From: Spirochaetota bacterium | GTDB lineage: Bacteria > Spirochaetota > Brevinematia > Brevinematales > Brevinemataceae | Length of the DNA stretch: 64,000 nt | Direction: 5' to 3' | NCBI GenBank assembly: GCA_030154445.1 | Contig: JAGUQW010000002.1 | Location: forward strand, 248,001-312,000 | Shown: positions 1-64,000 of the stretch, piece by piece | How the letters are laid out: each line of letters opens with the position of its first letter | Numbering within the stretch: position 1 is the first letter of the stretch | Position numbers and translations under genes: made by a program | Notes under the pieces: model-generated | Told to the model about the DNA's origin: nothing | Databases searched by the model: none | The model's input: only the letters and a program-made list of their open reading frames with translations

Positions 1-918
1 AATTCTTTTTACAGGTTGTGATAAATTAGTAATGACCATTTTAGAAAGAAGACCATTAGGAATAGCGATGATTTCTTCATCAAAAGTGCGTAATTTTGTA
101 CTACGATACCCAATTTGAAAAATAATACCTTCATTCTTGTTATCTAAAATAATATAATCACCTTCAGTATATGTTTCGTCAAGCATTAAAGATACACCTC
201 CAACAATATGGGATAATGAATCTTGTAAGGCAAGACCGACTACGATACCAGCAATACCCAAACCAGCTAAGATAGGACCTATTTCTACACCCCATAGCCC
301 TAAGAGAATAGTTACAGAAAATAGAAACCAAGTAATATGACAAGCTCTAGCAATAACTATAAAAGCATTTTTGTTTTTAAAAAACTTTATTTTTGCTCCA
401 TGCGTATGTGATATAAGGATAGCTCTAGTATAAATAGATATTATTTTATTAGTAATAACATAAAAAATCCATAATAAAATAGAAAACATACACCCTTTGA
501 TTAGATTTGCTATAGGGCTTGGAATTCTAAGAAAATCTACTCCTATAATAATACCTAATAAAAATCCTATAAGAATAAATCGGGATGATAGTAATGTGTT
601 AAAAATTCTTCGACCAAGATGTTTTTTCATATTTTTAGATTTTTGAGTAAAGATATAAAAAAGAAAGCGTAAAAACACTGTGAATATAAAAACAGATATA
701 ACAACAAATAAAAAAATAGCATAAGGATTGTCTTTGATAATATGGTAAATGATCTTAATAATAGAATTAGGTGATTTAGCCATCAAAGATATTGCTACTT
801 CTAGTAGCATTGTGTTAGATAAACTCGTGTTAGAAAGGACATCTACAGACTCTGGGTCAATAATATTAGATTGTGCAATCATATTATTTTGTAATTTTTT
901 CAAGATAGCTGGTAACAT
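1..918 (-). CDS. MscS-family mechanosensitive ion channel (C-terminus cut by window edge)
   Basis: The frame is open from an ATG at 918 through to base 1 (306 codons) with no stop, so the C-terminus lies outside the window. A GGAG sits 8 nt before the ATG. The N-terminal ~60 residues are soluble or periplasmic, followed by several hydrophobic segments. The segment GLGIAGIVVGLALQDSLSHI matches the glycine/alanine-rich pore helix of MscS channels, and it is followed by the beta domain start (DETYTEGDYIIL, then FDEEIIAIPNGLLSKMVITN). The family opens under membrane tension to release solutes during osmotic downshift. The extra N-terminal membrane helices suggest a larger MscS variant rather than the minimal E. 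coli form. The gene is divergent from nothing visible; its 3' neighbour is off the window. Confidence 0.85.
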   Translation of the reverse strand, partial: MLPAILKKLQNNMIAQSNIIDPESVDVLSNTSLSNTMLLEVAISLMAKSPNSIIKIIYHIIKDNPYAIFLFVVISVFIFTVFLRFLFYIFTQKSKNMKKHLGRRIFNTLLSSRFILIGFLLGIIIGVDFLRIPSPIANLIKGCMFSILLWIFYVITNKIISIYTRAILISHTHGAKIKFFKNKNAFIVIARACHITWFLFSVTILLGLWGVEIGPILAGLGIAGIVVGLALQDSLSHIVGGVSLMLDETYTEGDYIILDNKNEGIIFQIGYRSTKLRTFDEEIIAIPNGLLSKMVITNLSQPVKRI

Positions 919-957
919 AGTGAGATCTCCTATATAACTAATGTTATTTTATACTGC

Positions 958-2349
958 TTATATAGATTTACTATTAATAAATGCAGTTGCTTCTGATATT
1001 AAGACATCGTAAGTATTTATTTTTGGATCATCTAATACTAATTCTAATAAATGATGAAGAATTTGTCCAATAATAGGCGAGGGTTTTAAATTTAATAACT
1101 CTATTAATTGAGTTCCATTAATATCCAAATCTGAAACTTTCAAAGCAGCATCATCTTTTAATATATTATCAATTCGTTTACGAAATTCTTGAAGAATATA
1201 AGGGCTATTTTTTTTAGTACCACTACCATTACGGTCAGCTTCTCTTAATTTGAATAATAAGTTTAAAAAATAAATATTACCATCAAAGCGTTTTAAAAAA
1301 CGTCTTATAGCACCATCATGCCAATCACTGGTATAATAAAACATGTGTAATTCTACTAATAAAACACAGGTATTAATTTCTTCATTAGAAAACTTTAATC
1401 GTTTCATCAAATTTTTAGTCATTTTAGCACCAATAATTTCATGATTATAAAAAACATTTCCATTACCAATTTTTAATGCAAATTTTTTTGCACGAGGTTT
1501 TCCAATATCATGTAATAAAGCTGCTAACCTTCCAATTAGATTGTCTTTGTTCATATGATTGCATGTTTCTACATTGTGTCGGTAAACATCATATTTGTGA
1601 AATTCATTTTGTTCTACCCCATAACCTTCTTCCAATTCTGGTAGAATAATAGGTAATAATGCAAGATCGTGTAATAAATTAAATCCAATAGAAGGTTTAT
1701 TACTGCTTAATATTTTCATTATTTCATCACGAATACGCTCTTGTGATACTTCATTGATATTGCAAGATAATTCTTTGATAGCGATTTGGGTAGATGTATT
1801 AATTTGATATTCTAACTTACTTGCAAAACGACAAGCTCTGAGCATGCGTAAAGCGTCTTCTTTAAAACGTTGTGTAGGATTGCCAACAGTTTTTATAATT
1901 TTTTTATTGATATCGTCTTGACCGTTAAAAGGATCAATGATTTCTCGTGTAATAGGATCTACAGCAATGGCATTAATAGTAAAATCTCTACGAGAAAGAT
2001 CTTCTTCAAGAGAAGTTGTAAAAGATACTTGATCAGGATGTCTATTATCAGAATAAATGCCGTCTATTCTATAGCTAGTTATTTCATAGTTATTTTTATT
2101 AACAACTAAAGTCAGTGTGCCATGAGCTATTCCTGTAGGTATTAAAAGATAATTTTTATTATATTGAAATATTTTTTGTATTTGTTCTGGAGTAGCGGAT
2201 GTTGCCAAATCAAAATCAGAAACTTGTTTACCTCGTAGAGAATCTCTAACAGCACCGCCAACTAATCTTAATTCATGATTATAAGATAATAAAATATTAG
2301 ATATATGTACTATATCTTCAGGAATATAGTAATCAAATAATTTTTGCAC
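958..2349 (-). CDS. cca: CCA tRNA nucleotidyltransferase with HD domain
   Basis: Adds or repairs the CCA end of tRNAs. The nucleotidyltransferase domain shows LVGGAVRD (residues 29-36) and the metal-binding pair D45/D47 in SDFDLAT, followed by RRDFTINAIA and the RFKEDALRMLRACRFA helix typical of class II enzymes. A C-terminal HD phosphohydrolase motif, ALLHDIGKP, lies near residue 280. tRNA genes in this window (46804, 59018) do not encode CCA, so the enzyme would be essential. Start choice: a longer frame begins with TTG at 2361 but has no ribosome binding site. GTG at 2349 has GGAG 6 nt upstream and is preferred. About 460 aa, normal for HD-containing members. Poly(A) polymerase activity is an alternative but less likely. 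Confidence 0.87.
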   Translation of the reverse strand: MQKLFDYYIPEDIVHISNILLSYNHELRLVGGAVRDSLRGKQVSDFDLATSATPEQIQKIFQYNKNYLLIPTGIAHGTLTLVVNKNNYEITSYRIDGIYSDNRHPDQVSFTTSLEEDLSRRDFTINAIAVDPITREIIDPFNGQDDINKKIIKTVGNPTQRFKEDALRMLRACRFASKLEYQINTSTQIAIKELSCNINEVSQERIRDEIMKILSSNKPSIGFNLLHDLALLPIILPELEEGYGVEQNEFHKYDVYRHNVETCNHMNKDNLIGRLAALLHDIGKPRAKKFALKIGNGNVFYNHEIIGAKMTKNLMKRLKFSNEEINTCVLLVELHMFYYTSDWHDGAIRRFLKRFDGNIYFLNLLFKLREADRNGSGTKKNSPYILQEFRKRIDNILKDDAALKVSDLDINGTQLIELLNLKPSPIIGQILHHLLELVLDDPKINTYDVLISEATAFINSKSI

Positions 2350-2510
2350 ACATCTCTCCAAGGTAAATTCATTGTTCAGTATATATTTTTTTTATAAAAA
2401 AATCAAGGTATTTTATGTATTATCTTTGTAAATTTTAGTATCTTAAAAATAGTAAAAAATATTAAAAATATAGTATTAAACAGAGTATTATAAAATATCA
2501 GGAGTATAAA

Positions 2511-4871
2511 ATGTCTCAAAACAATTTTATCTTACATGGACACTTTTATCAACCACCACGAGAGAATCCTTGGACTGGATTTGTTGATAGACAGCAATCT
2601 GCGTACCCTTATAATGATTGGAATATTAGAATTAACACAGAATGCTATGCAGCATGTACTAGAACACCAGTTTTTGAAAATGATGAAATTATTAAAATTA
2701 TAAATTGTTTTGAATATTTATCTTTTAATATAGGTCCAACATTATTATCTTGGATGGAAAAACAAGATGCTGATCCGAGAACTTTACATAAAATTATAGA
2801 AGGTGATAAGATTTCTGTATACAGAAATAACGGACATGGTAATGCTATTGCTCAAGTTTATAGTCATATGATTATGCCTTTAGCTACAAACAAAGATCAA
2901 TACACTCAAATTTTGTGGGGTTTAAAAGATTTCAGAATGAGATTTGGGAGAGATTCAGAAGGGATATGGCTTAGTGAAACTGCTATCAATAATGAAACTG
3001 CTAGTATATTGGTAGATTGTGGAATAAAATTTGTGATACTATCACCTTATCAAGCTGAAAAAATTATATCAAAAGAACACACTATAAATGTTTTAGGTGG
3101 TAAGATCGATTCTACAAAACCATATTATCTGAATACTAAAAATGGTAAATTAGCAATATTTTTTTATGATCCTCTACTCGCATCAGAAATTAGCTTTGGC
3201 ACTTTATTAGAAGATTCAAATCGTCTTTTGAATACTATTAAAGAGGAGTTTAACAAACAAAATAAACTAACAAAATTAGTCCATACAGCCACAGATGGAG
3301 AAGTTTATGGACATCACAAATCGTATGGTAATATGTCTTTGGCAAGAGTGATTTATGATATAACTAAAGATACTAATTCAGAGATTGTTTTTACTAATTA
3401 TGGCAAATTTTTAGTAGAAAATCCTCCACAAGAAGAATGTGAATTATATCTTGGAGATCGTGGTGAGGGATCGTCATGGAGTTGTGTTCATGGAGTTGGT
3501 CGTTGGATTAGAGATTGTGGGTGTCATACAGGTGGTGGTGAAAATTGGAATCAAAAATGGAGAGAGCCATTAAGAGAAACTTTTGACTTACTAAGAAATG
3601 AATTGTATAAAAATGTAGAAAAACACTCCAGTGATCTTATTGTTGATATATGGGAGGCAAGAAATGACTATTTTATTCCTTTGACACAAAAAACACAAGA
3701 ATCATATGAATATTTTTTCACTAAACATCAAAAAAAAATATTATCAGAATTAGAAAAAAGTAAGGTTCTTCAAATGATGGAATCATTACGCTATGCGATG
3801 TTGATGTATACTAGCTGTGGATGGTTTTTTTCTGATATATCAGGTATAGAAACAATACAAGATATTTTGTATGCTGTGAGATCTTATGAATTTGCAAAAG
3901 ATATATTAGATCCTCAAACAAGTGTAAAATGTCGTAATATATTATCTCAATCTTATAGTAATATCAAATCTGAAGGTAATGGAGCCACTATATTAGATCT
4001 TAGTGTAAATAAATATAGAATTTACAAAGAAAATTTCATAACTTATATTTGTTGGCTAGTGATTCATGAAGGTATAGAGGTTACTGTACAAGGTACTAAT
4101 GAATTTATATACACTATTATTTGGCAAGATGAAATATTAAAAAGATATATTTTGAATTTCACTAATTATATGGGTATTAGTGATACAATAGCTTTTCAAT
4201 ATTACAATGATGATAGTACAAATAAATTATTATGGCGAAAAATAGTGATTATTAATAATTTAGAATTTGAAGATCAAAATTTTTGGACTAATATTAATAA
4301 TAATTGGTTAACATCTATGTTATCATCATTACCCCTATATTTGAGAATTCGATTTATAGCTCGTAGTATTCAATTTGAAATAGAAAGAAAAAAATATAAA
4401 AATTTTGATGAAAACGCATTGTTTTTGAATGCTGTTTGGGGTGCAGAATCTTTTTTATTACCATATGAAAAAAGAGTTCTTGTATTTTATTACGCATCTA
4501 ATATATATGATTTTGCGCAAAACATGATACATCAAGATAATTTAAAAGATATAGAATTGTTTATCAAAGAAGCTGAGCTATTGAAAAAAAGTGCCTCATC
4601 TAAAGAAGAAGCAATTCTTTTTCTAGAGCCTATAGCTATAGCATTAGAAAAATATCTTCTTAAAACTTTTGAGATGAAAGATAGTAATATGTTAAAAAAT
4701 GCACGTATAATCTTTTGGAGTATAAAAGATAATATTAATGCTGTTGAGTTAGATATATTAAGAGATATTATGTATTATTTTAATATTGTAAATCTAGAAT
4801 ATATCAAAGATGTTACATTTTTGATAGAATTTAATATATTAATGAAAGATATGCGTTTTTATAATGTATGA
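2511..4871 (+). CDS. Glycoside hydrolase family 57 protein with DUF3536
   Basis: 786 aa with no signal peptide, so cytoplasmic. The N-terminus FILHGHFYQPPRENPW (residues 6-20) is the hallmark first strand of GH57 alpha-amylase/alpha-mannosidase-like barrels. Further GH57-like blocks are GRDSEGIWLSETAIN (about 150-165), which carries a candidate catalytic Glu, and HTATDGEVYGHH near 260, with a candidate catalytic acid. The long C-terminal half is all-helical, as in DUF3536 proteins. The likely role is intracellular alpha-glucan or oligosaccharide processing, but the substrate is unknown for this subfamily. CAGGAG lies before the ATG. It stands alone, divergent from cca and separated from the next gene by a promoter. 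Confidence 0.8.
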   Translation: MSQNNFILHGHFYQPPRENPWTGFVDRQQSAYPYNDWNIRINTECYAACTRTPVFENDEIIKIINCFEYLSFNIGPTLLSWMEKQDADPRTLHKIIEGDKISVYRNNGHGNAIAQVYSHMIMPLATNKDQYTQILWGLKDFRMRFGRDSEGIWLSETAINNETASILVDCGIKFVILSPYQAEKIISKEHTINVLGGKIDSTKPYYLNTKNGKLAIFFYDPLLASEISFGTLLEDSNRLLNTIKEEFNKQNKLTKLVHTATDGEVYGHHKSYGNMSLARVIYDITKDTNSEIVFTNYGKFLVENPPQEECELYLGDRGEGSSWSCVHGVGRWIRDCGCHTGGGENWNQKWREPLRETFDLLRNELYKNVEKHSSDLIVDIWEARNDYFIPLTQKTQESYEYFFTKHQKKILSELEKSKVLQMMESLRYAMLMYTSCGWFFSDISGIETIQDILYAVRSYEFAKDILDPQTSVKCRNILSQSYSNIKSEGNGATILDLSVNKYRIYKENFITYICWLVIHEGIEVTVQGTNEFIYTIIWQDEILKRYILNFTNYMGISDTIAFQYYNDDSTNKLLWRKIVIINNLEFEDQNFWTNINNNWLTSMLSSLPLYLRIRFIARSIQFEIERKKYKNFDENALFLNAVWGAESFLLPYEKRVLVFYYASNIYDFAQNMIHQDNLKDIELFIKEAELLKKSASSKEEAILFLEPIAIALEKYLLKTFEMKDSNMLKNARIIFWSIKDNINAVELDILRDIMYYFNIVNLEYIKDVTFLIEFNILMKDMRFYNV

Positions 4872-4900
4872 AAATAAAATAATATTTTACTAGAATAAGG

Positions 4901-4929
4901 TTGTAATTTTATTTTATTTAATGTATAAT
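4901..4929 (+). promoter_or_regulatory. Sigma-70-type promoter for the TPR gene at 4976
   Basis: TTGTAA (4901-4906), a 17-nt spacer and a perfect TATAAT (4924-4929). It lies 47 bp before the start codon in the gap after the GH57 gene. Confidence 0.65.
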
Positions 4930-4975
4930 TTAATCTAAAAAATTAATATTTATACAAAATAAATAGGGGTTTAAA

Positions 4976-6052
4976 ATGTCAGAAATTCAAATGAAAATTG
5001 AGCAGGCAAAAATTTTATCACTTCAAAAAAAATACGAGGAATCTCTTGAATTATATTTAGAGTTAGAAAATAGTAATACAGAAATAGATGATTATAATCG
5101 TGCAAAGATATATGCTGGTATAGGTAATATATATAGGGCTGAATTACAATTTAGTAAAGCTATTAAATATTTTCACAAAGCATTAGATTTTAGTTCTACT
5201 AACAAACTTGCTCTCAAAGGTATTGCTAATTCATATAGAGGTATCAAAGATAGACAACAAGAGCTATCTTGGTGGTTGAAATATATTGAAGTTGATAACA
5301 AAGATTTTCTTGCTTTAACTAGAATTGCAGATGTGTATAGAAATTTGGGTAATCTTGGAAAAGCAGAACAATATTATTTGATGACTTTGGATAATCAATC
5401 TACTAACAAATTTGCTCTTATGGGTCTAGGTGATTTATATTATAAGTGTAAAAATTATGATCAAGCATTAATTTATTGGGAACAATTGTTAGATCTTTAT
5501 CCTGAATTTATAAATATTATAACTATGGTTGGTAATATTTATCGTTTACGCAAAGATTTTCCAAAAGCAATGGAATATTATCAAAAAGCATACAAATCAT
5601 CATCTAATAATAATTTTGTGTTATATGGTATTGCAGATACACTAAGAGGATCTAAGCAATATGCAGAATCTATTTATTTTTGGAAAGAACTCTTAGAAAG
5701 AGATTCTGAAAATCCAAAGATCCTGACAAGAATTGCAGATATTTATTTTGCTTTAGAACAATATGATGAAGCAGAAGTACAATACAACTTGGCATGGACT
5801 AAATTTCAAGATAAATATGGTTTTGTTGGAAGAATTCGGATTGCAATATATAAAAAACAATTTGAAGAAGCATACTCTATGTTATTAGAGTTACTATCTA
5901 TGTATGGTAAGGATACACGTATTGTTATGTTAAGTATAGATATGTTGGTTACTATAGGTAAATCCAAAGAGATTAGTTCAATTTTATCTAATTATATGGA
6001 AATATCTATGAATATGGATGTTTCTAATTATTTATCAAAAATTATTGTTTAA
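4976..6052 (+). CDS. Tetratricopeptide repeat protein
   Basis: 358 aa made almost entirely of 34-residue TPR-like helix pairs; repeated signatures such as AKIYAGIGNIYRAELQFSKAI and ALMGLGDLYYKCKNYDQALI recur about nine times. There is no signal peptide or membrane segment, so it is probably a cytoplasmic scaffold. TPR proteins mediate protein-protein contacts, and the partner is not visible here. It has its own promoter upstream and a strong terminator downstream, so it is a single-gene unit. A second TPR gene follows at 6234 under a separate promoter. The start ATG follows a weak GGGGT ribosome binding site. Confidence 0.8.
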   Translation: MSEIQMKIEQAKILSLQKKYEESLELYLELENSNTEIDDYNRAKIYAGIGNIYRAELQFSKAIKYFHKALDFSSTNKLALKGIANSYRGIKDRQQELSWWLKYIEVDNKDFLALTRIADVYRNLGNLGKAEQYYLMTLDNQSTNKFALMGLGDLYYKCKNYDQALIYWEQLLDLYPEFINIITMVGNIYRLRKDFPKAMEYYQKAYKSSSNNNFVLYGIADTLRGSKQYAESIYFWKELLERDSENPKILTRIADIYFALEQYDEAEVQYNLAWTKFQDKYGFVGRIRIAIYKKQFEEAYSMLLELLSMYGKDTRIVMLSIDMLVTIGKSKEISSILSNYMEISMNMDVSNYLSKIIV

Positions 6053-6070
6053 TTTTTTTAAAAATTTATT

Positions 6071-6105
6071 ATAAATAAAACCCTGTATAGCAGGGTTTTA
6101 TTTAT
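6071..6105 (+). terminator. Intrinsic terminator after the TPR gene
   Basis: Perfect 15-bp stem (6071-6085 with 6091-6105) around a 5-nt loop, flanked by A-rich and T-rich ends. Because nothing converges here it serves the TPR gene at 4976. Confidence 0.85.
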
Positions 6106-6184
6106 AATAATTATTATTTATAAATCTAAAATATCAAACTGTTACTCATATCTATAGAGCAATAATTTGATTTCTTTTATAAAG

Positions 6185-6213
6185 TTTGTTATTATATTTA
6201 TACACTGTATATT
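6185..6213 (+). promoter_or_regulatory. Promoter for the TPR gene at 6234
   Basis: TTTGTT (6185-6190), a 17-nt spacer and TATATT (6208-6213). The predicted leader would be only about 14 nt and carries AAAGGA as ribosome binding site. Confidence 0.5.
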
Positions 6214-6233
6214 TTTTGTGAAAGGATTAGAAT

Positions 6234-6929
6234 ATGTCTCAACTAAAATTAGTTAATAAACTAGAAGAATTATTATCTACAAGTGCAGAAACTGGCAATT
6301 ATGCAGACACAGTGAAGTTATTAACAGATATGTTTGAAATGAATCCTACAGAATCTCTTTATAGTTTTTATTTAGGGCTATTATTAGTTCGTACAAAGAA
6401 TTATCAAAGTGGTATCAAATATTTAGAACAGGCAAAAAATGCAAAACTAGATCCAGGACAGAGACTACGCTGTTTAATCTTTTTAGGCAAAGCTTATGCT
6501 GATGTAAAAGCTTATAGTAAGGCTGAGAGAGCGTTTAGAGAAGCCTTACAAACGGGAGTACCAGAACCTGGTGCATATTCTGCATTAGGTGCTATTTTCT
6601 ATGAAAGAAACATGGTAAATCAAGCTATAGATGCTCTGAGAAAAGCATTGGAGATAGATCCTAACTATGTTGGTGCTATTAATAATTTAGGATATATTCT
6701 AGTTGAGACTAAAAAAGATATCGCTCAAGGAGTGAGTCTTTGTCGAAAAGCAGTAAAGCTGGATCCAGAAAATCCTGCATATAGGGATAGCTTAGGTAAG
6801 GCTCTTTTTGATAATAAACTTTACGATGAAGCAAAAGAAGAATTAGAAATAGCGATGAAATTATCACCAAATAATGAAACAATTATAAAACGATATAAAA
6901 ATGTACTAGAAAAAATGGAGGGAAAATGA
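6234..6929 (+). CDS. Tetratricopeptide repeat protein
   Basis: 231 aa with about five TPR units (for example GAYSALGAIFYERNMVNQAI followed by a canonical ALEIDPNYVGAINNLGYIL unit). No export signal. The stop overlaps the start of the next gene in an ATGA arrangement at 6926-6929, so it is translationally coupled to the secreted coiled-coil protein and probably cotranscribed with the acyltransferase at 7624. The family role is scaffolding; the client is unknown, but the coupling suggests an envelope assembly function. Confidence 0.8.
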   Translation: MSQLKLVNKLEELLSTSAETGNYADTVKLLTDMFEMNPTESLYSFYLGLLLVRTKNYQSGIKYLEQAKNAKLDPGQRLRCLIFLGKAYADVKAYSKAERAFREALQTGVPEPGAYSALGAIFYERNMVNQAIDALRKALEIDPNYVGAINNLGYILVETKKDIAQGVSLCRKAVKLDPENPAYRDSLGKALFDNKLYDEAKEELEIAMKLSPNNETIIKRYKNVLEKMEGK

Positions 6930-7600
6930 AAAAAGTAATTATTTTTTTCTTTGTATTAAATATTGTTGCACCAATTAATGCAATGATTGTTAAAGATCCT
7001 ACAATCAAACCACCCAAAAAGGGGGAAGTAATTACTAAAGAAATCTTACCTCCTTATAATCCTTATTCTTTGTATGTACCCTCTAAAAATATACTTAAAC
7101 AACTCCCAACAGATAGAGTTTTAGATATAGCAGCAACAGCATATGCTGTAAATTTTTTAACAAAATCAATTTATTTTTATACTAACGCTATAGAAATTTT
7201 TTCTAATGATGTAGGAACGGTTGCATGGGCAACATATGAGACAGGATTTATATATTTTCAAAAAAAACAACTGAAATTAGCTTTGGAATATTTTGATAAA
7301 GTGCTACAATTAAATAACGCTCCTTCAACAGTACAAAATTTAGCAAGAGTTATGGCATCTCGAATTAGAAATAAAAAAGAATTTGATGTATTAAAAAAAC
7401 AAGAAGATGTAGTTTTTTTAGCAGATAAAAAAGCTAGATCTGTATTAGACAAGCAAATAGCAAAAGAAGAAAAAACAGCAGAAAAATTACAACGACAATT
7501 ATCTAAAGAAAGAAAGAAAAGAGAAAAAGAAGAAAAAGAACTTTTGAAAAAAGCTAAAAAAGAGAATGATCTTAAAATAATGGACAAAGAAATATCATAA
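6926..7600 (+). CDS. Secreted protein with C-terminal charged coiled coil, function unknown
   Basis: 224 aa. The N-terminus MKKVIIFFFVLNIVAPINAM is a signal peptide with a probable cleavage after INA. Residues 60-140 look like a pair of TPR-like helices (AYAVNFLTKSIYFYTNAIEI and FIYFQKKQLKLALEYFDKVL). From about 160 to the end it is extremely rich in Lys and Glu (AEKLQRQLSKERKKREKEEK), predicting a long single helix or coiled coil. The start overlaps the upstream TPR gene by 4 nt with GGAGGGAAA before it. I do not recognise a family. A periplasmic TPR adaptor is the most that can be inferred. Confidence 0.65.
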   Translation: MKKVIIFFFVLNIVAPINAMIVKDPTIKPPKKGEVITKEILPPYNPYSLYVPSKNILKQLPTDRVLDIAATAYAVNFLTKSIYFYTNAIEIFSNDVGTVAWATYETGFIYFQKKQLKLALEYFDKVLQLNNAPSTVQNLARVMASRIRNKKEFDVLKKQEDVVFLADKKARSVLDKQIAKEEKTAEKLQRQLSKERKKREKEEKELLKKAKKENDLKIMDKEIS

Positions 7601-7623
7601 TATGATTAAAAAGGTATAGCAAT

Positions 7624-8589
7624 ATGGCTAAAAGAAATTTTTCTAATCTTCAATATCTAATGATGTTTGTAGAAGCGATAGTAATAGTACCCCTAGTTAA
7701 TATTATTTCTTTCTTTTGTCCTTATGATAAAATTTATAATTTATCAAAAAAAATAGGAGCTATTATACTAATAATAGCTCCTATTAAACAAAAAATAATA
7801 GGTGAAAATTTAGCTATTATTTTTCCTGAAAAAAAATATTCAGTACAAGAAATAAAAGAAATATCTCTTATTATAGTAAGTTATGAATTTCGTATATTAC
7901 TTGAAATGATTTCTTTTTCTAAAATGAATTTTCAAGAAATCATTTCTTATATAAGAATAATACAAAGTGATCAAATAGCATCATTTTATCATGCTCAATC
8001 TACAGGGGTTGTTAGTTTTTCGTTACATTATGGTAATTGGGAATTATTAGGTTCTATAATGAATCAAGTTGGGATCCCTTTGGCTTGTTTAGTTGAACGG
8101 CAATTTAATCCATGGATAGATAAATATCTTCAATTTTTAAGAAAAAAATTAGGGATAAAAACTGTTTATAATGAAATTTCTCAAATGAGATCTTTATTAA
8201 CATATATGAGAAATAAAGGAAGTGTAGCTTTGGTTGCCGATCAAACATATTGGTTTGATCCTCTTTTTATTCTTTTTTTTAATAAAGAAGCTGCTGTTCC
8301 TCAGGGTACGGCTAGTTTGGCTTTGAAAATGAATTCAATTTTGTGTTTTGGATATAGTCAATATATTTCAGAGGGTATTTATGCTATTAATTTAGATATG
8401 AATATTATTTCTAATGATCAAAAAAATAAGCTATCTGTAGAACAATTGATGAAAATAGTATATCATCGATATGAAGAAGTTATCAAACAAGATGTTACTA
8501 ATTGGTATACATTGGGATCTGACAGATGGGCTTTAACTAAAGAATCACTAAAAGAATGGAATAAAAATCCAGATAGTAGTAGATTTTAG
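7624..8589 (+). CDS. LpxL/HtrB-like lysophospholipid acyltransferase
   Basis: 321 aa. An N-terminal membrane segment (about 12-35) precedes an acyltransferase domain with the catalytic-type motif H135-YGNW-E140 in SLHYGNWELLG, the arrangement seen in lipid A late acyltransferases (Lip_A_acyltrans family). FVADQTYWF-like and FFNKEAAVPQGTASLAL segments match the conserved GVLxDQ and FFGxxAxTxxG blocks of that family. The family transfers acyl chains to lipid A precursors or related glycolipids; the acceptor cannot be predicted here, since many spirochaetes lack lipopolysaccharide. It is cotranscribed with the TPR and secreted-protein genes upstream. A perfect hairpin lies inside the gene at 7752-7785. 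Confidence 0.75.
   Translation: MAKRNFSNLQYLMMFVEAIVIVPLVNIISFFCPYDKIYNLSKKIGAIILIIAPIKQKIIGENLAIIFPEKKYSVQEIKEISLIIVSYEFRILLEMISFSKMNFQEIISYIRIIQSDQIASFYHAQSTGVVSFSLHYGNWELLGSIMNQVGIPLACLVERQFNPWIDKYLQFLRKKLGIKTVYNEISQMRSLLTYMRNKGSVALVADQTYWFDPLFILFFNKEAAVPQGTASLALKMNSILCFGYSQYISEGIYAINLDMNIISNDQKNKLSVEQLMKIVYHRYEEVIKQDVTNWYTLGSDRWALTKESLKEWNKNPDSSRF
7752..7785 (-). terminator. Terminator-shaped hairpin inside the acyltransferase gene, antisense orientation
   Basis: Perfect 15-bp inverted repeat (7752-7766 with 7771-7785, 4-nt loop). Read on the minus strand it is followed at once by a run of T residues, the form of an intrinsic terminator. On the plus strand it is followed by A-rich sequence and would not terminate. 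No minus-strand gene lies here. Confidence 0.5.
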
Positions 8590-8594
8590 AGTTC

Positions 8595-8611
8595 TTGGCA
8601 TGAAAATTGCT
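8595..8611 (+). promoter_or_regulatory. Sigma-54 (-24/-12) promoter element before groES
   Basis: TTGGCATGAAAATTGCT has the invariant GG (8597-8598) and GC (8609-8610) separated by exactly 10 nt, and otherwise fits the RpoN consensus TTGGCACG-N4-TTGCW at nearly every position. The predicted start would be near 8622, giving a 40-nt leader before groES. No good -35/-10 pair is visible in the same gap. Confidence 0.65.
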
Positions 8612-8662
8612 ATATATAAAGAGTAAGAATGAAAATAATTATTATATTCGTGGAGGTATACA

Positions 8663-8923
8663 ATGGCAGTAAAACCTATTGGTAGTCGTATTCTTATTGA
8701 AGTGAAAGCCGGAGAAGAAAAAACATCTAGTGGATTATATATCCCTAATGCAGCTCAAGAAAAAACTAATACAGGAAATGTTATTGCTATTGGTGATAAA
8801 GATGTCACTGTAACTGTAGGACAAATAGTAGTATTTGACAAGTATGCAGGAACACAAATTGAAGTAGAAGGAAAAGAAATGCTTCTTCTCGATATGGAAA
8901 ATGTATTAGCTGTTGTTCAATAA
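8663..8923 (+). CDS. groES: Co-chaperonin GroES (Cpn10)
   Basis: 86 aa, slightly short for the family (about 94-97). It begins with the conserved PIGSRILIEV strand, contains the mobile-loop region (KAGEEKTSSGLYIPNAAQEK), the GxVIAIGDKD turn and ends in LLLDMENVLAVV, matching Cpn10. It would form the heptameric lid of GroEL. groEL is not adjacent: the next gene is convergent. A strong GGAGG lies before the ATG. The upstream gap carries a sigma-54 element instead of the CIRCE operator often found before groES; I saw no TTAGCACTC-type repeat. Confidence 0.92.
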   Translation: MAVKPIGSRILIEVKAGEEKTSSGLYIPNAAQEKTNTGNVIAIGDKDVTVTVGQIVVFDKYAGTQIEVEGKEMLLLDMENVLAVVQ

Positions 8924-8940
8924 ATAAAATATCCAAAAAT

Positions 8941-8970
8941 AAAAATCCTCCTAATTTTAGGAGGATTTTT
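8941..8970. terminator. Bidirectional terminator between groES and ybeY
   Basis: A 14-bp perfect inverted repeat (8941-8954 with 8957-8970) with A-run and T-run ends lies between two convergent genes and can stop transcription from both sides. Confidence 0.85.
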
Positions 8971-8980
8971 TGGTATAATT

Positions 8981-9463
8981 TTAGATCAAAGCACTATCTG
9001 TTCCGTTATATTTTTGCATAAATGTTTGCATATAATAGTCTTGTAACTCAAACATTTCTATCTCTTCTTTCTTTCCCAACTCATGATCAAATCCAAGTAA
9101 ATGGAGAACTCCATGTATTGTTAAACGAATAAACTCCTCTTCATAACTTACTTGAAATTCTTGAGATTGATTAAAAGCAGTTTCTGATGAAATAATTATA
9201 TCACCTAATGAAGATTCAGCAAGGATAAATTCGTTTTCATCATCAAAAGCAAAAGATAGCACATCTGTACTGCAATTTTTTTGTCTATATTGTTGATTTA
9301 GTTTTTGAATAAATATATTATCACATATTAATAAAGAACAAGATCTATTACCACACTCAAATTCTTCTAATAATTCTTTAATAAAAGTATTTAATAATGA
9401 TAAAAAATGTTCGTTTAATTCTATTATATTTTTAGATGAGGGTTCTATAGAAATATCTATCAT
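8981..9463 (-). CDS. ybeY: Endoribonuclease YbeY
   Basis: 160 aa with the metal-binding signature HGVLHLLGFDHE carrying His117, His121 and His127, diagnostic for the UPF0054/YbeY family. YbeY is a metal-dependent RNase used in 16S rRNA 3'-end maturation and ribosome quality control. The segment QKLNQQYRQKNCSTDVLSFAFD matches the conserved LNxxYRxxDxxTDVLSF block; here a Cys replaces the usual Asp/Lys region. It is cotranscribed with the gene at 9472 (8-nt gap, with AAGGA overlapping the upstream stop). Confidence 0.93.
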   Translation of the reverse strand: MIDISIEPSSKNIIELNEHFLSLLNTFIKELLEEFECGNRSCSLLICDNIFIQKLNQQYRQKNCSTDVLSFAFDDENEFILAESSLGDIIISSETAFNQSQEFQVSYEEEFIRLTIHGVLHLLGFDHELGKKEEIEMFELQDYYMQTFMQKYNGTDSALI

Positions 9464-9471
9464 ATAATTCC

Positions 9472-9969
9472 TTACAATTTAAAATTATTACTTGAAGAAG
9501 ATAAATTTGAAAAATGTTCTGTTAATAATTGATTTTTTTTATTTGTATCTAATTGATTAATATCATGGTATATAGAAATTTTATTATAATTATATTTTGT
9601 AAATAACACTTTGGTGTTATTTTGATAAATTTTATAAAGAGAAAAATCTAATTTTTCTAACATAGCTATATTAATAAATAAAGAACGAGAATAATTTGGT
9701 ATTAAAATATTTAGACCGAGTTTATTACTTATTTGCCATGCTTTTAATTGTTCATCTTCTGTAGAATCAGCATTCCAAACAATTAAAATACTTTCATTTG
9801 ATTGTGGAAGAACAGTAATAGTGTTATCAAAATTAATTTTTAAATCTTGTGTAGGAAGTTTGATTTTTTCAAATGATTGATTAGAGAGCATACATTCTGA
9901 AAACATTAATTCTGTTTTGTCAGCAAGATGTAGCAATGTGTGTTTTGTTAGGGATCTGAAATCTTTCAT
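9472..9969 (-). CDS. Hypothetical protein upstream of ybeY
   Basis: 165 aa, no signal peptide or membrane helix. AGAGGT lies before the ATG. The sequence ILIVWNADSTEDEQLKAWQI followed by NKLGLNILIPNYSRSLFIN suggests an alternating alpha/beta fold, but no family is recognised. It is spaced 8 nt from ybeY and very likely shares its message, so an RNA- or ribosome-linked role is possible but unproven. The Ser/Asn-rich C-terminus looks disordered. Confidence 0.6.
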   Translation of the reverse strand: MKDFRSLTKHTLLHLADKTELMFSECMLSNQSFEKIKLPTQDLKINFDNTITVLPQSNESILIVWNADSTEDEQLKAWQISNKLGLNILIPNYSRSLFINIAMLEKLDFSLYKIYQNNTKVLFTKYNYNKISIYHDINQLDTNKKNQLLTEHFSNLSSSSNNFKL

Positions 9970-10091
9970 TTATATAACCTCTAAATAAAATACTAAGTAA
10001 TTATATTAAATATAATATATAATACTGTAAAATTCAAGAATAATTGTGAAATAAAATTTTAATAAAAATAAATATGATAATAAAAATCTAA

Positions 10092-10122
10092 AAAACCTCT
10101 AAGAATTTTTCTTAGAGGTTTT
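10092..10122 (-). terminator. Intrinsic terminator after carD
   Basis: 14-bp perfect stem (10092-10105 with 10109-10122, 3-nt loop) starting 3 nt past the carD stop, followed on the minus strand by a T-rich tract. Confidence 0.85.
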
Positions 10123-10125
10123 ATA

Positions 10126-10626
10126 TTAGTCATCGATCTTGGGAGCATGTGTGTTTAGAATCGCTTCTATTTCTGTTCTAATTTCTTCAGAATCTTTTGT
10201 TAATACTACTGAGATTTCACCAGCAATCATATCTAATGCATCATTATACAATTTTTTTTCCGTAGAAGATAATTCTTTTACGATATTTCTTCGATGTAAA
10301 TTACGAATAACTTCAGCAATATCAAGAATTCTTCCTGATTTGATCATCTCTGTATGTAATTTGTAACGCTGTTTCCAATCAAACGCATTAACATCTCCGT
10401 CAGATGCTAAAATATCAAAACTTTGTTTGATCATCTTTTTCGTTGCAAGAAGACGCAAGCCCGTAGATGGAAGATTGTTTACTGGTAACATAACCTTTGT
10501 ATTGGTTAGAGGGAATTCAATAATCAGATACTCTCTTTTTTCACCAAGGACTTCCTTTTCCTCAATATCAACGATTTGACCAGATCCATGAAATGGATAA
10601 AAAACGGACAAACCTTTTTCAAACAT
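10126..10626 (-). CDS. carD: CarD/CdnL-family transcriptional regulator
   Basis: 166 aa. The N-terminal Tudor-like domain begins FEKGLSVFYPFHGSGQIVDI and includes EYLIIEFPLTNTKVMLPVNN, the CarD/TRCF RNA-polymerase-interacting region that binds the beta subunit. The C-terminal half is helical (DWKQRYKLHTEMIKSGRILD, then AEVIRNLHRR), matching the DNA-binding domain that stabilises open complexes. The family acts as a global modulator of promoter opening, including rRNA promoters. GAGAGGA lies before the ATG. It is a single-gene unit with its own terminator. CarD is common in spirochaetes. Confidence 0.9.
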   Translation of the reverse strand: MFEKGLSVFYPFHGSGQIVDIEEKEVLGEKREYLIIEFPLTNTKVMLPVNNLPSTGLRLLATKKMIKQSFDILASDGDVNAFDWKQRYKLHTEMIKSGRILDIAEVIRNLHRRNIVKELSSTEKKLYNDALDMIAGEISVVLTKDSEEIRTEIEAILNTHAPKIDD

Positions 10627-10798
10627 TAATATCCTCTCTATATAGATTCTTGTAATACAATAAAAATATGATATTATCTAAAATTACATCCTTGTAAAAT
10701 ATAGATAAAATTCTTATTACATTGAGTATTGTTGTATATTTTAGCTTATAATAATGTATCGGCAAAAATGATTATTTATGTAGTTTAATTTTAAAATA

Positions 10799-10872
10799 TT
10801 GACAAAATAAGTGAATAAATATATGCTATAAATAATAATATGTAATGTGGGAGTTAGAATATGATAGACTAA
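10799..10872 (+). promoter_or_regulatory. Promoter, ribosome binding site and ATG leading into a premature stop
   Basis: A consensus TTGACA (10799-10804), 17-nt spacer and TATGCT (10822-10827) are followed by GGGAG (10849-10853) and ATG at 10861. The reading frame is ATG-ATA-GAC-TAA, so it stops at codon 4, then continues open in the same frame to 12306. These signals mark the original start of the membrane-protein gene. Confidence 0.7.
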
Positions 10873-10962
10873 AAAGAATATCAACAAAGTAATAGAAACA
10901 GGCCTATAAAGATAGAAAAAATAATAAATAGCTTTCTTTTATTTGGTATTATAATTCTTAGT

Positions 10963-12306
10963 TTGTTATTATTTTTTAAAATCATTATACATCCAATATC
11001 TGGTGATGATTGGATATATGGATCTAGTTATCCTTTGAACAAATTATTTTTTTTAGAATATGGGTGGCATCCTGGTAGACATATTAGTGAAATTTTGTAT
11101 ATTATTCCTAGTCAAATTTTTGGTAAAATATTAGGAATTAGTATAGGTAATAATTTATTATCAGTGCGTATTATCAATAGTATTATGGGTATTATTATGA
11201 GTATTTGTTTTTATTGGGTTTCTTCCCAATATATCATTAATGATCTGACTGTTAATCAAAAAACAAATAATTTTACTAAATTATTTATAATAATATTATT
11301 ATCTTTTTATATGCAGAGATTTACTTCTCATATGGTATATTCTAGTATAGTTGTAGGAGGATTTGTACTGGCTTTATTTGCATGGCTACCATTCTTATAT
11401 TACTATTATAAATGTTGTTTACCATTAAAAATGATGAATAATAAATTCCAAACTTATGGAATAATGATAGTTATCTTTTATTTAGGGACTCAAATTATAG
11501 ATACAGCATATTTTATTACAGTAAGTTTATCTATAATGTTAGTATTTTATATATTAGGACAAAAATTCTTTCCTGATCTTTTTGAAAAAACTAAAATATC
11601 TAAAAAAGATCAGAATTTTATATTAATTTTATTAGGAACTCATATAGTATATGTTTTTTTTGCTTTTTTTAGAAACACAATATTATCACCAAATCAAGCA
11701 TCATCTAGAGCACCACATATAACATTTGATATTATAGAAATTATACATCGAATTAAACAAGGTCCATGGTTGCAAGATTTAAGTATGGTCATTGGTGGAT
11801 TAATAATTTTGTATTATATCTATAAAATTATTAAAAATAAAATTCTTAAAAAAGAAGATTTTTTGTATCTATCTATGTGTATAGTATCATTATTATGGAT
11901 AGTTATTTTATCTATAATAAATACTCCAATTGATCACCCTTTGTGGCTATTATGGTTATGTGAGATCAATCTTATTTTTAAATCATATAAGAATAATAAT
12001 AGAATTATTCAATTATTATTACCAATTATATTATTAGGAATATTTATAAATGTTTTCGAAAGAGAAAGAAAAAATTTAAATAAATCTGGTCAATATTATC
12101 AAAGAGATCAAATATTAGTTGATTATTATATAGATGCTCAACAAAATAACAAAAAATTTATAATAATACCTGTAGATTTAGCTAACAAAATAAATTTGAA
12201 TATAACAGAACATCAAAAATGGCCTTTAAAAGATATATCATTATGGATGCAATATCACGGGTATTCAGATAGATATATACCAATTACATTTATTTCTAAT
12301 AAATAA
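10963..12306 (+). CDS. Polytopic membrane protein (GtrII/DUF6056-like), probably disrupted by a nonsense codon
   Basis: Coordinates give the longest stop-free frame with a recognised start codon (TTG at 10963), but that start lies inside the first membrane helix and has no ribosome binding site. The same frame is open from 10873, and a good promoter, GGGAG and ATG at 10861 are in frame with one TAA at 10870. The true gene therefore probably starts at 10861. About ten hydrophobic segments are present. The block HPISGDDWIYGSSYP followed by GWHPGRHISEILY resembles the (D)DW...GR loop of GtrII/DUF6056 membrane proteins, which are polyprenyl-sugar glycosyltransferase-like. The donor and acceptor are unknown. 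It may be a recent pseudogene, or may be expressed by readthrough or reinitiation. Confidence 0.6.
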   Translation: MLLFFKIIIHPISGDDWIYGSSYPLNKLFFLEYGWHPGRHISEILYIIPSQIFGKILGISIGNNLLSVRIINSIMGIIMSICFYWVSSQYIINDLTVNQKTNNFTKLFIIILLSFYMQRFTSHMVYSSIVVGGFVLALFAWLPFLYYYYKCCLPLKMMNNKFQTYGIMIVIFYLGTQIIDTAYFITVSLSIMLVFYILGQKFFPDLFEKTKISKKDQNFILILLGTHIVYVFFAFFRNTILSPNQASSRAPHITFDIIEIIHRIKQGPWLQDLSMVIGGLIILYYIYKIIKNKILKKEDFLYLSMCIVSLLWIVILSIINTPIDHPLWLLWLCEINLIFKSYKNNNRIIQLLLPIILLGIFINVFERERKNLNKSGQYYQRDQILVDYYIDAQQNNKKFIIIPVDLANKINLNITEHQKWPLKDISLWMQYHGYSDRYIPITFISNK

Positions 12307-12307
12307 T

Positions 12308-12344
12308 AAAAAGATCCTTTTCTACATTAGAAAAGGATCTTTTT
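12308..12344 (+). terminator. Strong intrinsic terminator
   Basis: Perfect 17-bp stem (12308-12324 with 12328-12344) around a 3-nt loop, directly after the membrane-protein gene. Confidence 0.88.
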
Positions 12345-12357
12345 GATAGTTAAATAA

Positions 12358-12386
12358 TTGCTAAAAATGATAAAAAATATTATAAT
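12358..12386 (+). promoter_or_regulatory. Promoter of the SanA-like gene, possibly leaderless
   Basis: TTGCTA (12358-12363), 17-nt spacer, perfect TATAAT (12381-12386). The -10 ends 7 nt before an in-frame ATG at 12394, which has no ribosome binding site. Confidence 0.5.
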
Positions 12387-12393
12387 AATCATT

Positions 12394-13035
12394 ATGTATA
12401 AATCGATAGTATATATTTTTATCAAATTTTTAATAGCTAGTAGTCTTGTATTTTGTTTATTTTTTTTAGGAATCGCTTTTTATAAACCGTCTCCTAATTT
12501 TCATAATGATTCTCGTTTGATAGTCATTTTAGGGGCTGGTTTTTTAAAAAATGGTAGTCCTGTTTTAGCATTAGAAAAACGATTGAATAAAGGAATAGAA
12601 GTTTGGACTCAATTATCTGGTATAAATCACAATAAGACATTTATTTTATTGAGTGGTCATAAAGAAGAAGTTCAAGTAATGTTTGAATATTTGAAAAATC
12701 ATGATATTTCAATAGAATATTTAATTAGAGATAAATTTAGTTATAATACTAGAGATACGATTAGGTATGCTTATCAAAAATCTCAACAATTAAATACCAG
12801 TCCTATTTTTGTATCGCAAGCATATCATATACCTAGAATATTATTATATGCAACAGTATATGGATACGATGATGTTATGTATGTTGCAACAGATAGAGTA
12901 AATATTCCTTTTCATAAATTATTATATGTATCAATTAGAGAAGCTTTTGCAATAGTATTATTTCCATATTTTTATTTTATTTTAAATTCATATCAAAAAT
13001 ATAATGAAAAAACGCCCGAAAATCAACCAAAATAG
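12394..13035 (+). CDS. SanA/YdcF (DUF218) family membrane-anchored protein
   Basis: 213 aa from ATG 12394; the frame is open to TTG 12358 and a further ATG lies at 12367. A single N-terminal membrane helix (about 8-30) is followed by a DUF218 domain: VILGAGFLKNGSPVLALEKR is the hallmark of the SanA/YdcF/ElyC group, with HKEEVQVMFEYL, NTRDTIRYAY and SQAYHIPRILLYA matching its conserved blocks. Members affect envelope permeability and peptidoglycan or enterobacterial common antigen metabolism in other bacteria; the biochemical activity is not established. It follows a strong terminator and has its own promoter. Confidence 0.8.
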   Translation: MYKSIVYIFIKFLIASSLVFCLFFLGIAFYKPSPNFHNDSRLIVILGAGFLKNGSPVLALEKRLNKGIEVWTQLSGINHNKTFILLSGHKEEVQVMFEYLKNHDISIEYLIRDKFSYNTRDTIRYAYQKSQQLNTSPIFVSQAYHIPRILLYATVYGYDDVMYVATDRVNIPFHKLLYVSIREAFAIVLFPYFYFILNSYQKYNEKTPENQPK

Positions 13036-13086
13036 ATTGATTTATATACATTTTTTGACAATCGTATATAAAACAATCTAATCTAG

Positions 13087-13115
13087 TTGATTTTTTTGAT
13101 GTAATGGTGTACAAT
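13087..13115 (+). promoter_or_regulatory. Promoter of the opp operon
   Basis: TTGATT (13087-13092), 17-nt spacer, TACAAT (13110-13115), 39 bp before oppB. Confidence 0.6.
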
Positions 13116-13154
13116 ATGTTGTAAATACAGATCAAACTGTTTTAGAGGTAAATT

Positions 13155-14096
13155 ATGGGTAAATATATTTTCAAGCGTCTCATGATGTTAATTCCTGTTG
13201 TATTGGGGATTTCATTTGTGGTTTTTTCAATAATATCACTAACCCCTGGAGATCCAGCTCAATTAATTTTAGGAGAAAGTGCCTCAGCCGAAGCGTTAGC
13301 TAATAAAAGAGAAGAATTAGGTCTTAATGATCCTTTTATTGTTAGATATTTAAAATATGTATCTCGTGTAGTTGTCGGTGATTTTGGACGATCATATACA
13401 ACGAATGTACCTGTTGCTCAAGAGATCATGTCTCGTTTTCCTAATACTTTGGTACTTACTATTAGTGCCGTTTTACTGGCCATATTGATAGGAATTCCTA
13501 TAGGTGTTTTCACAGCAGTTCGTCAATATTCTTTATGGGATAGTGGTATAATGCTTCTTACTTTATTAGGGGTTTCTATGCCTGTATTTTGGCTTGGCTT
13601 AATGTTAATTTTACAATTTTCGTTACATTGGAATTTGTTACCGGCTGTAGGGCAACCATCTTGGTCTATTAATGGAGTAAGAGCCTTGGTTTTACCGACA
13701 CTTAGTTTAGGAATAAGCACTGCTGCAATTATTACTCGTATGACAAGATCTTCTATGTTAGATGTTGTTCGACAAGATTATATTAGAACTGCTAGAGCCA
13801 AAGGAGTTAGTGAATTTTATGTAATTACAAGACATGCATTAAAAAATGCACTGATTCCTGTAATAACAGTAATAGGTATTCAATTTGGTAGCTTGTTAGG
13901 TGGGGCTATTCTGACAGAAAGTGTTTTTTCATGGCCTGGTGTTGGTAGATTGTTAGTAGAAGCTATTCGTCAAAAAGATACGCCTAGAGTTATGGGTATT
14001 GTTATTTTTCTTGCTATTGCATTTAGTTTAGTTAATTTGATTGTTGATATTATTTATGTATATATTGATCCTCGAATTAGATCTAGATATAAATAA
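13155..14096 (+). CDS. oppB: Peptide ABC transporter permease OppB/DppB
   Basis: 313 aa, six predicted membrane helices, starting with the characteristic KYIFKRLMMLIPVVLGISFV. The first periplasmic loop contains TPGDPAQLILGESAS and the cytoplasmic EAA-type loop reads YIRTARAKGVSEFYVITRHA, the contact site for the ATPases. It forms half of the membrane channel for oligopeptide or dipeptide uptake. First gene of oppBCDF, with AGAGGT before the ATG. Nickel or glycoside uptake by related systems cannot be excluded by sequence alone. Confidence 0.9.
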   Translation: MGKYIFKRLMMLIPVVLGISFVVFSIISLTPGDPAQLILGESASAEALANKREELGLNDPFIVRYLKYVSRVVVGDFGRSYTTNVPVAQEIMSRFPNTLVLTISAVLLAILIGIPIGVFTAVRQYSLWDSGIMLLTLLGVSMPVFWLGLMLILQFSLHWNLLPAVGQPSWSINGVRALVLPTLSLGISTAAIITRMTRSSMLDVVRQDYIRTARAKGVSEFYVITRHALKNALIPVITVIGIQFGSLLGGAILTESVFSWPGVGRLLVEAIRQKDTPRVMGIVIFLAIAFSLVNLIVDIIYVYIDPRIRSRYK

Positions 14097-14106
14097 GGAG
14101 TAAATT

Positions 14107-15210
14107 ATGAATCAAGTACAACAATCAAAAGATTTATTTTATTACCATATTGATCAAAAACATTATAAAAATATTTTTATAATGTTTTCAGTTTTTATGA
14201 TTATTATTAATTTAATTAGTATCTCAAAATCTTATAATATTAGTGCTTTCATACCAAATGAAGCAGGAGAATTTAATAAAATAGCAAGAATTGTTCATTT
14301 TATAGCACTTACAACACGATTTATATTTGGTATATTACTATCATTAATACTTTTTTCACATATGTTTGGTTCTCAATTATCAAGTGTTATAAAAAGATTG
14401 CGTAAAAATCCTTTAGCTATTTTGGGACTATGTATTATTTTAACATTGACAGTACTTGCTATTTTTGCAGATTTTATTGCTAATTATGAATTAGTAGTTA
14501 TTAAACAAAATTTATCTAATACATTTTCAAAACCAGGATATAGTACTTTATTAGGTACAGATGAATTTGGTAGAGATATATTTGCTCGTATTGTTCATGG
14601 AACAAGAATTTCTCTCAGTATTGGTTTTGTAGCTGTTTCTATATCAATTGTATTGGGTGGATTTCTTGGAGCTCTTGCAGGATATTTTGGTGGTTGGTTG
14701 GATAATGTTATAATGCGTATTATGGATGTATTCCTAGCTATTCCTTCTATCTTACTATCTATTGCTGTTGTATCAGCTTTAGGACCAAGTTTAGTCAATC
14801 TAGTAATTGCAATATCTATTTCTTCTGTACCTGTTTATGCAAGGATAGTGAGAGCTTCTGTATTATCTATTAGGGGACAAGAATTTATTGAAGCAGCTCA
14901 TGCAATAGGCGCAAATCATATTTATATTATTATCAAACATATTATTCCTAATGTAATGTCACCTATTATTGTTCAAGGAACTCTTGGAGTAGCAGGAGCT
15001 ATTTTAAGTATTGCAGGTTTAAGTTTTATAGGATTGGGAGTTCAACCTCCAACTCCAGAATGGGGATCTATGCTTGCTGGAGGACGGAGCTTTATAAGAA
15101 GAGCTTCTTGGGTAACAACATATCCAGGAGTTGCAATTATGATTACGATTCTTTCATTAAATTTACTAGGCGATGGATTGCGTGATGCTCTTGATCCAAA
15201 ATTGAAGTAG
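14107..15210 (+). CDS. oppC: Peptide ABC transporter permease OppC/DppC
   Basis: 367 aa, longer than typical (about 300) because of an N-terminal extension of about 95 residues with two extra hydrophobic segments before the conserved [16 protein letters not shown] start of the OppC domain. The hallmark [20 protein letters not shown] is present, as is the EAA loop ([20 protein letters not shown]). It pairs with OppB to form the channel. The gap to oppB is 10 nt. The function of the extension is unknown. Confidence 0.9.
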
Positions 15211-15217
15211 GAAGTAT

Positions 15218-16219
15218 ATGATGAGTTCAAAAGAAATAATATTAGAAATAAAAGATTTATTTGTCAAATACACATCAGAAAGTGGTGCTGTTCACGCTGT
15301 AAATGGGTTTAATATGATTCTTCATGCGGGGGATACTTTTGGTCTTGTTGGTGAAACAGGAGCAGGTAAAACTACAACAGCTCTCAGTATTATGAGATTA
15401 ATTGCAGAACCTCAAGGGCGTATTATTTCAGGAAGTATTCGATTTATGGGAGAAGAAATTCTTAACAAAACGGAAGCTGAAATGAGAAGTATTAGGGGAG
15501 GAAAAATCTCTATGATTTTTCAAGATCCTATGACATCATTAAATCCTGTTATGACTATTGGTGAGCAAATTTTAGAAGTTATAGAGATTCATCAAAAAGA
15601 ATTATCAAAACAGGATGCTTTGAATAGAGCTGAAGAAATGCTAGAATTAGTAGGTATTCCAAAACAACGCTTTAATGAATATCCACATCAATTTTCTGGT
15701 GGTATGAAGCAGCGTGTTGTGATTGCTATAGCTTTATCTTGCAATCCCAAATTAATTATTGCCGACGAACCTACAACAGCTTTAGATGTAACAATTCAAG
15801 CACAAGTTTTAGAATTAATGCGAGAATTACAAAAAGAATTCAAAACAGCAATGATGTTAATTACTCATGATTTGGGAGTTGTTGCACAAGTATGTGATCA
15901 TGTTGCTATTATGTACGCTGGAAAAGTTGTTGAAAATGGCACGGTAGAAAATATATTTAGAACAACAAAACATCCTTATACAGTAGGATTATTTGGTTCT
16001 ATTCCTAATTTAATAAATAATGTAGAACGATTAAATCCTATTAAAGGGTTAACTCCTGATCCAACAGATTTACCTTCTGGATGTACTTTTCATCCACGCT
16101 GTCCTTATGCTACAGAAGTATGTGCTATAACAGTTCCAAAAAATATGACCCTTCAAGAAGGAAATACGGTTGAATGTTTGATTTATGAAGGACTTATTAA
16201 AGGAGTGGATCATGCCTAA
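15218..16219 (+). CDS. oppD: Peptide ABC transporter ATPase OppD/DppD
   Basis: 333 aa. Walker [10 protein letters not shown] (about 45-53), Q-loop [10 protein letters not shown], signature FSGGMKQRV, Walker [13 protein letters not shown], and H-loop ITHD. The C-terminal oligopeptide-transporter extension carries the cysteine cluster [14 protein letters not shown] that in relatives binds a [4Fe-4S] cluster. It energises uptake through OppBC. Starts with two consecutive ATG codons; either is possible. Its 3' end overlaps oppF by 8 nt. Confidence 0.92.
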
Positions 16220-17183
16220 AAATTTAATTGAAGTTAGAAATCTAAAAAAACATTTTCCTACTCCTAAAGGTGTTGTACATGCTGTTGATGATGTTTCTTT
16301 TAGTATTCCTGAAGGAAAAACTTTGGGTGTAGTGGGAGAATCAGGGTGTGGAAAATCTACTACAGGTCGTCTTTTACTTCGTTTGATAGAACCTGACGAA
16401 GGACAAATATTATTTGAAGGAAGAGATTTACTTTCTTATTCTTATGAAGAAATGCGTGATGCTCGCCGTCACATGCAATTAATTTTTCAAGATCCTTACG
16501 CTTCTTTAAATCCTCGAATGACTATTGGTGAAACAATTGGAGAACCTCTTTTAGTTCATAAATTAGCTAAAAAAGATAGTACTTTGACTAATAAAGTTTA
16601 TAAAATAATGGATACTGTTGGATTAGCTCGAAACTTAATCAATTCTTATCCTCATGAATTAGATGGAGGTCGGCGTCAACGCGTCGGTATAGGTAGAGCT
16701 TTGGTGTTACAACCTAAATTTATGATATGTGATGAACCTGTTTCTTCACTTGATGTATCAATTCAAGCACAAGTACTAAATCTAATGCAAGATTTACAAC
16801 AAGAATTTAAACTGACCTATTTATTTATTACTCATGATTTATCTATTGTAAAACATTTTGCTGATGAAATTATGGTTATGTATCTTGGTAAAGTAGTAGA
16901 ACAAGCTTCTTCTGAGGATTTGTTTAAAAATCCTCAACATCCTTATACACAAGCTTTATTATCTGCAATAGCAATTCCATCTTTAGATCAAAAACATAAT
17001 AGAATCAAATTAAGAGGAGAAATAACTTCTCCTATTGATCCAGCTCCATATTGTCGTTTTGCTTCTCGTTGTATGTATGCTCAAGAAAATTGTTTTAAAG
17101 ATTATCCAAACTTAGAAATTACTGATAATCACACTTGTGCTTGTTTTCATAAAAATAATCTTATAGAAACTATTATTAATTAA
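16212..17183 (+). CDS. oppF: Peptide ABC transporter ATPase OppF/DppF
   Basis: 323 aa from ATG 16212, chosen over an upstream in-frame ATG at 16185 because AAAGGAG (16199-16205) sits 6 nt before 16212 and the residues from there match the family start. Walker [10 protein letters not shown] (about 42-50), Walker [13 protein letters not shown]. The signature motif is LDGGRRQR in place of LSGGQxQR, a variant I believe recurs in a subgroup of OppF proteins. The C-terminal cysteine cluster ([14 protein letters not shown]) is present. It forms the second ATPase of the transporter. No substrate-binding protein gene lies in this operon, so it must be encoded elsewhere. Confidence 0.92.
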
Positions 17184-17202
17184 TCATATAAATATTTGTC
17201 TT

Positions 17203-17234
17203 AAAAAAAATCCTGAATATTCAGGATTTTTTTT
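17203..17234. terminator. Bidirectional terminator between opp and flagellar operons
   Basis: Perfect 32-nt palindrome, eight A residues followed by TCCTGAAT and its complement ending in eight T residues. It separates two convergent operons. Confidence 0.9.
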
Positions 17235-17235
17235 G

Positions 17236-17793
17236 TTATAATTCATTAAGAATAAACTGACGCTCTTTATAATCTAATGATTCACTAGAACCTTTTTCAA
17301 GTATTTTATTTTGTTGTTGTAAAATTTTTTCTAAGATATACATATCTGTAAATTTCACAGTTGCGGGAAATTCTAAAGTAGCTCTTTTAATTTTTGATGT
17401 ATCGTACCAAGTGACTTTATTAGGATTTCTACTTTGTGGAATCCCATAGTTATCAAGCATCTTTTCAGATAGCGTATAAAAAGAAAAATATTCAGGATTA
17501 AAAAAAATAGTGATTTGATAACTAAGTTTATTATTAAAATCAATAAAAACTTTATTAATTAGGTTATTGTTACTATAGCTAGATTTCAATACTAATGTAT
17601 AAGGAGTAGGGAGAATTAATTGTTTTAAAAGAATATCTTCAGCAACAATTAAATATTTTGAATTTTCTATGGTGGTTATTATTTCTTCTTGTGTCATTTC
17701 AAAATTAATACCTAAAAACGAAAAATCTTGTGTATAAATTATATTTACAAAGAAGAATAGTAATAATATTTGATACTTCATTAGTTTATTCAT
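17236..17793 (-). CDS. Secreted protein of unknown function at the end of the flagellar operon
   Basis: 185 aa from ATG 17793, which overlaps the flhG stop (ATGAATAA). An in-frame TTG at 17799 is a less likely start. The N-terminus MNKLMKYQILLLFFFVNIIY is a signal peptide. The mature part contains GINFEMTQEEIITTIENSKY and a C-terminal heptad-like stretch (ILEKILQQQNKILEKGSSE). No family recognised. Overlap with flhG indicates translational coupling, so a role in the periplasm linked to flagella is a reasonable inference, especially as spirochaete flagella are periplasmic. Confidence 0.6.
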   Translation of the reverse strand: MNKLMKYQILLLFFFVNIIYTQDFSFLGINFEMTQEEIITTIENSKYLIVAEDILLKQLILPTPYTLVLKSSYSNNNLINKVFIDFNNKLSYQITIFFNPEYFSFYTLSEKMLDNYGIPQSRNPNKVTWYDTSKIKRATLEFPATVKFTDMYILEKILQQQNKILEKGSSESLDYKERQFILNEL

Positions 17794-18676
17794 TTCCAAT
17801 AAGATAATCTAAAAATTTTTTCCAGCCTGGAGCATTTTGGAGCTCAGAAGGTGCTATATTTAATATTTTTCTAGTAATTTGTTCTATACTTTGAGAAGGA
17901 GCCGAGGTGGGTTGTAAAATACAAAAAGGAATTTGTTTTCTTACAGCTGTAGGTATTAATAAAGAATCAGGAATGTAGCCTAATGGTTCTAATTTGACAT
18001 TCAAAAATTGATTAGAAATAGAAATTAATTTGCCAGCAACTTTTTCAGCTTCACTTTGAGAACGAGCTCTATTAACTACTAGTTTTAAGGCTGATGGTTG
18101 TGTACTATGATCTAAAGAAATAGATTTGATAATACCATAAGCATCTGTAATAGAAGTAGGTTCAGGTGTTGTAACAACAATAGTTTCATGAGCAATCGTA
18201 GCAAAATGAGTAACATTAGATGATACACCAGCTGCTGTATCTATAATAAGAAAATCAGCATAGTTTAATTCCAAAATACCAGTAATGATATTCATTCGTT
18301 CTTCTTCAGACATATTAGCTAGTTGACTTAATCCCGAAGCTCCTGCAATAAGATCAACACCATAATTAGTAGGTATTATAATCTCATGTAATTTTTTTTG
18401 ACCTTTAAGTACATGATATAAATTTGATTTAGGAATTATTCCTAAAAGAATATTAATATTAGCAAGTCCTAAATCTGCATCCATAAGAACAACTCTTTTT
18501 GGTTGAGAGTAGTTATCTTTGAGATTGGCTAAAGTTATTGCAAAATTAAGAGCAAAATTACTTTTACCAACCCCACCTTTACCAGATGTTACAGTAATTA
18601 TTCGTGTACGAGAATTATTATTTTCAACCATGCGTCTTAGTCCTTCAGCTTGATTTGGACCTAGTAATACAGACAT
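17786..18676 (-). CDS. flhG: MinD-like ATPase FlhG (FleN/YlxH)
   Basis: 296 aa. Deviant Walker A SGKGGVGKSN (residues 31-40), switch II-type LIIDTAAGVS, and VLMDADLGLANINILLG match ParA/MinD ATPases. The N-terminal QAEGLRRMVE helix corresponds to the conserved DQAxxLR FlhF-activating motif. FlhG controls flagellar number and placement by stimulating the FlhF GTPase. It lies 9 nt after flhF with AAGGAG before the ATG, the usual flhF-flhG order. Confidence 0.92.
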   Translation of the reverse strand: MSVLLGPNQAEGLRRMVENNNSRTRIITVTSGKGGVGKSNFALNFAITLANLKDNYSQPKRVVLMDADLGLANINILLGIIPKSNLYHVLKGQKKLHEIIIPTNYGVDLIAGASGLSQLANMSEEERMNIITGILELNYADFLIIDTAAGVSSNVTHFATIAHETIVVTTPEPTSITDAYGIIKSISLDHSTQPSALKLVVNRARSQSEAEKVAGKLISISNQFLNVKLEPLGYIPDSLLIPTAVRKQIPFCILQPTSAPSQSIEQITRKILNIAPSELQNAPGWKKFLDYLIGNE

Positions 18677-18685
18677 AAAAACTCC

Positions 18686-20071
18686 TTATTGTAGAGATTC
18701 TTTAATGAGACGATGTGTATCTGCGATTTCAAAATCTTGAGGAATTTCTTGACCATCAGTTATAAAAGAAAATGGTTTTCTATATTTATATGATAAAGAA
18801 ATAATAGATCCTAATGTTTTTGTTTCATCTAATTTAGTTACTAATATATGATTGTAATTAAGAATACTATAGGCATCACAAATGTAATCTAAATCAGAAA
18901 CTTTAGTAGTAGCACTTACTACTAAATGAGTATCTATAGGTTTACCTATCATGGATATCCAATGTGCTAATTCTTGAATAGCAATTGTTTCTTTTGGTCC
19001 TTTTCCTGCTGTATCTATAAATGTAAAATCTAATTTTTTTTCATTCATTAGTATAAAAAAATCTTCTTGTTTGTTAATAGCATGAAATTGAGTATTCATG
19101 TAGCCTGCTAGTTTTTCTAATTGAGTTTCACCACCTACTTTATATCTATCAATAGAAATAAAGCGAAATGTTTTTTTCCTCATTAAAGAAAGATGTGCTG
19201 CTAATTTGACAATCGTACTTGTTTTACCAACTCCTGTTGGTCCAACAAAAATAATATCGTGTTCATATTTATAGTGATCTAAACTAATATTAGTAATAGG
19301 AATATTTTTTTGTAAAAATTTTTCTACAGCTACTAAAATATTACTTTTATCTGTTAGAATTTCAGGAGATTTTTCTAAATTACTGATAATATCTTCAATA
19401 ATTTTATGTGAAAATTCTCTTTCACTCAAATATTTATCTATCCAACGAAGATGCTGTTGGTGAATTTCATATTCATTAGGTAATTCCCTACCTTCTTGTA
19501 AAATATTAATCAATTGAGAATTGTTAATATTTTTTTGTTGAGATGTTAGAATATTTGCTAATTCTTTGAAGTCACTTCTAATATTTGCTAATTCTTTTTT
19601 CAGCTCAGTTTCTTTGATGATTTTATTTTTAGTATTTGTTGGAGCAGAATACGCTCTTTTTGGTAATATTTGTTCCAATCGTGATATTTGTTCTGTAACT
19701 TTTGCTGTATTTTTTATTGTAAACAGATTATCATCTACTGCTTTTTTTGAAAAAATTGCAGTTTTTTGTTTAATAATATTTTTTTCTATAGAAGAAAATA
19801 TATTATTAAATCCATTATCTTTATTTTTTGATGTTAAAGGTTTTGGAAAATTCCTTATTTTTTTATCATCTTCAATAAAAGATGTGTGTTCAGGAATACC
19901 TATAACTATTTTATAAATGGTTTGTTGTTTTAGTCCCATAAAGGAGGAAACTGTTTCTTCGGTATCTTTAATTAATCGAGCTTCTTTTAAGGCAGGATCA
20001 TATTTTTTCTCAGTATTTAATAAAGCGTAGGCTTCTTGTTTGTTTTTACCTGTGAATGTTTGATAACGCAT
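18686..20071 (-). CDS. flhF: Flagellar biosynthesis GTPase FlhF
   Basis: 461 aa. N-terminal B domain starts MRYQTFTGKNKQEAYALL, a linker of low complexity (about 60-160), an N domain, then the SRP-type GTPase: G1 GPTGVGKTSTI (about 275-285), RYKVGGETQLEKLAGYM, G3 DTAGKG and G4 TKLDETK. The G3 motif is DTAGKG rather than the common DTAGRS. It directs the site of flagellum assembly at the cell pole, with FlhG. AAAGGA lies before the ATG. Confidence 0.92.
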   Translation of the reverse strand: MRYQTFTGKNKQEAYALLNTEKKYDPALKEARLIKDTEETVSSFMGLKQQTIYKIVIGIPEHTSFIEDDKKIRNFPKPLTSKNKDNGFNNIFSSIEKNIIKQKTAIFSKKAVDDNLFTIKNTAKVTEQISRLEQILPKRAYSAPTNTKNKIIKETELKKELANIRSDFKELANILTSQQKNINNSQLINILQEGRELPNEYEIHQQHLRWIDKYLSEREFSHKIIEDIISNLEKSPEILTDKSNILVAVEKFLQKNIPITNISLDHYKYEHDIIFVGPTGVGKTSTIVKLAAHLSLMRKKTFRFISIDRYKVGGETQLEKLAGYMNTQFHAINKQEDFFILMNEKKLDFTFIDTAGKGPKETIAIQELAHWISMIGKPIDTHLVVSATTKVSDLDYICDAYSILNYNHILVTKLDETKTLGSIISLSYKYRKPFSFITDGQEIPQDFEIADTHRLIKESLQ

Positions 20072-20132
20072 AACAGATCCTTTGAAATTTTTATTTATAT
20101 ATTATAATTGATTAACTGATTTTTAGCAATAT

Positions 20133-22226
20133 TTAATTAGTAGCAGGAAAATTAATCATTCCTAATTGTTCTACACTAAAATTTTGAGGCACTTCAGAAT
20201 AGGCAATAACTGTAGTATTGGGAAAAGAATGGAATAGAATTTCTCTTATTAATCTTCTAATACGTTTTGAACATAAAATTACAGGATGGATACCTTCTGT
20301 AAGTTTTTGTTCTATAGTTTGACCAACTAGATTTACAAATTGAGTCATACTAGCGTTGTCTAATGTTGAAATATAACCTTGCGGAGTATCTTCAATAGAG
20401 TTCATAAGAATTTGTTCCCATTGTGGATCTATTAGAAGAGCTTTAATAGAATTATTAGTACTTACAGAAGGATCTGATAAGATTTGTTTTCCTAAGACAT
20501 CTCGAATTTGTTCGGTTACAGCATCTAAGTGTGGTAAACTAGCTCTATAATCTGAAATTACTTCTAAAATAGGTATCATATTGCGTATTTTCACGCGTTC
20601 TTTTAATAAAGCTTGTAAAATTTTATGAATTTCACCAATATTTGATTGTTTGAGTGTATCATCAACAAGTGTTGGGAATTCTTTGTGGAGAGCATCCATC
20701 ATATACTGAACATCTTGTCTAGTAAGTAACTCAAAAGAATTTCTTCTTATTAGTTCTGTTAAATGTGTCGCAATTACAGAAGGTGGATCAAACACATCAA
20801 AACCACTAATTTCTGCTTTGGCTCTGTCATCTAAAGAAATCCATTTTGCAGGAAGGTTAAAGGCAGGTTCCATACTTTCAATACCTTCAATAAGCTTTAG
20901 ATCTTTTTGAGGATTCATCGCAAGAAGTTTGTTGACAAAAACTTGCCCTCGGCCAATTTCCATTCCACGAACTTTAATAATATATTCTTGAGAATCTGCA
21001 CTTATATTATCTGTAATACGAATAGGGGGTACTAAAATACCCAAATCTAATCCTATATGTCTACGCATCAGTTTGATACGCTCTAGTAGATCACCCCCTT
21101 GAGTTTTGTCTACTAGGGGAATAAGACTATATCCGATTTCCATACTCATAGGATCAACATGTAAAATATCTTGTATGGTAGGTTGGTCATCAGCTTGAGC
21201 TGCTTCTTGCTGTTGATTTTTTATTTTGGTATTTTCTTGTTCTATAGTAGATTGTCCCATGAGATAAGCTGATACTAACATAATTCCGCCAAGAAAGAGA
21301 CACATGAAAAAAGGAAAACCAGGTAAAAACCCCATAAAAAGAATAGCACCACCTGTCATATATAGTGTTTTTGGTAACATAACAATTTGTGTAGCAATAT
21401 CAGAAGCAAATTTCTCATTTGAGGAGTTTCTAGTAACAATAATACCTGTAGCGACAGAAACAAGTAATGCTGGAATTTGAGAAACGAGACCGTCCCCTAT
21501 AGTTAAGGTAATATAGCGATCTGCTGCAGCACTAATATCCATACCATTCATCATACCAATAATAATACCACCAATGACATCAACAACTAAGACTACAGCA
21601 GCCATTTGAACATTACCTGATACAAATTTGGAAGCACCATCCATTGATCCATAAAAGCCTGTTTCCATGGTCAAATCACTACGACGTTTTCTTGCTTCTT
21701 CTTCGGTAATAGCCCCTGAATTGAGATCTTCATTGATTGCAAGTTGTTTTCCTGGCATAGCATCTAGAGCGAATCTAGCAGCAACTTCGGAAACACGAGT
21801 AGCACCTTTTGTGATTACTAAAAATTGAATAGCTAATAAGATAATAAAGATAACAAAACCAACAACAAGATTTCCAGCTACAACAAAATCACCAAAAGCT
21901 GTGATAATATGACCAGCATTACCTTTGGTAAGAATTAATCTCGTAGATGATATATTAAGAGCAAGTCCAAAAACTGTTGTAAATAGAATAAGAGTTGGAA
22001 AAGATGAAAAGTCAGAAGGTTTTTTTATGTATAAGGTTGATAAAATAATCAGAAAAGAGACAGACAAATTAATGAGAAGAAAAAAGTCTAACAGTATTGG
22101 AGGAACAGGGATAATTAGCATCAATACTCCACCAATTGCAGCAAATGCTATAAATAGGTCAGAGTTTTGTGATATTTTTTCGAGAGTTTTTATACCTTGT
22201 TGTAATCCAATATTAGGTTCAGCCAT
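20133..22226 (-). CDS. flhA: Flagellar export apparatus protein FlhA
   Basis: 697 aa. Eight membrane helices in the first ~330 residues, with the FHIPEP-type region represented by TRVSEVAARFALDAMPGKQL and TMETGFYGSMDGASKFVSGN, nearly invariant in FlhA. The cytoplasmic domain (about 345-697) forms the nonameric ring that receives export chaperones. It is the main proton-driven component of the flagellar type III secretion gate. GAGGT precedes the ATG. The spacing from flhB is 83 bp and to flhF 61 bp, wider than elsewhere in the operon. Confidence 0.96.
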   Translation of the reverse strand: MAEPNIGLQQGIKTLEKISQNSDLFIAFAAIGGVLMLIIPVPPILLDFFLLINLSVSFLIILSTLYIKKPSDFSSFPTLILFTTVFGLALNISSTRLILTKGNAGHIITAFGDFVVAGNLVVGFVIFIILLAIQFLVITKGATRVSEVAARFALDAMPGKQLAINEDLNSGAITEEEARKRRSDLTMETGFYGSMDGASKFVSGNVQMAAVVLVVDVIGGIIIGMMNGMDISAAADRYITLTIGDGLVSQIPALLVSVATGIIVTRNSSNEKFASDIATQIVMLPKTLYMTGGAILFMGFLPGFPFFMCLFLGGIMLVSAYLMGQSTIEQENTKIKNQQQEAAQADDQPTIQDILHVDPMSMEIGYSLIPLVDKTQGGDLLERIKLMRRHIGLDLGILVPPIRITDNISADSQEYIIKVRGMEIGRGQVFVNKLLAMNPQKDLKLIEGIESMEPAFNLPAKWISLDDRAKAEISGFDVFDPPSVIATHLTELIRRNSFELLTRQDVQYMMDALHKEFPTLVDDTLKQSNIGEIHKILQALLKERVKIRNMIPILEVISDYRASLPHLDAVTEQIRDVLGKQILSDPSVSTNNSIKALLIDPQWEQILMNSIEDTPQGYISTLDNASMTQFVNLVGQTIEQKLTEGIHPVILCSKRIRRLIREILFHSFPNTTVIAYSEVPQNFSVEQLGMINFPATN

Positions 22227-22309
22227 ATCTACCTCATAAGATTTTATTTTATATTATAAGTGATATAGTGATATATGTAAAATTTTAAGATTGAATATTT
22301 GAGCTTATT

Positions 22310-23497
22310 TTATGGGGTAATTGGAATAGATCTTGATTTAGGAATGTTTTTGGAATATACAAGAGAGAGCACATCAGCTACAGTTTTATAAAATTCATAA
22401 GGAATCTCATCACCAATATTAGCATCTGCATACAATCCACGAGCTAGAGGTTTGTTTTCATAGATTGGAATATTATTTTCTATAGCGATTTCTCTTATTT
22501 TTAAGGCAACCCTATCTGTTCCTTTAGCAATAACCATAGGAGCATTCATAAAAGATCTATCGTATTTAATAGCTACAGCATAGTGAGTTGGGTTGGTAAT
22601 AATAACATCAGCTGTTGGAATAGTTTGCATCATACGCCTATTACCCATTTGATGACCTAGTTGACGAATTTTTTGTTTGATTTCAGGATTTCCCTCTTGT
22701 TCTTTGAACTCTTCTTTAACTTCTTGTTTGGTCATTTTTAGGGATTCTATATATTCTTTGTATTGAAAAATATAATCAGAAATAGCAAGTAATAACAAAA
22801 TCATCCCAGTGATAAATACAAATCTAACAATAATCCCAGCCATAGATCCTAAGGCAGTATTACTGTCCATATGAATATAAGAGATGATAGTACCCAATTC
22901 ATTCATGGTAAAGATAAAGGCAATACCAAAAACTATAACTACTTTTGCTAGTGATTTACCAAGATTAAAGAATGTTTGTTTTGACCAGAACATTTTTTTT
23001 AAATTAGAAAAAATATTTCCAAATATTTTTGAAAAATTTGGAGTCAATTTTTTGGTAGTGAATAAAAATTTAGTTTGAGCTAAAGAAGCAATCAAAGTAG
23101 ATAAGACAGCAGTAAAAAAGATAGGCCATAATAAAGTCATAAGAATACCTATAGTATTAAAACTCATCCCTTGAACATCATTTTTAGTAAATTTTATTGT
23201 ATCGATTCCTTCCATATAAAAAACTACTAATTTGAACATATTATTATAAAAATGCCTCCAAAAAACAACAATACATAAAAATATTGCCAAAAAAGAAATA
23301 ATACCTATTAATTCTTGGGATTGAGGAATATCGCCATCTTCTCTGGATTTCCTCTTTTTTGCTTCGGATGGCTCTTCGGTGCGTCCTTCATCTTCAGGAT
23401 TAGCAAAGCGTTGTAAATCTAATGTTAGTAATATTGGATCGCAAAGAAGAGTTGTAAGATTAATAGAAAAAAGTAATTCTTGTGTGTTTGTTGACAT
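22310..23497 (-). CDS. flhB: Flagellar export switch protein FlhB
   Basis: 395 aa. Four membrane helices and the autocleavage motif Asn302-Pro-Thr-His in ITNPTHYAVAIKYD; cleavage between Asn and Pro switches export from rod/hook to filament substrates. An N-terminal extension of about 30 residues precedes LDLQRFANPEDEGRTEEPSE, the start of the typical spirochaete form. The start codon directly abuts the fliR stop (TAAATG), with AAGGTG as ribosome binding site. Confidence 0.95.
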   Translation of the reverse strand: MSTNTQELLFSINLTTLLCDPILLTLDLQRFANPEDEGRTEEPSEAKKRKSREDGDIPQSQELIGIISFLAIFLCIVVFWRHFYNNMFKLVVFYMEGIDTIKFTKNDVQGMSFNTIGILMTLLWPIFFTAVLSTLIASLAQTKFLFTTKKLTPNFSKIFGNIFSNLKKMFWSKQTFFNLGKSLAKVVIVFGIAFIFTMNELGTIISYIHMDSNTALGSMAGIIVRFVFITGMILLLLAISDYIFQYKEYIESLKMTKQEVKEEFKEQEGNPEIKQKIRQLGHQMGNRRMMQTIPTADVIITNPTHYAVAIKYDRSFMNAPMVIAKGTDRVALKIREIAIENNIPIYENKPLARGLYADANIGDEIPYEFYKTVADVLSLVYSKNIPKSRSIPITP

Positions 23498-24283
23498 TTA
23501 AGCACCTTGTTTGGAGAGACGAATTAATTGTAAAATAGAATTATGAAGATCTTTGAATAATATAGTTCCTACATCTAAAATACTAGGCGTGATAAGCCAT
23601 AATACCACAAGTCCTATAAATATTTTGATATTCCACCCCATAACCATTACATTAAATTGAGGAGCAACACGACCAATAAGCCCCATAGCAATATCTAATA
23701 GTAAAGTAACACTAATAATAGGCAATGAAATACGAAAAGCTAGAGCTAGGATAACAGATGCTGCTGTTTTAATAGATAAAAATAAAGCTTGTATAGAAGA
23801 AGTTTGTATGATGGGTATTTCTTGAAATGATTTTACAATAATTTCTATAAAAACAAAATGAGATTCTGTTCGAATAAATAACAACATGATTATAATAGAT
23901 AAAAAATTACCAAGTGTTGGTATATTATCTTGGGTCAGAGGGTTGACATTTTCACTAAAACTTAAGCCCATCGTGTTTGAAAAAATACTACTAGACAATT
24001 GTATAGAAGATACGGTTATTTGAACAATAAATCCTATGGCAAGGCCTATTATTAAACTACTTAATAAATGAATAATATACTCAGAAATATTTGGTACAGG
24101 AGCTAATAAATTCATTCCTACCACCAGTGGTGTACTTAGTAATGCTATGAAAAAACTCAATCCAGCTCGAACCATGGTAGGAATACCGGTAGAAAAAACA
24201 GGTAATAATAATAATAAGCCAAAAATACGAGCAAAAATATTAAGAAAAGTTTGGAAGTGTTGTTGAAAATAATCAAATAACAT
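23498..24283 (-). CDS. fliR: Flagellar export protein FliR
   Basis: 261 aa, about six membrane helices, starting FDYFQQHFQTFLNIFARIFG and containing GLAIGFIVQITVSSIQLSSS, typical of FliR. It forms the FliPQR export gate with the neighbouring gene products. The gap to fliQ is 8 nt; AGGA lies before the ATG. Confidence 0.94.
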   Translation of the reverse strand: MLFDYFQQHFQTFLNIFARIFGLLLLLPVFSTGIPTMVRAGLSFFIALLSTPLVVGMNLLAPVPNISEYIIHLLSSLIIGLAIGFIVQITVSSIQLSSSIFSNTMGLSFSENVNPLTQDNIPTLGNFLSIIIMLLFIRTESHFVFIEIIVKSFQEIPIIQTSSIQALFLSIKTAASVILALAFRISLPIISVTLLLDIAMGLIGRVAPQFNVMVMGWNIKIFIGLVVLWLITPSILDVGTILFKDLHNSILQLIRLSKQGA

Positions 24284-24291
24284 CGTGTATC

Positions 24292-24561
24292 CTAAAGTTG
24301 AGCGGTAGCTATTAATGAAAACATGGCATCAATAAAATTAAGCATTCTTGTAATATAAAAAGGAGCACTTATTGCTAATAGGATAGTTACAATAATAAAT
24401 TTAGGGACAAAAGTGAGTGTTTGTTCTTGAAGAGAAGTAGTTGCTTGAAAAATAGAAATGATCAAACCTAATATCATTGTGATACCTAATATAGGAACAC
24501 TTAGAAATAAAACTTCTATCATTGCTAAATTGATAATATTTAGAATAGCACCTTGTGACAT
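24292..24561 (-). CDS. fliQ: Flagellar export protein FliQ
   Basis: 89 aa with two membrane helices, matching the family length. GLIISIFQATTSLQEQTLTF followed by VPKF is the conserved FliQ block between the helices. Gate subunit together with FliP and FliR. AAGAGG precedes the ATG. Confidence 0.94.
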   Translation of the reverse strand: MSQGAILNIINLAMIEVLFLSVPILGITMILGLIISIFQATTSLQEQTLTFVPKFIIVTILLAISAPFYITRMLNFIDAMFSLIATAQL

Positions 24562-24581
24562 ATGAACCTCTTAATTACAAT

Positions 24582-25337
24582 TTATCTCATAAAGCTGCGA
24601 ACAAGATTATCTATTAATAAATCCCAACCATCAGCTAATACAAATAATAATATTTTGATAGGAAAAGAAATAGTAACAGGCGGTACCATCATCATTCCCA
24701 TAGACATTAATGTTCCTGCAACGACTATTTCTATAATAGTAAATGGAATCATGATTAGCACCCCCATATAAAAAGCTATCGATATTTCATTAAGAACAAA
24801 GGCTGGTATCAATATATAAGTAGGAACATCATTTTGATTTCTAGGTCTTTCAATACCAGAAAGCTGGATAAAACGATAAATATATCGTTCAGATGTCTCT
24901 CTAAACATGAATTCTCTAATGGGGGCAACCCCTTTAACATAACCTTCGTCTAAAGTAATAGATCCTTCAAAATATGGTTGTAACCCTTCTGTATAGGATT
25001 TTTGTAAGGTAGGAAACATAATAAATAAAGTGAGAAACAACGACAGTCCTGCAATTGTTTGAGTAGGAGGTAAATTTTGTGTTCCTATACCTCTTCCTAC
25101 AAAAGAAAGAACAATATAAATTCTAACAAAAGATGTCATTAATATTAGTAATGAAGGCGCTAAAGAAATAATAGTAAGTAAGAATAAAATTTGTAAAGCT
25201 AGAGAAACTTCCTGAGGTGTTTGAGCTTGACTAACATTAAAATTGACAGAAGGAATAGACAGTTGTTGAGCATAAAAAGAAATAGGTATAGCTAAAAATA
25301 TTCCTAAGCTTAGCCATAAAATTTGTTTTTTATTCAT
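24582..25337 (-). CDS. fliP: Flagellar export protein FliP
   Basis: 251 aa from ATG 25337, which has GAGG 6 nt upstream; an earlier in-frame ATG at 25349 lies inside that site. A cleavable signal peptide (MNKKQILWLSLGIFLAIPIS) precedes the mature protein, as is usual for FliP. SLAPSLLILMTSFVRIYIVL and NEISIAFYMGVLIMIPFTII are conserved FliP blocks. First gene of the visible flagellar operon; no fliO, fliM or fliN lies upstream in this window. Confidence 0.95.
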   Translation of the reverse strand: MNKKQILWLSLGIFLAIPISFYAQQLSIPSVNFNVSQAQTPQEVSLALQILFLLTIISLAPSLLILMTSFVRIYIVLSFVGRGIGTQNLPPTQTIAGLSLFLTLFIMFPTLQKSYTEGLQPYFEGSITLDEGYVKGVAPIREFMFRETSERYIYRFIQLSGIERPRNQNDVPTYILIPAFVLNEISIAFYMGVLIMIPFTIIEIVVAGTLMSMGMMMVPPVTISFPIKILLFVLADGWDLLIDNLVRSFMR

Positions 25338-25369
25338 AATAATCCTCATAATTTTAATATATACTATAC

Positions 25370-25398
25370 ATAATAATTGATTATAATATTAATCTCAA
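25370..25398 (-). promoter_or_regulatory. Promoter of the flagellar export operon
   Basis: On the minus strand TTGAGA (25398-25393), 17-nt spacer, TATTAT (25375-25370), about 33 bp before fliP. It looks like a housekeeping rather than a sigma-28 promoter. Confidence 0.5.
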
Positions 25399-25438
25399 AT
25401 TTCTGTAGTTTTGATTTTTCATATTTTTAATACAATAA

Positions 25439-25499
25439 ACTTTATAACTTGTGTTAAATTATAAAGTGTGTTATACTATATAATAATTTATATAGTATA
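25439..25499 (+). promoter_or_regulatory. lacI-family gene promoter overlapped by two palindromes
   Basis: TTGTGT (25449-25454), 17-nt spacer, TATACT (25472-25477). A 9-bp inverted repeat (25439-25447 with 25459-25467) brackets the -35, and an 11-bp inverted repeat (25472-25482 with 25489-25499) begins at the -10. They are candidate operators for autoregulation. Confidence 0.55.
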
Positions 25500-25515
25500 T
25501 AAAAGGGTGTTAGTT

Positions 25516-26466
25516 ATGAGTTCTATTCGTGATGTTGCAAAAAAAGCAGGAGTATCTGTTTCATCAGTTTCATTAGCTTATCACAAACCACATCAATTAT
25601 CAGTTAAAACAAGAGAAAAAATACTAGCTATTGCAGAATTATTAGGATACCACCCTGATCCTAATAAAATCCCTATAAAGTTAGAAACAATAGCTATAAT
25701 AGTACCTTTGTCTGGGATAAAAAAAACACAAATACCTCTAGTAGCAAAATTAATAGAGATGTTTTATACAAAAGGGTATCGTACAACTATTGTAGATTAT
25801 ACTTCTGTGAATGATTTAGATCATAAAATTAAATCTTTAGAATCAGATAAACATAGTAAAGCAATAATTATTATTTATGATGAAAAAGAAGAAATTATAC
25901 TAAAAAAACATAATTTACCTATCCTTATTATTAGTGCTCATACTTTTTCTGCAAAATGTATTAATATTGGTTGTGATTATATTGTTGATTTGTTTAATGG
26001 TATTAAATCTTATTTTGATCAAGGTAAAAGAAAAGTAGCTGTATTAATTGAAAAAAAATATTTAGAACTTGATTATTTAATAAAATTAAAAGAACAAATG
26101 AAAGTTCAATATCAATTAATTTTAGAACAAGATTTTTCAGATGAATCACTTTGTTGTCTTAATGGAGATCAAGGAGATAGTGATAAATTACAAAATTTTC
26201 AAAATACTCAAAACCCAGATTTATGGGTAATTATAGGATCTTATTCTGTAAATATAGCTCAAAGTATACCAAATATTAAATTGGAAGGTTTTGTTTTTTT
26301 AGAAGAACACGAGCTTTGTATTATTAAGCCAAATCAACAATTAAAAATCATACAAAGACCGTTAACGGCTATTGCAGTAGCAACAGTGGATACTATTTTC
26401 GAACTCATTATAAACAAAAAATCTGTATTTCATAATAAAATTTTGATTGAATCAAATTTAATATAA
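25516..26466 (+). CDS. LacI-family transcriptional regulator
   Basis: 316 aa from ATG 25516, preceded by AAAAGGG; a longer frame from GTG 25468 lies inside the promoter and is rejected. The N-terminal helix-turn-helix SIRDVAKKAGVSVSSVSLAY and hinge region (KILAIAELLGYHPDPN) are typical. The ligand-binding domain is recognisable but diverged, with poor matches in sugar-contact regions, so the effector cannot be named. No sugar genes are adjacent: downstream is a DUF302 protein and upstream the divergent flagellar operon. Palindromes in its promoter suggest autoregulation; control of the nearby fliP promoter is a possibility. Confidence 0.85.
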   Translation: MSSIRDVAKKAGVSVSSVSLAYHKPHQLSVKTREKILAIAELLGYHPDPNKIPIKLETIAIIVPLSGIKKTQIPLVAKLIEMFYTKGYRTTIVDYTSVNDLDHKIKSLESDKHSKAIIIIYDEKEEIILKKHNLPILIISAHTFSAKCINIGCDYIVDLFNGIKSYFDQGKRKVAVLIEKKYLELDYLIKLKEQMKVQYQLILEQDFSDESLCCLNGDQGDSDKLQNFQNTQNPDLWVIIGSYSVNIAQSIPNIKLEGFVFLEEHELCIIKPNQQLKIIQRPLTAIAVATVDTIFELIINKKSVFHNKILIESNLI

Positions 26467-26485
26467 ACAAATAGGAGATATTGAT

Positions 26486-26908
26486 ATGAATAAATTTAGT
26501 TTATTATTATTATTATTAATTAACCCAATGTTTGCTCAAGAAGTTATAGAAGAAAAATTAACGATTTCTGTAGAAGTGGCTGTAAAAAAATTAGAAAAAA
26601 CATTGTTATCAAAAGGCTTAGTTATTTTTGCTAAAATAGATCATCAAAAAGGTGCAAAAGAAGTAAAATTAGAAATGAAACCATCTGTCATTGTTATTTT
26701 TGGTAATCCATTAGTTGGAACAACTTTAATGAATAATAATATGGCGTGGAGCTATGAATTACCATTGAAAATTGCTATTTATGAAGATGTTTTGGGACAA
26801 GTTTGGGCTCGATCTCGAGAATTAACTAAAGATATTAATTCCCCAGAAGTTGCATTAAAAATAACTTCTATGAATAGTCTTCTTAAACAGCTTGTACAAA
26901 TCAAATAA
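26486..26908 (+). CDS. Secreted DUF302 domain protein
   Basis: 140 aa. Signal peptide MNKFSLLLLLLINPMFAQ, then a DUF302 domain: LEKTLLSKGLVIFAKIDHQK, VIVIFGNPLVGTTLMNNN and LPLKIAIYEDVLGQVWARS match the conserved blocks of this small alpha/beta family. Function of DUF302 is not established; it is found in exported and cytoplasmic forms. It lies 19 nt after the LacI-family gene and ends in a strong terminator, so the two form an operon. Confidence 0.8.
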   Translation: MNKFSLLLLLLINPMFAQEVIEEKLTISVEVAVKKLEKTLLSKGLVIFAKIDHQKGAKEVKLEMKPSVIVIFGNPLVGTTLMNNNMAWSYELPLKIAIYEDVLGQVWARSRELTKDINSPEVALKITSMNSLLKQLVQIK

Positions 26909-26932
26909 TTTATCATTAATATATGAAATCAT

Positions 26933-26961
26933 AAAAGCCCCTTAATTAATAAGGGGCTTTT
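26933..26961. terminator. Terminator between DUF302 gene and ABC-F gene
   Basis: 12-bp perfect stem (26933-26944 with 26950-26961) around a 5-nt loop, between convergent genes; T-rich on both strands. Confidence 0.85.
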
Positions 26962-26978
26962 TATATGGTAGTTTAAAA

Positions 26979-28799
26979 TTAATAAGGAGCATTTTTTTGT
27001 AATTCTTCTAATTCATTATTTTTGGATGATAAGGAACTAAAAAGTGTATCAATTTGGATTTTAAGAGTATTGAGTTCTTTTCCTAAGAGTGCTAATGCTT
27101 CTCCATTATTTTTTTCAGATGCGATAACAAGTTCCGTTTGAGCATCTTTAGTTCTATCTTCTGCATTTTGTATTTGTTCTTCTATAGCACTAATTTCATT
27201 TTTAAGTGGTTTGAGAGAATTTTGAAAAGCTTGTTTCTTTTTTTGTAGTTCTTTTTTTTCTTCTTTAGAAAGATTACCTTTAGTTTTCTCTTTTTTAGGC
27301 TTTTTAGCAAGCTCTTCACCAGAGAATCCTTTGTCTTCTAAAAATTCTTGATAAGTACCAAGGAATACATAAGGAAAATCACCATCAAACACGATTAATT
27401 TAGTAGCTAATGCATGGAGCATCATTTCGTTATGCGTAACAAATACCATACCACCATTAAAATTCTCTAACGCTTCAGTTAGAGAGTCAACACTTTGCAT
27501 ATCTAAGTGGTTAGAAGGTTCATCTAAAAAGAGACAATGAGTAGGGGTTGCAATTAATTTTGCAAGAAGAACACGAGCTTTTTCACCCCCAGATAGTACA
27601 TTACATCTTTTTAATGATAACTCACCTTCAAATAACATTGCTCCAGCGATACTACGAGCATAGCCTCTATTTCCACCAGGAAGTACACTAGCAATTTCTT
27701 CCTCAATAGTTAGCATAGGATTTAGCTCTTGTTCTGCTACCTGACCATAATAACCAGGTAGTAACTGAGGATGAGATCTTACATTACCTGAAGTAGGGCT
27801 TAATTTATCACATAATAAACGCAGTAGAGTAGATTTACCTTTACCATTTTTACCAACAATAGCAATTTTGTCGCCTTTAGAAACATCAAAATCTAAACCT
27901 TTTATAAGTAATTCTTTAGGATCATAACCAAAACATAGATTGTCAACGGTAAGCATTATTTTGGTATCAAATTTTTTGAGATTAAATTTGAAATCTAAGT
28001 CTGTAATAGCATCTAACTTTCCTTTAAAATCTTTTTTCTCTAAACTTTTGATACGAGATTGTACCATTCCAGCAAGACGAGCTTTGGCACGAAATTTACT
28101 GATGAAGAGTTCTACTTTTTCTTTTTCTTTGGCATCATTTAATCTAGTTTTTTCGTGTACTTCTTCTTCTGTTGCAATTTGTTCATATAATTTTACAGAT
28201 GTTCCAGGAATTTTACGAACTTGTTTACGGTGAATAGCCATGATATGATTAATAATAGTATCCATAAACATTCTATCATGCGTAATTAAAATAAGTTCTT
28301 TACGCCAGTTTTTCAAAAAATTAGCTAACCAATGTATCGTAACAATATCCAAATGGTTTGTAGGCTCATCTAAAAGAAGCATGTCCGCATTACTAATCAA
28401 AACTTTAGCTAAATTGATCCTGTTCATCCAGCCACCAGATAAAGTGTTTGGATCTTTAGTAATCATTTCAGCATCGAAATCTAATCCAAATAGAATTTTT
28501 TCAGCAAACCATTCTTCTTTAGGTTCGCCTTCAGGAATGACAGATAAAACTTCTTCTAAGACATTAGGGTGATCAAAACTCATTTCTTGTTTGAGATAAG
28601 CAATTTTGTATCCTTTTGGAAATTGAATAGTACCAGAATCAGGATTTTCTAATCCAGCTAACATACGAAATAGAGTAGTTTTACCATGTCCATTTCTTCC
28701 TACTAGACCGAGTTTTTCACCTTCATTTATTGTAAAAGAAACATCACTTAAAATTTCTTGATTGGAATAACCTTTGTTAAGGCTTGATATTTGTATCAT
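26979..28799 (-). CDS. ABC-F family ATP-binding protein
   Basis: 606 aa with two ABC ATPase domains and no membrane helix. Domain 1 has Walker A GRNGHGKTT (about 35-43), signature LSGGWMNRINLAKVL and DEPTNHLD. Domain 2 has GKNGKGKST (about 317-325), signature LSGGEKARVLLAKL and DEPSNHLD. A charged linker lies between them and a C-terminal coiled coil (about 515-600, KKELQKKKQAFQNSLKPLKN) follows, as in Uup/YfmR-type proteins. ABC-F proteins bind the ribosomal E site and act in translation; some give antibiotic resistance. The subgroup cannot be fixed here. AAGGA lies before the ATG. Confidence 0.9.
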   Translation of the reverse strand: MIQISSLNKGYSNQEILSDVSFTINEGEKLGLVGRNGHGKTTLFRMLAGLENPDSGTIQFPKGYKIAYLKQEMSFDHPNVLEEVLSVIPEGEPKEEWFAEKILFGLDFDAEMITKDPNTLSGGWMNRINLAKVLISNADMLLLDEPTNHLDIVTIHWLANFLKNWRKELILITHDRMFMDTIINHIMAIHRKQVRKIPGTSVKLYEQIATEEEVHEKTRLNDAKEKEKVELFISKFRAKARLAGMVQSRIKSLEKKDFKGKLDAITDLDFKFNLKKFDTKIMLTVDNLCFGYDPKELLIKGLDFDVSKGDKIAIVGKNGKGKSTLLRLLCDKLSPTSGNVRSHPQLLPGYYGQVAEQELNPMLTIEEEIASVLPGGNRGYARSIAGAMLFEGELSLKRCNVLSGGEKARVLLAKLIATPTHCLFLDEPSNHLDMQSVDSLTEALENFNGGMVFVTHNEMMLHALATKLIVFDGDFPYVFLGTYQEFLEDKGFSGEELAKKPKKEKTKGNLSKEEKKELQKKKQAFQNSLKPLKNEISAIEEQIQNAEDRTKDAQTELVIASEKNNGEALALLGKELNTLKIQIDTLFSSLSSKNNELEELQKNAPY

Positions 28800-28885
28800 C
28801 TTTTGTCCTTATATAGAATTATATGCAGTTTTAAAGCACAAGGCTCTACTTAATTGATGAGTTATTAATTGTTTGAAGTGTAGTT

Positions 28886-28914
28886 ATTGTATAATATTTT
28901 TCACTTTTTGTCAA
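28886..28914 (-). promoter_or_regulatory. Promoter of the ABC-F gene
   Basis: Minus-strand TTGACA (28914-28909), 17-nt spacer, TACAAT (28891-28886), about 87 bp before the start codon. Confidence 0.65.
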
Positions 28915-28985
28915 TAATACCTCTATCATAAAATTATACTATTATAAATGATAAAACATCTTAGCTTCTTTATTATAAAAAGATA

Positions 28986-29014
28986 TTGTTTGAGTTGAAC
29001 CGAAATGCTATAAT
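28986..29014 (+). promoter_or_regulatory. Promoter of the ridA gene
   Basis: TTGTTT (28986-28991), 17-nt spacer, perfect TATAAT (29009-29014), 32 bp before the ATG. Confidence 0.65.
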
Positions 29015-29046
29015 AAATTAGAAAGAATACTATTAAGGAGTATATT

Positions 29047-29427
29047 ATGGCTATACATTATCAAAATTCTAATCCGAATAAAAGGTGTTTTTCTAATTCT
29101 GTTTGTGTCGATGGTATTATTTATACGCACGGTCAATTAGGAATAAGTTCACCAGAATCAGTAGAGAGTTTTATAGAACAAGCAAATACTTCTGTAGATT
29201 TATTACTAGCTGAATTAAATGAATATGGTGCTGGTTTTGAAGATATATTTAAGGTGAATGTATATATTACTGATAAAGTAAATATTTTTGAAGAATATCT
29301 ACCTTGGTATCAAGATCGCTTTGAATCCAATCCAAATCCAATCCGAACAACGGTTATTGTTACAGCATTGTCTCCTAATCCTCATTCTTATATAAAAATA
29401 GAATTTGTCGCAAAAAAACCAGTATAA
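29047..29427 (+). CDS. RidA/YjgF family enamine/imine deaminase
   Basis: 126 aa, the family length. Features are the N-terminal FSNSVCVDGIIYTHGQLGIS (usual form YSqav..g..vy.sGq), EDIFKVNVYITDKVNIFEEY, and the C-terminal RTTVIVTALSP. In standard RidA the substrate-binding Arg lies in P-x-R-[ST], here PIRTTV, conserved. RidA hydrolyses reactive 2-aminoacrylate formed by PLP enzymes. AAGGAG precedes the ATG, and a terminator follows, so it is monocistronic. Confidence 0.85.
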   Translation: MAIHYQNSNPNKRCFSNSVCVDGIIYTHGQLGISSPESVESFIEQANTSVDLLLAELNEYGAGFEDIFKVNVYITDKVNIFEEYLPWYQDRFESNPNPIRTTVIVTALSPNPHSYIKIEFVAKKPV

Positions 29428-29441
29428 AAAATTAACATGTT

Positions 29442-29475
29442 AAAAAGGACTCTTCATAATAAAGGAGTCCTTTTT
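29442..29475. terminator. Terminator between ridA and pepT
   Basis: 11-bp stem (29442-29452 with 29465-29475) with a 12-nt loop and T-run, between convergent genes. Confidence 0.75.
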
Positions 29476-29499
29476 TGATTGTTGAGCTTTCTTATCAAT

Positions 29500-30741
29500 T
29501 TATTTGTATTTAGGTGCTAATTTTACTATCTCTATAGCGACTTCTAAAGATTTAGTAAAAGCAGAGATAGGGAGATATTCATAAATAGAATGGATATTGT
29601 GAGCACCTGTAAAAAGATTAGGGGTAGGAAGACCTTTGGAAGAGAATACAGCTCCATCTGTCCCGCCTCTAATAGGACAAACATGAATAGGTATTTCAAG
29701 ATTGGACATAGCTTCTTCTACGATAGTAATACAAGTTTTATCGTCTGTGAGATTATTGGCAATATTTGCGTAAGAATCAGATATTTCTAATTCTATAGAA
29801 GCTTTTGGATATTTTTGTTGGATTTTAGAGATAGTTTTTTGTAAAAATATTTTACGAGCATTAAATCTTTCTTTATCAAAATCTCTAATAATCATTTCTA
29901 TTTTGGCATCAGAAGCATTACCTGATATATCTGTAACCAAGATAAATCCTTCTTTACCTTCAGAATACTCAGGTGTGTCTAAAGGATCTAAAAGGCTAAT
30001 AATATCATTAGCAACTAAAATAGGGTTAACAAGAATACCTTTTGCTGATCCAGGATGTATGGAAACACCTTTGATGTCTATAACTACAGACGCTCCATTA
30101 AAAGTCTCATAACCAAATTCACCTATAGGACCCCCATCAATAGTATAAGATAATATATTTTTAGGAAGTTTGTTAATATCAAAAGCATAAGCGCCTCTCA
30201 ATCCCACTTCTTCATCAGGAACAAATAATAAATAAACATCACCATGAGGAATATTGTTAGAAGACAAATATTTGGCTAATCCCATCATAACAGTAACACC
30301 AGCTTTATCATCACCACCAAGAACACTAGTCCCATCAGTAACGATAATATTATCATTTTGGTAATTCATGATTTCTGGATGATCAGTGACACTGAATATA
30401 ATGGTCTTATCTTTGTTTAGTGGGAAATCTTCGCCCTTAAAATTAACTATATGAGCATGTACATGGGGGCTTTCTCCAATATCTACAGTATCTATATGTG
30501 CCATAAACAAAATAGGAGGAGCAGTAGTTGTTCCAGATATTTTAGCTAATAAAATAGCATTATCTTGTAATTCTATATCAGTAATACCGAAATCTGTAAG
30601 ATCATCTTTGAGCATTTTTGCCAAAAGCATTTGTCCAGAAGTAGTTGGTAATTCTAGGATATTAGATTTACTTTGACTAGTAATAGTAGTGTATTTAATA
30701 AAATAAGTAGTTAAAAACTCTGAAAATTGAGATAACTTCAT
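29500..30741 (-). CDS. pepT: Peptidase T (tripeptide aminopeptidase, M20B)
   Basis: 413 aa. Metal-binding motifs of the M20 family are clear: FMAHIDTVD (His82, Asp84), LGGDDKAGV, and FVPDEEVGLRGA with the catalytic Glu pair, plus FTGAHNIHSIYEYLP near the C-terminus. Peptidase T is a cytoplasmic di-zinc enzyme that removes N-terminal residues from tripeptides. It fits with the opp peptide transporter in the same window. AAGGGG precedes the ATG. It is transcribed divergently from sodA. Confidence 0.92.
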   Translation of the reverse strand: MKLSQFSEFLTTYFIKYTTITSQSKSNILELPTTSGQMLLAKMLKDDLTDFGITDIELQDNAILLAKISGTTTAPPILFMAHIDTVDIGESPHVHAHIVNFKGEDFPLNKDKTIIFSVTDHPEIMNYQNDNIIVTDGTSVLGGDDKAGVTVMMGLAKYLSSNNIPHGDVYLLFVPDEEVGLRGAYAFDINKLPKNILSYTIDGGPIGEFGYETFNGASVVIDIKGVSIHPGSAKGILVNPILVANDIISLLDPLDTPEYSEGKEGFILVTDISGNASDAKIEMIIRDFDKERFNARKIFLQKTISKIQQKYPKASIELEISDSYANIANNLTDDKTCITIVEEAMSNLEIPIHVCPIRGGTDGAVFSSKGLPTPNLFTGAHNIHSIYEYLPISAFTKSLEVAIEIVKLAPKYK

Positions 30742-30773
30742 TAAGAACCCCTTGACTAAAATATATATTGTAT

Positions 30774-30809
30774 AGTATACTTGAATTAGATATATAAATC
30801 TAGTATACT
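30774..30809. promoter_or_regulatory. pepT-sodA divergent promoter region with repeated palindrome
   Basis: sodA: TTGAAT (30781-30786), 17-nt spacer, TATACT (30804-30809). The palindrome AGTATACT occurs at 30774-30781 and 30802-30809, 28 bp apart. Each contains TATACT on both strands, so they may be paired divergent -10 elements or a binding site for one regulator. Confidence 0.5.
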
Positions 30810-30851
30810 ATAAAAAATTATATAAAATATCTTAATATTTAGGAGAACAAT

Positions 30852-31454
30852 ATGTTTCAATTACCAGAATTAGGTTACAGTTATGAAACTTTAGAGCCAA
30901 CTATTGATGCAAAAACAATGGAAATTCACTATACAAAACATCATCAAGCTTATGTAACAGGATTGAATGCAGTTGTTGAAAGTCATCCAGCTCTTGCAGG
31001 TAAAACTGTAGAAGAATTGTTGAAATCATGGAATACACTTCCAGAATCTGCAAAACTAGCTGTTCGTAATCATGGTGGTGGCCACCATAATCATTCTTTA
31101 TTTTGGAAATTATTAACTAAAGATGTTGTCTCTATACCTAGTGATCTCAAAGAGATGCTAGAAACAACATTTGGATCTATTGAAAAATTTAAAGCAGAAT
31201 TTGAAAATGCAGCGAAAACACGCTTTGGTTCAGGTTGGGCATGGTTAGTAGTCGATCAAAATAAGAAGCTCAAGATAATAAGTACAGCAAATCAAGATTC
31301 TCCATTAATGGAAGGCTATACACCAGTATTAGGATTGGATGTATGGGAACATGCTTACTATCTTAATTATCAAAATAGAAGACCTGATTATGTATCATTA
31401 TTTTGGAATATAGTAAATTGGGATGTTGTAGCTAAAAATATCAAATCTATATAA
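30852..31454 (+). CDS. sodA: Superoxide dismutase, Mn type
   Basis: 200 aa. Metal ligands His26, His81, Asp163 and His167 align with the Fe/Mn family ([31 protein letters not shown]). Gln148 in [10 protein letters not shown] and the [11 protein letters not shown] block are features of the Mn-dependent form rather than the Fe form. It converts superoxide to peroxide and oxygen in the cytoplasm. AGGAG precedes the ATG. Monocistronic, with a terminator downstream. Confidence 0.93.
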
Positions 31455-31482
31455 AATATAAGATTTTGTTAATATATAAATA

Positions 31483-31520
31483 AAAAAATGTTACACTCTA
31501 TCAAGTTTGTAGCATTTTTT
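31483..31520 (+). terminator. Terminator after sodA
   Basis: 13-bp stem with one G-U pair (31483-31495 with 31508-31520) followed by T-rich sequence. Confidence 0.75.
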
Positions 31521-31581
31521 ATTTGTGTATTAGATTAAAAATAAATAATATATGTATTATTGTTATAGGGTATATGATTAT

Positions 31582-34500
31582 ATGAAACAACTATGGATTA
31601 AAACAATTGATTTTTTATCAGAGAATATGTTCATCACAAATATATTAATAATAATGATTTTATTAATAGGTATTTTTGTCAATGGGAGAATTAGAAAAGA
31701 AATAGCTCCTCAAGTAGAGGCAGATGCTATTCACATTAATATCTATTATCCTACAGCTTCTGCTCAAGAGATAGAACAGGATGTTATAGTACCACTTGAA
31801 AAAATTATTCAAAGTTTTGATGTCAGTGTTCAATACACATCTTTTGCAAATGATGCGTATGGTCGAATTAAAGCATTGTTACCCATCGATAAAAATTTAG
31901 CAAATAATAGACAAAGATTATTTACTGCTCTTCAAAATATTCCAAATATCACAAAAGATGCTCGTATTACTATTACAGAAGAAGGTGTACAATCAATTCC
32001 TATTTATTATTTTTCATTACAATTAAAAGATGCTTATACGAATCAATTTAATTTATTACAGCAAGAAGCTGATATTATTAATAAAAAAATCAAGCGTCAT
32101 AAGGATGTATATACCGTAGAAACAAGTGGTTTACTAAGAAAAGAAATATTTGTAAATATCAATCCTAATAAATTATCTCAATATTATATATCTTTACAAG
32201 AAATTGTTAAATCATTGTTTCGGCGTAATATCAGTAGTTCAGAAGGTTTGTTAGATATTAATAATAGTGAAAAAATATTTATTACAGATGCTGGATTTAA
32301 CTATCCTTTGGATATTACAAATACAATACTTAGATCTAACTTTGAAAAACAAACGGTATCTATAAATGATATAGCATCAACAGAAGAGGGTTTTGAAGTA
32401 GCAAATAATGATGTCTTTATTAATAATTCAAAAGCAGTTTTTTTTGGTGTGCGTATAAAACAAAATGTTAATTTTATTAAATTCACTAAAGAATTAGATG
32501 AAATGATCTCTCAAATTAAAACAACGCTACCAAAAGAGTTGAAGTTGATAGTTGTTGAAAAGCGAGCTGAATCTATTGATACTGTTTTAAAATTTACTCA
32601 ATCAAGTGCTTTAATAGGAATTTTAATAGTATTTTTAGTATTACTAATATTTTTAGATTGGAGAACAGCTCTATGGACAACTGTAGGAATTCCTATTACG
32701 ATCTCTTTGCTGGTAATCACTTTATTTTTTACTAATGTTTCTATGAATATGCTTACTTTATGTGGAATTATAACAGTATTGGGTATGCTTGTTGATCATG
32801 GTATTATCATTTCTGAAAATATTTATAGATATAGAAATATGGATTATTCACCTAGAGAAGCAACAAAATTAGGTGTCAGTGAAGTGTTTTCTCCCATCTT
32901 AGTGACTGTACTTACTACGATTGCAGCTTTCTTACCTTTATTATTAATTCAAGATACTATAGGAAATATAATAAAACCACTACCTATTGTTATTTGTATT
33001 GCTTTAATATTTAGTTTTTTTGAAGCTATATTTTTTCTTCCTATACATTTGTCGCATATACCTTTAGCAAATGTTCAACAAAAACAAGAAAAATGGTTTG
33101 AAAAATGGAAACAAGAATATGGTAAACTATTAAAGAAAGCTCTTGAAATGAGATATTTTATTATACTAATATTTTTAGGAATATTGTTTGCAACTCTTGT
33201 GTTGATCAGTCATATGTTTAAAGGTTTTGTTTTTATGGAACCTATAGGAATCAGTAGTTTATATGTAAATCTTGAAGCTAAAGCTGGAACTAGTAGATAT
33301 GAAATGAAACAGTTTGTTAGTAAATTAACAGAAGTTGTAGAAAATACTATACCAGAACATGAAAGAACAATTATTAAAGAAGAAATCGGAAAATATCATA
33401 TTATATCATTTTCAAGTCAAGGTTTCTCTCCAAATAGAGGGCAGATAGCGATTTATTTATCTAGTCTTGCAGAAAGGGATAGAGATGCAACTGAAATTCT
33501 AAATTCTATTCAAGAAGCGGTGGGTAATTCACCTCATGCCACTAATTTCACTCGTGTGTTTTATGATTCTTTTGGGTTGATTCCTAAAATAACCTCAGCA
33601 TTAAATATGAGATTTTTACAAGGAATAGGATCAAGCTCTAAAAATTATATCGAAGCAATGCAGGAAGTTTTCACTTATGTTAATACTATTGATGGTGTAG
33701 TTAATCCCGAACACTCTTCATTATGTGGTAAAAGCCGAATTTTATTAGAATTTGATTATCAAAAAATGGCTCAATTAGGAATAGATGCACAAATAGTTTC
33801 TGAGACTTTAAAAATTGCTATTTCTGGTTTTGTTCCAACAATTTGGAGAAATCATCAAGAAAAAATTCCTTATATTATTCGTTTAGATCCTAAATATAAA
33901 AATTCTATAGAAGATATACAGAATTTATTAATTCCTAATATTTTTAATAAATTAATTCCTTTGAAATTATTTACCAAAACATCTGAAGTACAAGGACAAG
34001 AAGATATATTACGAAGTTCTGGGCAAAGAATGGTTGAAATATACTTAGATGTCGATCCTTTAATTACGACACCTACATCAATTAATAAAAAAATCAATAA
34101 ATATTATGAAACAATAAAAGATAGATATCCAGATGTTGATATACAGACAAGTGGAGAAAGTGTTACTATCGCTAATGCTTTTGAAGATTTTAAATTAGCA
34201 TTTTTAATAGCTGGAATTCTGATTTATATTATTTTATTAATGCTATTTAAAGAACCTTTGCAGCCTTTTATTGTACTGATTGCTATCCCTTTTGGGATTA
34301 TAGGATCTGTATGGGCTTTTTATTTTCATAATCAAGTATTAAGTTTTATGTCTTTGGTAGGCATTGTTGGATTAAGTGGAATTGTAGTAAATGATGCCGT
34401 TGTAATGGTAGATTTTATTAATAAAGTTATTAATAAAGCAGACGATACAAGTAATGTGATATCACTAATTATAATGGGTGCTGAAAATAGATTGAAAGCT

Positions 34501-34725
34501 GTTTTATTAACGACATTAACTACTGTTGTAGGATTATTACCTTCTATATATGGTCTGCAGGGAGTAGCAGATTTAATTGTACCTATCACAACAGCAATTG
34601 CATACGGATTGTTGTTTGCAACAGTACTTACCTTGTTTTTTATTCCTGTATTATATATGGTTAGTTATGATTTAAAAAAAATAGTAATTAATAATTTTTT
34701 TATTAATAAAAGAACTACTCACTAA
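31582..34725 (+). CDS. RND-family efflux permease (AcrB-like), orphan
   Basis: 1047 aa from ATG 31582, chosen because the earlier in-frame ATG at 31552 has no ribosome binding site while AGGG lies before 31582. Twelve membrane helices in two groups with two large periplasmic domains, matching the AcrB layout. The fourth-helix proton relay reads GMLVDHGIIISEN: the first Asp is kept, and the second, an Asp in AcrB, is His. The equivalent in the second half reads GIVVNDAVVMVDF. No membrane-fusion protein or outer-membrane channel gene is adjacent. The substrate is not predictable; lipid or drug export is plausible. Confidence 0.87.
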   Translation: MKQLWIKTIDFLSENMFITNILIIMILLIGIFVNGRIRKEIAPQVEADAIHINIYYPTASAQEIEQDVIVPLEKIIQSFDVSVQYTSFANDAYGRIKALLPIDKNLANNRQRLFTALQNIPNITKDARITITEEGVQSIPIYYFSLQLKDAYTNQFNLLQQEADIINKKIKRHKDVYTVETSGLLRKEIFVNINPNKLSQYYISLQEIVKSLFRRNISSSEGLLDINNSEKIFITDAGFNYPLDITNTILRSNFEKQTVSINDIASTEEGFEVANNDVFINNSKAVFFGVRIKQNVNFIKFTKELDEMISQIKTTLPKELKLIVVEKRAESIDTVLKFTQSSALIGILIVFLVLLIFLDWRTALWTTVGIPITISLLVITLFFTNVSMNMLTLCGIITVLGMLVDHGIIISENIYRYRNMDYSPREATKLGVSEVFSPILVTVLTTIAAFLPLLLIQDTIGNIIKPLPIVICIALIFSFFEAIFFLPIHLSHIPLANVQQKQEKWFEKWKQEYGKLLKKALEMRYFIILIFLGILFATLVLISHMFKGFVFMEPIGISSLYVNLEAKAGTSRYEMKQFVSKLTEVVENTIPEHERTIIKEEIGKYHIISFSSQGFSPNRGQIAIYLSSLAERDRDATEILNSIQEAVGNSPHATNFTRVFYDSFGLIPKITSALNMRFLQGIGSSSKNYIEAMQEVFTYVNTIDGVVNPEHSSLCGKSRILLEFDYQKMAQLGIDAQIVSETLKIAISGFVPTIWRNHQEKIPYIIRLDPKYKNSIEDIQNLLIPNIFNKLIPLKLFTKTSEVQGQEDILRSSGQRMVEIYLDVDPLITTPTSINKKINKYYETIKDRYPDVDIQTSGESVTIANAFEDFKLAFLIAGILIYIILLMLFKEPLQPFIVLIAIPFGIIGSVWAFYFHNQVLSFMSLVGIVGLSGIVVNDAVVMVDFINKVINKADDTSNVISLIIMGAENRLKAVLLTTLTTVVGLLPSIYGLQGVADLIVPITTAIAYGLLFATVLTLFFIPVLYMVSYDLKKIVINNFFINKRTTH

Positions 34726-34745
34726 TAAAAATTATCCTTAAAAGA

Positions 34746-34778
34746 AAAATAGCTCCTATATAATTTAGGAGCTATTTT
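34746..34778. terminator. Terminator between RND gene and bioY
   Basis: 13-bp perfect stem (34746-34758 with 34766-34778), 7-nt loop, between convergent genes. Confidence 0.8.
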
Positions 34779-34806
34779 GATGAATATTTGACAGAATAAA
34801 TATTCT

Positions 34807-35376
34807 TTATTTTTGTGTAAAACGATAAATTATAGGTAATACAAGTACTGTAATAGCTACTTTAAGAATTTCACCAATCATAAAAGGATACAAACCTATA
34901 GTTAATAATGTGTTTGTTGGAACAAAAAAGGATAATTGGGCTAAACCAAAGCAAAAGACAATAAATATACCAAGAGTAGTTGCTATAGTAGATTTTACAA
35001 AAGAAGTCAGATATCCTTTATCAGCGAAATATCCCATAACAAAAGCTGCAGGGATAAAGCCCCAGAGATAACCGCCTGAAGGTCCTAAAAGAATAGCAAT
35101 ACTACTTGTCCCAGATGCAAAAATAGGCAATCCCAGAGCACCTTCTATAAGATATAAGAAGATAGAGCTTGTCGCTGCTTTAGATCCCATAGATAAACTT
35201 ACGATGATAAGTCCTAATGTTTGACCTGTAATAAATACAAGTGGCGTAGGGATAATAAGTTGTGCAGAAATAGCCATAATTGTAGACCCAACAATTATTT
35301 TTATCATAAAAATAATTGTTGATTTATAAGTAGTGAAAAATTTATGAGCTGGATTTGATTTGATTTGTATTAACAT
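34807..35376 (-). CDS. bioY: Biotin transporter substrate-binding subunit BioY
   Basis: 189 aa with six membrane helices. TPLVFITGQTLGLIIVSLSM and LLGPSGGYLWGFIPAAFVMG are diagnostic of BioY, the S-component of ECF-type biotin transporters. The EcfA/EcfT energising module is not nearby, so BioY may work alone or with a shared module. The cell therefore probably scavenges biotin. AAGGAG precedes the ATG. I saw no BirA-type operator in front of it. Confidence 0.92.
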   Translation of the reverse strand: MLIQIKSNPAHKFFTTYKSTIIFMIKIIVGSTIMAISAQLIIPTPLVFITGQTLGLIIVSLSMGSKAATSSIFLYLIEGALGLPIFASGTSSIAILLGPSGGYLWGFIPAAFVMGYFADKGYLTSFVKSTIATTLGIFIVFCFGLAQLSFFVPTNTLLTIGLYPFMIGEILKVAITVLVLPIIYRFTQK

Positions 35377-35467
35377 ATGATACTCCTTAATATTATTTAT
35401 AGTTAATTGTGATAAATTTTTATATCTAAAATTCTTGTGAATTAAATTGATAATTTCTTTGTAACAA

Positions 35468-35497
35468 AGTATAGTATAGTTTAGGTAATATTGTCAA
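35468..35497 (-). promoter_or_regulatory. Promoter of bioY
   Basis: Minus-strand TTGACA (35497-35492) with TATACT at 18-nt spacing (35473-35468); a second TATACT lies 5 nt closer. The leader is about 85 nt. Confidence 0.55.
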
Positions 35498-35805
35498 CTT
35501 ATTTTTTTTTAATTGACAAAAGATGATAAATCTATGAATTCAATACATAATAATACAGGTGTTGGTAACATTATGGTGTATAATTTAGATGAAAATCTAC
35601 AAAAACATAATAAAAAAATAAAATATATTTATGGTAAGGAATTGTATATTTTAAGAATCTTTCATTTTGAAGTAAAAATAGAAAATCATTATAAATATTT
35701 AGAACAAGATTTAACGGTAATAGAGAGAGAAAAAAAAATAATCAATTGAAAAAATCAAATAGAGATTTGTTTTAGAAATATTTGTGATATATTAAATTTA
35801 TGAAC

Positions 35806-35834
35806 TTTACATTTTTTTAAATTTACTTTATACT
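35806..35834 (+). promoter_or_regulatory. Promoter of apbE and the rnf cluster
   Basis: TTTACA (35806-35811), 17-nt spacer, TATACT (35829-35834), 38 bp before the apbE start. Confidence 0.6.
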
Positions 35835-35872
35835 ATATATCATTTATAAATTATAAATTTAGGTGGTTTTGT

Positions 35873-36901
35873 TTGAAAAACAGGTGTAGTATATTTTTTG
35901 TTTTCTGTATTATATTTTTAATTAATTGTTCTTCAAAAACTTATCAAAGATATGTATATCAACAAAAATTAATGTACACTTCTTTTGATATAGTATTTTA
36001 TTCTCAGACATCAAAATTCAAATTGAATTCAAAAATCAATCATATTTGGGATACTTTAGATAATCTTGAATATAATCTTTCTGCAATTGGAGATGGTTTC
36101 GTAGGTACACTTAATACAGATGGATTTATTAAAGAAGATAAGAATCCTGAAATTTTTCAAATAGTATCTAATTTTATTGTTCGTTCTAAAATAATAAATC
36201 AACAAAGTAATGGAGCATTTGATATCACGGTATATCCCCTTATTCGTTTATGGGGTTTTTATATTCAAGATATTCAAAAAAGAGTTCCAACAGATCAAGA
36301 AATCGAGGATACTTTAAAATGTACAGGGATGGACAATATTATTTTTACTAATGATGGTATTTTATTAAAAAATAATGTCAAATTAGATTTAGGTGCTATA
36401 GCAAAGGGATATGCTGTAGATGTTGCTTTAGGAATGCTTAAAGATATTACTAATATTAGTGCTGGTTTTGTAAATGCTGGTGGTAATGTGAAAATATATG
36501 GAGCAAAACCTGATGGAACACTATGGAAGGTTGGTATACGAAATCCTAGTGGTGGTGATGTGAAAGAGATAATAACTTTGTATGATGGGGAAGCAATAGC
36601 TACTTCTGGAGATTATGAACAATTTTTTGAAGTAGATGGTCAGTACTATCATCATATTTTTAATCCTAAAACAGGAAAACCTGTGACACATAATCTAGCA
36701 TCTGTTAGTGTTATATTGAAAGGTAGTGCTGAAGAGACAGATATATTAGCAACAACATTTTTATCAATGGGTATAAAAAAATCGAAAGAATTATTAGATG
36801 TTTTTGATAAAGAACAGGAACATTCTATATTATATATAGAGCGTAATGGTAAAGAACTTGTGTCAGAAGCTAATAATGCTTGGATTCAAAGAACAAAATA
36901 A
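35873..36901 (+). CDS. apbE: FAD:protein FMN transferase ApbE (lipoprotein)
   Basis: 342 aa, TTG start supported by AGGTGG upstream. The N-terminus ends in the lipobox LINC with Cys19, so the protein is anchored on the outer face of the inner membrane. Conserved ApbE blocks are present: FDITVYPLIRLWGF, VKLDLGAIAKGYAVDVA, GFVNAGGNVKIYG and HHIFNPKTGKPVTHNLASVS. ApbE attaches FMN through a phosphoester to Thr in [S/D]GAT motifs. The following genes encode its likely substrates, RnfD (SGTTYL) and RnfG (SGATFS), so the operon joins enzyme and substrate. Confidence 0.93.
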   Translation: MKNRCSIFFVFCIIFLINCSSKTYQRYVYQQKLMYTSFDIVFYSQTSKFKLNSKINHIWDTLDNLEYNLSAIGDGFVGTLNTDGFIKEDKNPEIFQIVSNFIVRSKIINQQSNGAFDITVYPLIRLWGFYIQDIQKRVPTDQEIEDTLKCTGMDNIIFTNDGILLKNNVKLDLGAIAKGYAVDVALGMLKDITNISAGFVNAGGNVKIYGAKPDGTLWKVGIRNPSGGDVKEIITLYDGEAIATSGDYEQFFEVDGQYYHHIFNPKTGKPVTHNLASVSVILKGSAEETDILATTFLSMGIKKSKELLDVFDKEQEHSILYIERNGKELVSEANNAWIQRTK

Positions 36902-36928
36902 TTAATTAAATATTTTATAGGAGGATAT

Positions 36929-38185
36929 ATGACTACTGCTACATATTCAGATAAAATCTTACAAGAATTTCCTTATGCAGATAAAGAAAAGCTAAGTAGA
37001 AAAATAATGATACATTTTCTTATTGCATTAATGTTTCCTATTGGAGCAGGTTTTTATTTTTTTGGTTTAGCTATGGTGAGAACAGCTGTAGCTTGTGTAG
37101 CTTTTTCAGTATTAACAGAATTTGTCTTGAATAAAATTATGCATAAAGAATCTACTTTGAGTGATTTGACAGCTATAGCAACAGGATTAGTAATTGCTAT
37201 AAATATGAGACCTGGTTTGGGATTGTACCCTCTGTTACTAACAAATATTGTTGGAATAGCTATAGGTAAAATTATTTTTGGTGGTGTTGGATTTAATCCT
37301 ATAAATCCTGCCGTAGTAGGAAGATTACTGCCTGTTGCTGGTTTTCCTGGATTGTGGGCAACTTCAATTCGACCAACTATTCCAAATCTAATGGAATATG
37401 CCGGATTAACATATTGGGAAGCAACTCAATATACATTTGTTAAAAATGTAAAGACACTTCCTTTCTACAACAAAGTTGTAGCAGCACAACCTGCTCACGC
37501 GCCATATTCATTTACAACAGAGCTAAACACATCATACGATGTTCTTTCTGGAACAACATATTTGGAAACAGTTAAAAATTGGTATAAAAGTGGAGTAATG
37601 CCAGAAGGTATGGAAAATCTTACTGAATTTTTTGATTATTGGACTTTATTTATTGGAAATATGCCGGGAACATTAGGTGAAACTTCAAAACTTGCTATTT
37701 TATTAGGATTTCTTTACTTAGTAATTACAAGAGTTATATCACCTTTAGTTCCTTCATTAATCGTTCTTTTTATGGGTATTTTTGGTTGGATTTTTGCATC
37801 AACTCGTATAGGACCGTCTACAATAGGCCCTATGGGACTTTTTGCAGGAGATCCATTGATATGGATTTTAGCAGGTGGAGCAATGTTAGGTTGTGTTTAC
37901 ATGGAAACTGATCCTGTTAGTTCTCCTCGTACTATACAGGCAAAAATTTTGTATTCTCTATTATTTGTAAGTATTGTAACATCTATTCGATTAGTTTTTT
38001 CTTATCCAGAAGGTGTGTCTTTTGCTTTGTTAAGTTCCAATTTGATAATTCCATTCATTGATCAATTGTGTAATCCGAAACACAAATATGCACAACAAAT
38101 CAAACAAATTTTGATAACACTTGCTATTATCTCAGTTGTTTTTTTAACTGGAATCTTTGTTTATAAATTTTTTTTTAATACCTAA
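36929..38185 (+). CDS. rnfD: Electron transport complex subunit RnfD
   Basis: 418 aa, longer than typical RnfD (about 350) because of an insertion around residues 160-230. Family blocks: ATGLVIAINMRPGLGLYPLL, VGFNPINPAVVGRLLPVAGF, LGETSKLAILLGFLYLVITR and METDPVSSPRTIQAKI. SGTTYL (Ser207-Tyr211) lies in the periplasmic loop at the place of the FMN-accepting Thr, probably Thr210. About ten membrane helices. Some features recall NqrB, to which RnfD is homologous, but the neighbours and motifs fit Rnf. AGGAGG precedes the ATG. Confidence 0.88.
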   Translation: MTTATYSDKILQEFPYADKEKLSRKIMIHFLIALMFPIGAGFYFFGLAMVRTAVACVAFSVLTEFVLNKIMHKESTLSDLTAIATGLVIAINMRPGLGLYPLLLTNIVGIAIGKIIFGGVGFNPINPAVVGRLLPVAGFPGLWATSIRPTIPNLMEYAGLTYWEATQYTFVKNVKTLPFYNKVVAAQPAHAPYSFTTELNTSYDVLSGTTYLETVKNWYKSGVMPEGMENLTEFFDYWTLFIGNMPGTLGETSKLAILLGFLYLVITRVISPLVPSLIVLFMGIFGWIFASTRIGPSTIGPMGLFAGDPLIWILAGGAMLGCVYMETDPVSSPRTIQAKILYSLLFVSIVTSIRLVFSYPEGVSFALLSSNLIIPFIDQLCNPKHKYAQQIKQILITLAIISVVFLTGIFVYKFFFNT

Positions 38186-38216
38186 TCTGTAAGTATAAAA
38201 GTTATATATGCGATCT

Positions 38217-38242
38217 AATATCCCTTATACTTAAAGGATATT
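38217..38242 (+). other. Hairpin in the rnfD-rnfG spacer
   Basis: AATATCC (38217-38223) pairs with GGATATT (38236-38242), followed by a short T-run. A competing repeat, AAGTATAA (38191-38198) with TTATACTT (38225-38232), would exclude it. The 109-bp spacer is unusually long for this cluster; an attenuator or partial terminator is possible. Confidence 0.35.
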
Positions 38243-38294
38243 TTCAGATAAATTTGTAAATAAATAATAAAAATAATAATAAAAAGGAAAAAAA

Positions 38295-38921
38295 ATGTTA
38301 AAAGATGCTCCAATTGGTTCACCTATTTTTCATATATGGAATGTGCTATATCTAACTATATTTTCTAGTATAATGGCTTTTGGTGTTTTATTTGTATATT
38401 ATATAACATATCAGCCACCAAATCCTTTAGCAGATGTTCAATTAATGTTAGGTGATAGTTTAAGGTTATATAACATTGAACAAAAGAATATGATCAAAGA
38501 AGAAACACTTGCACTTAATATTATGGATCAAACATCAATAAATATTTATTTTGAAACTCCAGAATTATTAAGATTTTATATAACAGACAAAGTTACAGGA
38601 GAGCCTGTAATGACAGTTTTTTCTGTTTCTTCTGGTGGTTTTGGAGGATCTGTCCGTGCTTTAGTTGGTACGGATGGTAATAAAGTGCTTGCTATGCGTG
38701 TATTAGATGTTACTACAGAAACAGCAGGTTTAGGGCAACGAGTAGCTGAATTTGGTTTCCAACGTCAATTTATTAACAAGACTTTAGATGAACTACCTAT
38801 AGATAGAACAGAGTGGGATTCAAAGGGAATAGATATGATTTCAGGAGCTACTTTTAGTTCGTCAGCTATAGTTGATAATATTGACAAAGCTTTTAATCTT
38901 TATCAAATGGGAGAAAACTAA
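38295..38921 (+). CDS. rnfG: Electron transport complex subunit RnfG
   Basis: 208 aa. One N-terminal membrane helix (about 13-35), then a periplasmic FMN-binding domain ending in the flavinylation motif SGAT (Ser183-Thr186) in DMISGATFSSSAIVDNI. GSVRALVGTDGNKVLAMRVL and TTETAGLGQRVAEFGFQRQF match the conserved FMN-domain core. It transfers electrons on the periplasmic side of the Rnf complex. Its stop overlaps the rnfE start. Confidence 0.92.
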   Translation: MLKDAPIGSPIFHIWNVLYLTIFSSIMAFGVLFVYYITYQPPNPLADVQLMLGDSLRLYNIEQKNMIKEETLALNIMDQTSINIYFETPELLRFYITDKVTGEPVMTVFSVSSGGFGGSVRALVGTDGNKVLAMRVLDVTTETAGLGQRVAEFGFQRQFINKTLDELPIDRTEWDSKGIDMISGATFSSSAIVDNIDKAFNLYQMGEN

Positions 38922-39745
38922 TGAATAAACAAAATGACACCCCTTCTTCATGGTCAGAATTAGAAAAAGGTTTTTTAGCACAAAATCCAGTATTTGTATT
39001 ATTAATAGGTTTGTGTTCTTCATTAGCAGTATCTACAAATGTTTCTAGTGCATTGGCTATGGGATTAGCAGCCTTATCAGTTCTTGTTTGTTCTAATATT
39101 ATTATCTCACTATGTCGTAATATTATTCCTCCAGCTGTTCGTGTTCCTGCTTTTATTATTGGTATCGCTGGATTTACAACAATAATTGAAATATTAATGA
39201 AATATTATGCTCCAACTCTATATGGAGTACTAGGAGTTTACCTACCTTTAATTGTTGTAAATTGTATTATTTTAGGAAGAGCAGAATCTTTTGCGAGTAA
39301 AAATACAGTTTGGAAATCTACTCTTGATGGTTTAGGTATGGGTTTAGGTTATACTGCAGCTCTAGTATCCATTGCAATTCTTAGAGAATTATTAGGTAAT
39401 GGAACTTTATCTTTTCAAATGGCAGAAGATATAGGTATTGTTTTGAATTTTACCCATCCTGTGGTGCAAGATATAACTAATCCAATAATAAATGTAGTGA
39501 ACGTTTTTGGTACACCAACACCAATTAATCAAGCTCTAAAAGAACAATATTTAACAATATTTAATATAGTTCATATTATTCCTGAGCCTCTTCAATTAAT
39601 GAAACTACCTCCTGGAGGATTTTTAGTAATGGGAATTTATCTTGCTATTTTACAACAGTTTACTATTGTGAAATCAAAGAAGAAAGTAGCAGCCTTGAAA
39701 GCTGCAGCAGTTGCAAAAAAAGTAGAAGCAAGTAAAGGAGTATAA
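38921..39745 (+). CDS. rnfE: Electron transport complex subunit RnfE
   Basis: 274 aa, six membrane helices. LEKGFLAQNPVFVLLIGLCS is the conserved start, VYLPLIVVNCIILGRAESFA carries the Cys that with RnfA holds the intramembrane Fe-S cluster, and LDGLGMGLGYTAALVSIAIL follows. Between helices 5 and 6 there is an insertion (about 170-215), and the C-terminus has an Ala/Lys-rich tail (KKKVAALKAAAVAKKVEASK) not usual in the family. It overlaps rnfG by 1 nt and lies 2 nt before rnfA. Confidence 0.92.
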   Translation: MNKQNDTPSSWSELEKGFLAQNPVFVLLIGLCSSLAVSTNVSSALAMGLAALSVLVCSNIIISLCRNIIPPAVRVPAFIIGIAGFTTIIEILMKYYAPTLYGVLGVYLPLIVVNCIILGRAESFASKNTVWKSTLDGLGMGLGYTAALVSIAILRELLGNGTLSFQMAEDIGIVLNFTHPVVQDITNPIINVVNVFGTPTPINQALKEQYLTIFNIVHIIPEPLQLMKLPPGGFLVMGIYLAILQQFTIVKSKKKVAALKAAAVAKKVEASKGV

Positions 39746-39747
39746 AA

Positions 39748-40335
39748 ATGGCTGAATCATCATATTTTATAATATTTATTACTGCTATTTTAAGTGGAAA
39801 CATGGTTTTTGCTAAATTTTTAGGTCTTTGTCCTTTTTTTGGTATAACTAATAAAATGGAAGATGCTGTAGGAATGGGATTAGCTGTTATATGTGTTCAA
39901 ATGGTAACAGTATTACTAACATGGCCTCTATATCATTTAGTGCTATTACCTTTAGGGTTGGAAGTGTTAAAAACAATGATGTTTATTCTTGTTATTGCTT
40001 CTTGTGTTCAAATGTTAGAGGCAATTATGAAAAAAATTACACCTAAACTTTATAAAAACTTAGGCGTATTTTTACCATTAATTACTACAAATTGTATTAT
40101 TTTAGGAATAGCACTGATTATTATTTCTGAAAAATTAGATTTTGGAAGAGCTTTGTGGTACGCATTTTGTGCTTCTTTAGGATTTATGTTTGCTCTAGTG
40201 TTGATGACAGCCATCCGTGATAAAGTTAAAAATGCACCAATACCAAAAGCTATACAAGGAGCTCCTTTAGCATTTTTTATTGCTACAATTATATCTATAG
40301 CATTTATTGGATTTGGTGGATTTGCAATAAATTAA
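39748..40335 (+). CDS. rnfA: Electron transport complex subunit RnfA
   Basis: 195 aa, six membrane helices. NMVFAKFLGLCPFFGITNKM and VFLPLITTNCIILGIALIII carry the two Cys-containing half-helix motifs shared with NqrE. With RnfE it forms the inverted-repeat core that carries a [2Fe-2S] cluster in the membrane. Adjacent to rnfE (2 nt). Confidence 0.93.
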   Translation: MAESSYFIIFITAILSGNMVFAKFLGLCPFFGITNKMEDAVGMGLAVICVQMVTVLLTWPLYHLVLLPLGLEVLKTMMFILVIASCVQMLEAIMKKITPKLYKNLGVFLPLITTNCIILGIALIIISEKLDFGRALWYAFCASLGFMFALVLMTAIRDKVKNAPIPKAIQGAPLAFFIATIISIAFIGFGGFAIN

Positions 40336-40361
40336 ATATATTATAAATAACAGGAGTTTTT

Positions 40362-40565
40362 ATGATTATACCAGTACATATTATTTATAATTTATTAGGG
40401 ATAGCAAGTTTTTTTAGTGTTTGTGCATTTATTTTTTCTTGGAGTGCTGCTAAAGGTATAAAAATTCAATCCTGTAAAGGTGATAGTGGTATGTGTGGTT
40501 GTGATGGACAAGAACACAAGCATAATACGACAGCTGAAAAAATATTAGCATTAATTAAAGAGTAG
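40362..40565 (+). CDS. Small cysteine-rich membrane protein, NqrM (DUF539)-like
   Basis: 67 aa. One membrane helix (about 5-28) is followed by a short cytoplasmic tail with Cys38, Cys45 and Cys47 in IQSCKGDSGMCGCDGQEHKH, plus Cys21 within the helix. This layout, a helix then a basic/Ile stretch and C-x(6)-C-x-C, resembles NqrM, the small iron-delivery factor needed to insert the intramembrane Fe-S centre between NqrD and NqrE. RnfA and RnfE are the homologues of NqrE and NqrD and lie directly upstream. AGGAG precedes the ATG. The similarity is weak in sequence, so FeoB-associated Cys-rich proteins remain an alternative. Confidence 0.6.
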   Translation: MIIPVHIIYNLLGIASFFSVCAFIFSWSAAKGIKIQSCKGDSGMCGCDGQEHKHNTTAEKILALIKE

Positions 40566-40577
40566 AAGGAGATAAAT

Positions 40578-40865
40578 ATGGATATTTCTATTGTAATAGT
40601 AGGAACTATTGTTCTTAGTGGAACAGCATTGATATTAGGTCTGGCAATTTCATTTGTAACACAATTATTTTATGTGGAAATAGATCCGCGTATTGATCAG
40701 CTTTACAATATTTTACCACATTTTAATTGTGGAGCTTGTGGACATCCTGGTTGTGTACCTTATGCAGAATCTATTATAAATGATAATGAACAAACAAATA
40801 AATGTAAACCAGGTGGAGCTAAAGTAGCTGCTCAAATAGTAGAATTTTTAAATTCTAATAAATAA
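40578..40865 (+). CDS. rnfB: Minimal RnfB (membrane anchor plus one Fe-S domain)
   Basis: 95 aa. One N-terminal membrane helix (about 5-30), then a single 4Fe-4S domain with Cys51, Cys54, Cys59 and Cys76 (NCGACGHPGC, then CKPGG), the signature of the RnfB N-terminal domain. Normal RnfB is about 180-330 aa and carries at least two further ferredoxin-type [4Fe-4S] clusters; these are absent here and the frame ends cleanly at a stop followed by a hairpin. No rnfC lies in the cluster. Electron entry must therefore differ or use proteins encoded elsewhere. Confidence 0.82.
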   Translation: MDISIVIVGTIVLSGTALILGLAISFVTQLFYVEIDPRIDQLYNILPHFNCGACGHPGCVPYAESIINDNEQTNKCKPGGAKVAAQIVEFLNSNK

Positions 40866-40873
40866 ATAAATAT

Positions 40874-40900
40874 TCTCTCTACTATATGATAGAGAGATTT
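40874..40900 (+). terminator. Terminator after the rnf cluster
   Basis: 8-bp stem (40874-40881 with 40890-40897), 8-nt loop, followed by a T-rich tract. Confidence 0.6.
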
Positions 40901-40932
40901 TTATTTATTAGAGATTTTTATTGAGGAATATA

Positions 40933-41877
40933 ATGAATGAAAAGTCTTCTAGAAATAAAACAATAATTATAACAGAAGAAGATAGGCTAAGTTTAGAAAA
41001 AAATATCTTAAGAGAAGATGGTGAATTTTCTATAAAAAATATCACTAATAAAATAATTTTAGGAGATATATTAGCTATAATATCTAAATTACCTAAAAAT
41101 TTTATAGATTTATTAATTATTGATCCACCTTATAATCTTTCAAAAAATTATCATGGAAATAAATTTCAAGAAAGATCTGAACAAGAGTATCTTGAATATT
41201 TGGACAGTTGGTTTGTCCAATTAATACCTTGTCTCAAATCAACTGCTTCTATATATGTCTGTTGTGACTGGAAATCTTCACAAGCTATTTATATGACAAT
41301 GTCTAAATATCTTATTATACAAAATAGAATTACATGGCAAAGAGAAAAGGGTAGAGGAGCAAAACAAAACTGGAAAAATGGAATGGAAGATATTTGGTTT
41401 GCTACTTTTTCTAAAAAGTATTATTTTAATATAGATGCTGTAAAAATAAAAAGAAAAGTTATAGCTCCTTATAAAAAAGATGGAGTTCCTAAAGATTGGA
41501 AAGAGACCAAAGATGGTAATTTTCGCTTAACTTATCCTTCTAATTTTTGGGATGATATATCTATTCCTTATTGGTCTATGCCTGAAAATACAGAACATCC
41601 CACACAAAAACCTGAAAAACTAATTGCAAAATTGATTCTAGCTAGTTCAGAAGAAGGAAATTTTGTATTTGATCCCTTTTTAGGGTCGGGTACAACAGCA
41701 GTGGTTGCTAAAAAATTAAATAGAATATATTCTGGAATAGAACAAAATATGGAATATTGTTTATTAAGTGAAAAAAGATTAAATAGAGTAGAAACTGATA
41801 AGTCCATTCAAGGTTATACAGGTGTTTTTTGGGAAAGAAATACAAAACCTGTAAAAGAAAAAAATAATATTGAATAG
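40933..41877 (+). CDS. DNA methyltransferase, beta-class N6-adenine/N4-cytosine type
   Basis: 314 aa from ATG 40933 with GAGG 6 nt upstream; a TTG at 40921 lies inside that site. The catalytic DPPY (Asp64-Tyr67, in LLIIDPPYNLS) precedes the AdoMet-binding FDPFLGSGTTAVVAKKL (about 250), the order of the beta class. TEHPTQKPEKLIAKLILASS is the conserved motif X region. No restriction endonuclease gene is adjacent, so it is a solitary methyltransferase, either regulatory or left from a restriction system. The recognition sequence cannot be read from the protein. The trxA promoter overlaps its 3' end. Confidence 0.88.
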   Translation: MNEKSSRNKTIIITEEDRLSLEKNILREDGEFSIKNITNKIILGDILAIISKLPKNFIDLLIIDPPYNLSKNYHGNKFQERSEQEYLEYLDSWFVQLIPCLKSTASIYVCCDWKSSQAIYMTMSKYLIIQNRITWQREKGRGAKQNWKNGMEDIWFATFSKKYYFNIDAVKIKRKVIAPYKKDGVPKDWKETKDGNFRLTYPSNFWDDISIPYWSMPENTEHPTQKPEKLIAKLILASSEEGNFVFDPFLGSGTTAVVAKKLNRIYSGIEQNMEYCLLSEKRLNRVETDKSIQGYTGVFWERNTKPVKEKNNIE

Positions 41878-41898
41878 CGATGATTTTTGTGTTATAAT
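41870..41898 (+). promoter_or_regulatory. Promoter of trxA
   Basis: TTGAAT (41870-41875), 17-nt spacer, perfect TATAAT (41893-41898), overlapping the stop of the methyltransferase gene. Confidence 0.68.
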
Positions 41899-41935
41899 TA
41901 ATTTTAGTAATAGCTATTATAAATAGGGGGCAAAT

Positions 41936-42262
41936 ATGTCAGATAAAGTAATTAAAGGAAATGATCAAAGTTTTGATAAAGAAATATCAGAATCAGCGAC
42001 TCCTGTATTTGTAGATTTTTGGGCTGATTGGTGTGCTCCATGTCGTATGATAGGGCCATTCATTGAACAAATTGCAAAAGAGTATGATGGTAAATTAAAA
42101 GTTATAAAATGTAATGTTGATGAATGTCCAGAAAGTGCAGCTAAATTTCAAGTATCTAGTATTCCAGCTTTATTACTTTTCAAAGATGGAAAATTAATAA
42201 AAACAACAACGGGTGCTCTTCCATTGGTACAAATGAAAGCTTTTGTAGAAGAAGCACTTTAA
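41936..42262 (+). CDS. trxA: Thioredoxin
   Basis: 108 aa, standard thioredoxin length. The redox motif is WCAPC (Cys33, Cys36) rather than WCGPC, a common variant. VDFWADWCAPCRMIGPFIEQ, KCNVDECPESAAKFQVSSIP with the cis-Pro, and LLFKDGKLIKTTTGAL are conserved. Reduces disulfides in cytoplasmic proteins. Thioredoxin reductase is not in the window. AGGGGG precedes the ATG. Confidence 0.93.
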   Translation: MSDKVIKGNDQSFDKEISESATPVFVDFWADWCAPCRMIGPFIEQIAKEYDGKLKVIKCNVDECPESAAKFQVSSIPALLLFKDGKLIKTTTGALPLVQMKAFVEEAL

Positions 42263-42291
42263 AACTTTATTTTTTTTTAAAAATATGTTAT

Positions 42292-42328
42292 AATAACTAG
42301 TTAGTTAATTCTAGCTAGTTATTTTTTT
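42292..42328 (+). terminator. Terminator between trxA and fabI
   Basis: 13-bp stem with one G-U pair (42292-42304 with 42311-42323), 6-nt loop, then a run of T residues. It overlaps a TATAAT (42289-42294) that has only a poor -35, so fabI may be transcribed partly by readthrough or from this weak promoter. Confidence 0.65.
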
Positions 42329-42340
42329 TAGGAGAGATCT

Positions 42341-43123
42341 ATGATTTTAAAAGATAAAGTTGCACTTGTTACAGGTGTTTTAAATGAAAGATCAATAGCA
42401 TATGCTATTGCAAAACAATTTAAAGAACAAGGGGCAACAGTTATTTTAAGTTATCAAGAAGGACTTCAAGATCGTGTTGAAAAAATTGGTGCAGATCTGG
42501 GAATTACAGATTTGTATGCTGTAGATGCTACTAAAGAAGATCAAATAGAATCAATGTTTCAGAGTATTGATAAAAAATACAAAGGAATAGATACGGTTGT
42601 TCATGCTATTGCCTTTGCTAAAAAAGAAGAATTAACTGGTGGTATTACAGAATCTACTTCGGAAGGATTTTTACTTGCTCAACAAATTTCATCATATACA
42701 CTTATTACTTTAGCAAAATATGCTGCCCCTCTTATGGAAAAAAGAGGGGGTGGATCAATACAAGCTTTGACTTATATTGGATCAACTCGTCCAATGCCTA
42801 ATTATAATGCTATGGGTGTTGCTAAAGCTTCTTTAGAATCTATAGTAAGATATTTAGCATTTGAATTAGGTTCAAAAAATATCCGTGTTAATTCTATTTC
42901 TCCTGGTCCAATTAATACTCTTGCTGCTAGAGGTATTACAGGATTTAAAGATATGTACAGAGGTGCTGTTGATTCTCAAGTATTAAAAAGAAATCTTACC
43001 CCAGAAGATGTTGCAGGAACAGCTGTGTTTTTGGCATCAGATTTAAGTACCATGGTTTCTGGTATGATAATGTTTGTTGATGGTGGTTTCCATTGTGGAA
43101 CTAGCTTTACAAATGAAAATTAA
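42341..43123 (+). CDS. fabI: Enoyl-[acyl-carrier-protein] reductase FabI
   Basis: 260 aa, short-chain dehydrogenase fold. The divergent nucleotide-binding loop GVLNERSIAYAIAKQ and the catalytic Tyr155-x6-Lys162 (NYNAMGVAKAS), rather than the Y-x3-K of ordinary members, identify FabI. It reduces the enoyl thioester in the last step of each fatty acid elongation cycle using NADH and is the triclosan target in other bacteria. GGAGAG precedes the ATG. Monocistronic with a terminator downstream. Confidence 0.93.
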   Translation: MILKDKVALVTGVLNERSIAYAIAKQFKEQGATVILSYQEGLQDRVEKIGADLGITDLYAVDATKEDQIESMFQSIDKKYKGIDTVVHAIAFAKKEELTGGITESTSEGFLLAQQISSYTLITLAKYAAPLMEKRGGGSIQALTYIGSTRPMPNYNAMGVAKASLESIVRYLAFELGSKNIRVNSISPGPINTLAARGITGFKDMYRGAVDSQVLKRNLTPEDVAGTAVFLASDLSTMVSGMIMFVDGGFHCGTSFTNEN

Positions 43124-43150
43124 ATAATAATAACTTTTTATAACGAATAT

Positions 43151-43186
43151 AATAAAAACATCCTACTATTTTAGGGTGTTTTTATT
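43151..43186 (+). terminator. Terminator after fabI
   Basis: 15-bp stem with one G-U pair (43151-43165 with 43172-43186), 6-nt loop. Confidence 0.8.
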
Positions 43187-43228
43187 TTACTAAAATCAAT
43201 AATATTTTAAAAACATATTATTAAATTC

Positions 43229-43257
43229 TTGACCAAAATTAAATAATAATATATAAT
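43229..43257 (+). promoter_or_regulatory. Promoter of the ExbB-like gene
   Basis: TTGACC (43229-43234), 17-nt spacer, perfect TATAAT (43252-43257), 34 bp before the start codon. Confidence 0.7.
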
Positions 43258-43291
43258 ATTGGAGGTATAATTAGCTAAAGGTGGTTGTAAT

Positions 43292-43936
43292 ATGGATTAT
43301 TTATTACAGGGTGGTTGGGTAATGTTTGTTATCGTACTTTTTTCCATAATTGCATTAGCAGTATTTTTTGAACGCTTGTTTTATTTGCATATAGTAGTGA
43401 ATAATGCAAATATTATTCGAAAAGAAATGCAAGAGCGATTTAGAGGGTTAAAGGTTGGTGAAGCAATTGCTATTTGTGATAATTATCCAGGAACAGCTTC
43501 TAATATTATTAGAGCTGGATTGAATATGGCTTCACGCTCTCGTGAAGAAATGGAAAAAGCAATGGATGATATTGCCAAATATGAATTACCTAATTTAAAT
43601 AAACATTTACCAATTCTTGCAACTATAGTTAATGTCTCTACATTATTAGGATTATTAGGAACTGTATTGGGTATGATTACTTCTACATCTGTTTTGGCAT
43701 CACAAGGCTTGGGTAATCCACAAGAATTAATAGGTGGGATTGCTCAAGCTCTGGTAACAACAGCTGCTGGATTGATTGTTTCTATACCAGCATTGATAGC
43801 TTACAATTATTTGATTGCAAAAATTGACAATATTATTATTAATATTGAATCAACGGCTACAGAATTAATTAAAGTTCTTAAACCAAATATTCTTACAGGA
43901 TTGAATTCAGCCTCAAATACATTAAAAAAATGGTGA
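43292..43936 (+). CDS. MotA/TolQ/ExbB-family proton channel protein
   Basis: 214 aa, three membrane helices (about 7-27, 105-130, 145-170). NLNKHLPILATIVNVSTLLG followed by LLGTVLGMI and GGIAQALVTTAAGLIVSIPA are diagnostic ExbB/TolQ blocks. It would form a proton-driven pentameric motor with ExbD/TolR-like partners to energise envelope processes. No ExbD-like gene follows; instead the next gene encodes a single-span PpiD-like protein. AAGGTGG precedes the ATG. Confidence 0.88.
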   Translation: MDYLLQGGWVMFVIVLFSIIALAVFFERLFYLHIVVNNANIIRKEMQERFRGLKVGEAIAICDNYPGTASNIIRAGLNMASRSREEMEKAMDDIAKYELPNLNKHLPILATIVNVSTLLGLLGTVLGMITSTSVLASQGLGNPQELIGGIAQALVTTAAGLIVSIPALIAYNYLIAKIDNIIINIESTATELIKVLKPNILTGLNSASNTLKKW

Positions 43937-43970
43937 TAATAAAATACAAAGTATAAGTAAGGGTGTAAGA

Positions 43971-45458
43971 ATGAAAGTGACTTCAAAAAACAAACATAAA
44001 ATAATAAATAAAAAATATTTTTCAAAAATTGTATTACAAACTTTTGTATGGATGTTAGTTATAGCATTCGTTTCTACTATTGGCGTAATGTGGGATGATA
44101 ATGGTATGGGATACCCTGTAGTATTAGAATCATCTATAGGAAAAGTAGATCTATCTCCTCGTAATTTATATATGTTAGAATATGATAGAATTGATAATCA
44201 ATTGAAAGTAAATAGTGCAAATATTGATCCTAGAATATATTCTAGATATCTTCAAAATATTACTCTTACAAATACAACGGCTTCTTTTATTAGAAATTCA
44301 TTGTATGAAGATATGAAAATCAAACCGTCTTTAAAAATGAAACAAGAAATTCAAAATAATACGGGATTACCTGCTAATGTTGTTGAATTTCAATATGGGG
44401 AGAGTTATTATAGGGGTGCTTTAGGTATTATACCTATATTAAGTTCTCCAACTGTTTCTGATATGTATGTTATTGATAATCTTAAAGATTTCAATATAGC
44501 AACAGAAATATTAGTATTAAATCAAACTAATTTCTTATTGGCGAAAATTTCAGAAGAAGATAAAGCTAAGTATTATGAACAAAATTTTATTGATTGGCTT
44601 GACGAAGTAGAAGTCCAAGATTTTAAAGTAGAAAATAGAGGTCAAGCAAGACGTGTTATTAATATGCTTAAAGAGAAGGGAGTTGAAGAAACTATCAAGG
44701 AACTCAATACTAATAAAGACTGGGCAAAAAAGGTTGTTATCAAAAATAACCTAAAATTAACAGCTCAAAAAGAAACATTTTCTCATTTAATTGATGTTTT
44801 GACAGCTTATAAAAATAAAAATTCAGATAACAGTATTGTTATTACAGATCCTATTTATAATAATGGGAAATATCATATATCTGTTTTAAATTCAATTTTA
44901 TCTTTTGATCAATTAAAAATTTCTACCCAAAGAGATGTTACAATAGATTATCTTACAAAGAATTATTATAAAATATTAAAAATATATAAATCAGAATGGA
45001 AAAATACTGTTAAATTATTTAATCAACAAATTAAAGAAAATACTACTTTTTCTTTAATTGCTAATGAAATTTTAGGGACTGTACATCATACAACTCAACC
45101 TTTTAATATGTTGCAAAGTTCTATTACTAATGTTTTGGGTGAGGCGTTAGCTCTTCCTATACTTACAGATCCTATTGTATTAAAGAATATTTTTGAGACA
45201 TCAGTAATGGAAATGTCTACCGTAATTAGACCAAAATTTACTAAAGACTTATTAATAGTTGTTAGACCATTAGATAAATCTTATAATAAAAATATTAAGA
45301 ATACAGAATCATTACTACAAGATCAAAATTTTCAGAAGAATGTATTTGTTTACAAACAAAATATTTTTGAAAGATCTTTGAGTTCTGAGTTATTAAAAAA
45401 AAGATATAATATTAAAATATACCCAAAAGTACTTAGTAATTTAACCCCTAAGTATTAA
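43971..45458 (+). CDS. Membrane-anchored PpiD/SurA-like protein
   Basis: 495 aa. A cytoplasmic basic tail precedes one membrane helix (about 24-44, KIVLQTFVWMLVIAFVSTIG), and the rest is predicted periplasmic. The anchor and following residues resemble PpiD-type chaperones (a helix, then a SurA_N-like helical domain that includes LYMLEYDRI), but the central domain lacks clear parvulin isomerase motifs, so it may be a chaperone without catalysis. It lies 34 nt after the ExbB-like gene and 15 nt before pfk. The homology is weak. Confidence 0.55.
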   Translation: MKVTSKNKHKIINKKYFSKIVLQTFVWMLVIAFVSTIGVMWDDNGMGYPVVLESSIGKVDLSPRNLYMLEYDRIDNQLKVNSANIDPRIYSRYLQNITLTNTTASFIRNSLYEDMKIKPSLKMKQEIQNNTGLPANVVEFQYGESYYRGALGIIPILSSPTVSDMYVIDNLKDFNIATEILVLNQTNFLLAKISEEDKAKYYEQNFIDWLDEVEVQDFKVENRGQARRVINMLKEKGVEETIKELNTNKDWAKKVVIKNNLKLTAQKETFSHLIDVLTAYKNKNSDNSIVITDPIYNNGKYHISVLNSILSFDQLKISTQRDVTIDYLTKNYYKILKIYKSEWKNTVKLFNQQIKENTTFSLIANEILGTVHHTTQPFNMLQSSITNVLGEALALPILTDPIVLKNIFETSVMEMSTVIRPKFTKDLLIVVRPLDKSYNKNIKNTESLLQDQNFQKNVFVYKQNIFERSLSSELLKKRYNIKIYPKVLSNLTPKY

Positions 45459-45473
45459 AAACAGGAAAATATT

Positions 45474-46790
45474 ATGAATAAACAGTTTGTTATCAAAGAC
45501 TTGGGAAAAGCAACTCATACTGCACCTTCTTTCAATTTGGGATCTTGTAGTTTTGTAGCTGATGATGAAAGAGTTCTTTATGATGTTATATACAATGAAA
45601 AAACAAAGCAAATGCCTGATCCTGAATTTTCTTTTGAAAAAGCTGGGCCAAGAAAAACAATGTTTTTTGATCCCAAAAAAACAAAAGCAGCAATTGTCAC
45701 TTGTGGGGGTCTATGTCCAGGAATAAATGATGTAATTCGTGCTATTGTTAGAGAATTATATTTTGGATATGGTGTTCATTCTATTTTAGGTATTCTTTAT
45801 GGTTACAATGGATTAATCAATTTAAATAAATACAAACCAATAACTTTAGATCCTGAATATGTTGATGATATTCATACTTTAGGTGGGACTGTTTTAGGTT
45901 CATCTAGAGGTGGTGGAGATAAAGTTAAAGAAATGGTTGATAATCTAGAATTTTTAGATGTTAATATTCTTTTTACTATTGGTGGTGATGGTACTCTGAA
46001 AGGAGCTCACGGTTTAGTTGAAGAAATTGAACGCAGAGGATTAAAAATTTCTATTGTAGGTATTCCTAAAACAATTGATAATGATATTAGTTATATTCAG
46101 AGTTCTTTTGGATTTGAGACAGCTTTTAGTTTGGCTGTAAATGCTATTACTAGTGCTAGTATAGAAGCAGATAATGCTCCTATGGGAATAGGATTGGTTA
46201 AATTAATGGGTAGACATTCCGGATTTATTGCTACAAATGCAACACTTGCTATGAATGATGTCAACTTTGTTTTTGTTCCAGAAGTACCATTTAAAATGGA
46301 TGGGCCAGATGGATTTTTATTTGCATTAGAAAAAAGATTGCTTGCGAGAGATCATGCTGTAATTTGTATGGCTGAAGGTGCTGCTCAAGATATTTTAGTA
46401 GCAGATGCTGCTCTTCAAGAAAAAGACGCATCCAATAATGTGAAATTAGAAGATGTTGGTATATGGATGAAAAATCGAATTATACAATATTTTAAATCTA
46501 GAAATTTAGAAGTGAATTTGAAATATATTGATCCTAGTTATATGATTCGAAGTGCTCCAGCTTGTCCAAATGATTCATTATATTGTTTATTATTAGGGCA
46601 AAATGCAGTCCATGCAGCGATGAATGGAAAAACTGATCTGATTATAGGTCGTTGGAATAATATATATACTCATGTTCCTATTACGTTAGCTACTTCAAAG
46701 AGAAAATATTTGAATGCAAATTCAATATTTTGGCGTAATCTTATGTCAGCAACTAGACAACCTCTTGAAATTTTTGATATGAAAAAATAA
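45474..46790 (+). CDS. pfk: 6-phosphofructokinase, PPi-PFK-like clade
   Basis: 438 aa, in the longer PFK group. TCGGLCPGINDVIRAIV starts the domain; the phosphoryl-donor site reads GGDGT (Gly170-Thr174) and the second determinant PKTIDND has Lys199. PPi-dependent enzymes normally have GGDD plus Lys, and classical ATP enzymes GGDG plus Gly. The Gly-Lys mixture is found in ATP-using members of the long clade such as the trypanosome enzyme, so ATP is the more likely donor. It converts fructose 6-phosphate to the 1,6-bisphosphate. AGGA lies upstream; it may be cotranscribed with the PpiD-like gene. Confidence 0.9.
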   Translation: MNKQFVIKDLGKATHTAPSFNLGSCSFVADDERVLYDVIYNEKTKQMPDPEFSFEKAGPRKTMFFDPKKTKAAIVTCGGLCPGINDVIRAIVRELYFGYGVHSILGILYGYNGLINLNKYKPITLDPEYVDDIHTLGGTVLGSSRGGGDKVKEMVDNLEFLDVNILFTIGGDGTLKGAHGLVEEIERRGLKISIVGIPKTIDNDISYIQSSFGFETAFSLAVNAITSASIEADNAPMGIGLVKLMGRHSGFIATNATLAMNDVNFVFVPEVPFKMDGPDGFLFALEKRLLARDHAVICMAEGAAQDILVADAALQEKDASNNVKLEDVGIWMKNRIIQYFKSRNLEVNLKYIDPSYMIRSAPACPNDSLYCLLLGQNAVHAAMNGKTDLIIGRWNNIYTHVPITLATSKRKYLNANSIFWRNLMSATRQPLEIFDMKK

Positions 46791-46803
46791 TATATTAAAT
46801 TAT

Positions 46804-46888
46804 GGGAAGATGGCCGAGTGGTCGAAGGCGCATGCTTGGAAAGCATGTAAGCGGTAACGTTTCGGGGGTTCGAATCCCCCTCTTTCCG
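46804..46888 (+). tRNA. tRNA-Ser (anticodon GGA)
   Basis: A full cloverleaf is seen: acceptor GGGAAGA with TCTTTCC (one G-U), D arm GCC/GGC, anticodon stem CATGC/GCATG with loop TTGGAAA (anticodon 46838-46840), long variable arm (AAGCG/CGTTT), T arm GGGGG-TTCGAAT-CCCCC, discriminator G. The 3' CCA is not encoded. The long variable arm confirms serine. Reads UCC/UCU codons. Confidence 0.95.
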
Positions 46889-46908
46889 AAGTCCAGTCGG
46901 ACTTTTCT

Positions 46909-46938
46909 AAAACCATCATAGAAATATGGTGGTTTTTT
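46909..46938 (+). terminator. Terminator after tRNA-Ser
   Basis: 12-bp stem with one G-U pair (46909-46920 with 46925-46936) and a GAAA loop, then T residues. A smaller hairpin (46889-46904) sits right after the tRNA and may guide 3' processing. Confidence 0.75.
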
Positions 46939-46976
46939 GTTTTGAAAGATAATTATATATAATAGAGGTGTAAATT

Positions 46977-47444
46977 ATAAATAATCACGAAAATAATGTA
47001 CATAAGTATATTAAAGATAATCCTATACATAAGGATTCAAGAGTATTAATTTTGGGTACAATATACCCTAGTAAAAACACAAAAGAATTTATGTATTTTT
47101 ACTTCTATGGGAATAATTATACAATTTGGAATATTCTTAAAAAAGACTTTCCTAATTTAGATATATATTCCTATGATGATGTTAGCGATGGTTCTAAAAA
47201 AATTGAATCTGCTGGAAAAATTAAATCTATGTTATCAAAAAATAATATTACTATTTCTGATCTTGTTAAAGTACCTAAAAGAAAAGACGGAGCGAAATTC
47301 CATGTTGATTTTTTTGAAGAAGAAACAGAGTATAATATAGAATTAATAGAGTAAATTAAAAATAGTAGTATTGAAACTATTTATTTCATGAGTGATATTG
47401 TTAGAAAAATATTTTCTAGTGTTATGTTTAGTATGGTATTGTAG
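46977..47444 (+). pseudogene. Decayed uracil/mismatch DNA glycosylase-like gene
   Basis: The frame is open from 46974 to a TAA at 47352, and the same frame continues without loss of sense to a TAG at 47442. No ATG, GTG or TTG lies near the well-placed AGAGGTG (46964-46970); the codon at the right distance is ATA (46977). The only recognised start, TTG 47052, falls inside the conserved strand RVLILGTIYPS. Translation resembles the UDG superfamily (RVLILGTIYPSKN, then FYGNNYTIWNIL), and after the stop comes IKNSSIETIYFMSDIVRKIF, like the late strand-helix of that family. Lost start, internal stop and missing C-terminus indicate a pseudogene. Confidence 0.55.
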
Positions 47445-47545
47445 AGGAGTATATCATGATGTAAGCTAATGATATACTATATAAACACTAATTAACAGTG
47501 GAATCTAATCAAACATTGATATTTACTATATAACGATTTTTTATA

Positions 47546-48223
47546 TTATTCTTTTATATAACTATTGTGTTTTACATTTAAGCCATAATTACCAAATTTT
47601 TTTAAAATAACAAGTATTTCTTCATCTGGAATGACTGTGTATTTACCAGCAGCTTTTAAGCCCATATATAAACGACAAATCAATTCGACCTCTTCAGCTA
47701 TTACTAAAGCTTTTTCTAATGTAGTATCTGTTGTAACTAAACCATGATTTTTTAAAATACAAGCTTTACGATTTGTCATTACTTTTGCTATATTATCGCA
47801 AAGTTCTTGAGTACCATAAGTTGCATATTCAGCACAAGGGATAGTATTACCGCCCGCTATTGCAATCATATAATGAATAGCTGGGAGAAAATCTTCTCCT
47901 AAAATAGAAACCATGGTTGCATAAGGTGCATGATTGTGTACAACAGCATTACAGTCAGGCTTTTGGTTGAGAATAGAAAGATGAAATCTCCATTCTGAGG
48001 AAGGGATTCTACCTTCTTCTATTTCCCCAGTATTACTTATAAAAACAATATCTTTAGATTGCATAATATGATAAGGTATTCCAGAAGGAGTAATAAGTAT
48101 TCCACCTTCGACTCTATGACTAATATTACCAGCTGTACCTTGATTAAGATTTAATTCTTTCATTTTGATACAGGTGTTAATAATTTCTGTACTTATGCTT
48201 TCTCTAAGTTTTTGATCTTTCAT
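47546..48223 (-). CDS. fucA: L-fuculose-phosphate aldolase
   Basis: 225 aa, class II aldolase/adducin fold. The zinc ligands His96 and His98 (VVHNHAPYA), His160 (KNHG) and the catalytic Glu77 (SSEWRFH) are in place. It splits L-fuculose 1-phosphate into dihydroxyacetone phosphate and L-lactaldehyde. It lies 17 nt after the kinase gene in the same operon with AGGAG before the ATG. Ribulose- or rhamnulose-phosphate relatives exist, but context supports fucose. Confidence 0.85.
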   Translation of the reverse strand: MKDQKLRESISTEIINTCIKMKELNLNQGTAGNISHRVEGGILITPSGIPYHIMQSKDIVFISNTGEIEEGRIPSSEWRFHLSILNQKPDCNAVVHNHAPYATMVSILGEDFLPAIHYMIAIAGGNTIPCAEYATYGTQELCDNIAKVMTNRKACILKNHGLVTTDTTLEKALVIAEEVELICRLYMGLKAAGKYTVIPDEEILVILKKFGNYGLNVKHNSYIKE

Positions 48224-48240
48224 TATATACTCCTATAGTA

Positions 48241-49641
48241 TTAAATGGTTTTAATATTAAAACTGTTTTTGATACAATTTCTTGCTTCTTGGATAGAAGA
48301 TAAAGCTTTAAGCCCTAATAATTGGGTAAGTATATTTCCTATGGTAGTACCTTCGACAGGTCCTACGGTGGTTTTATATTTTATTTTTTCGGCAATCATA
48401 TTACAGAACAAAGTATCCCAAGATCCTCCACCTACAATATGTAAACTAGATATAGGTTTTTTAATGATGTTTGATAATTCTTGTAGAGAATTAATATGAG
48501 CATCTGTTAGTCCATGATATATTGCACTGGCAATTTCACCTCTTGTTTGAGGTACTTTTTTACCTTGTTCTTTGAATATATCTGTGACCACAGATTCTAT
48601 GTTAGTAACACCATAAAAACGATTATCTGTAATATCAATAGTAAATCCTATATCTAATGACTTACTTGCTTTTTTGATAATTTCAGAAAAAGAAATTCCC
48701 CATTGCCGTTGTAGTAGCTGTAAACTCCAAAATCCATTAATAGATTTTAAAAATCTTATTGTACGATTTATTCCAAGTTCATTTGTGAATCCAGCTTTAA
48801 AAGCTTCTGTAGATAAAATAGGGGTATCTCGTTCTATCCCTAATAATGACCATGATCCACTAGATAAAAATACAGAGCTATCATTCTCTAAGGGTGTTGC
48901 AAGTACCGCTGAAGCAGTATCATGAGAACAACTAGCAAATACAGGGAAAGGGTTACATCCTAAATACTGAGATAAAGAAGATGATAAAACTCCCTTTTGA
49001 TCTCCAGCTGTTTGAATTTCTGGTAAAATTGATTTTGGAAAATGGATTATATCTAAAATACTTTGATCCCACTCTCCTTGAAAATTAATCATCCCTGAGG
49101 TAGAGGCAATAGTATACTCTGTAGATACACGTTCTGTAAGCCAATAACTGAATAAATCTGGAATAAATAATAAATGTTTAGCTTGTAAAATAATATCTTT
49201 TCTTGTTTGTATATCTTCATATACTTGAAACAAAGTGTTATAAGGCATGGAATTGATTCCTGTCTTTGAATATAAAACTTCAGAAGTTAGTCCTAATTCA
49301 TTTAATTTTTCCTGAGTATGTATTGTTCTATCACTGCGATAATTAATGGGTGTTGCTAATAATTCCCCATTTTTATCAATATAACCATAATCTACACCCC
49401 AAGTGTCAATTCCTAGAGAATCTATTCGTATATTATGATCTATAATTTTTTTTAACCCTTTGAGTAATTCACTCCACATATATAAAATATTTGTATAATA
49501 AGAGCCCCTGATTAAAACAGGCTCTAAGGAAAAACGATGGATTTCTTTTATAGAAAGAGTCTTACCATTAAAAATACCTAAAAATATTTTTCCACCAGAA
49601 GATCCGAAATCACAAGATACACTGTATGTATTGTTATTCAT
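48241..49641 (-). CDS. fucK: L-fuculokinase (rhamnulokinase-type FGGY kinase)
   Basis: 466 aa, FGGY carbohydrate kinase with the two actin-like ATPase domains: N-terminal phosphate loop CDFGSSGGKIFLG, and LHIVGGGSWDTLFCNMIAEK near the C-terminus. SLGIDTWGVDYGYIDKNGEL followed by YRSDRT resembles rhamnulokinase (RhaB) more than E. coli FucK. Because fucI and fucA flank it, L-fuculose is the likely substrate. Phosphorylates the ketose at C1 with ATP. First gene of the minus-strand arm, AAGGA before the ATG. Confidence 0.8.
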   Translation of the reverse strand: MNNNTYSVSCDFGSSGGKIFLGIFNGKTLSIKEIHRFSLEPVLIRGSYYTNILYMWSELLKGLKKIIDHNIRIDSLGIDTWGVDYGYIDKNGELLATPINYRSDRTIHTQEKLNELGLTSEVLYSKTGINSMPYNTLFQVYEDIQTRKDIILQAKHLLFIPDLFSYWLTERVSTEYTIASTSGMINFQGEWDQSILDIIHFPKSILPEIQTAGDQKGVLSSSLSQYLGCNPFPVFASCSHDTASAVLATPLENDSSVFLSSGSWSLLGIERDTPILSTEAFKAGFTNELGINRTIRFLKSINGFWSLQLLQRQWGISFSEIIKKASKSLDIGFTIDITDNRFYGVTNIESVVTDIFKEQGKKVPQTRGEIASAIYHGLTDAHINSLQELSNIIKKPISSLHIVGGGSWDTLFCNMIAEKIKYKTTVGPVEGTTIGNILTQLLGLKALSSIQEARNCIKNSFNIKTI

Positions 49642-49841
49642 AAATTATCCTTTTATTTTCTTTTTATTTTTTTATTTATTATATATTGAATATTTTATTA
49701 AATCAACTGTTTATTACTATTATTTATTTATACTGTGTAAATAATTTTTGTATGAAAATATAATATTAAATAGAGTAGATATATATGTATGTATTGTTAT
49801 ATAATAATATATATGAAGAAATATATATAATAAAAAAGAGA

Positions 49842-49913
49842 TTGTAAAAGAAATAGTTTTATAATATAATAAGTTAGAATAGAAAATAAAAAGAAAATAA
49901 AAAGAAAATAAAG
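49842..49913 (+). promoter_or_regulatory. fucI promoter followed by a tandem 11-bp repeat leader
   Basis: TTGTAA (49842-49847), 17-nt spacer, perfect TATAAT (49865-49870). The predicted leader starts near 49877 and contains GAAAATAAAAA twice (49882-49892, 49893-49903) and a partial third copy (49904-49913) just before the ribosome binding site. The rest of the 286-bp gap to the divergent kinase gene is AT-rich with no further feature I can support. Confidence 0.6.
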
Positions 49914-49927
49914 TTTTGGAGAAAAAT

Positions 49928-51724
49928 ATGTATCGACAAAGTAGTAAATTACCAAAAATTGGAATTCGTCCTACTATTGATGGACGAAGAGAGGGGGTTC
50001 GAGAATCTCTAGAAAAAATTACAATGAAAATGGCGAAAAATATTGCCAAAATAATAGAAGCTGAATTAAAGCATGCTAGTGGAGAAAAAGTAGAGTGTAT
50101 TATCGCTGATACTCCTATAGGTGGTGTTAGAGAAGCTGCTCAAACTCAACAAAAATTTGAAGAACAGGGAGTAGGGGTTACCCTTACTGTCACTCCATGT
50201 TGGTGTTACGGATCTTCGACTATAGACATGACTCCAGGGATTCCTAAAGCTATTTGGGGATTTAATGGAACAGATCGCCCTGGAGCTGTTTATTTAGCAG
50301 CAGCTGGTGCTGCTCATGATCAAATGGGATTACCTGTTTTTACAATTTATGGAAAAGATGTGCAAGATCTTGGTGATGAGTTAGTTCCTGAAGATGTCAA
50401 AGAAAAAATTCTTCGATTTATCAAAACCGGGATTGCAGTAGCAACTATGAAAAATCAATCATATCTTAGTTTAGGATACGTATCTATGGGAATAATAGGT
50501 TCTATGGTTGATGCTCATTTCTTATCAGATTTTCTTGGTATGAGAACAGAATTTGTAGATATGTCAGAACTTACTCGTCGTTTAGAAAAAAATATTTTTG
50601 ATCCAAAAGAATATAAAAAAGCTTTAGCTTGGACCAAAAATAATTGTAAAGAAGGTGGAGATATTAACGAGAAAAATGGTAAAAATGTTACTAGAGCTGA
50701 AAAAGATAAAGAATGGAAAACAATTGTTAAAATGACTATTATAATGAAAGATCTTATGAGTGGAAATCCAAAACTTGCTGAAATGGGTTTTATAGAAGAA
50801 TCTAATGGTCATAATGCTATTGCTGGAGGATTTCAAGGACAAAGACAATGGACAGATTTTATGGAAAATGGAGATTTTTCTGAAGCGATATTAACATCAT
50901 CTTTTGATTGGAATGGAATTCGACAACCTTTTGCTTTTGCAACAGAAAATGATGCCTTGAATGGTATTTCGATGTTATTCGGACAACTACTTACAGGTAC
51001 AGCTCAGTTGTTTGCAGATGTAAGAACTTATTGGAGTTCAGAATCTGTTGAAAGAGTTTCAGGTAAGCCTCTAACAGGTTTAGCCAAAGATGGAATAATT
51101 CATTTAATTAATTCTGGAGCCGCTTCTTTGGATTGGACAGGAGAGCAAAAAGATCATAAGAACAATCCAACTATTAAACCATTCTGGGAAATTTCAGAAC
51201 AAGAAATGAAAGAATGTTTAAATGCTACTAAATGGCACGCAGCTAATAGAGAATATTTTAGAGGAGGGGGCTTTTCTTCTAACTTTTTAACAAAAGGTGA
51301 CATACCTATGACTATGTATCGTTTGAATCTTGTACATGGAGTTGGTCCTATTTTACAAATTGCAGAAGGTTATGGAGTAAATATTGATTCAGAAATTCAT
51401 AATACTTTGAATGAACGTACTGATCCGTCTTGGCCAACAACATGGTTTGCTCCTCGTTTAACAGGTAAAGGATCTTTTACAGATGTATATTCAGTAATGA
51501 ATTCTTGGGGATCTAACCATTGTGCAGCTTCTTTTGGACATATTGGACAAGATCTAATCACATTAGCTTCTATGTTAAGAATACCTATTAATATGCATAA
51601 TGTAAATGAAGTAGATATATTTAGACCTAAAGCATGGGGTTCTTTTGGAACTTTAGATAAAGAAGGTGCTGATTTTAGAGCATGTAAAAATTTTGGTCCT
51701 ATTTATGGAAAAATCACAAGATAA
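49928..51724 (+). CDS. fucI: L-fucose isomerase
   Basis: 598 aa from ATG 49928, with GGAG 7 nt upstream; an in-frame TTG at 49916 overlaps that site. The N-terminus [20 protein letters not shown] is diagnostic of FucI, and the length matches (about 590). It interconverts L-fucose and L-fuculose in a Mn-dependent way; D-arabinose is a known side substrate. Divergent from the kinase-aldolase operon, and followed by the deoR gene. Confidence 0.95.
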
Positions 51725-51856
51725 GAATAGATATATGTTAAAAAAGAATCATCTGGAATTATTAAAACATTTTATTCATTATCCCTTTTAGATCTTTTTA
51801 TTTGTAATACAATTATTTAAAATAGAATTTGATGTGGATTTTGGAAAAAAATTGGA

Positions 51857-51885
51857 TTGGAATGATTATTAATAAATCATATAAT
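51857..51885 (+). promoter_or_regulatory. Promoter of the DeoR regulator gene
   Basis: TTGGAA (51857-51862), 17-nt spacer, perfect TATAAT (51880-51885), 25 bp before the ATG. Confidence 0.6.
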
Positions 51886-51910
51886 AACTAATCAAAATAG
51901 GACTTATACT

Positions 51911-52672
51911 ATGTTTATATCAGAAAGACAAAAGAAAATTATTAGCTTAGTACGAAAAAAGAAACTTGTGAAAATCAAAGAACTTTGTCAAGTTTTAGAA
52001 GTTACAGAACCTACAATGAGAAATGAGCTACAACAATTGGATCAAATGAAAAAATTAATTCAGATTCGAGGTGGAGCTACTATTTTATCTGATAACAAAA
52101 TTGATTTACCATTAGTAATTCGTTCTCAAACTATGAGTAAAGAAAAAAAATATATTGCTAAACAAGTTATTAAAGATATTTCTGATGATTCTATTTTATT
52201 TTTAGATACATCAACTACAGTTCTTGGTATCGCTGAAGAGATGAAAAATTATCCTAAAAAAAAACTAACAGTTATAACGACTAGTTTTGATATAATACAA
52301 ATATTATTACCTTGTTCTCACATTTCTATGATTTTTTGCGGTGGTAGCGTGGATAGTACTGAAAAATCCTGTGTCGGAGAACATACGATAAAAGCATTAT
52401 CCCAATATCATGCAGACATTGTATTAATAGGATGTCATGCTATATCAAAAACTAAAGGTTTTCTTAATGGAAGTTTAGCTTTATCTGATATTAAAAAATT
52501 GATGATAAACAATGCTACAACAACATGGATCTGTGCTGATCATTCTAAATTTGGAAGAAGTGGATTAGTTACATTTTTAGAATTTGATAAAAAAACTCAT
52601 TTATATACAGATTCTATTACTCAAGAATGGGAAGATTTTTTTATTAATAGTAAAGTTAATGTTCATTATTAA
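51911..52672 (+). CDS. DeoR-family transcriptional regulator of the fucose locus
   Basis: 253 aa. N-terminal winged helix-turn-helix (ERQKKIISLVRKKKLVKIKE, then CQVLEVTEPTMRNELQQL) and a C-terminal sugar-phosphate sensor domain with the conserved DTSTTVLGIAEEM, VITTSFDI, FCGGSVDSTEKSCVG and ICADHSKFGRSGLV. DeoR proteins respond to phosphorylated sugars; fuculose 1-phosphate is the natural candidate here. Located between fucI and the fucosidase gene. Confidence 0.87.
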   Translation: MFISERQKKIISLVRKKKLVKIKELCQVLEVTEPTMRNELQQLDQMKKLIQIRGGATILSDNKIDLPLVIRSQTMSKEKKYIAKQVIKDISDDSILFLDTSTTVLGIAEEMKNYPKKKLTVITTSFDIIQILLPCSHISMIFCGGSVDSTEKSCVGEHTIKALSQYHADIVLIGCHAISKTKGFLNGSLALSDIKKLMINNATTTWICADHSKFGRSGLVTFLEFDKKTHLYTDSITQEWEDFFINSKVNVHY

Positions 52673-52754
52673 TAAAATATAAAAATAAGAGAATTATAAT
52701 CAAAAATTTTAATAGTTTTAGAGATGACAAATCTAATAAATAGAGGGTACCTAT

Positions 52755-54077
52755 ATGTATAGTAATTGGAAAAATTCCTATGGTGATCCACAATGGTTTA
52801 TCGATGCAAGGTTTGGAATGTTTATTCATTTTGGATTATATTCTGTTGCAGCACGTCACGAATGGGTAATGACTTTAGAAGAAATAAAAGGAGAGGATTA
52901 TCGTAAGTATTACGAAAATTTCAATCCTGATCTATTAGATGCAAAAAATTGGGCGAAATTAGCAAAAGAAAGTGGATTTAAATACGTTGTTTTTACAACT
53001 AAACATCACGATGGGTTCGTATTGTGGAATACAAAAACTACTGAATATAAAGTAACTAATACTCCTTATAAAAAAGATATTTTAAAAGAAGTTGTAGATG
53101 CATTTAGAGCTGAAGGGATAAAAATCGGATTTTATTACTCTCTACTTGATTGGAATCATAAAGATTTTATCATAGATGGATATCATCCAGATAGAAGTAG
53201 AGTAGATCAAAAAATTGAAAGTAAAAAAGATATGAAAAATTATCAAAAATATATGCGAGATCAGTTAACTGAGTTATTAACAGACTATGGAAAAGTTGAT
53301 TATTTATGGTTTGATTTTTCTTATCAAAGTAAAATTTGGGGAGATCTTGTTGGTAAAGGGAAAGATGATTGGGATTCTGAAAAATTAGAAAAAACAGTCT
53401 TTGATTTACAACCAGAAATTATTCTAAATGATAGATTAGATTTAAAAAGAGGGGTGTCAACTCATGAACAATACCAAAGATCTAAAGACAACAATAACGA
53501 AAAATTTGTATGGGAAGGTTGTCAAACATTAAATGGAAGTTGGGGATATCATAGAGATAACGATAATTTTAAATCTTCTGAAACAATCGTAAAATTGTTA
53601 GTAGATACAGTTTCAAAAGATGGGAATTTACTATTGAACATTGGACCTAACGGAAGAGGAGAAATTGATAAAAAATCAATAGAAATCTTAACTGATGTTG
53701 GTGAGTGGATGAGGTTAAATTCTAATTCTATTTATAATAATTGTGGACCAAATGATATAATAGCTCCTCCAGATTGTCGTTATACTATAAATGGAAATAA
53801 ATTATATCTTCATATTTTCTCATGGCCTTATAGAACAATAACTCTAAAAAACATATCTAAAAAGGTTAAATTTGCTCAATTCTTACATGATCATTCAGAT
53901 CTAAAAGTTATAGAGGCGATAGTTCTTAATACAGCAAGAAAAGATGAAATAGATCTAAATAATGAGATAAAAGCATTACATATCAAAGAAAAATTAGATG
54001 AAAAAACCATTATTATTGAAATTCCAGTGAAAGCTCCAAATATATTGGTTCCTGTTATTGAAATAACGTTTGAATAG
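52755..54077 (+). CDS. Alpha-L-fucosidase, GH29
   Basis: 440 aa without a signal peptide, so cytoplasmic. GH29 blocks: WFIDARFGMFIHFGLYSVAA, FTTKHHDGFVLWNTKTTEYK, IKIGFYYSLLDWN and DYLWFDFSY, in which Asp187 is the expected nucleophile, then NIGPNGRGEID. It would release L-fucose from an imported fucosyl oligosaccharide. First gene of the run leading into the PTS genes (8 nt to IIA), AGAGGG before the ATG. Cellular location argues against attack on intact glycans outside the cell. Confidence 0.92.
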   Translation: MYSNWKNSYGDPQWFIDARFGMFIHFGLYSVAARHEWVMTLEEIKGEDYRKYYENFNPDLLDAKNWAKLAKESGFKYVVFTTKHHDGFVLWNTKTTEYKVTNTPYKKDILKEVVDAFRAEGIKIGFYYSLLDWNHKDFIIDGYHPDRSRVDQKIESKKDMKNYQKYMRDQLTELLTDYGKVDYLWFDFSYQSKIWGDLVGKGKDDWDSEKLEKTVFDLQPEIILNDRLDLKRGVSTHEQYQRSKDNNNEKFVWEGCQTLNGSWGYHRDNDNFKSSETIVKLLVDTVSKDGNLLLNIGPNGRGEIDKKSIEILTDVGEWMRLNSNSIYNNCGPNDIIAPPDCRYTINGNKLYLHIFSWPYRTITLKNISKKVKFAQFLHDHSDLKVIEAIVLNTARKDEIDLNNEIKALHIKEKLDEKTIIIEIPVKAPNILVPVIEITFE

Positions 54078-54085
54078 GAATAGGC

Positions 54086-54493
54086 ATGGCAAAAATTAAT
54101 TATATAGCAACTTCTCACGGAATGTATGCAGAAAGTACCGTAAGTACCTTACAAATGCTTACAGGAGACACTATTCCTTTTGTTTCTTTCTTAAATAGTA
54201 TGTCTAAAGAAGATTTAAAAAGAAAATATTTAGAAATATTTAATCAATCAGAGGAAAAAGAGTTTGTTTTTTTTGTAGATATTTCTGGAGGTACTCCATT
54301 TAATGTATTGTTGGAATTAAAATATGAAAGAAAAGACTTAGATATTAAATTAGTAACAGGCCTTTCTTTATTAATGTTAATAGAAATTTTAGAGAATGAA
54401 TTGTCAGAAGAATCTATACAAAATATATTTAATATGACAAAAATCATAACAGAATTAACTATAGATTCTTATGAAGGTGAGGAAGAGGAGTGA
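54086..54493 (+). CDS. PTS mannose-family IIA component
   Basis: 135 aa. ATSHGMYA holds the phosphoryl-accepting His11 at the usual place in strand 1, and FFVDISGGTPFNVLL matches the conserved D-x-GGTPFN block of mannose-family IIA. It passes phosphate from HPr to IIB. HPr and enzyme I are not in this window. Tight spacing (8 nt before, 3 nt after). Confidence 0.88.
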   Translation: MAKINYIATSHGMYAESTVSTLQMLTGDTIPFVSFLNSMSKEDLKRKYLEIFNQSEEKEFVFFVDISGGTPFNVLLELKYERKDLDIKLVTGLSLLMLIEILENELSEESIQNIFNMTKIITELTIDSYEGEEEE

Positions 54494-54496
54494 TTT

Positions 54497-54985
54497 ATGC
54501 GTAAAGAAATTAAACACATTAGGATAGATGGTCGATTAATTCATGGTCAAGTTGTTACAAAATGGATATTTGTAACAAACATAAATAGAATTATTATCGT
54601 AGATAATGATGTTTTAGATAATGTAGTAGAGAAAAATGCATTGAAAATATCAACACCATCACATGTTAAATTAAGTATTTTAGGAGTAGAAACAGTTGTT
54701 AAAAATATCAATAATGGAAAATATGAAGGACAGAATGTAATGATTCTAGTGAAAGTTCCAAAATACTTAAGAATGTTAGCTGAAGCAGGTCTTGATATGA
54801 CTAAAATTAATGTAGGAAATATTTCTCAAAAGAATGATAGTGTTCAAGTCAAAGCATCAGTGTTTTTATCGATAGAAGATGTAGAAGATATAAAATATTT
54901 GATATCAAGAGGTGTTAGCGTTACAACTCAGATGGTTCCATCAGACCAAGAGGAAGATATGCAAGTACTTTTAGATAAATTATAA
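54497..54985 (+). CDS. PTS mannose-family IIB component
   Basis: 162 aa. RIDGRLIHGQVVTKW is diagnostic, with phosphorylated His16. VGNISQKNDSVQVKASVFLS is a conserved later block. It transfers phosphate to the incoming sugar. The sorbose/galactosamine (IIB) subgroup fits best. Confidence 0.92.
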   Translation: MRKEIKHIRIDGRLIHGQVVTKWIFVTNINRIIIVDNDVLDNVVEKNALKISTPSHVKLSILGVETVVKNINNGKYEGQNVMILVKVPKYLRMLAEAGLDMTKINVGNISQKNDSVQVKASVFLSIEDVEDIKYLISRGVSVTTQMVPSDQEEDMQVLLDKL

Positions 54986-55001
54986 AATAGGAGATACTAA
55001 A

Positions 55002-55793
55002 ATGAATATAACATGGATTCAAATAATCTCACTTTCTTTACTTGCCTTTTTTTCAATATATGATGAATTAGCTGCACAGTTTGTAGGAACAAGACCGGTA
55101 GTAGTAGGAGCTATAGCTGGACTAATTATGGGAGACTTAGAAACAGGACTTATGATTGGAGGCACATTACATCTATTAGTATTAGGTGTAGGTGCACTGG
55201 GAGGAACATCTATACCAGATTATACAACAGGAGCAATCATTGGAACCGCTTTTGCTGTGGCAACAGGAACTGGAAACGAAATAGCAATTGGACTTGCAGT
55301 ACCTGTTGGATTGTTGATGATTCAATTAGATATTTTAGCTAGATTCACAAATGTATTTTTTCAAAAAAGAATTGATGCTGCAATTGAGAGATTAGATATC
55401 AAATCTATAGAAAGAAATGTTATAATGGGAATATTCCCTTGGGGACTTTCAAGAGCTATTCCTGTATTTTTGATGTTAAGCTTTGGTTCTCAATTTATTG
55501 AAGGGGTATTAGCTAATATTCCTGAAGTTATAATGGGTGGCTTAAAATTAGCGGGTAGCGTTTTACCAGCTGTAGGACTTGCTGTTTTAACAAGATTTTT
55601 ACCAGTGAAAAAATTCATTCCTGCATTAATAATAGGATTTGTACTTACAGCATATCTTGAAATTTCTGTATTAGGGGTTGCTTTAGTAGGATTATCATTG
55701 GCTATGGCCTATTATCAATTTGCAACATCTTCTACAGATACAATTATTGTAAATCAAGAAACTATATCAGGGGAGGGAGAATATGAAGACTAA
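55002..55793 (+). CDS. PTS mannose-family IIC component
   Basis: 263 aa, about seven membrane helices. GTRPVVVGAIAGLIMGDLET, GGTLHLLVLGVGALGGTSIP and GLAVPVGLLMIQLDILARFT match the sorbose-type IIC family. It forms the membrane pathway together with IID. The 3' end overlaps the IID start by 11 nt. Confidence 0.92.
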   Translation: MNITWIQIISLSLLAFFSIYDELAAQFVGTRPVVVGAIAGLIMGDLETGLMIGGTLHLLVLGVGALGGTSIPDYTTGAIIGTAFAVATGTGNEIAIGLAVPVGLLMIQLDILARFTNVFFQKRIDAAIERLDIKSIERNVIMGIFPWGLSRAIPVFLMLSFGSQFIEGVLANIPEVIMGGLKLAGSVLPAVGLAVLTRFLPVKKFIPALIIGFVLTAYLEISVLGVALVGLSLAMAYYQFATSSTDTIIVNQETISGEGEYED

Positions 55794-56577
55794 TAAAATA
55801 ATAACTAAACAAGATTTAACTAAAGTAAATGTGAGATGGCTTTTTGGATCTCAAATTTGTTGGAATTATGAAAAAATGCAAGCTCAGGGATATTTATTTT
55901 CTATGATACCTATATTAACTAAACTTTATAAAGGTGAAAACTTAAAAGAAATGTTGAGATATCATAATCAGTTTTATAATACTAGTCCTCATTTAGGTGG
56001 ATTGATTCTAGGTGCAGATATTGCTATGGAAGAAAAAGAAGGCTATCAAGCTAAAGAAGCTGTTGCAGCTATCAAAGCTGGTTTGATGGGATCTTTTGGA
56101 GGGATAGGTGATAGCTTATTTATCCTAGTAACTACTATTTTGGGTTCTATAGCGGCTTATATGGGTATTAATGGAAACCCTTTTGGCATAATTCTTTGGA
56201 CAGTTGTTAACTTAGGAATTATTGGACTTAGATGGGGATTTATATATATGGCTTATGAAAAAGGTACAACTTTATTTTCAGGTATGTCTAAAAAATTAGA
56301 TGCATTGACAGATGCTGCTACTATTTTAGGGGTTACTGTTATAGGTGCACTTGTTCCGACAGTTGTAAGAACAAAACTTTTATATGTATATAAAGAACAG
56401 GATGTTGAAATAGTATTACAAAGTATATTGGATCAAATAATGCCTAGTATAGTGCCTGTAGCTATTGTTGCAACAATATATGTACTTTTAGGAAAAAAGG
56501 GAATTACTTCTACAAAGATAATTATTGGAGTAATTGTATTATCAATCGTAGCATTTAAATTTAATATTTTAGGATAG
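55783..56577 (+). CDS. PTS mannose-family IID component
   Basis: 264 aa. FGSQICWNYEKMQAQGYLFS (usual form R..f.q..fN.ErmQ..Gf.y.i.P), FYNTSPHLGGLILGADIAME and IKAGLMGSFGGIGDSLFILV are conserved IID blocks; one or more C-terminal membrane helices follow. It completes a IIA-IIB-IIC-IID set; the family is specific to mannose-type sugars, amino sugars and related oligosaccharides. GGGAGG precedes the ATG. Last gene of the fucosidase operon. Confidence 0.92.
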   Translation: MKTNKIITKQDLTKVNVRWLFGSQICWNYEKMQAQGYLFSMIPILTKLYKGENLKEMLRYHNQFYNTSPHLGGLILGADIAMEEKEGYQAKEAVAAIKAGLMGSFGGIGDSLFILVTTILGSIAAYMGINGNPFGIILWTVVNLGIIGLRWGFIYMAYEKGTTLFSGMSKKLDALTDAATILGVTVIGALVPTVVRTKLLYVYKEQDVEIVLQSILDQIMPSIVPVAIVATIYVLLGKKGITSTKIIIGVIVLSIVAFKFNILG

Positions 56578-56702
56578 ATATTGATTTCTGTTAAAATAAA
56601 TAAATTTAGTGGGAATTATCCGAAAACATATAAAGTTAGAAGATATTAAATCTTTAAAATAAGTATTCTTTAATATACTAAGATAGTTATAAAAAATAAT
56701 TC

Positions 56703-56735
56703 TCCCCTTTCTTAGAAATTTTTTAAGAGAGGGGA
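56703..56735 (+). terminator. Probable terminator of the fucosidase-PTS operon
   Basis: 12-bp stem with one G-U pair (56703-56714 with 56724-56735). It lacks a strong T-run, so it may be a weak terminator or processing site. Confidence 0.45.
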
Positions 56736-56898
56736 TATTTATAAAGAGAATCAGTCTCGTGAAATTGGCATATAGATCTTGTGTTTCTTATTCAGAACAT
56801 GGGATTTTTTTGTATTATATATTAAAACCCTACATCCGTATCTTTAGAGAAACCATGTTTTTTAATAATAATATGGAGATGTATATAAGTAAAAGTAT

Positions 56899-56927
56899 TG
56901 CTTTTTAATAAAAATTATGCTATAATT
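56899..56927 (+). promoter_or_regulatory. Promoter of the predicted small RNA
   Basis: TTGCTT (56899-56904), 17-nt spacer, perfect TATAAT (56922-56927). No start codon with ribosome binding site follows before a strong terminator. Confidence 0.6.
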
Positions 56928-56933
56928 TCTAAC

Positions 56934-57065
56934 TTAATAGGCTATTTAGTCCCAGTGAAACCCCTCTTATAATACATGGGATTTCAATGTTATAGGTCTG
57001 AATATACGTATTCCCTTTTTCCGAAAAAAAAGCCAATGTTATATTACTAACATTGGCTTTTTTAT
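56934..57065 (+). ncRNA. Predicted small noncoding RNA
   Basis: A consensus promoter and a 16-bp intrinsic terminator (57026-57063) bound about 130 nt without coding sense. By hand the body folds into an outer helix (56944-56953 with 56996-57005, one T-T mismatch) enclosing an inner hairpin in which GAAA-C-CCC (56958-56965) pairs with GGG-A-TTTC (56979-56986). It is not a recognisable tmRNA, SRP RNA, RNase P RNA or known riboswitch by motif. It may be a trans-acting RNA or a 5' regulatory element of the transporter gene at 57189, though that gene has its own promoter candidate. Confidence 0.45.
57026..57063 (+). terminator. Terminator of the predicted small RNA
   Basis: Perfect 16-bp stem (57026-57041 with 57048-57063), 6-nt loop, A-run before and T-run after. 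Confidence 0.88.
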
Positions 57066-57131
57066 TTTATATAATTTTAAGATAAGTTTAGTTTTATTTC
57101 TTTAAAATTTTATATAAAAATAATATACATT

Positions 57132-57160
57132 TTAACAATTTTAAATCATCTATATAAAAT
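57132..57160 (+). promoter_or_regulatory. Possible promoter of the YkvI-like gene
   Basis: TTAACA (57132-57137), 17-nt spacer, TAAAAT (57155-57160), 28 bp before the ATG. Confidence 0.45.
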
Positions 57161-57188
57161 AAAAATTCTAAATAATAGAAGGTATAAA

Positions 57189-58268
57189 ATGACTACAGAT
57201 AATCAAGAGATTATAAGAGTATCAAGTATTTATATGGCTTTAAATATTGGATCTGGATTTGCATCAGGACAAGAAATTATTCAATTTTTTTCAGGATTTG
57301 GTTGGATTGGATATTTAATAGGATTTATTGTATTAGGATTTATGATTTATGGTGGTAATTCTATGATTGATGCAGGTTGGATTTGTAAAGAAGATCATGA
57401 GATTTCCGTGTATGAATATTTTGGTGGTAAATTTATTGGACAAATATATAATATTATTATTCCTTTTTTATTATATGGATCTTATATTATTATGGTAGCA
57501 GGAGCAGGATCTGTTTTGGAGCAATTTTTTAATATTTCTAATATTATTGGGCGTATAATAGTAGTTACAGCTTCTGTATGCACACTTTTTTTAAATTTTC
57601 AATATATTTCTAAGTTTATTGGATATATTGGTAAAGGTGTTGCTTTTGTGATTTTTATAATATCTTTTATTGTAATTATTAAAGGTTTTTTTAATAATGT
57701 TTATATCTCTAATTTGATTCAAAATTATCCTTTTAAAACAGCTGTGGATACTTTTTATTGTGCTGCTATTTTATACAGTGGAACTATTTTACTAGCATCT
57801 TCTCAATTTCTATTTGATTTAGGAAAAGATTTGAATAGACGCAATAGTGGTTTGTATGGTTCTATAGGTGGAGCTGCAGGTTTTATATTTGTAGCTTTAA
57901 CTATTCATACAGCAATTTTTTTATATTTTGATAAAGTATATATGTTACCTATTGTAACTATTTATTTTGCAGAACAAATATCACCTAGTATTGCTTTTGC
58001 AACTGTTATATTATTATTTATAGCAATGTATTCTGCCAGCACAGTTTGTTTATGGTCTGTTAGTAATATTTTTAGAAAGAAATTATCCTTTTGGAAAAAA
58101 AGATATATAGTAATTATTTGGTCTTTAGGAGTGGGTGGATTAGTATTATCTGCAATCCCTTTTGGTAAATTAGTTAGTATTATTTATCCTATAAATGGAT
58201 TTTTTGGGATAATATTAGTGGTTTTGATTGCCTATAAAAATAAAATTCGTATTGATAATTTAGATTGA
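57189..58268 (+). CDS. YkvI-family membrane transporter
   Basis: 359 aa, about ten membrane helices. The first helix region SSIYMALNIGSGFASGQEII has the G-S-G-x-A-x-G-Q-E unwound-helix motif of YkvI-type proteins of the APC superfamily. Substrate unknown; amino acids or small organic ions are plausible for the superfamily. AGAAGG precedes the ATG. It lies downstream of the predicted small RNA and upstream of a secreted protein. Confidence 0.75.
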   Translation: MTTDNQEIIRVSSIYMALNIGSGFASGQEIIQFFSGFGWIGYLIGFIVLGFMIYGGNSMIDAGWICKEDHEISVYEYFGGKFIGQIYNIIIPFLLYGSYIIMVAGAGSVLEQFFNISNIIGRIIVVTASVCTLFLNFQYISKFIGYIGKGVAFVIFIISFIVIIKGFFNNVYISNLIQNYPFKTAVDTFYCAAILYSGTILLASSQFLFDLGKDLNRRNSGLYGSIGGAAGFIFVALTIHTAIFLYFDKVYMLPIVTIYFAEQISPSIAFATVILLFIAMYSASTVCLWSVSNIFRKKLSFWKKRYIVIIWSLGVGGLVLSAIPFGKLVSIIYPINGFFGIILVVLIAYKNKIRIDNLD

Positions 58269-58364
58269 TTTAATAGTGATAATAACGATAATGTAAAGTA
58301 TTACTTATAAAAAAACAGAAAAATCCGATATATATTATATATAATTTGAAAATCGGATATAACA

Positions 58365-58967
58365 ATGTATAAAGTATTATTTTTATTGTTCTTAACAGTT
58401 AATGTTTTTGCTATGGATAGGGAACAAATAGCTAGATTGCAATTAGAGTATATTGATGTTGAGGATTCCTTAAAAGATAAAATTCCTTTTTTAAATATTC
58501 CTTATTCTAATATTAATGATATAAAACTTCCTGAAAAAAATATATTTAGTTTAACGTTCAAACCAGATTCTCAAGGATTTGAGCAATTTTCAAGATTAAC
58601 AGGAATGAGTATTTTTCGTGCAAAATTTACAATATCTTGGTATATTTTTACAAATATAACTCAAATTCCATCATCAACGGATAAAATGTTAGAATTAGTC
58701 AATGTAGAAAAACCTCATTTATTTATGCCATTGATTGCTATTAATGGTAAATGGGAAGTAATGATAGAGTTACCTAATTTGACTTATAAAAATGGTGCTT
58801 ATGTGTATGCTTATATTTCATATCCAAATCTTAAAGGTGTTCTGATTCCATTAGCAGGACAATCTTTTTATAAAAAAAATACGAGTGATATAGAAATAGG
58901 AAGAGAAGAAGTTTTAGGATTGAATTCTAATATATTATCTTATTGGCAACGACAAGGGTATCTGTGA
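58365..58967 (+). CDS. Secreted protein of unknown function
   Basis: 200 aa. Signal peptide MYKVLFLLFLTVNVFAMD with cleavage probably after VFA. The mature protein is mixed alpha/beta, with WYIFTNITQIPSSTD, FMPLIAINGKWEVMIELPNL and GAYVYAYISYPNLKGVLIPL suggesting beta strands. No family recognised. An inverted repeat (58323-58329 with 58352-58358) covers the weak ribosome binding site. Confidence 0.6.
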   Translation: MYKVLFLLFLTVNVFAMDREQIARLQLEYIDVEDSLKDKIPFLNIPYSNINDIKLPEKNIFSLTFKPDSQGFEQFSRLTGMSIFRAKFTISWYIFTNITQIPSSTDKMLELVNVEKPHLFMPLIAINGKWEVMIELPNLTYKNGAYVYAYISYPNLKGVLIPLAGQSFYKKNTSDIEIGREEVLGLNSNILSYWQRQGYL

Positions 58968-58980
58968 TAAAAAATAAATA

Positions 58981-59015
58981 AAAAAAAGCACATTATTATA
59001 TAATGTGCTTTTTTT
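58981..59015. terminator. Terminator between the secreted-protein gene and tRNA-Arg
   Basis: Perfect 15-bp stem (58981-58995 with 59001-59015), 5-nt loop, A/T-run ends; serves the plus-strand gene and probably the minus-strand tRNA. Confidence 0.85.
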
Positions 59016-59017
59016 TT

Positions 59018-59091
59018 CGTGCCCAGTAGGATTCGAACCTACGGCCTTTGGAACCGCAATCCAATGCTCTATCCAGCTGAGCTATGGGCAC
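59018..59091 (-). tRNA. tRNA-Arg (anticodon GCG)
   Basis: Minus-strand cloverleaf: acceptor GTGCCCA with TGGGCAC (7 perfect pairs), D arm GCTC/GAGC with A20, anticodon stem TTGGA/TCCAA with loop TTGCGGT, so the anticodon is GCG, T arm GTAGG-TTCGAAT-CCTAC, discriminator G. C35 and A20 are arginine identity elements. The CCA end is not encoded. Most bacteria use an ACG (inosine) anticodon for this codon box, so GCG is unusual. Confidence 0.93.
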
Positions 59092-59155
59092 AATTTGATT
59101 GCGTTATATAGTATAGCAAATAAAACTATATATGTCAATATTTATTTTAAATGAT

Positions 59156-60586
59156 TTACCAAGAATCTAGATCACCATATTCTTTAAAGTTTTCTTTTTT
59201 AAATATAGGATCTATATTCTTAGCTTGTTGTTTTCTATAATCTAAGACTACTACTGATAATATCTTATGTAATTTAATAATAGCATATAAGTTGATGAGA
59301 GCTAGAAAAGTCATAAATAAATCGGCTATACTCCATACAAAAGGAAGATTTCCTATAGAGCCTAAAAACACTGCTATAATAACAGAATATTTAAATAATA
59401 GATGAACAGAAGTTTTTTTACTTAAGAAAGAAAGACTATTGTGAGCATAAAAATAATTACCTAATACAGATGAAAATGCTAGTAAAAAGATACAAATAGT
59501 TAAGAATAGACTACCAAAATCTCCAAAAAAAGTATTGAGTGCTTTTTGTGTTAAAATAATACCAGAATTATTAATATCTGTAAAATCTACTCCAGAAAAT
59601 AAAATAAGGAATGCTGTTGCAGAACAAATTAATATGGTATCAAAAAACACCCCAAAAGCTTGTATAAATCCTTGCTTTACGGGGTGTGATGTGCTCGCAG
59701 AGGCCGCTGCATTTGGTGCAGAACCCATACCTGCTTCATTTGAAAACAATCCTCTTTTAATACCAATTGTTATTGTTCCTATAAATGTACCTGTACCAAA
59801 TGCTTTGAGTCCAAAAGCATGTTCAAAAATTAATTGAAATACATCTGGAAGTCGTGTAATATTTTTTCCAATAACAAATAAACAAAGAATTAAATATATA
59901 ATAGCCATAACAGGTACAATAATAGTACTAATTTTTGCGATACTATGTAATCCTTTAAAAATAAATAAAGCTGTTAGAATACTAAGAATAATAGCTGAAA
60001 ATAAAGTAGGTACATTAAAATTATTAAAAACTGCTTGAGAAATTGTATTTGATTGAACAGCATTAAAAGATAGACCAAAAACGAACACTAAAAGAACGGC
60101 AAAAACTTTTCCTAACCCCTTAGAACCTAGTCCTTTTTCTATATAGTAAGAAGGTCCACCTATAAAATGTGTTGGATTTGTTGTTGTATCTGTTTTTTTA
60201 TATAATTGAGCTAATGTCGATTCAACAAATGCTAGAGAACCACCCAATAAGGCTGTTAACCACATCCAAAATATAGATCCAGGCCCACCTAAAGTAAGAG
60301 CTAGAGCAACACCAGCAAGATTTCCAGTACCAACTCTAGAGGCTGTTGTTACTGCAAATGCTTCGAAAGGAGATATTTTTTGAGAACTTTTGTCAGAGTC
60401 TGTAAACGCCTCTTGTAAAGCAAGCCATATGTTTTTAAAATTAAACTGAATGAATTTTGTTTTTAAAGTATAAAAAATCCCAGATCCCAGTAGAACGAAT
60501 AATAAAATAAAAGAGAGTTTATCATTTAATAAATTTATTATACTGATACTTTCTTCTATTAACTTAGGTATGAAATCTCTAACCAT
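59156..60586 (-). CDS. Sodium:alanine/glycine symporter (AGCS family)
   Basis: 476 aa, about eleven membrane helices. PFEAFAVTTASRVGTGNLAG and GVALALTLGGPGSIFWMWLT are the AGCS signatures, with GGPSYYIEKGLGSKGLGKVF and IKRGLFSNEAGMGSAPNAAA further on. It takes up alanine, glycine or a similar small amino acid with Na+. AGGAG precedes the ATG. Single gene, divergent from phoU. Confidence 0.93.
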   Translation of the reverse strand: MVRDFIPKLIEESISIINLLNDKLSFILLFVLLGSGIFYTLKTKFIQFNFKNIWLALQEAFTDSDKSSQKISPFEAFAVTTASRVGTGNLAGVALALTLGGPGSIFWMWLTALLGGSLAFVESTLAQLYKKTDTTTNPTHFIGGPSYYIEKGLGSKGLGKVFAVLLVFVFGLSFNAVQSNTISQAVFNNFNVPTLFSAIILSILTALFIFKGLHSIAKISTIIVPVMAIIYLILCLFVIGKNITRLPDVFQLIFEHAFGLKAFGTGTFIGTITIGIKRGLFSNEAGMGSAPNAAASASTSHPVKQGFIQAFGVFFDTILICSATAFLILFSGVDFTDINNSGIILTQKALNTFFGDFGSLFLTICIFLLAFSSVLGNYFYAHNSLSFLSKKTSVHLLFKYSVIIAVFLGSIGNLPFVWSIADLFMTFLALINLYAIIKLHKILSVVVLDYRKQQAKNIDPIFKKENFKEYGDLDSW

Positions 60587-60630
60587 TTTTGACTCCTATA
60601 CAATCAATATTTACAATACAATTGTGTAAT

Positions 60631-60659
60631 ATTGTACTAAAAAAAAGACAAATTGTCAA
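60631..60659 (-). promoter_or_regulatory. Promoter of the AGCS symporter gene
   Basis: Minus-strand TTGACA (60659-60654), 17-nt spacer, TACAAT (60636-60631), 45 bp before the start codon. Confidence 0.7.
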
Positions 60660-60745
60660 TAAATTAAACAAATTTTTATCAACTAGCTTTTTTGATTAAA
60701 AAACAGCCAATATTAAATTGCGTTATATGTATTATAGAGAGAAAG

Positions 60746-60775
60746 TTGACATTTATAAAAAAGATATGGTATAAT
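60746..60775 (+). promoter_or_regulatory. Promoter of phoU
   Basis: Perfect TTGACA (60746-60751) and TATAAT (60770-60775) with an 18-nt spacer, 39 bp before the ATG. Confidence 0.75.
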
Positions 60776-60814
60776 GAATGAAATAACTAATTTTAATTTA
60801 AGAGAGATAATAAT

Positions 60815-61468
60815 ATGAATGTAGTAGAAAGAAAAATTTCAGAAACTAAAGATGTTATTTTTGACTATATGGCACTTATAGATATTATGTTAATTAGAAC
60901 ATTACAAGGTTCTAAAGAAAAAAATTGGGATATGGTAAAAGATGTTATCAATATCTTGGAACCTCAGGCAGATCAAAAAAAATTAGAAATCACTCAAGAT
61001 TGTCTTGGTATTTTAGCTTTGTATCATCCTGAAGCAAGTCATTTAAGAAGTATTATCAAAATGTCAGGAATGGCCAGTGATCTTGAAAGAATGGGTGATT
61101 TAATCACTAAAATTGCTCGATCTACATATCATTGGCAAGATGCTTATAATATTGGTGATTATCCAAAGATAATAGAGATGGCTGAAGAAAATCGTAAGAT
61201 GTTAACAGATGTAAGCAGAGCATTTATGGAAGAAAATATTTTAATGGCAGTAACTGTTATTCAACACGATGATAGGGTAGATGAATTATGTACCATATTA
61301 ATAAAACAACTTATCAAAGAAATGAATATAGCAGAAAATGTTGAATATTTGTTACAAATTATGAATATTACAAGAAATTTTGAAAGAATGGCTGATTTAT
61401 GTACACATTTAGCAGAAGATATTATCTTTATTAAAGAAGGTTTAATTCCAAATAAAAATGATAATTAA
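60815..61468 (+). CDS. phoU: PhoU-like phosphate regulator
   Basis: 217 aa, two symmetric three-helix bundles. Metal-binding type motifs of PhoU occur twice: MASDLERMGDLITKIAR (about 89-105) and ITRNFERMADLCTHLAEDII (about 188-207), the E/D-x-x-R-x-(G/A)-D pattern. It normally controls PstSCAB phosphate uptake and PhoR signalling; none of those genes is adjacent, only a glycosyltransferase 9 nt downstream. Perhaps it controls a Na/Pi cotransporter elsewhere. Confidence 0.9.
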   Translation: MNVVERKISETKDVIFDYMALIDIMLIRTLQGSKEKNWDMVKDVINILEPQADQKKLEITQDCLGILALYHPEASHLRSIIKMSGMASDLERMGDLITKIARSTYHWQDAYNIGDYPKIIEMAEENRKMLTDVSRAFMEENILMAVTVIQHDDRVDELCTILIKQLIKEMNIAENVEYLLQIMNITRNFERMADLCTHLAEDIIFIKEGLIPNKNDN

Positions 61469-61477
61469 AGGTTTATA

Positions 61478-62590
61478 ATGAAAAAATCATTAAAAATATT
61501 AGCATTAAATTGGCGAGATCCACTTCATCCAGAAGCAGGAGGGGCTGAGATCCATCTTGATTATATTCTCTCATATTTAGCTACAAAATATACAGTAGTT
61601 CTTATTAGCACAAAAGTTTCTTCAAATGAAGAAACTTTTGTTCATAATGGGTATTTAATAAAAAGAATAGGACATCCTTTTTTATTTAATTTTACTTTTC
61701 CATTTTTATGGAACAAAGAATTAAAAAATGAAAAATTTGATATTGTTATTGATGATATATCTAAAATAGGATTGCAAACCCCTCGATATATTAAAAAAAC
61801 TCCTATTCTTGCTTTATTTCACCATATTCATGGACACACTTTATTTCAATTATTACCTTTTCCTGTAGCTTTATACGTTTTTATTCTGGAAAAAATAGCA
61901 TTAAAATCATATATTAATACACCTATGATAGTAGTGTCAGAAAGCTCTAAACAAGAGTTATTGAAATTAGCCCCTTTCAAACAATTGAATATTATTCATA
62001 ATGGAATAGATAAAGAATATTTAAAATTACGAAATCCTAAAAAAAATTCTTTTCAATTTTGTTCTATAGGTCGATTAACATACGCTAAAAGAGTAGACCT
62101 TTCTTTAGATGTTTTTCGATATATTTTAGAGAAAAATCCAAAAGCTATGTTTTTTATAGCTGGAAAAGGTAATGATGAAGAAAGACTCAAAGCATATTCT
62201 CAAAAATTAAAAATAGATTATGCTGTGATATTTTTAGGTTTTATTTCAGAAAAAGAAAAGATAAATCTATTAGAAAGCTCTCAAGCCTTATTATTTACTT
62301 CAGAAAAAGAAGGGTGGGGAATAACTGTTATAGAAGCATCAGCATGTTATACTCCAACATTTGGTTTTAATGTTGCTGGTGTTAGAGATTCTGTAAAACA
62401 AGGTATTAATGGTTATTTAGTTTCTTTTGGTGATGTAAAATCTTTAGCAAAAGAAATTATTAAATACTTAGAAAATAATGAGATAAAAAAATTACAAGGA
62501 AAATCTTACTGTTATGCAAAAAATTTTAGTTGGTTAAAGATTTCTCAAGAAATTGAAGTTAATATTTTAAATCAAGTATCATCTAAATAA
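61478..62590 (+). CDS. Glycosyltransferase family 4 protein
   Basis: 370 aa, GT-B fold. NWRDPLHPEAGGAEIHLDYI is the N-terminal Gly-rich acceptor-side loop, IVVSESSKQELLKL and IHNGID sit at the domain junction, and SEKEGWGITVIEASACYTPT is the E-x7-E nucleotide-sugar site. No signal peptide or membrane helix; it acts at the cytoplasmic face. Donor and acceptor unknown. It follows phoU by 9 nt and ends in a terminator, so they form an operon. Confidence 0.88.
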   Translation: MKKSLKILALNWRDPLHPEAGGAEIHLDYILSYLATKYTVVLISTKVSSNEETFVHNGYLIKRIGHPFLFNFTFPFLWNKELKNEKFDIVIDDISKIGLQTPRYIKKTPILALFHHIHGHTLFQLLPFPVALYVFILEKIALKSYINTPMIVVSESSKQELLKLAPFKQLNIIHNGIDKEYLKLRNPKKNSFQFCSIGRLTYAKRVDLSLDVFRYILEKNPKAMFFIAGKGNDEERLKAYSQKLKIDYAVIFLGFISEKEKINLLESSQALLFTSEKEGWGITVIEASACYTPTFGFNVAGVRDSVKQGINGYLVSFGDVKSLAKEIIKYLENNEIKKLQGKSYCYAKNFSWLKISQEIEVNILNQVSSK

Positions 62591-62611
62591 ATATTTTTTA
62601 TTTTTTATTTT

Positions 62612-62638
62612 AATCAAGTGAAAAGCTTGATTTTTTTT
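62612..62638 (+). terminator. Terminator after the glycosyltransferase gene
   Basis: 7-bp stem (62612-62618 with 62626-62632), 7-nt loop and a run of eight T residues. Confidence 0.75.
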
Positions 62639-62655
62639 GCAATATAGGTTATAAT
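62627..62655 (+). promoter_or_regulatory. Promoter of the lipoprotein gene at 62763
   Basis: TTGATT (62627-62632), 17-nt spacer, perfect TATAAT (62650-62655). The -35 coincides with the 3' arm of the preceding terminator. The leader is about 100 nt. Confidence 0.55.
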
Positions 62656-62762
62656 AATAGTTGTTCCTTATTTGCTTGAAATATATAATTATGTGTATAT
62701 TTCATTAAAGATAAAGTTCTGTAAAAATAATAAAAAAAATAATAATATTTTGGAGGCTTATG

Positions 62763-64000
62763 ATGAAACAGGTGTTTAAATATACGTTGTGGATCATGTT
62801 TGTACTGATTTTTAATATAGGATGTACTTTGTCTAGTAGAGAGACATTTGATCTTTCTTATCAAGAGAGTAAGTTGTTAAATACTTTGCAAAAAGGGCCA
62901 TATAAATCTTTGGCATCAGATGGATTGTTTGATGCCAAAAATCATGCTCTCTGGGATATTGATACTGTTAATATGGAAATATCAATATCAGATATTACAG
63001 CTGGTGTAAAACAAAATACAACAATATATTCATTTGAAATGATTGAAGATATAGATGTTCAATCTGGTATTATTCGTTTTTATGGTTCTGGATCTTATAA
63101 TGATAAGTATGTTGGTATATCAGCACTTACAAATGCTGTTGGAGCTTTTCTTAAATTAAGTATACAAGATACTACAAATAATGCTGTTTCAAATGCTTCA
63201 AAAAAAACTTATTGGGAATATGCTACTGATCCTATAATTTTTAGAGCAAATAATTTATATGTTGATAAAAGTATTATCACTTTAGATGTTGATGGTTTTT
63301 TTGATTTGACTCAATATGAATTTATTATTCCTAGAAAAGTAAATGATCAATTTAAATTTGAACATTACTCAGTTGTCGGAGCTATTACAAATAAACTTTC
63401 TGATATTATAGTGAATTCGACAAGACTTATTCCAAATAATATAGAAATATATCAAGTAACTATTAATGGTGTGGACAGATATGCTGGTATGGAATTTTAT
63501 CCAGATAAAACTAGTACTAGAATGAAATTTATTATTGGATCTTCTTTTGATGATGTTTTTAATAGAGTAAATTTAATGAAGCTATTTGGTTGGGATTTAT
63601 TAGAAAATGCAAGAATTAGTAATAAAGTTATTCGTTTATTATCATCATTTCAAATGGTTTTTTTAACAAAAATTCCTGGAGCTCTTGATATTAAAGAAGG
63701 TGATTATTATTGGGATAAAACAGATGAACTTATTTTTGATGCTGATAAAATGACTTTAAATGTAATAACAACATTTAGTATATTACCTCCTTATGGTTTT
63801 TTTGGTGCAACAAATTTTTTAAGTTATAACTTAAAAATGATAGAAAAACAAAGTGATACTGCTGGAATTTTTGAAATTAAAGGTGTTGGTAAATATGCTG
63901 ATAAATGGGGAGCTCTTAATGCTATCCCTATTGGAAATATTATGTATGCCGATTTTGAGGTTGCAGATTCACTAGTTGAAGCTCAAAGAAAACTTACAGA
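62763..64000 (+). CDS. Lipoprotein of unknown function (3' end cut by window)
   Basis: The frame is open from ATG 62763 to the window end (412 codons plus). GGAGG lies 6 nt upstream; an ATG directly before it (62760) is too close to that site. The N-terminus has a basic start, a hydrophobic core and the lipobox NIGC, so it is a lipoprotein on the cell envelope. The mature part is rich in beta-type repeats with Asn, Asp, Thr and Tyr, for example FYGSGSYNDKYVGISALTN and GVGKYADKWGALNAIPIG, which look like repeated sheet elements. No family recognised. A surface or periplasmic binding role is possible. Confidence 0.7.
   Translation, partial: MKQVFKYTLWIMFVLIFNIGCTLSSRETFDLSYQESKLLNTLQKGPYKSLASDGLFDAKNHALWDIDTVNMEISISDITAGVKQNTTIYSFEMIEDIDVQSGIIRFYGSGSYNDKYVGISALTNAVGAFLKLSIQDTTNNAVSNASKKTYWEYATDPIIFRANNLYVDKSIITLDVDGFFDLTQYEFIIPRKVNDQFKFEHYSVVGAITNKLSDIIVNSTRLIPNNIEIYQVTINGVDRYAGMEFYPDKTSTRMKFIIGSSFDDVFNRVNLMKLFGWDLLENARISNKVIRLLSSFQMVFLTKIPGALDIKEGDYYWDKTDELIFDADKMTLNVITTFSILPPYGFFGATNFLSYNLKMIEKQSDTAGIFEIKGVGKYADKWGALNAIPIGNIMYADFEVADSLVEAQRKLT

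Follow-up and report, generated by a model that had tools for sequence, protein, structure and literature searches.

Between rnfA and rnfB of an Rnf cluster in a spirochaete of the Brevinemataceae, we found a gene for a small protein, predicted to consist of a single membrane helix and a cysteine tail, that recurs across this family. Our preferred reading, to which we assign a probability of roughly 0.4, is that the protein is a Brevinemataceae accessory dedicated to Rnf, which would hold iron or an Fe-S unit in its tail for assembly of the complex, most likely for the [2Fe-2S] site of RnfA/RnfE. The client cluster, the metal binding and the topology are all matters that we infer, and so is the view that the protein acts in maturation and not in catalysis.

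The small gene and its operon

The window, that is, the whole 64,000-nucleotide stretch of DNA analysed, carries the gene order apbE-rnfD-rnfG-rnfE-rnfA-small gene-rnfB, as called from Pfam and NCBIfam matches of the neighbours (Table 1), and the cluster from apbE to rnfB is probably one transcript. The small gene begins with an ATG that has a ribosome-binding-like AGGAG closely 5′ of it, and it fills a slot 26 bases past the end of rnfA and 12 bases ahead of rnfB. The first-pass annotation had described a 67-aa gene in this position with homologues RnfE and RnfA encoded directly upstream, and both descriptions proved accurate.

Within the truncated RnfB, the PF04060 FeS domain spans residues 46-78; RnfBs of 95-103 aa, cut down to a helix with a single FeS domain, were observed both in the Brevinemataceae and in another family of the order, f3 (the rnfB of the window; L127, L131, L134). 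No rnfC was found within the Rnf cluster of the window, and the sole rnfC found in the genome belongs to a second, divergent Rnf-like cluster on contig 6 of this genome, G000 (L067, 5540-9566), together with genes for an RnfD-like protein (537 aa; PF03116, 6.9e-11) and for RnfE-like and RnfA-like proteins (PF02508, 5e-7). Neither ligand cysteine is present in the RnfA-like protein there (LGLG, no NC), and the second is missing from the RnfE-like protein (no NC); judging by these sequences, the contig 6 cluster possibly represents an Rnf relative that has no intramembrane Fe-S cluster. NQR was not detected in this genome, whose strong RnfA homologues are the RnfA and RnfE of the window cluster only.

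At its first ligand cysteine, RnfE of the window reads GLCSSLAV; most Rnf proteins read GLCPTLAV, and the NQR-like clusters of the phylum GICSALAV or GICSTLAV (also compared: L142, L162). The P-to-S change after this cysteine was considered as a correlate of the small gene and rejected, as G035 and G074 carry the serine (GLCSALAV) without the small gene. In the sister genus of the family, RnfD (L124, 7433-9148, genome G003) has 571 aa with an apparent C-terminal RnfG/FMN-bind-like extension (SGATYTAY), and a separate RnfG is also present.

Table 1 Features of the Rnf cluster and of the small gene, in positions of the window.
Feature	Position	Strand	Basis or remark
apbE flavin transferase, first cluster gene	35873..36901	+	Pfam, NCBIfam
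rnfD	36929..38185	+	Pfam, NCBIfam
rnfG (FMN_bind; SGATFSS flavinylation-type motif)	38295..38921	+	Pfam, NCBIfam
rnfE; cluster-ligand cysteines C32, C115 kept	38921..39745	+	PF02508, NCBIfam rnfE
rnfA; cluster-ligand cysteines C28, C116 kept	39748..40335	+	PF02508, NCBIfam rnfA
Small gene (67 aa), single helix and Cys tail, Rnf-associated orphan	40362..40565	+	
Predicted membrane helix, codons 5-30; hydrophobic core codons 7-25	40374..40451	+	
Cys tail C38, C45, C47, H52 (C-x6-C-x-C-x4-H)	40473..40517	+	all four invariant in genus
Truncated rnfB (95 aa): helix and one four-Cys FeS domain, without ferredoxin domains	40578..40865	+	PF04060, NCBIfam
Terminator-like hairpin and T run directly 3′ of rnfB, operon end	40874..40897	+	consensus match only

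A single predicted helix precedes the cysteine tail

AlphaFold modelled the small protein, at low confidence (mean pLDDT 65), with one helix at residues 5-30, disorder in the tail and another, short helix at residues 57-66, which agrees with the single helix and C-x6-C-x-C tail described earlier (C38, C45, C47). Because lysine and arginine are absent ahead of the helix and K31, K34 and K39 lie behind it, the positive-inside rule predicts an N-out, C-in orientation, and the Cys tail is probably cytoplasmic. The tail motif varies by genus: it reads C-x5/6-C-x-C-x4-H in Brevinema, with three cysteines and a histidine, and C-x5-C-x2-C-x5-C in the sister genus, the only one with four tail cysteines (TCGGSDGCNICPDQNIC; L004). 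A profile search of the PDB with the small-protein family returned no match.

The small gene is conserved and confined to Brevinemataceae

Orthologues were identified in four of four Brevinemataceae genomes (G000-G003), all in the rnfA-rnfB slot, with a protein identity of 71-73% within the genus and 44% to the other genus of the family. Against the congeneric genomes G001 and G002, dN/dS was about 0.3 by NG86 (dN about 0.18, dS 0.52-0.63) and 0.12-0.15 by YN00 (dN 0.17-0.18, dS 1.2-1.45). The small gene is thus under purifying selection, and it is a real gene, more than a chance ORF. Short ORFs encoding a single N-terminal helix numbered 248, of which 16 had a C-x3-8-C-x1-2-C tail, counts that cover all reading frames of the fetched loci and are not a genome-wide estimate; four of the 16 were entries of the small family, 11 came from loci fetched for NqrM or FeoB-associated proteins and one was from elsewhere.

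Beyond the family, the small gene was found in none of the 14 other genomes of the class that were searched, and a profile search of 393 Spirochaetota genomes produced no convincing further member. The stronger of the weak outside matches were rejected, since they were reading frames interrupted by stops, segments of long ORFs or, in genome G168, a FeoB-associated protein. A plasmid search for the small protein found none, and in the 40 rnf-type regions that were fetched, the only convincing small helix-plus-Cys-tail genes in or beside rnf were those of the family, setting aside the short RnfBs. In the sister families of the order, either a short rnfB comes straight after rnfA or there is no rnfB; families f2 and f4 have no rnfB beside rnfA. 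The first-pass annotation had named absence from related rnf clusters as grounds for refutation, and this applies in part: the gene is present across the Brevinemataceae and was not found in the Rnf clusters belonging to the order's remaining families. As judged from these searches, the small-protein family is an orphan restricted to one lineage.

Comparison with NqrM profiles

NqrM is a maturation factor of Na+-NQR (PMC12174285, PMC6209661), and the review among these sources names it for NQR only (PMC12174285). The first-pass annotation had called the small protein NqrM-like, a likeness that stands for its architecture, for its place by RnfE/RnfA and for the presence of apbE; homology to NqrM is not supported. 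A search with the DUF539/NqrM profile, PF04400 (curated cut-off 22 bits), gave no match to the four small proteins at E ≤ 10. The same profile was silent on the whole genome and likewise on control genomes; the phylum-wide repeat did find true NqrMs. An HMM built from 15 reference NqrMs (12 proteobacterial and three from the spirochaete phylum) gave the small proteins at most 2.5 bits with all filters off. Furthermore, when the small family was aligned with three NqrM sets by hhalign, the scores were 16-19, and 27, 85 and 138 of 500 column-shuffled controls scored as high. The juxtamembrane GSCGG motif, present in 15/15 NqrMs, has the counterpart QSCKGD in the three Brevinema genomes and YTCGGS in the sister genus, and the NQR-operon neighbourhood typical of NqrM was not found, Rnf alone being detected in the genome. 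Because no profile matched, the hhalign scores fell within the null and GSCGG was not kept, we do not place the small protein in NqrM, with the limit that 67 residues are too few to separate a very diverged NqrM from a convergent analogue.

In the course of these searches, NqrM was found in only about four Spirochaetota genomes, and NQR-like D/E subunits (GICSTLAV, LGMCSF) were observed in G023, G020 and G037 (L137, L147, L151) with no NqrM-like small ORF nearby in the survey of rnf-type regions. Comparing the spirochaete NqrMs (L062-L064) with a PF12669 set of FeoB-associated proteins (L173-L202), hhalign returned a probability of 93%; on this alignment the two families may be related, and both may belong to a single, loosely defined class of iron proteins with a membrane tether and a Cys tail.

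Alternative readings

It seems improbable that the small protein is a genuine NqrM orthologue that has diverged extremely and was either acquired along with the Rnf cluster or kept by it. Such an origin would fit the common architecture, the apbE gene in the operon (apbE adjoins nqrM in several NQR operons) and the ungapped hhalign register of the helix and first cysteine, which lays SCKG over SCGG; the scores nevertheless do not rise above the null, though the same tools recognise NqrM across phyla, with 99% hhalign probability between spirochaete and proteobacterial NqrMs and PF04400 matches to the former at E about 1e-7. We regard as the least probable of the readings considered a membership in, or recruitment from, the FeoB-associated Cys-rich membrane proteins (PF12669), which would imply general iron handling rather than a function in Rnf. 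The earlier concern that the protein might fall into an unrelated family of this kind holds in one respect: the best outside match of the small-family profile is a protein beside feoB (E 5e-5, in the single genome G168), itself matching PF12669 at 4.7e-5, below the family cut-off. PF12669 (curated cut-off 27 bits) did not match anything in the four family genomes, nor did hmmscan assign it to the small protein at E ≤ 10, and an unfiltered HMM of the FeoB-associated proteins gave 3 bits. By hhalign, the FeoB-associated proteins were the only family clearly above the null (22.5; 2/500 shuffles as high), a score that is suggestive only, given that the comparison took in several families and that scores of this kind are inflated where cysteines cluster. 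Against a general iron function, no feoB was found in G000 (95% complete), and the feoB of G001-G003 lies on contigs other than that of the rnf operon, yet this operon retains the small gene; moreover, the tails of PF12669 proteins follow a basic juxtamembrane stretch, which the small protein lacks.

The main functional rival is an accessory resembling RseC, and on balance we consider it unlikely. By this analogy, the small protein would be a stripped-down counterpart of RseC and a lasting partner of RnfB, modulating or extending electron transfer, and not a maturation factor. E. coli RseC, an interaction partner of RsxB and RsxD, has a cytoplasmic C-x5-C-x2-C-x5-C motif that forms an Fe-S cluster sensitive to oxygen (PMC11729352), and the sister-genus tail reproduces exactly this motif; rseC of C. 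ljungdahlii is needed for autotrophy and regulates the rnf genes (PMC9124969). The small gene abuts rnfB, and in two other Rnf clusters from spirochaetes (L135 and L136) rnfB adjoins a true RseC gene (PF04246, at 1e-19 and 6e-26). The small proteins, however, had no PF04246 match and no pair of helices after a Cys domain, and the CX2CX5C part conserved in RseC is present in the sister genus (CNICPDQNIC) and absent in Brevinema (CGCDGQEH), where CxC and a histidine have taken its place. A further possibility, which we hold to be distinctly unlikely, is a small accessory subunit that offsets the truncated RnfB and the missing linked rnfC by contributing structure or an electron relay to a reduced Rnf. 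The 95-aa RnfB, an rnfC located only in another, divergent cluster and the 12-base distance between the small gene and rnfB accord with such a subunit; three cysteines and a histidine in a disordered tail would nonetheless make a poor redox relay, and a short RnfB does not require the small gene, because family f3 has one (98 aa) without it.

Proposed function in Rnf assembly

We return to the reading in which the small protein serves the assembly of Rnf. Its one helix would anchor the protein in the membrane beside RnfA/RnfE, and the cytoplasmic tail of three cysteines and a histidine, or of four cysteines, would transiently hold iron or an Fe-S unit. During assembly, the tail would pass its load into the complex, most likely to the intramembrane [2Fe-2S] site of RnfA/RnfE, in a hand-over like that proposed for NqrM in Na+-NQR. 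Several observations are consistent with such a role: the slot is fixed in every family genome and the Cys/His tail is conserved; the cluster ligands of RnfE and RnfA are intact; apbE, the other cofactor-insertion factor, lies in the same operon; NqrM and the FeoB-associated proteins, which share the helix-then-Cys-tail plan, are both iron-linked; and the genome has no detected NQR. On the other side stand the lack of a significant sequence link to NqrM and the sister families of the order, which have Rnf without the small gene.

To our knowledge, no such small subunit is present in the solved Rnf complexes, nor does the Rsx system of E. coli have an NqrM. Since most Rnf complexes manage without it, the small gene would represent a lineage-specific requirement or improvement. 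The narrower proposal, that a maturation factor dedicated to the intramembrane [2Fe-2S] cluster of RnfA/RnfE arose in the Brevinemataceae separately from NqrM, is one that we put forward tentatively and hold to be less probable than the broader role. It was suggested at the outset that a dedicated maturation factor for Rnf would be new, which agrees with the literature searched, the function itself being putative. If true, this would be the first maturation factor of its kind for any Rnf complex, and it would mean that Fe-S insertion at a buried site can need a membrane-tethered iron donor in Rnf as in NQR. We know of no established route by which iron reaches the buried Fe-S cluster of RnfA/RnfE, and NQR needs NqrM. 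A lineage-specific gene beside rnfA, which could be deleted or omitted from co-expression, would make this question of iron delivery testable, and such tests could show whether the Cys-tail proteins, among them NqrM, the FeoB-associated proteins and RseC, are repeated solutions to one problem.

Comparison with known systems

CcoS/FixS (PF03597), which acts in cbb3 oxidase assembly, was raised by the FSWSxAxG end of the helix: it is likewise a small single-helix protein with an FxW-like helix end, but it has no Cys tail. We rejected this candidate, as the small protein had neither a PF03597 match nor a cbb3 oxidase partner, and the hhalign comparison was borderline (22/500 shuffles as high) and covered the helix only. 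With the FeoB-associated proteins, the small protein shares an N-terminal helix followed by a Cys tail, and the sister-genus tail given above resembles that of the G168 protein (TCSGSSGCAGCPYAKNGC); it differs in that its gene does not lie beside feoB and its scores stay below all family cut-offs.

RseC resembles the small protein in being Rnf-associated and a neighbour of rnfB, with identical tail spacing in the sister genus on the predicted cytoplasmic side. Its Cys domain, however, precedes two helices, whereas the small protein has one helix and then the tail, at half the size; because the protein plans differ in this manner, the likeness to RseC is one of analogy, not of membership.

The likeness to NqrM comprises the size, the N-terminal helix followed by a Cys tail with a CxC or CxxC core, and an operon shared with apbE and with subunits that bind an intramembrane Fe-S cluster; even the switch between CxC in Brevinema and CxxC in the sister genus recurs within NqrM itself. 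Among the cysteines of NqrM, Cys33 is reported to have the dominant effect. The differences lie in the spacing from first to second cysteine, x5-6 in the small protein and mostly about x11-16 in NqrM, in the histidine that replaces the fourth cysteine and the missing GG after the first cysteine in Brevinema, and in the partner, which is Rnf and not NQR, with the gene placed inside rather than after the structural genes. Collectively, the small protein is NqrM-like in architecture and context and, by analogy with NqrM, to which homology is not demonstrated, plausibly works in a similar way.
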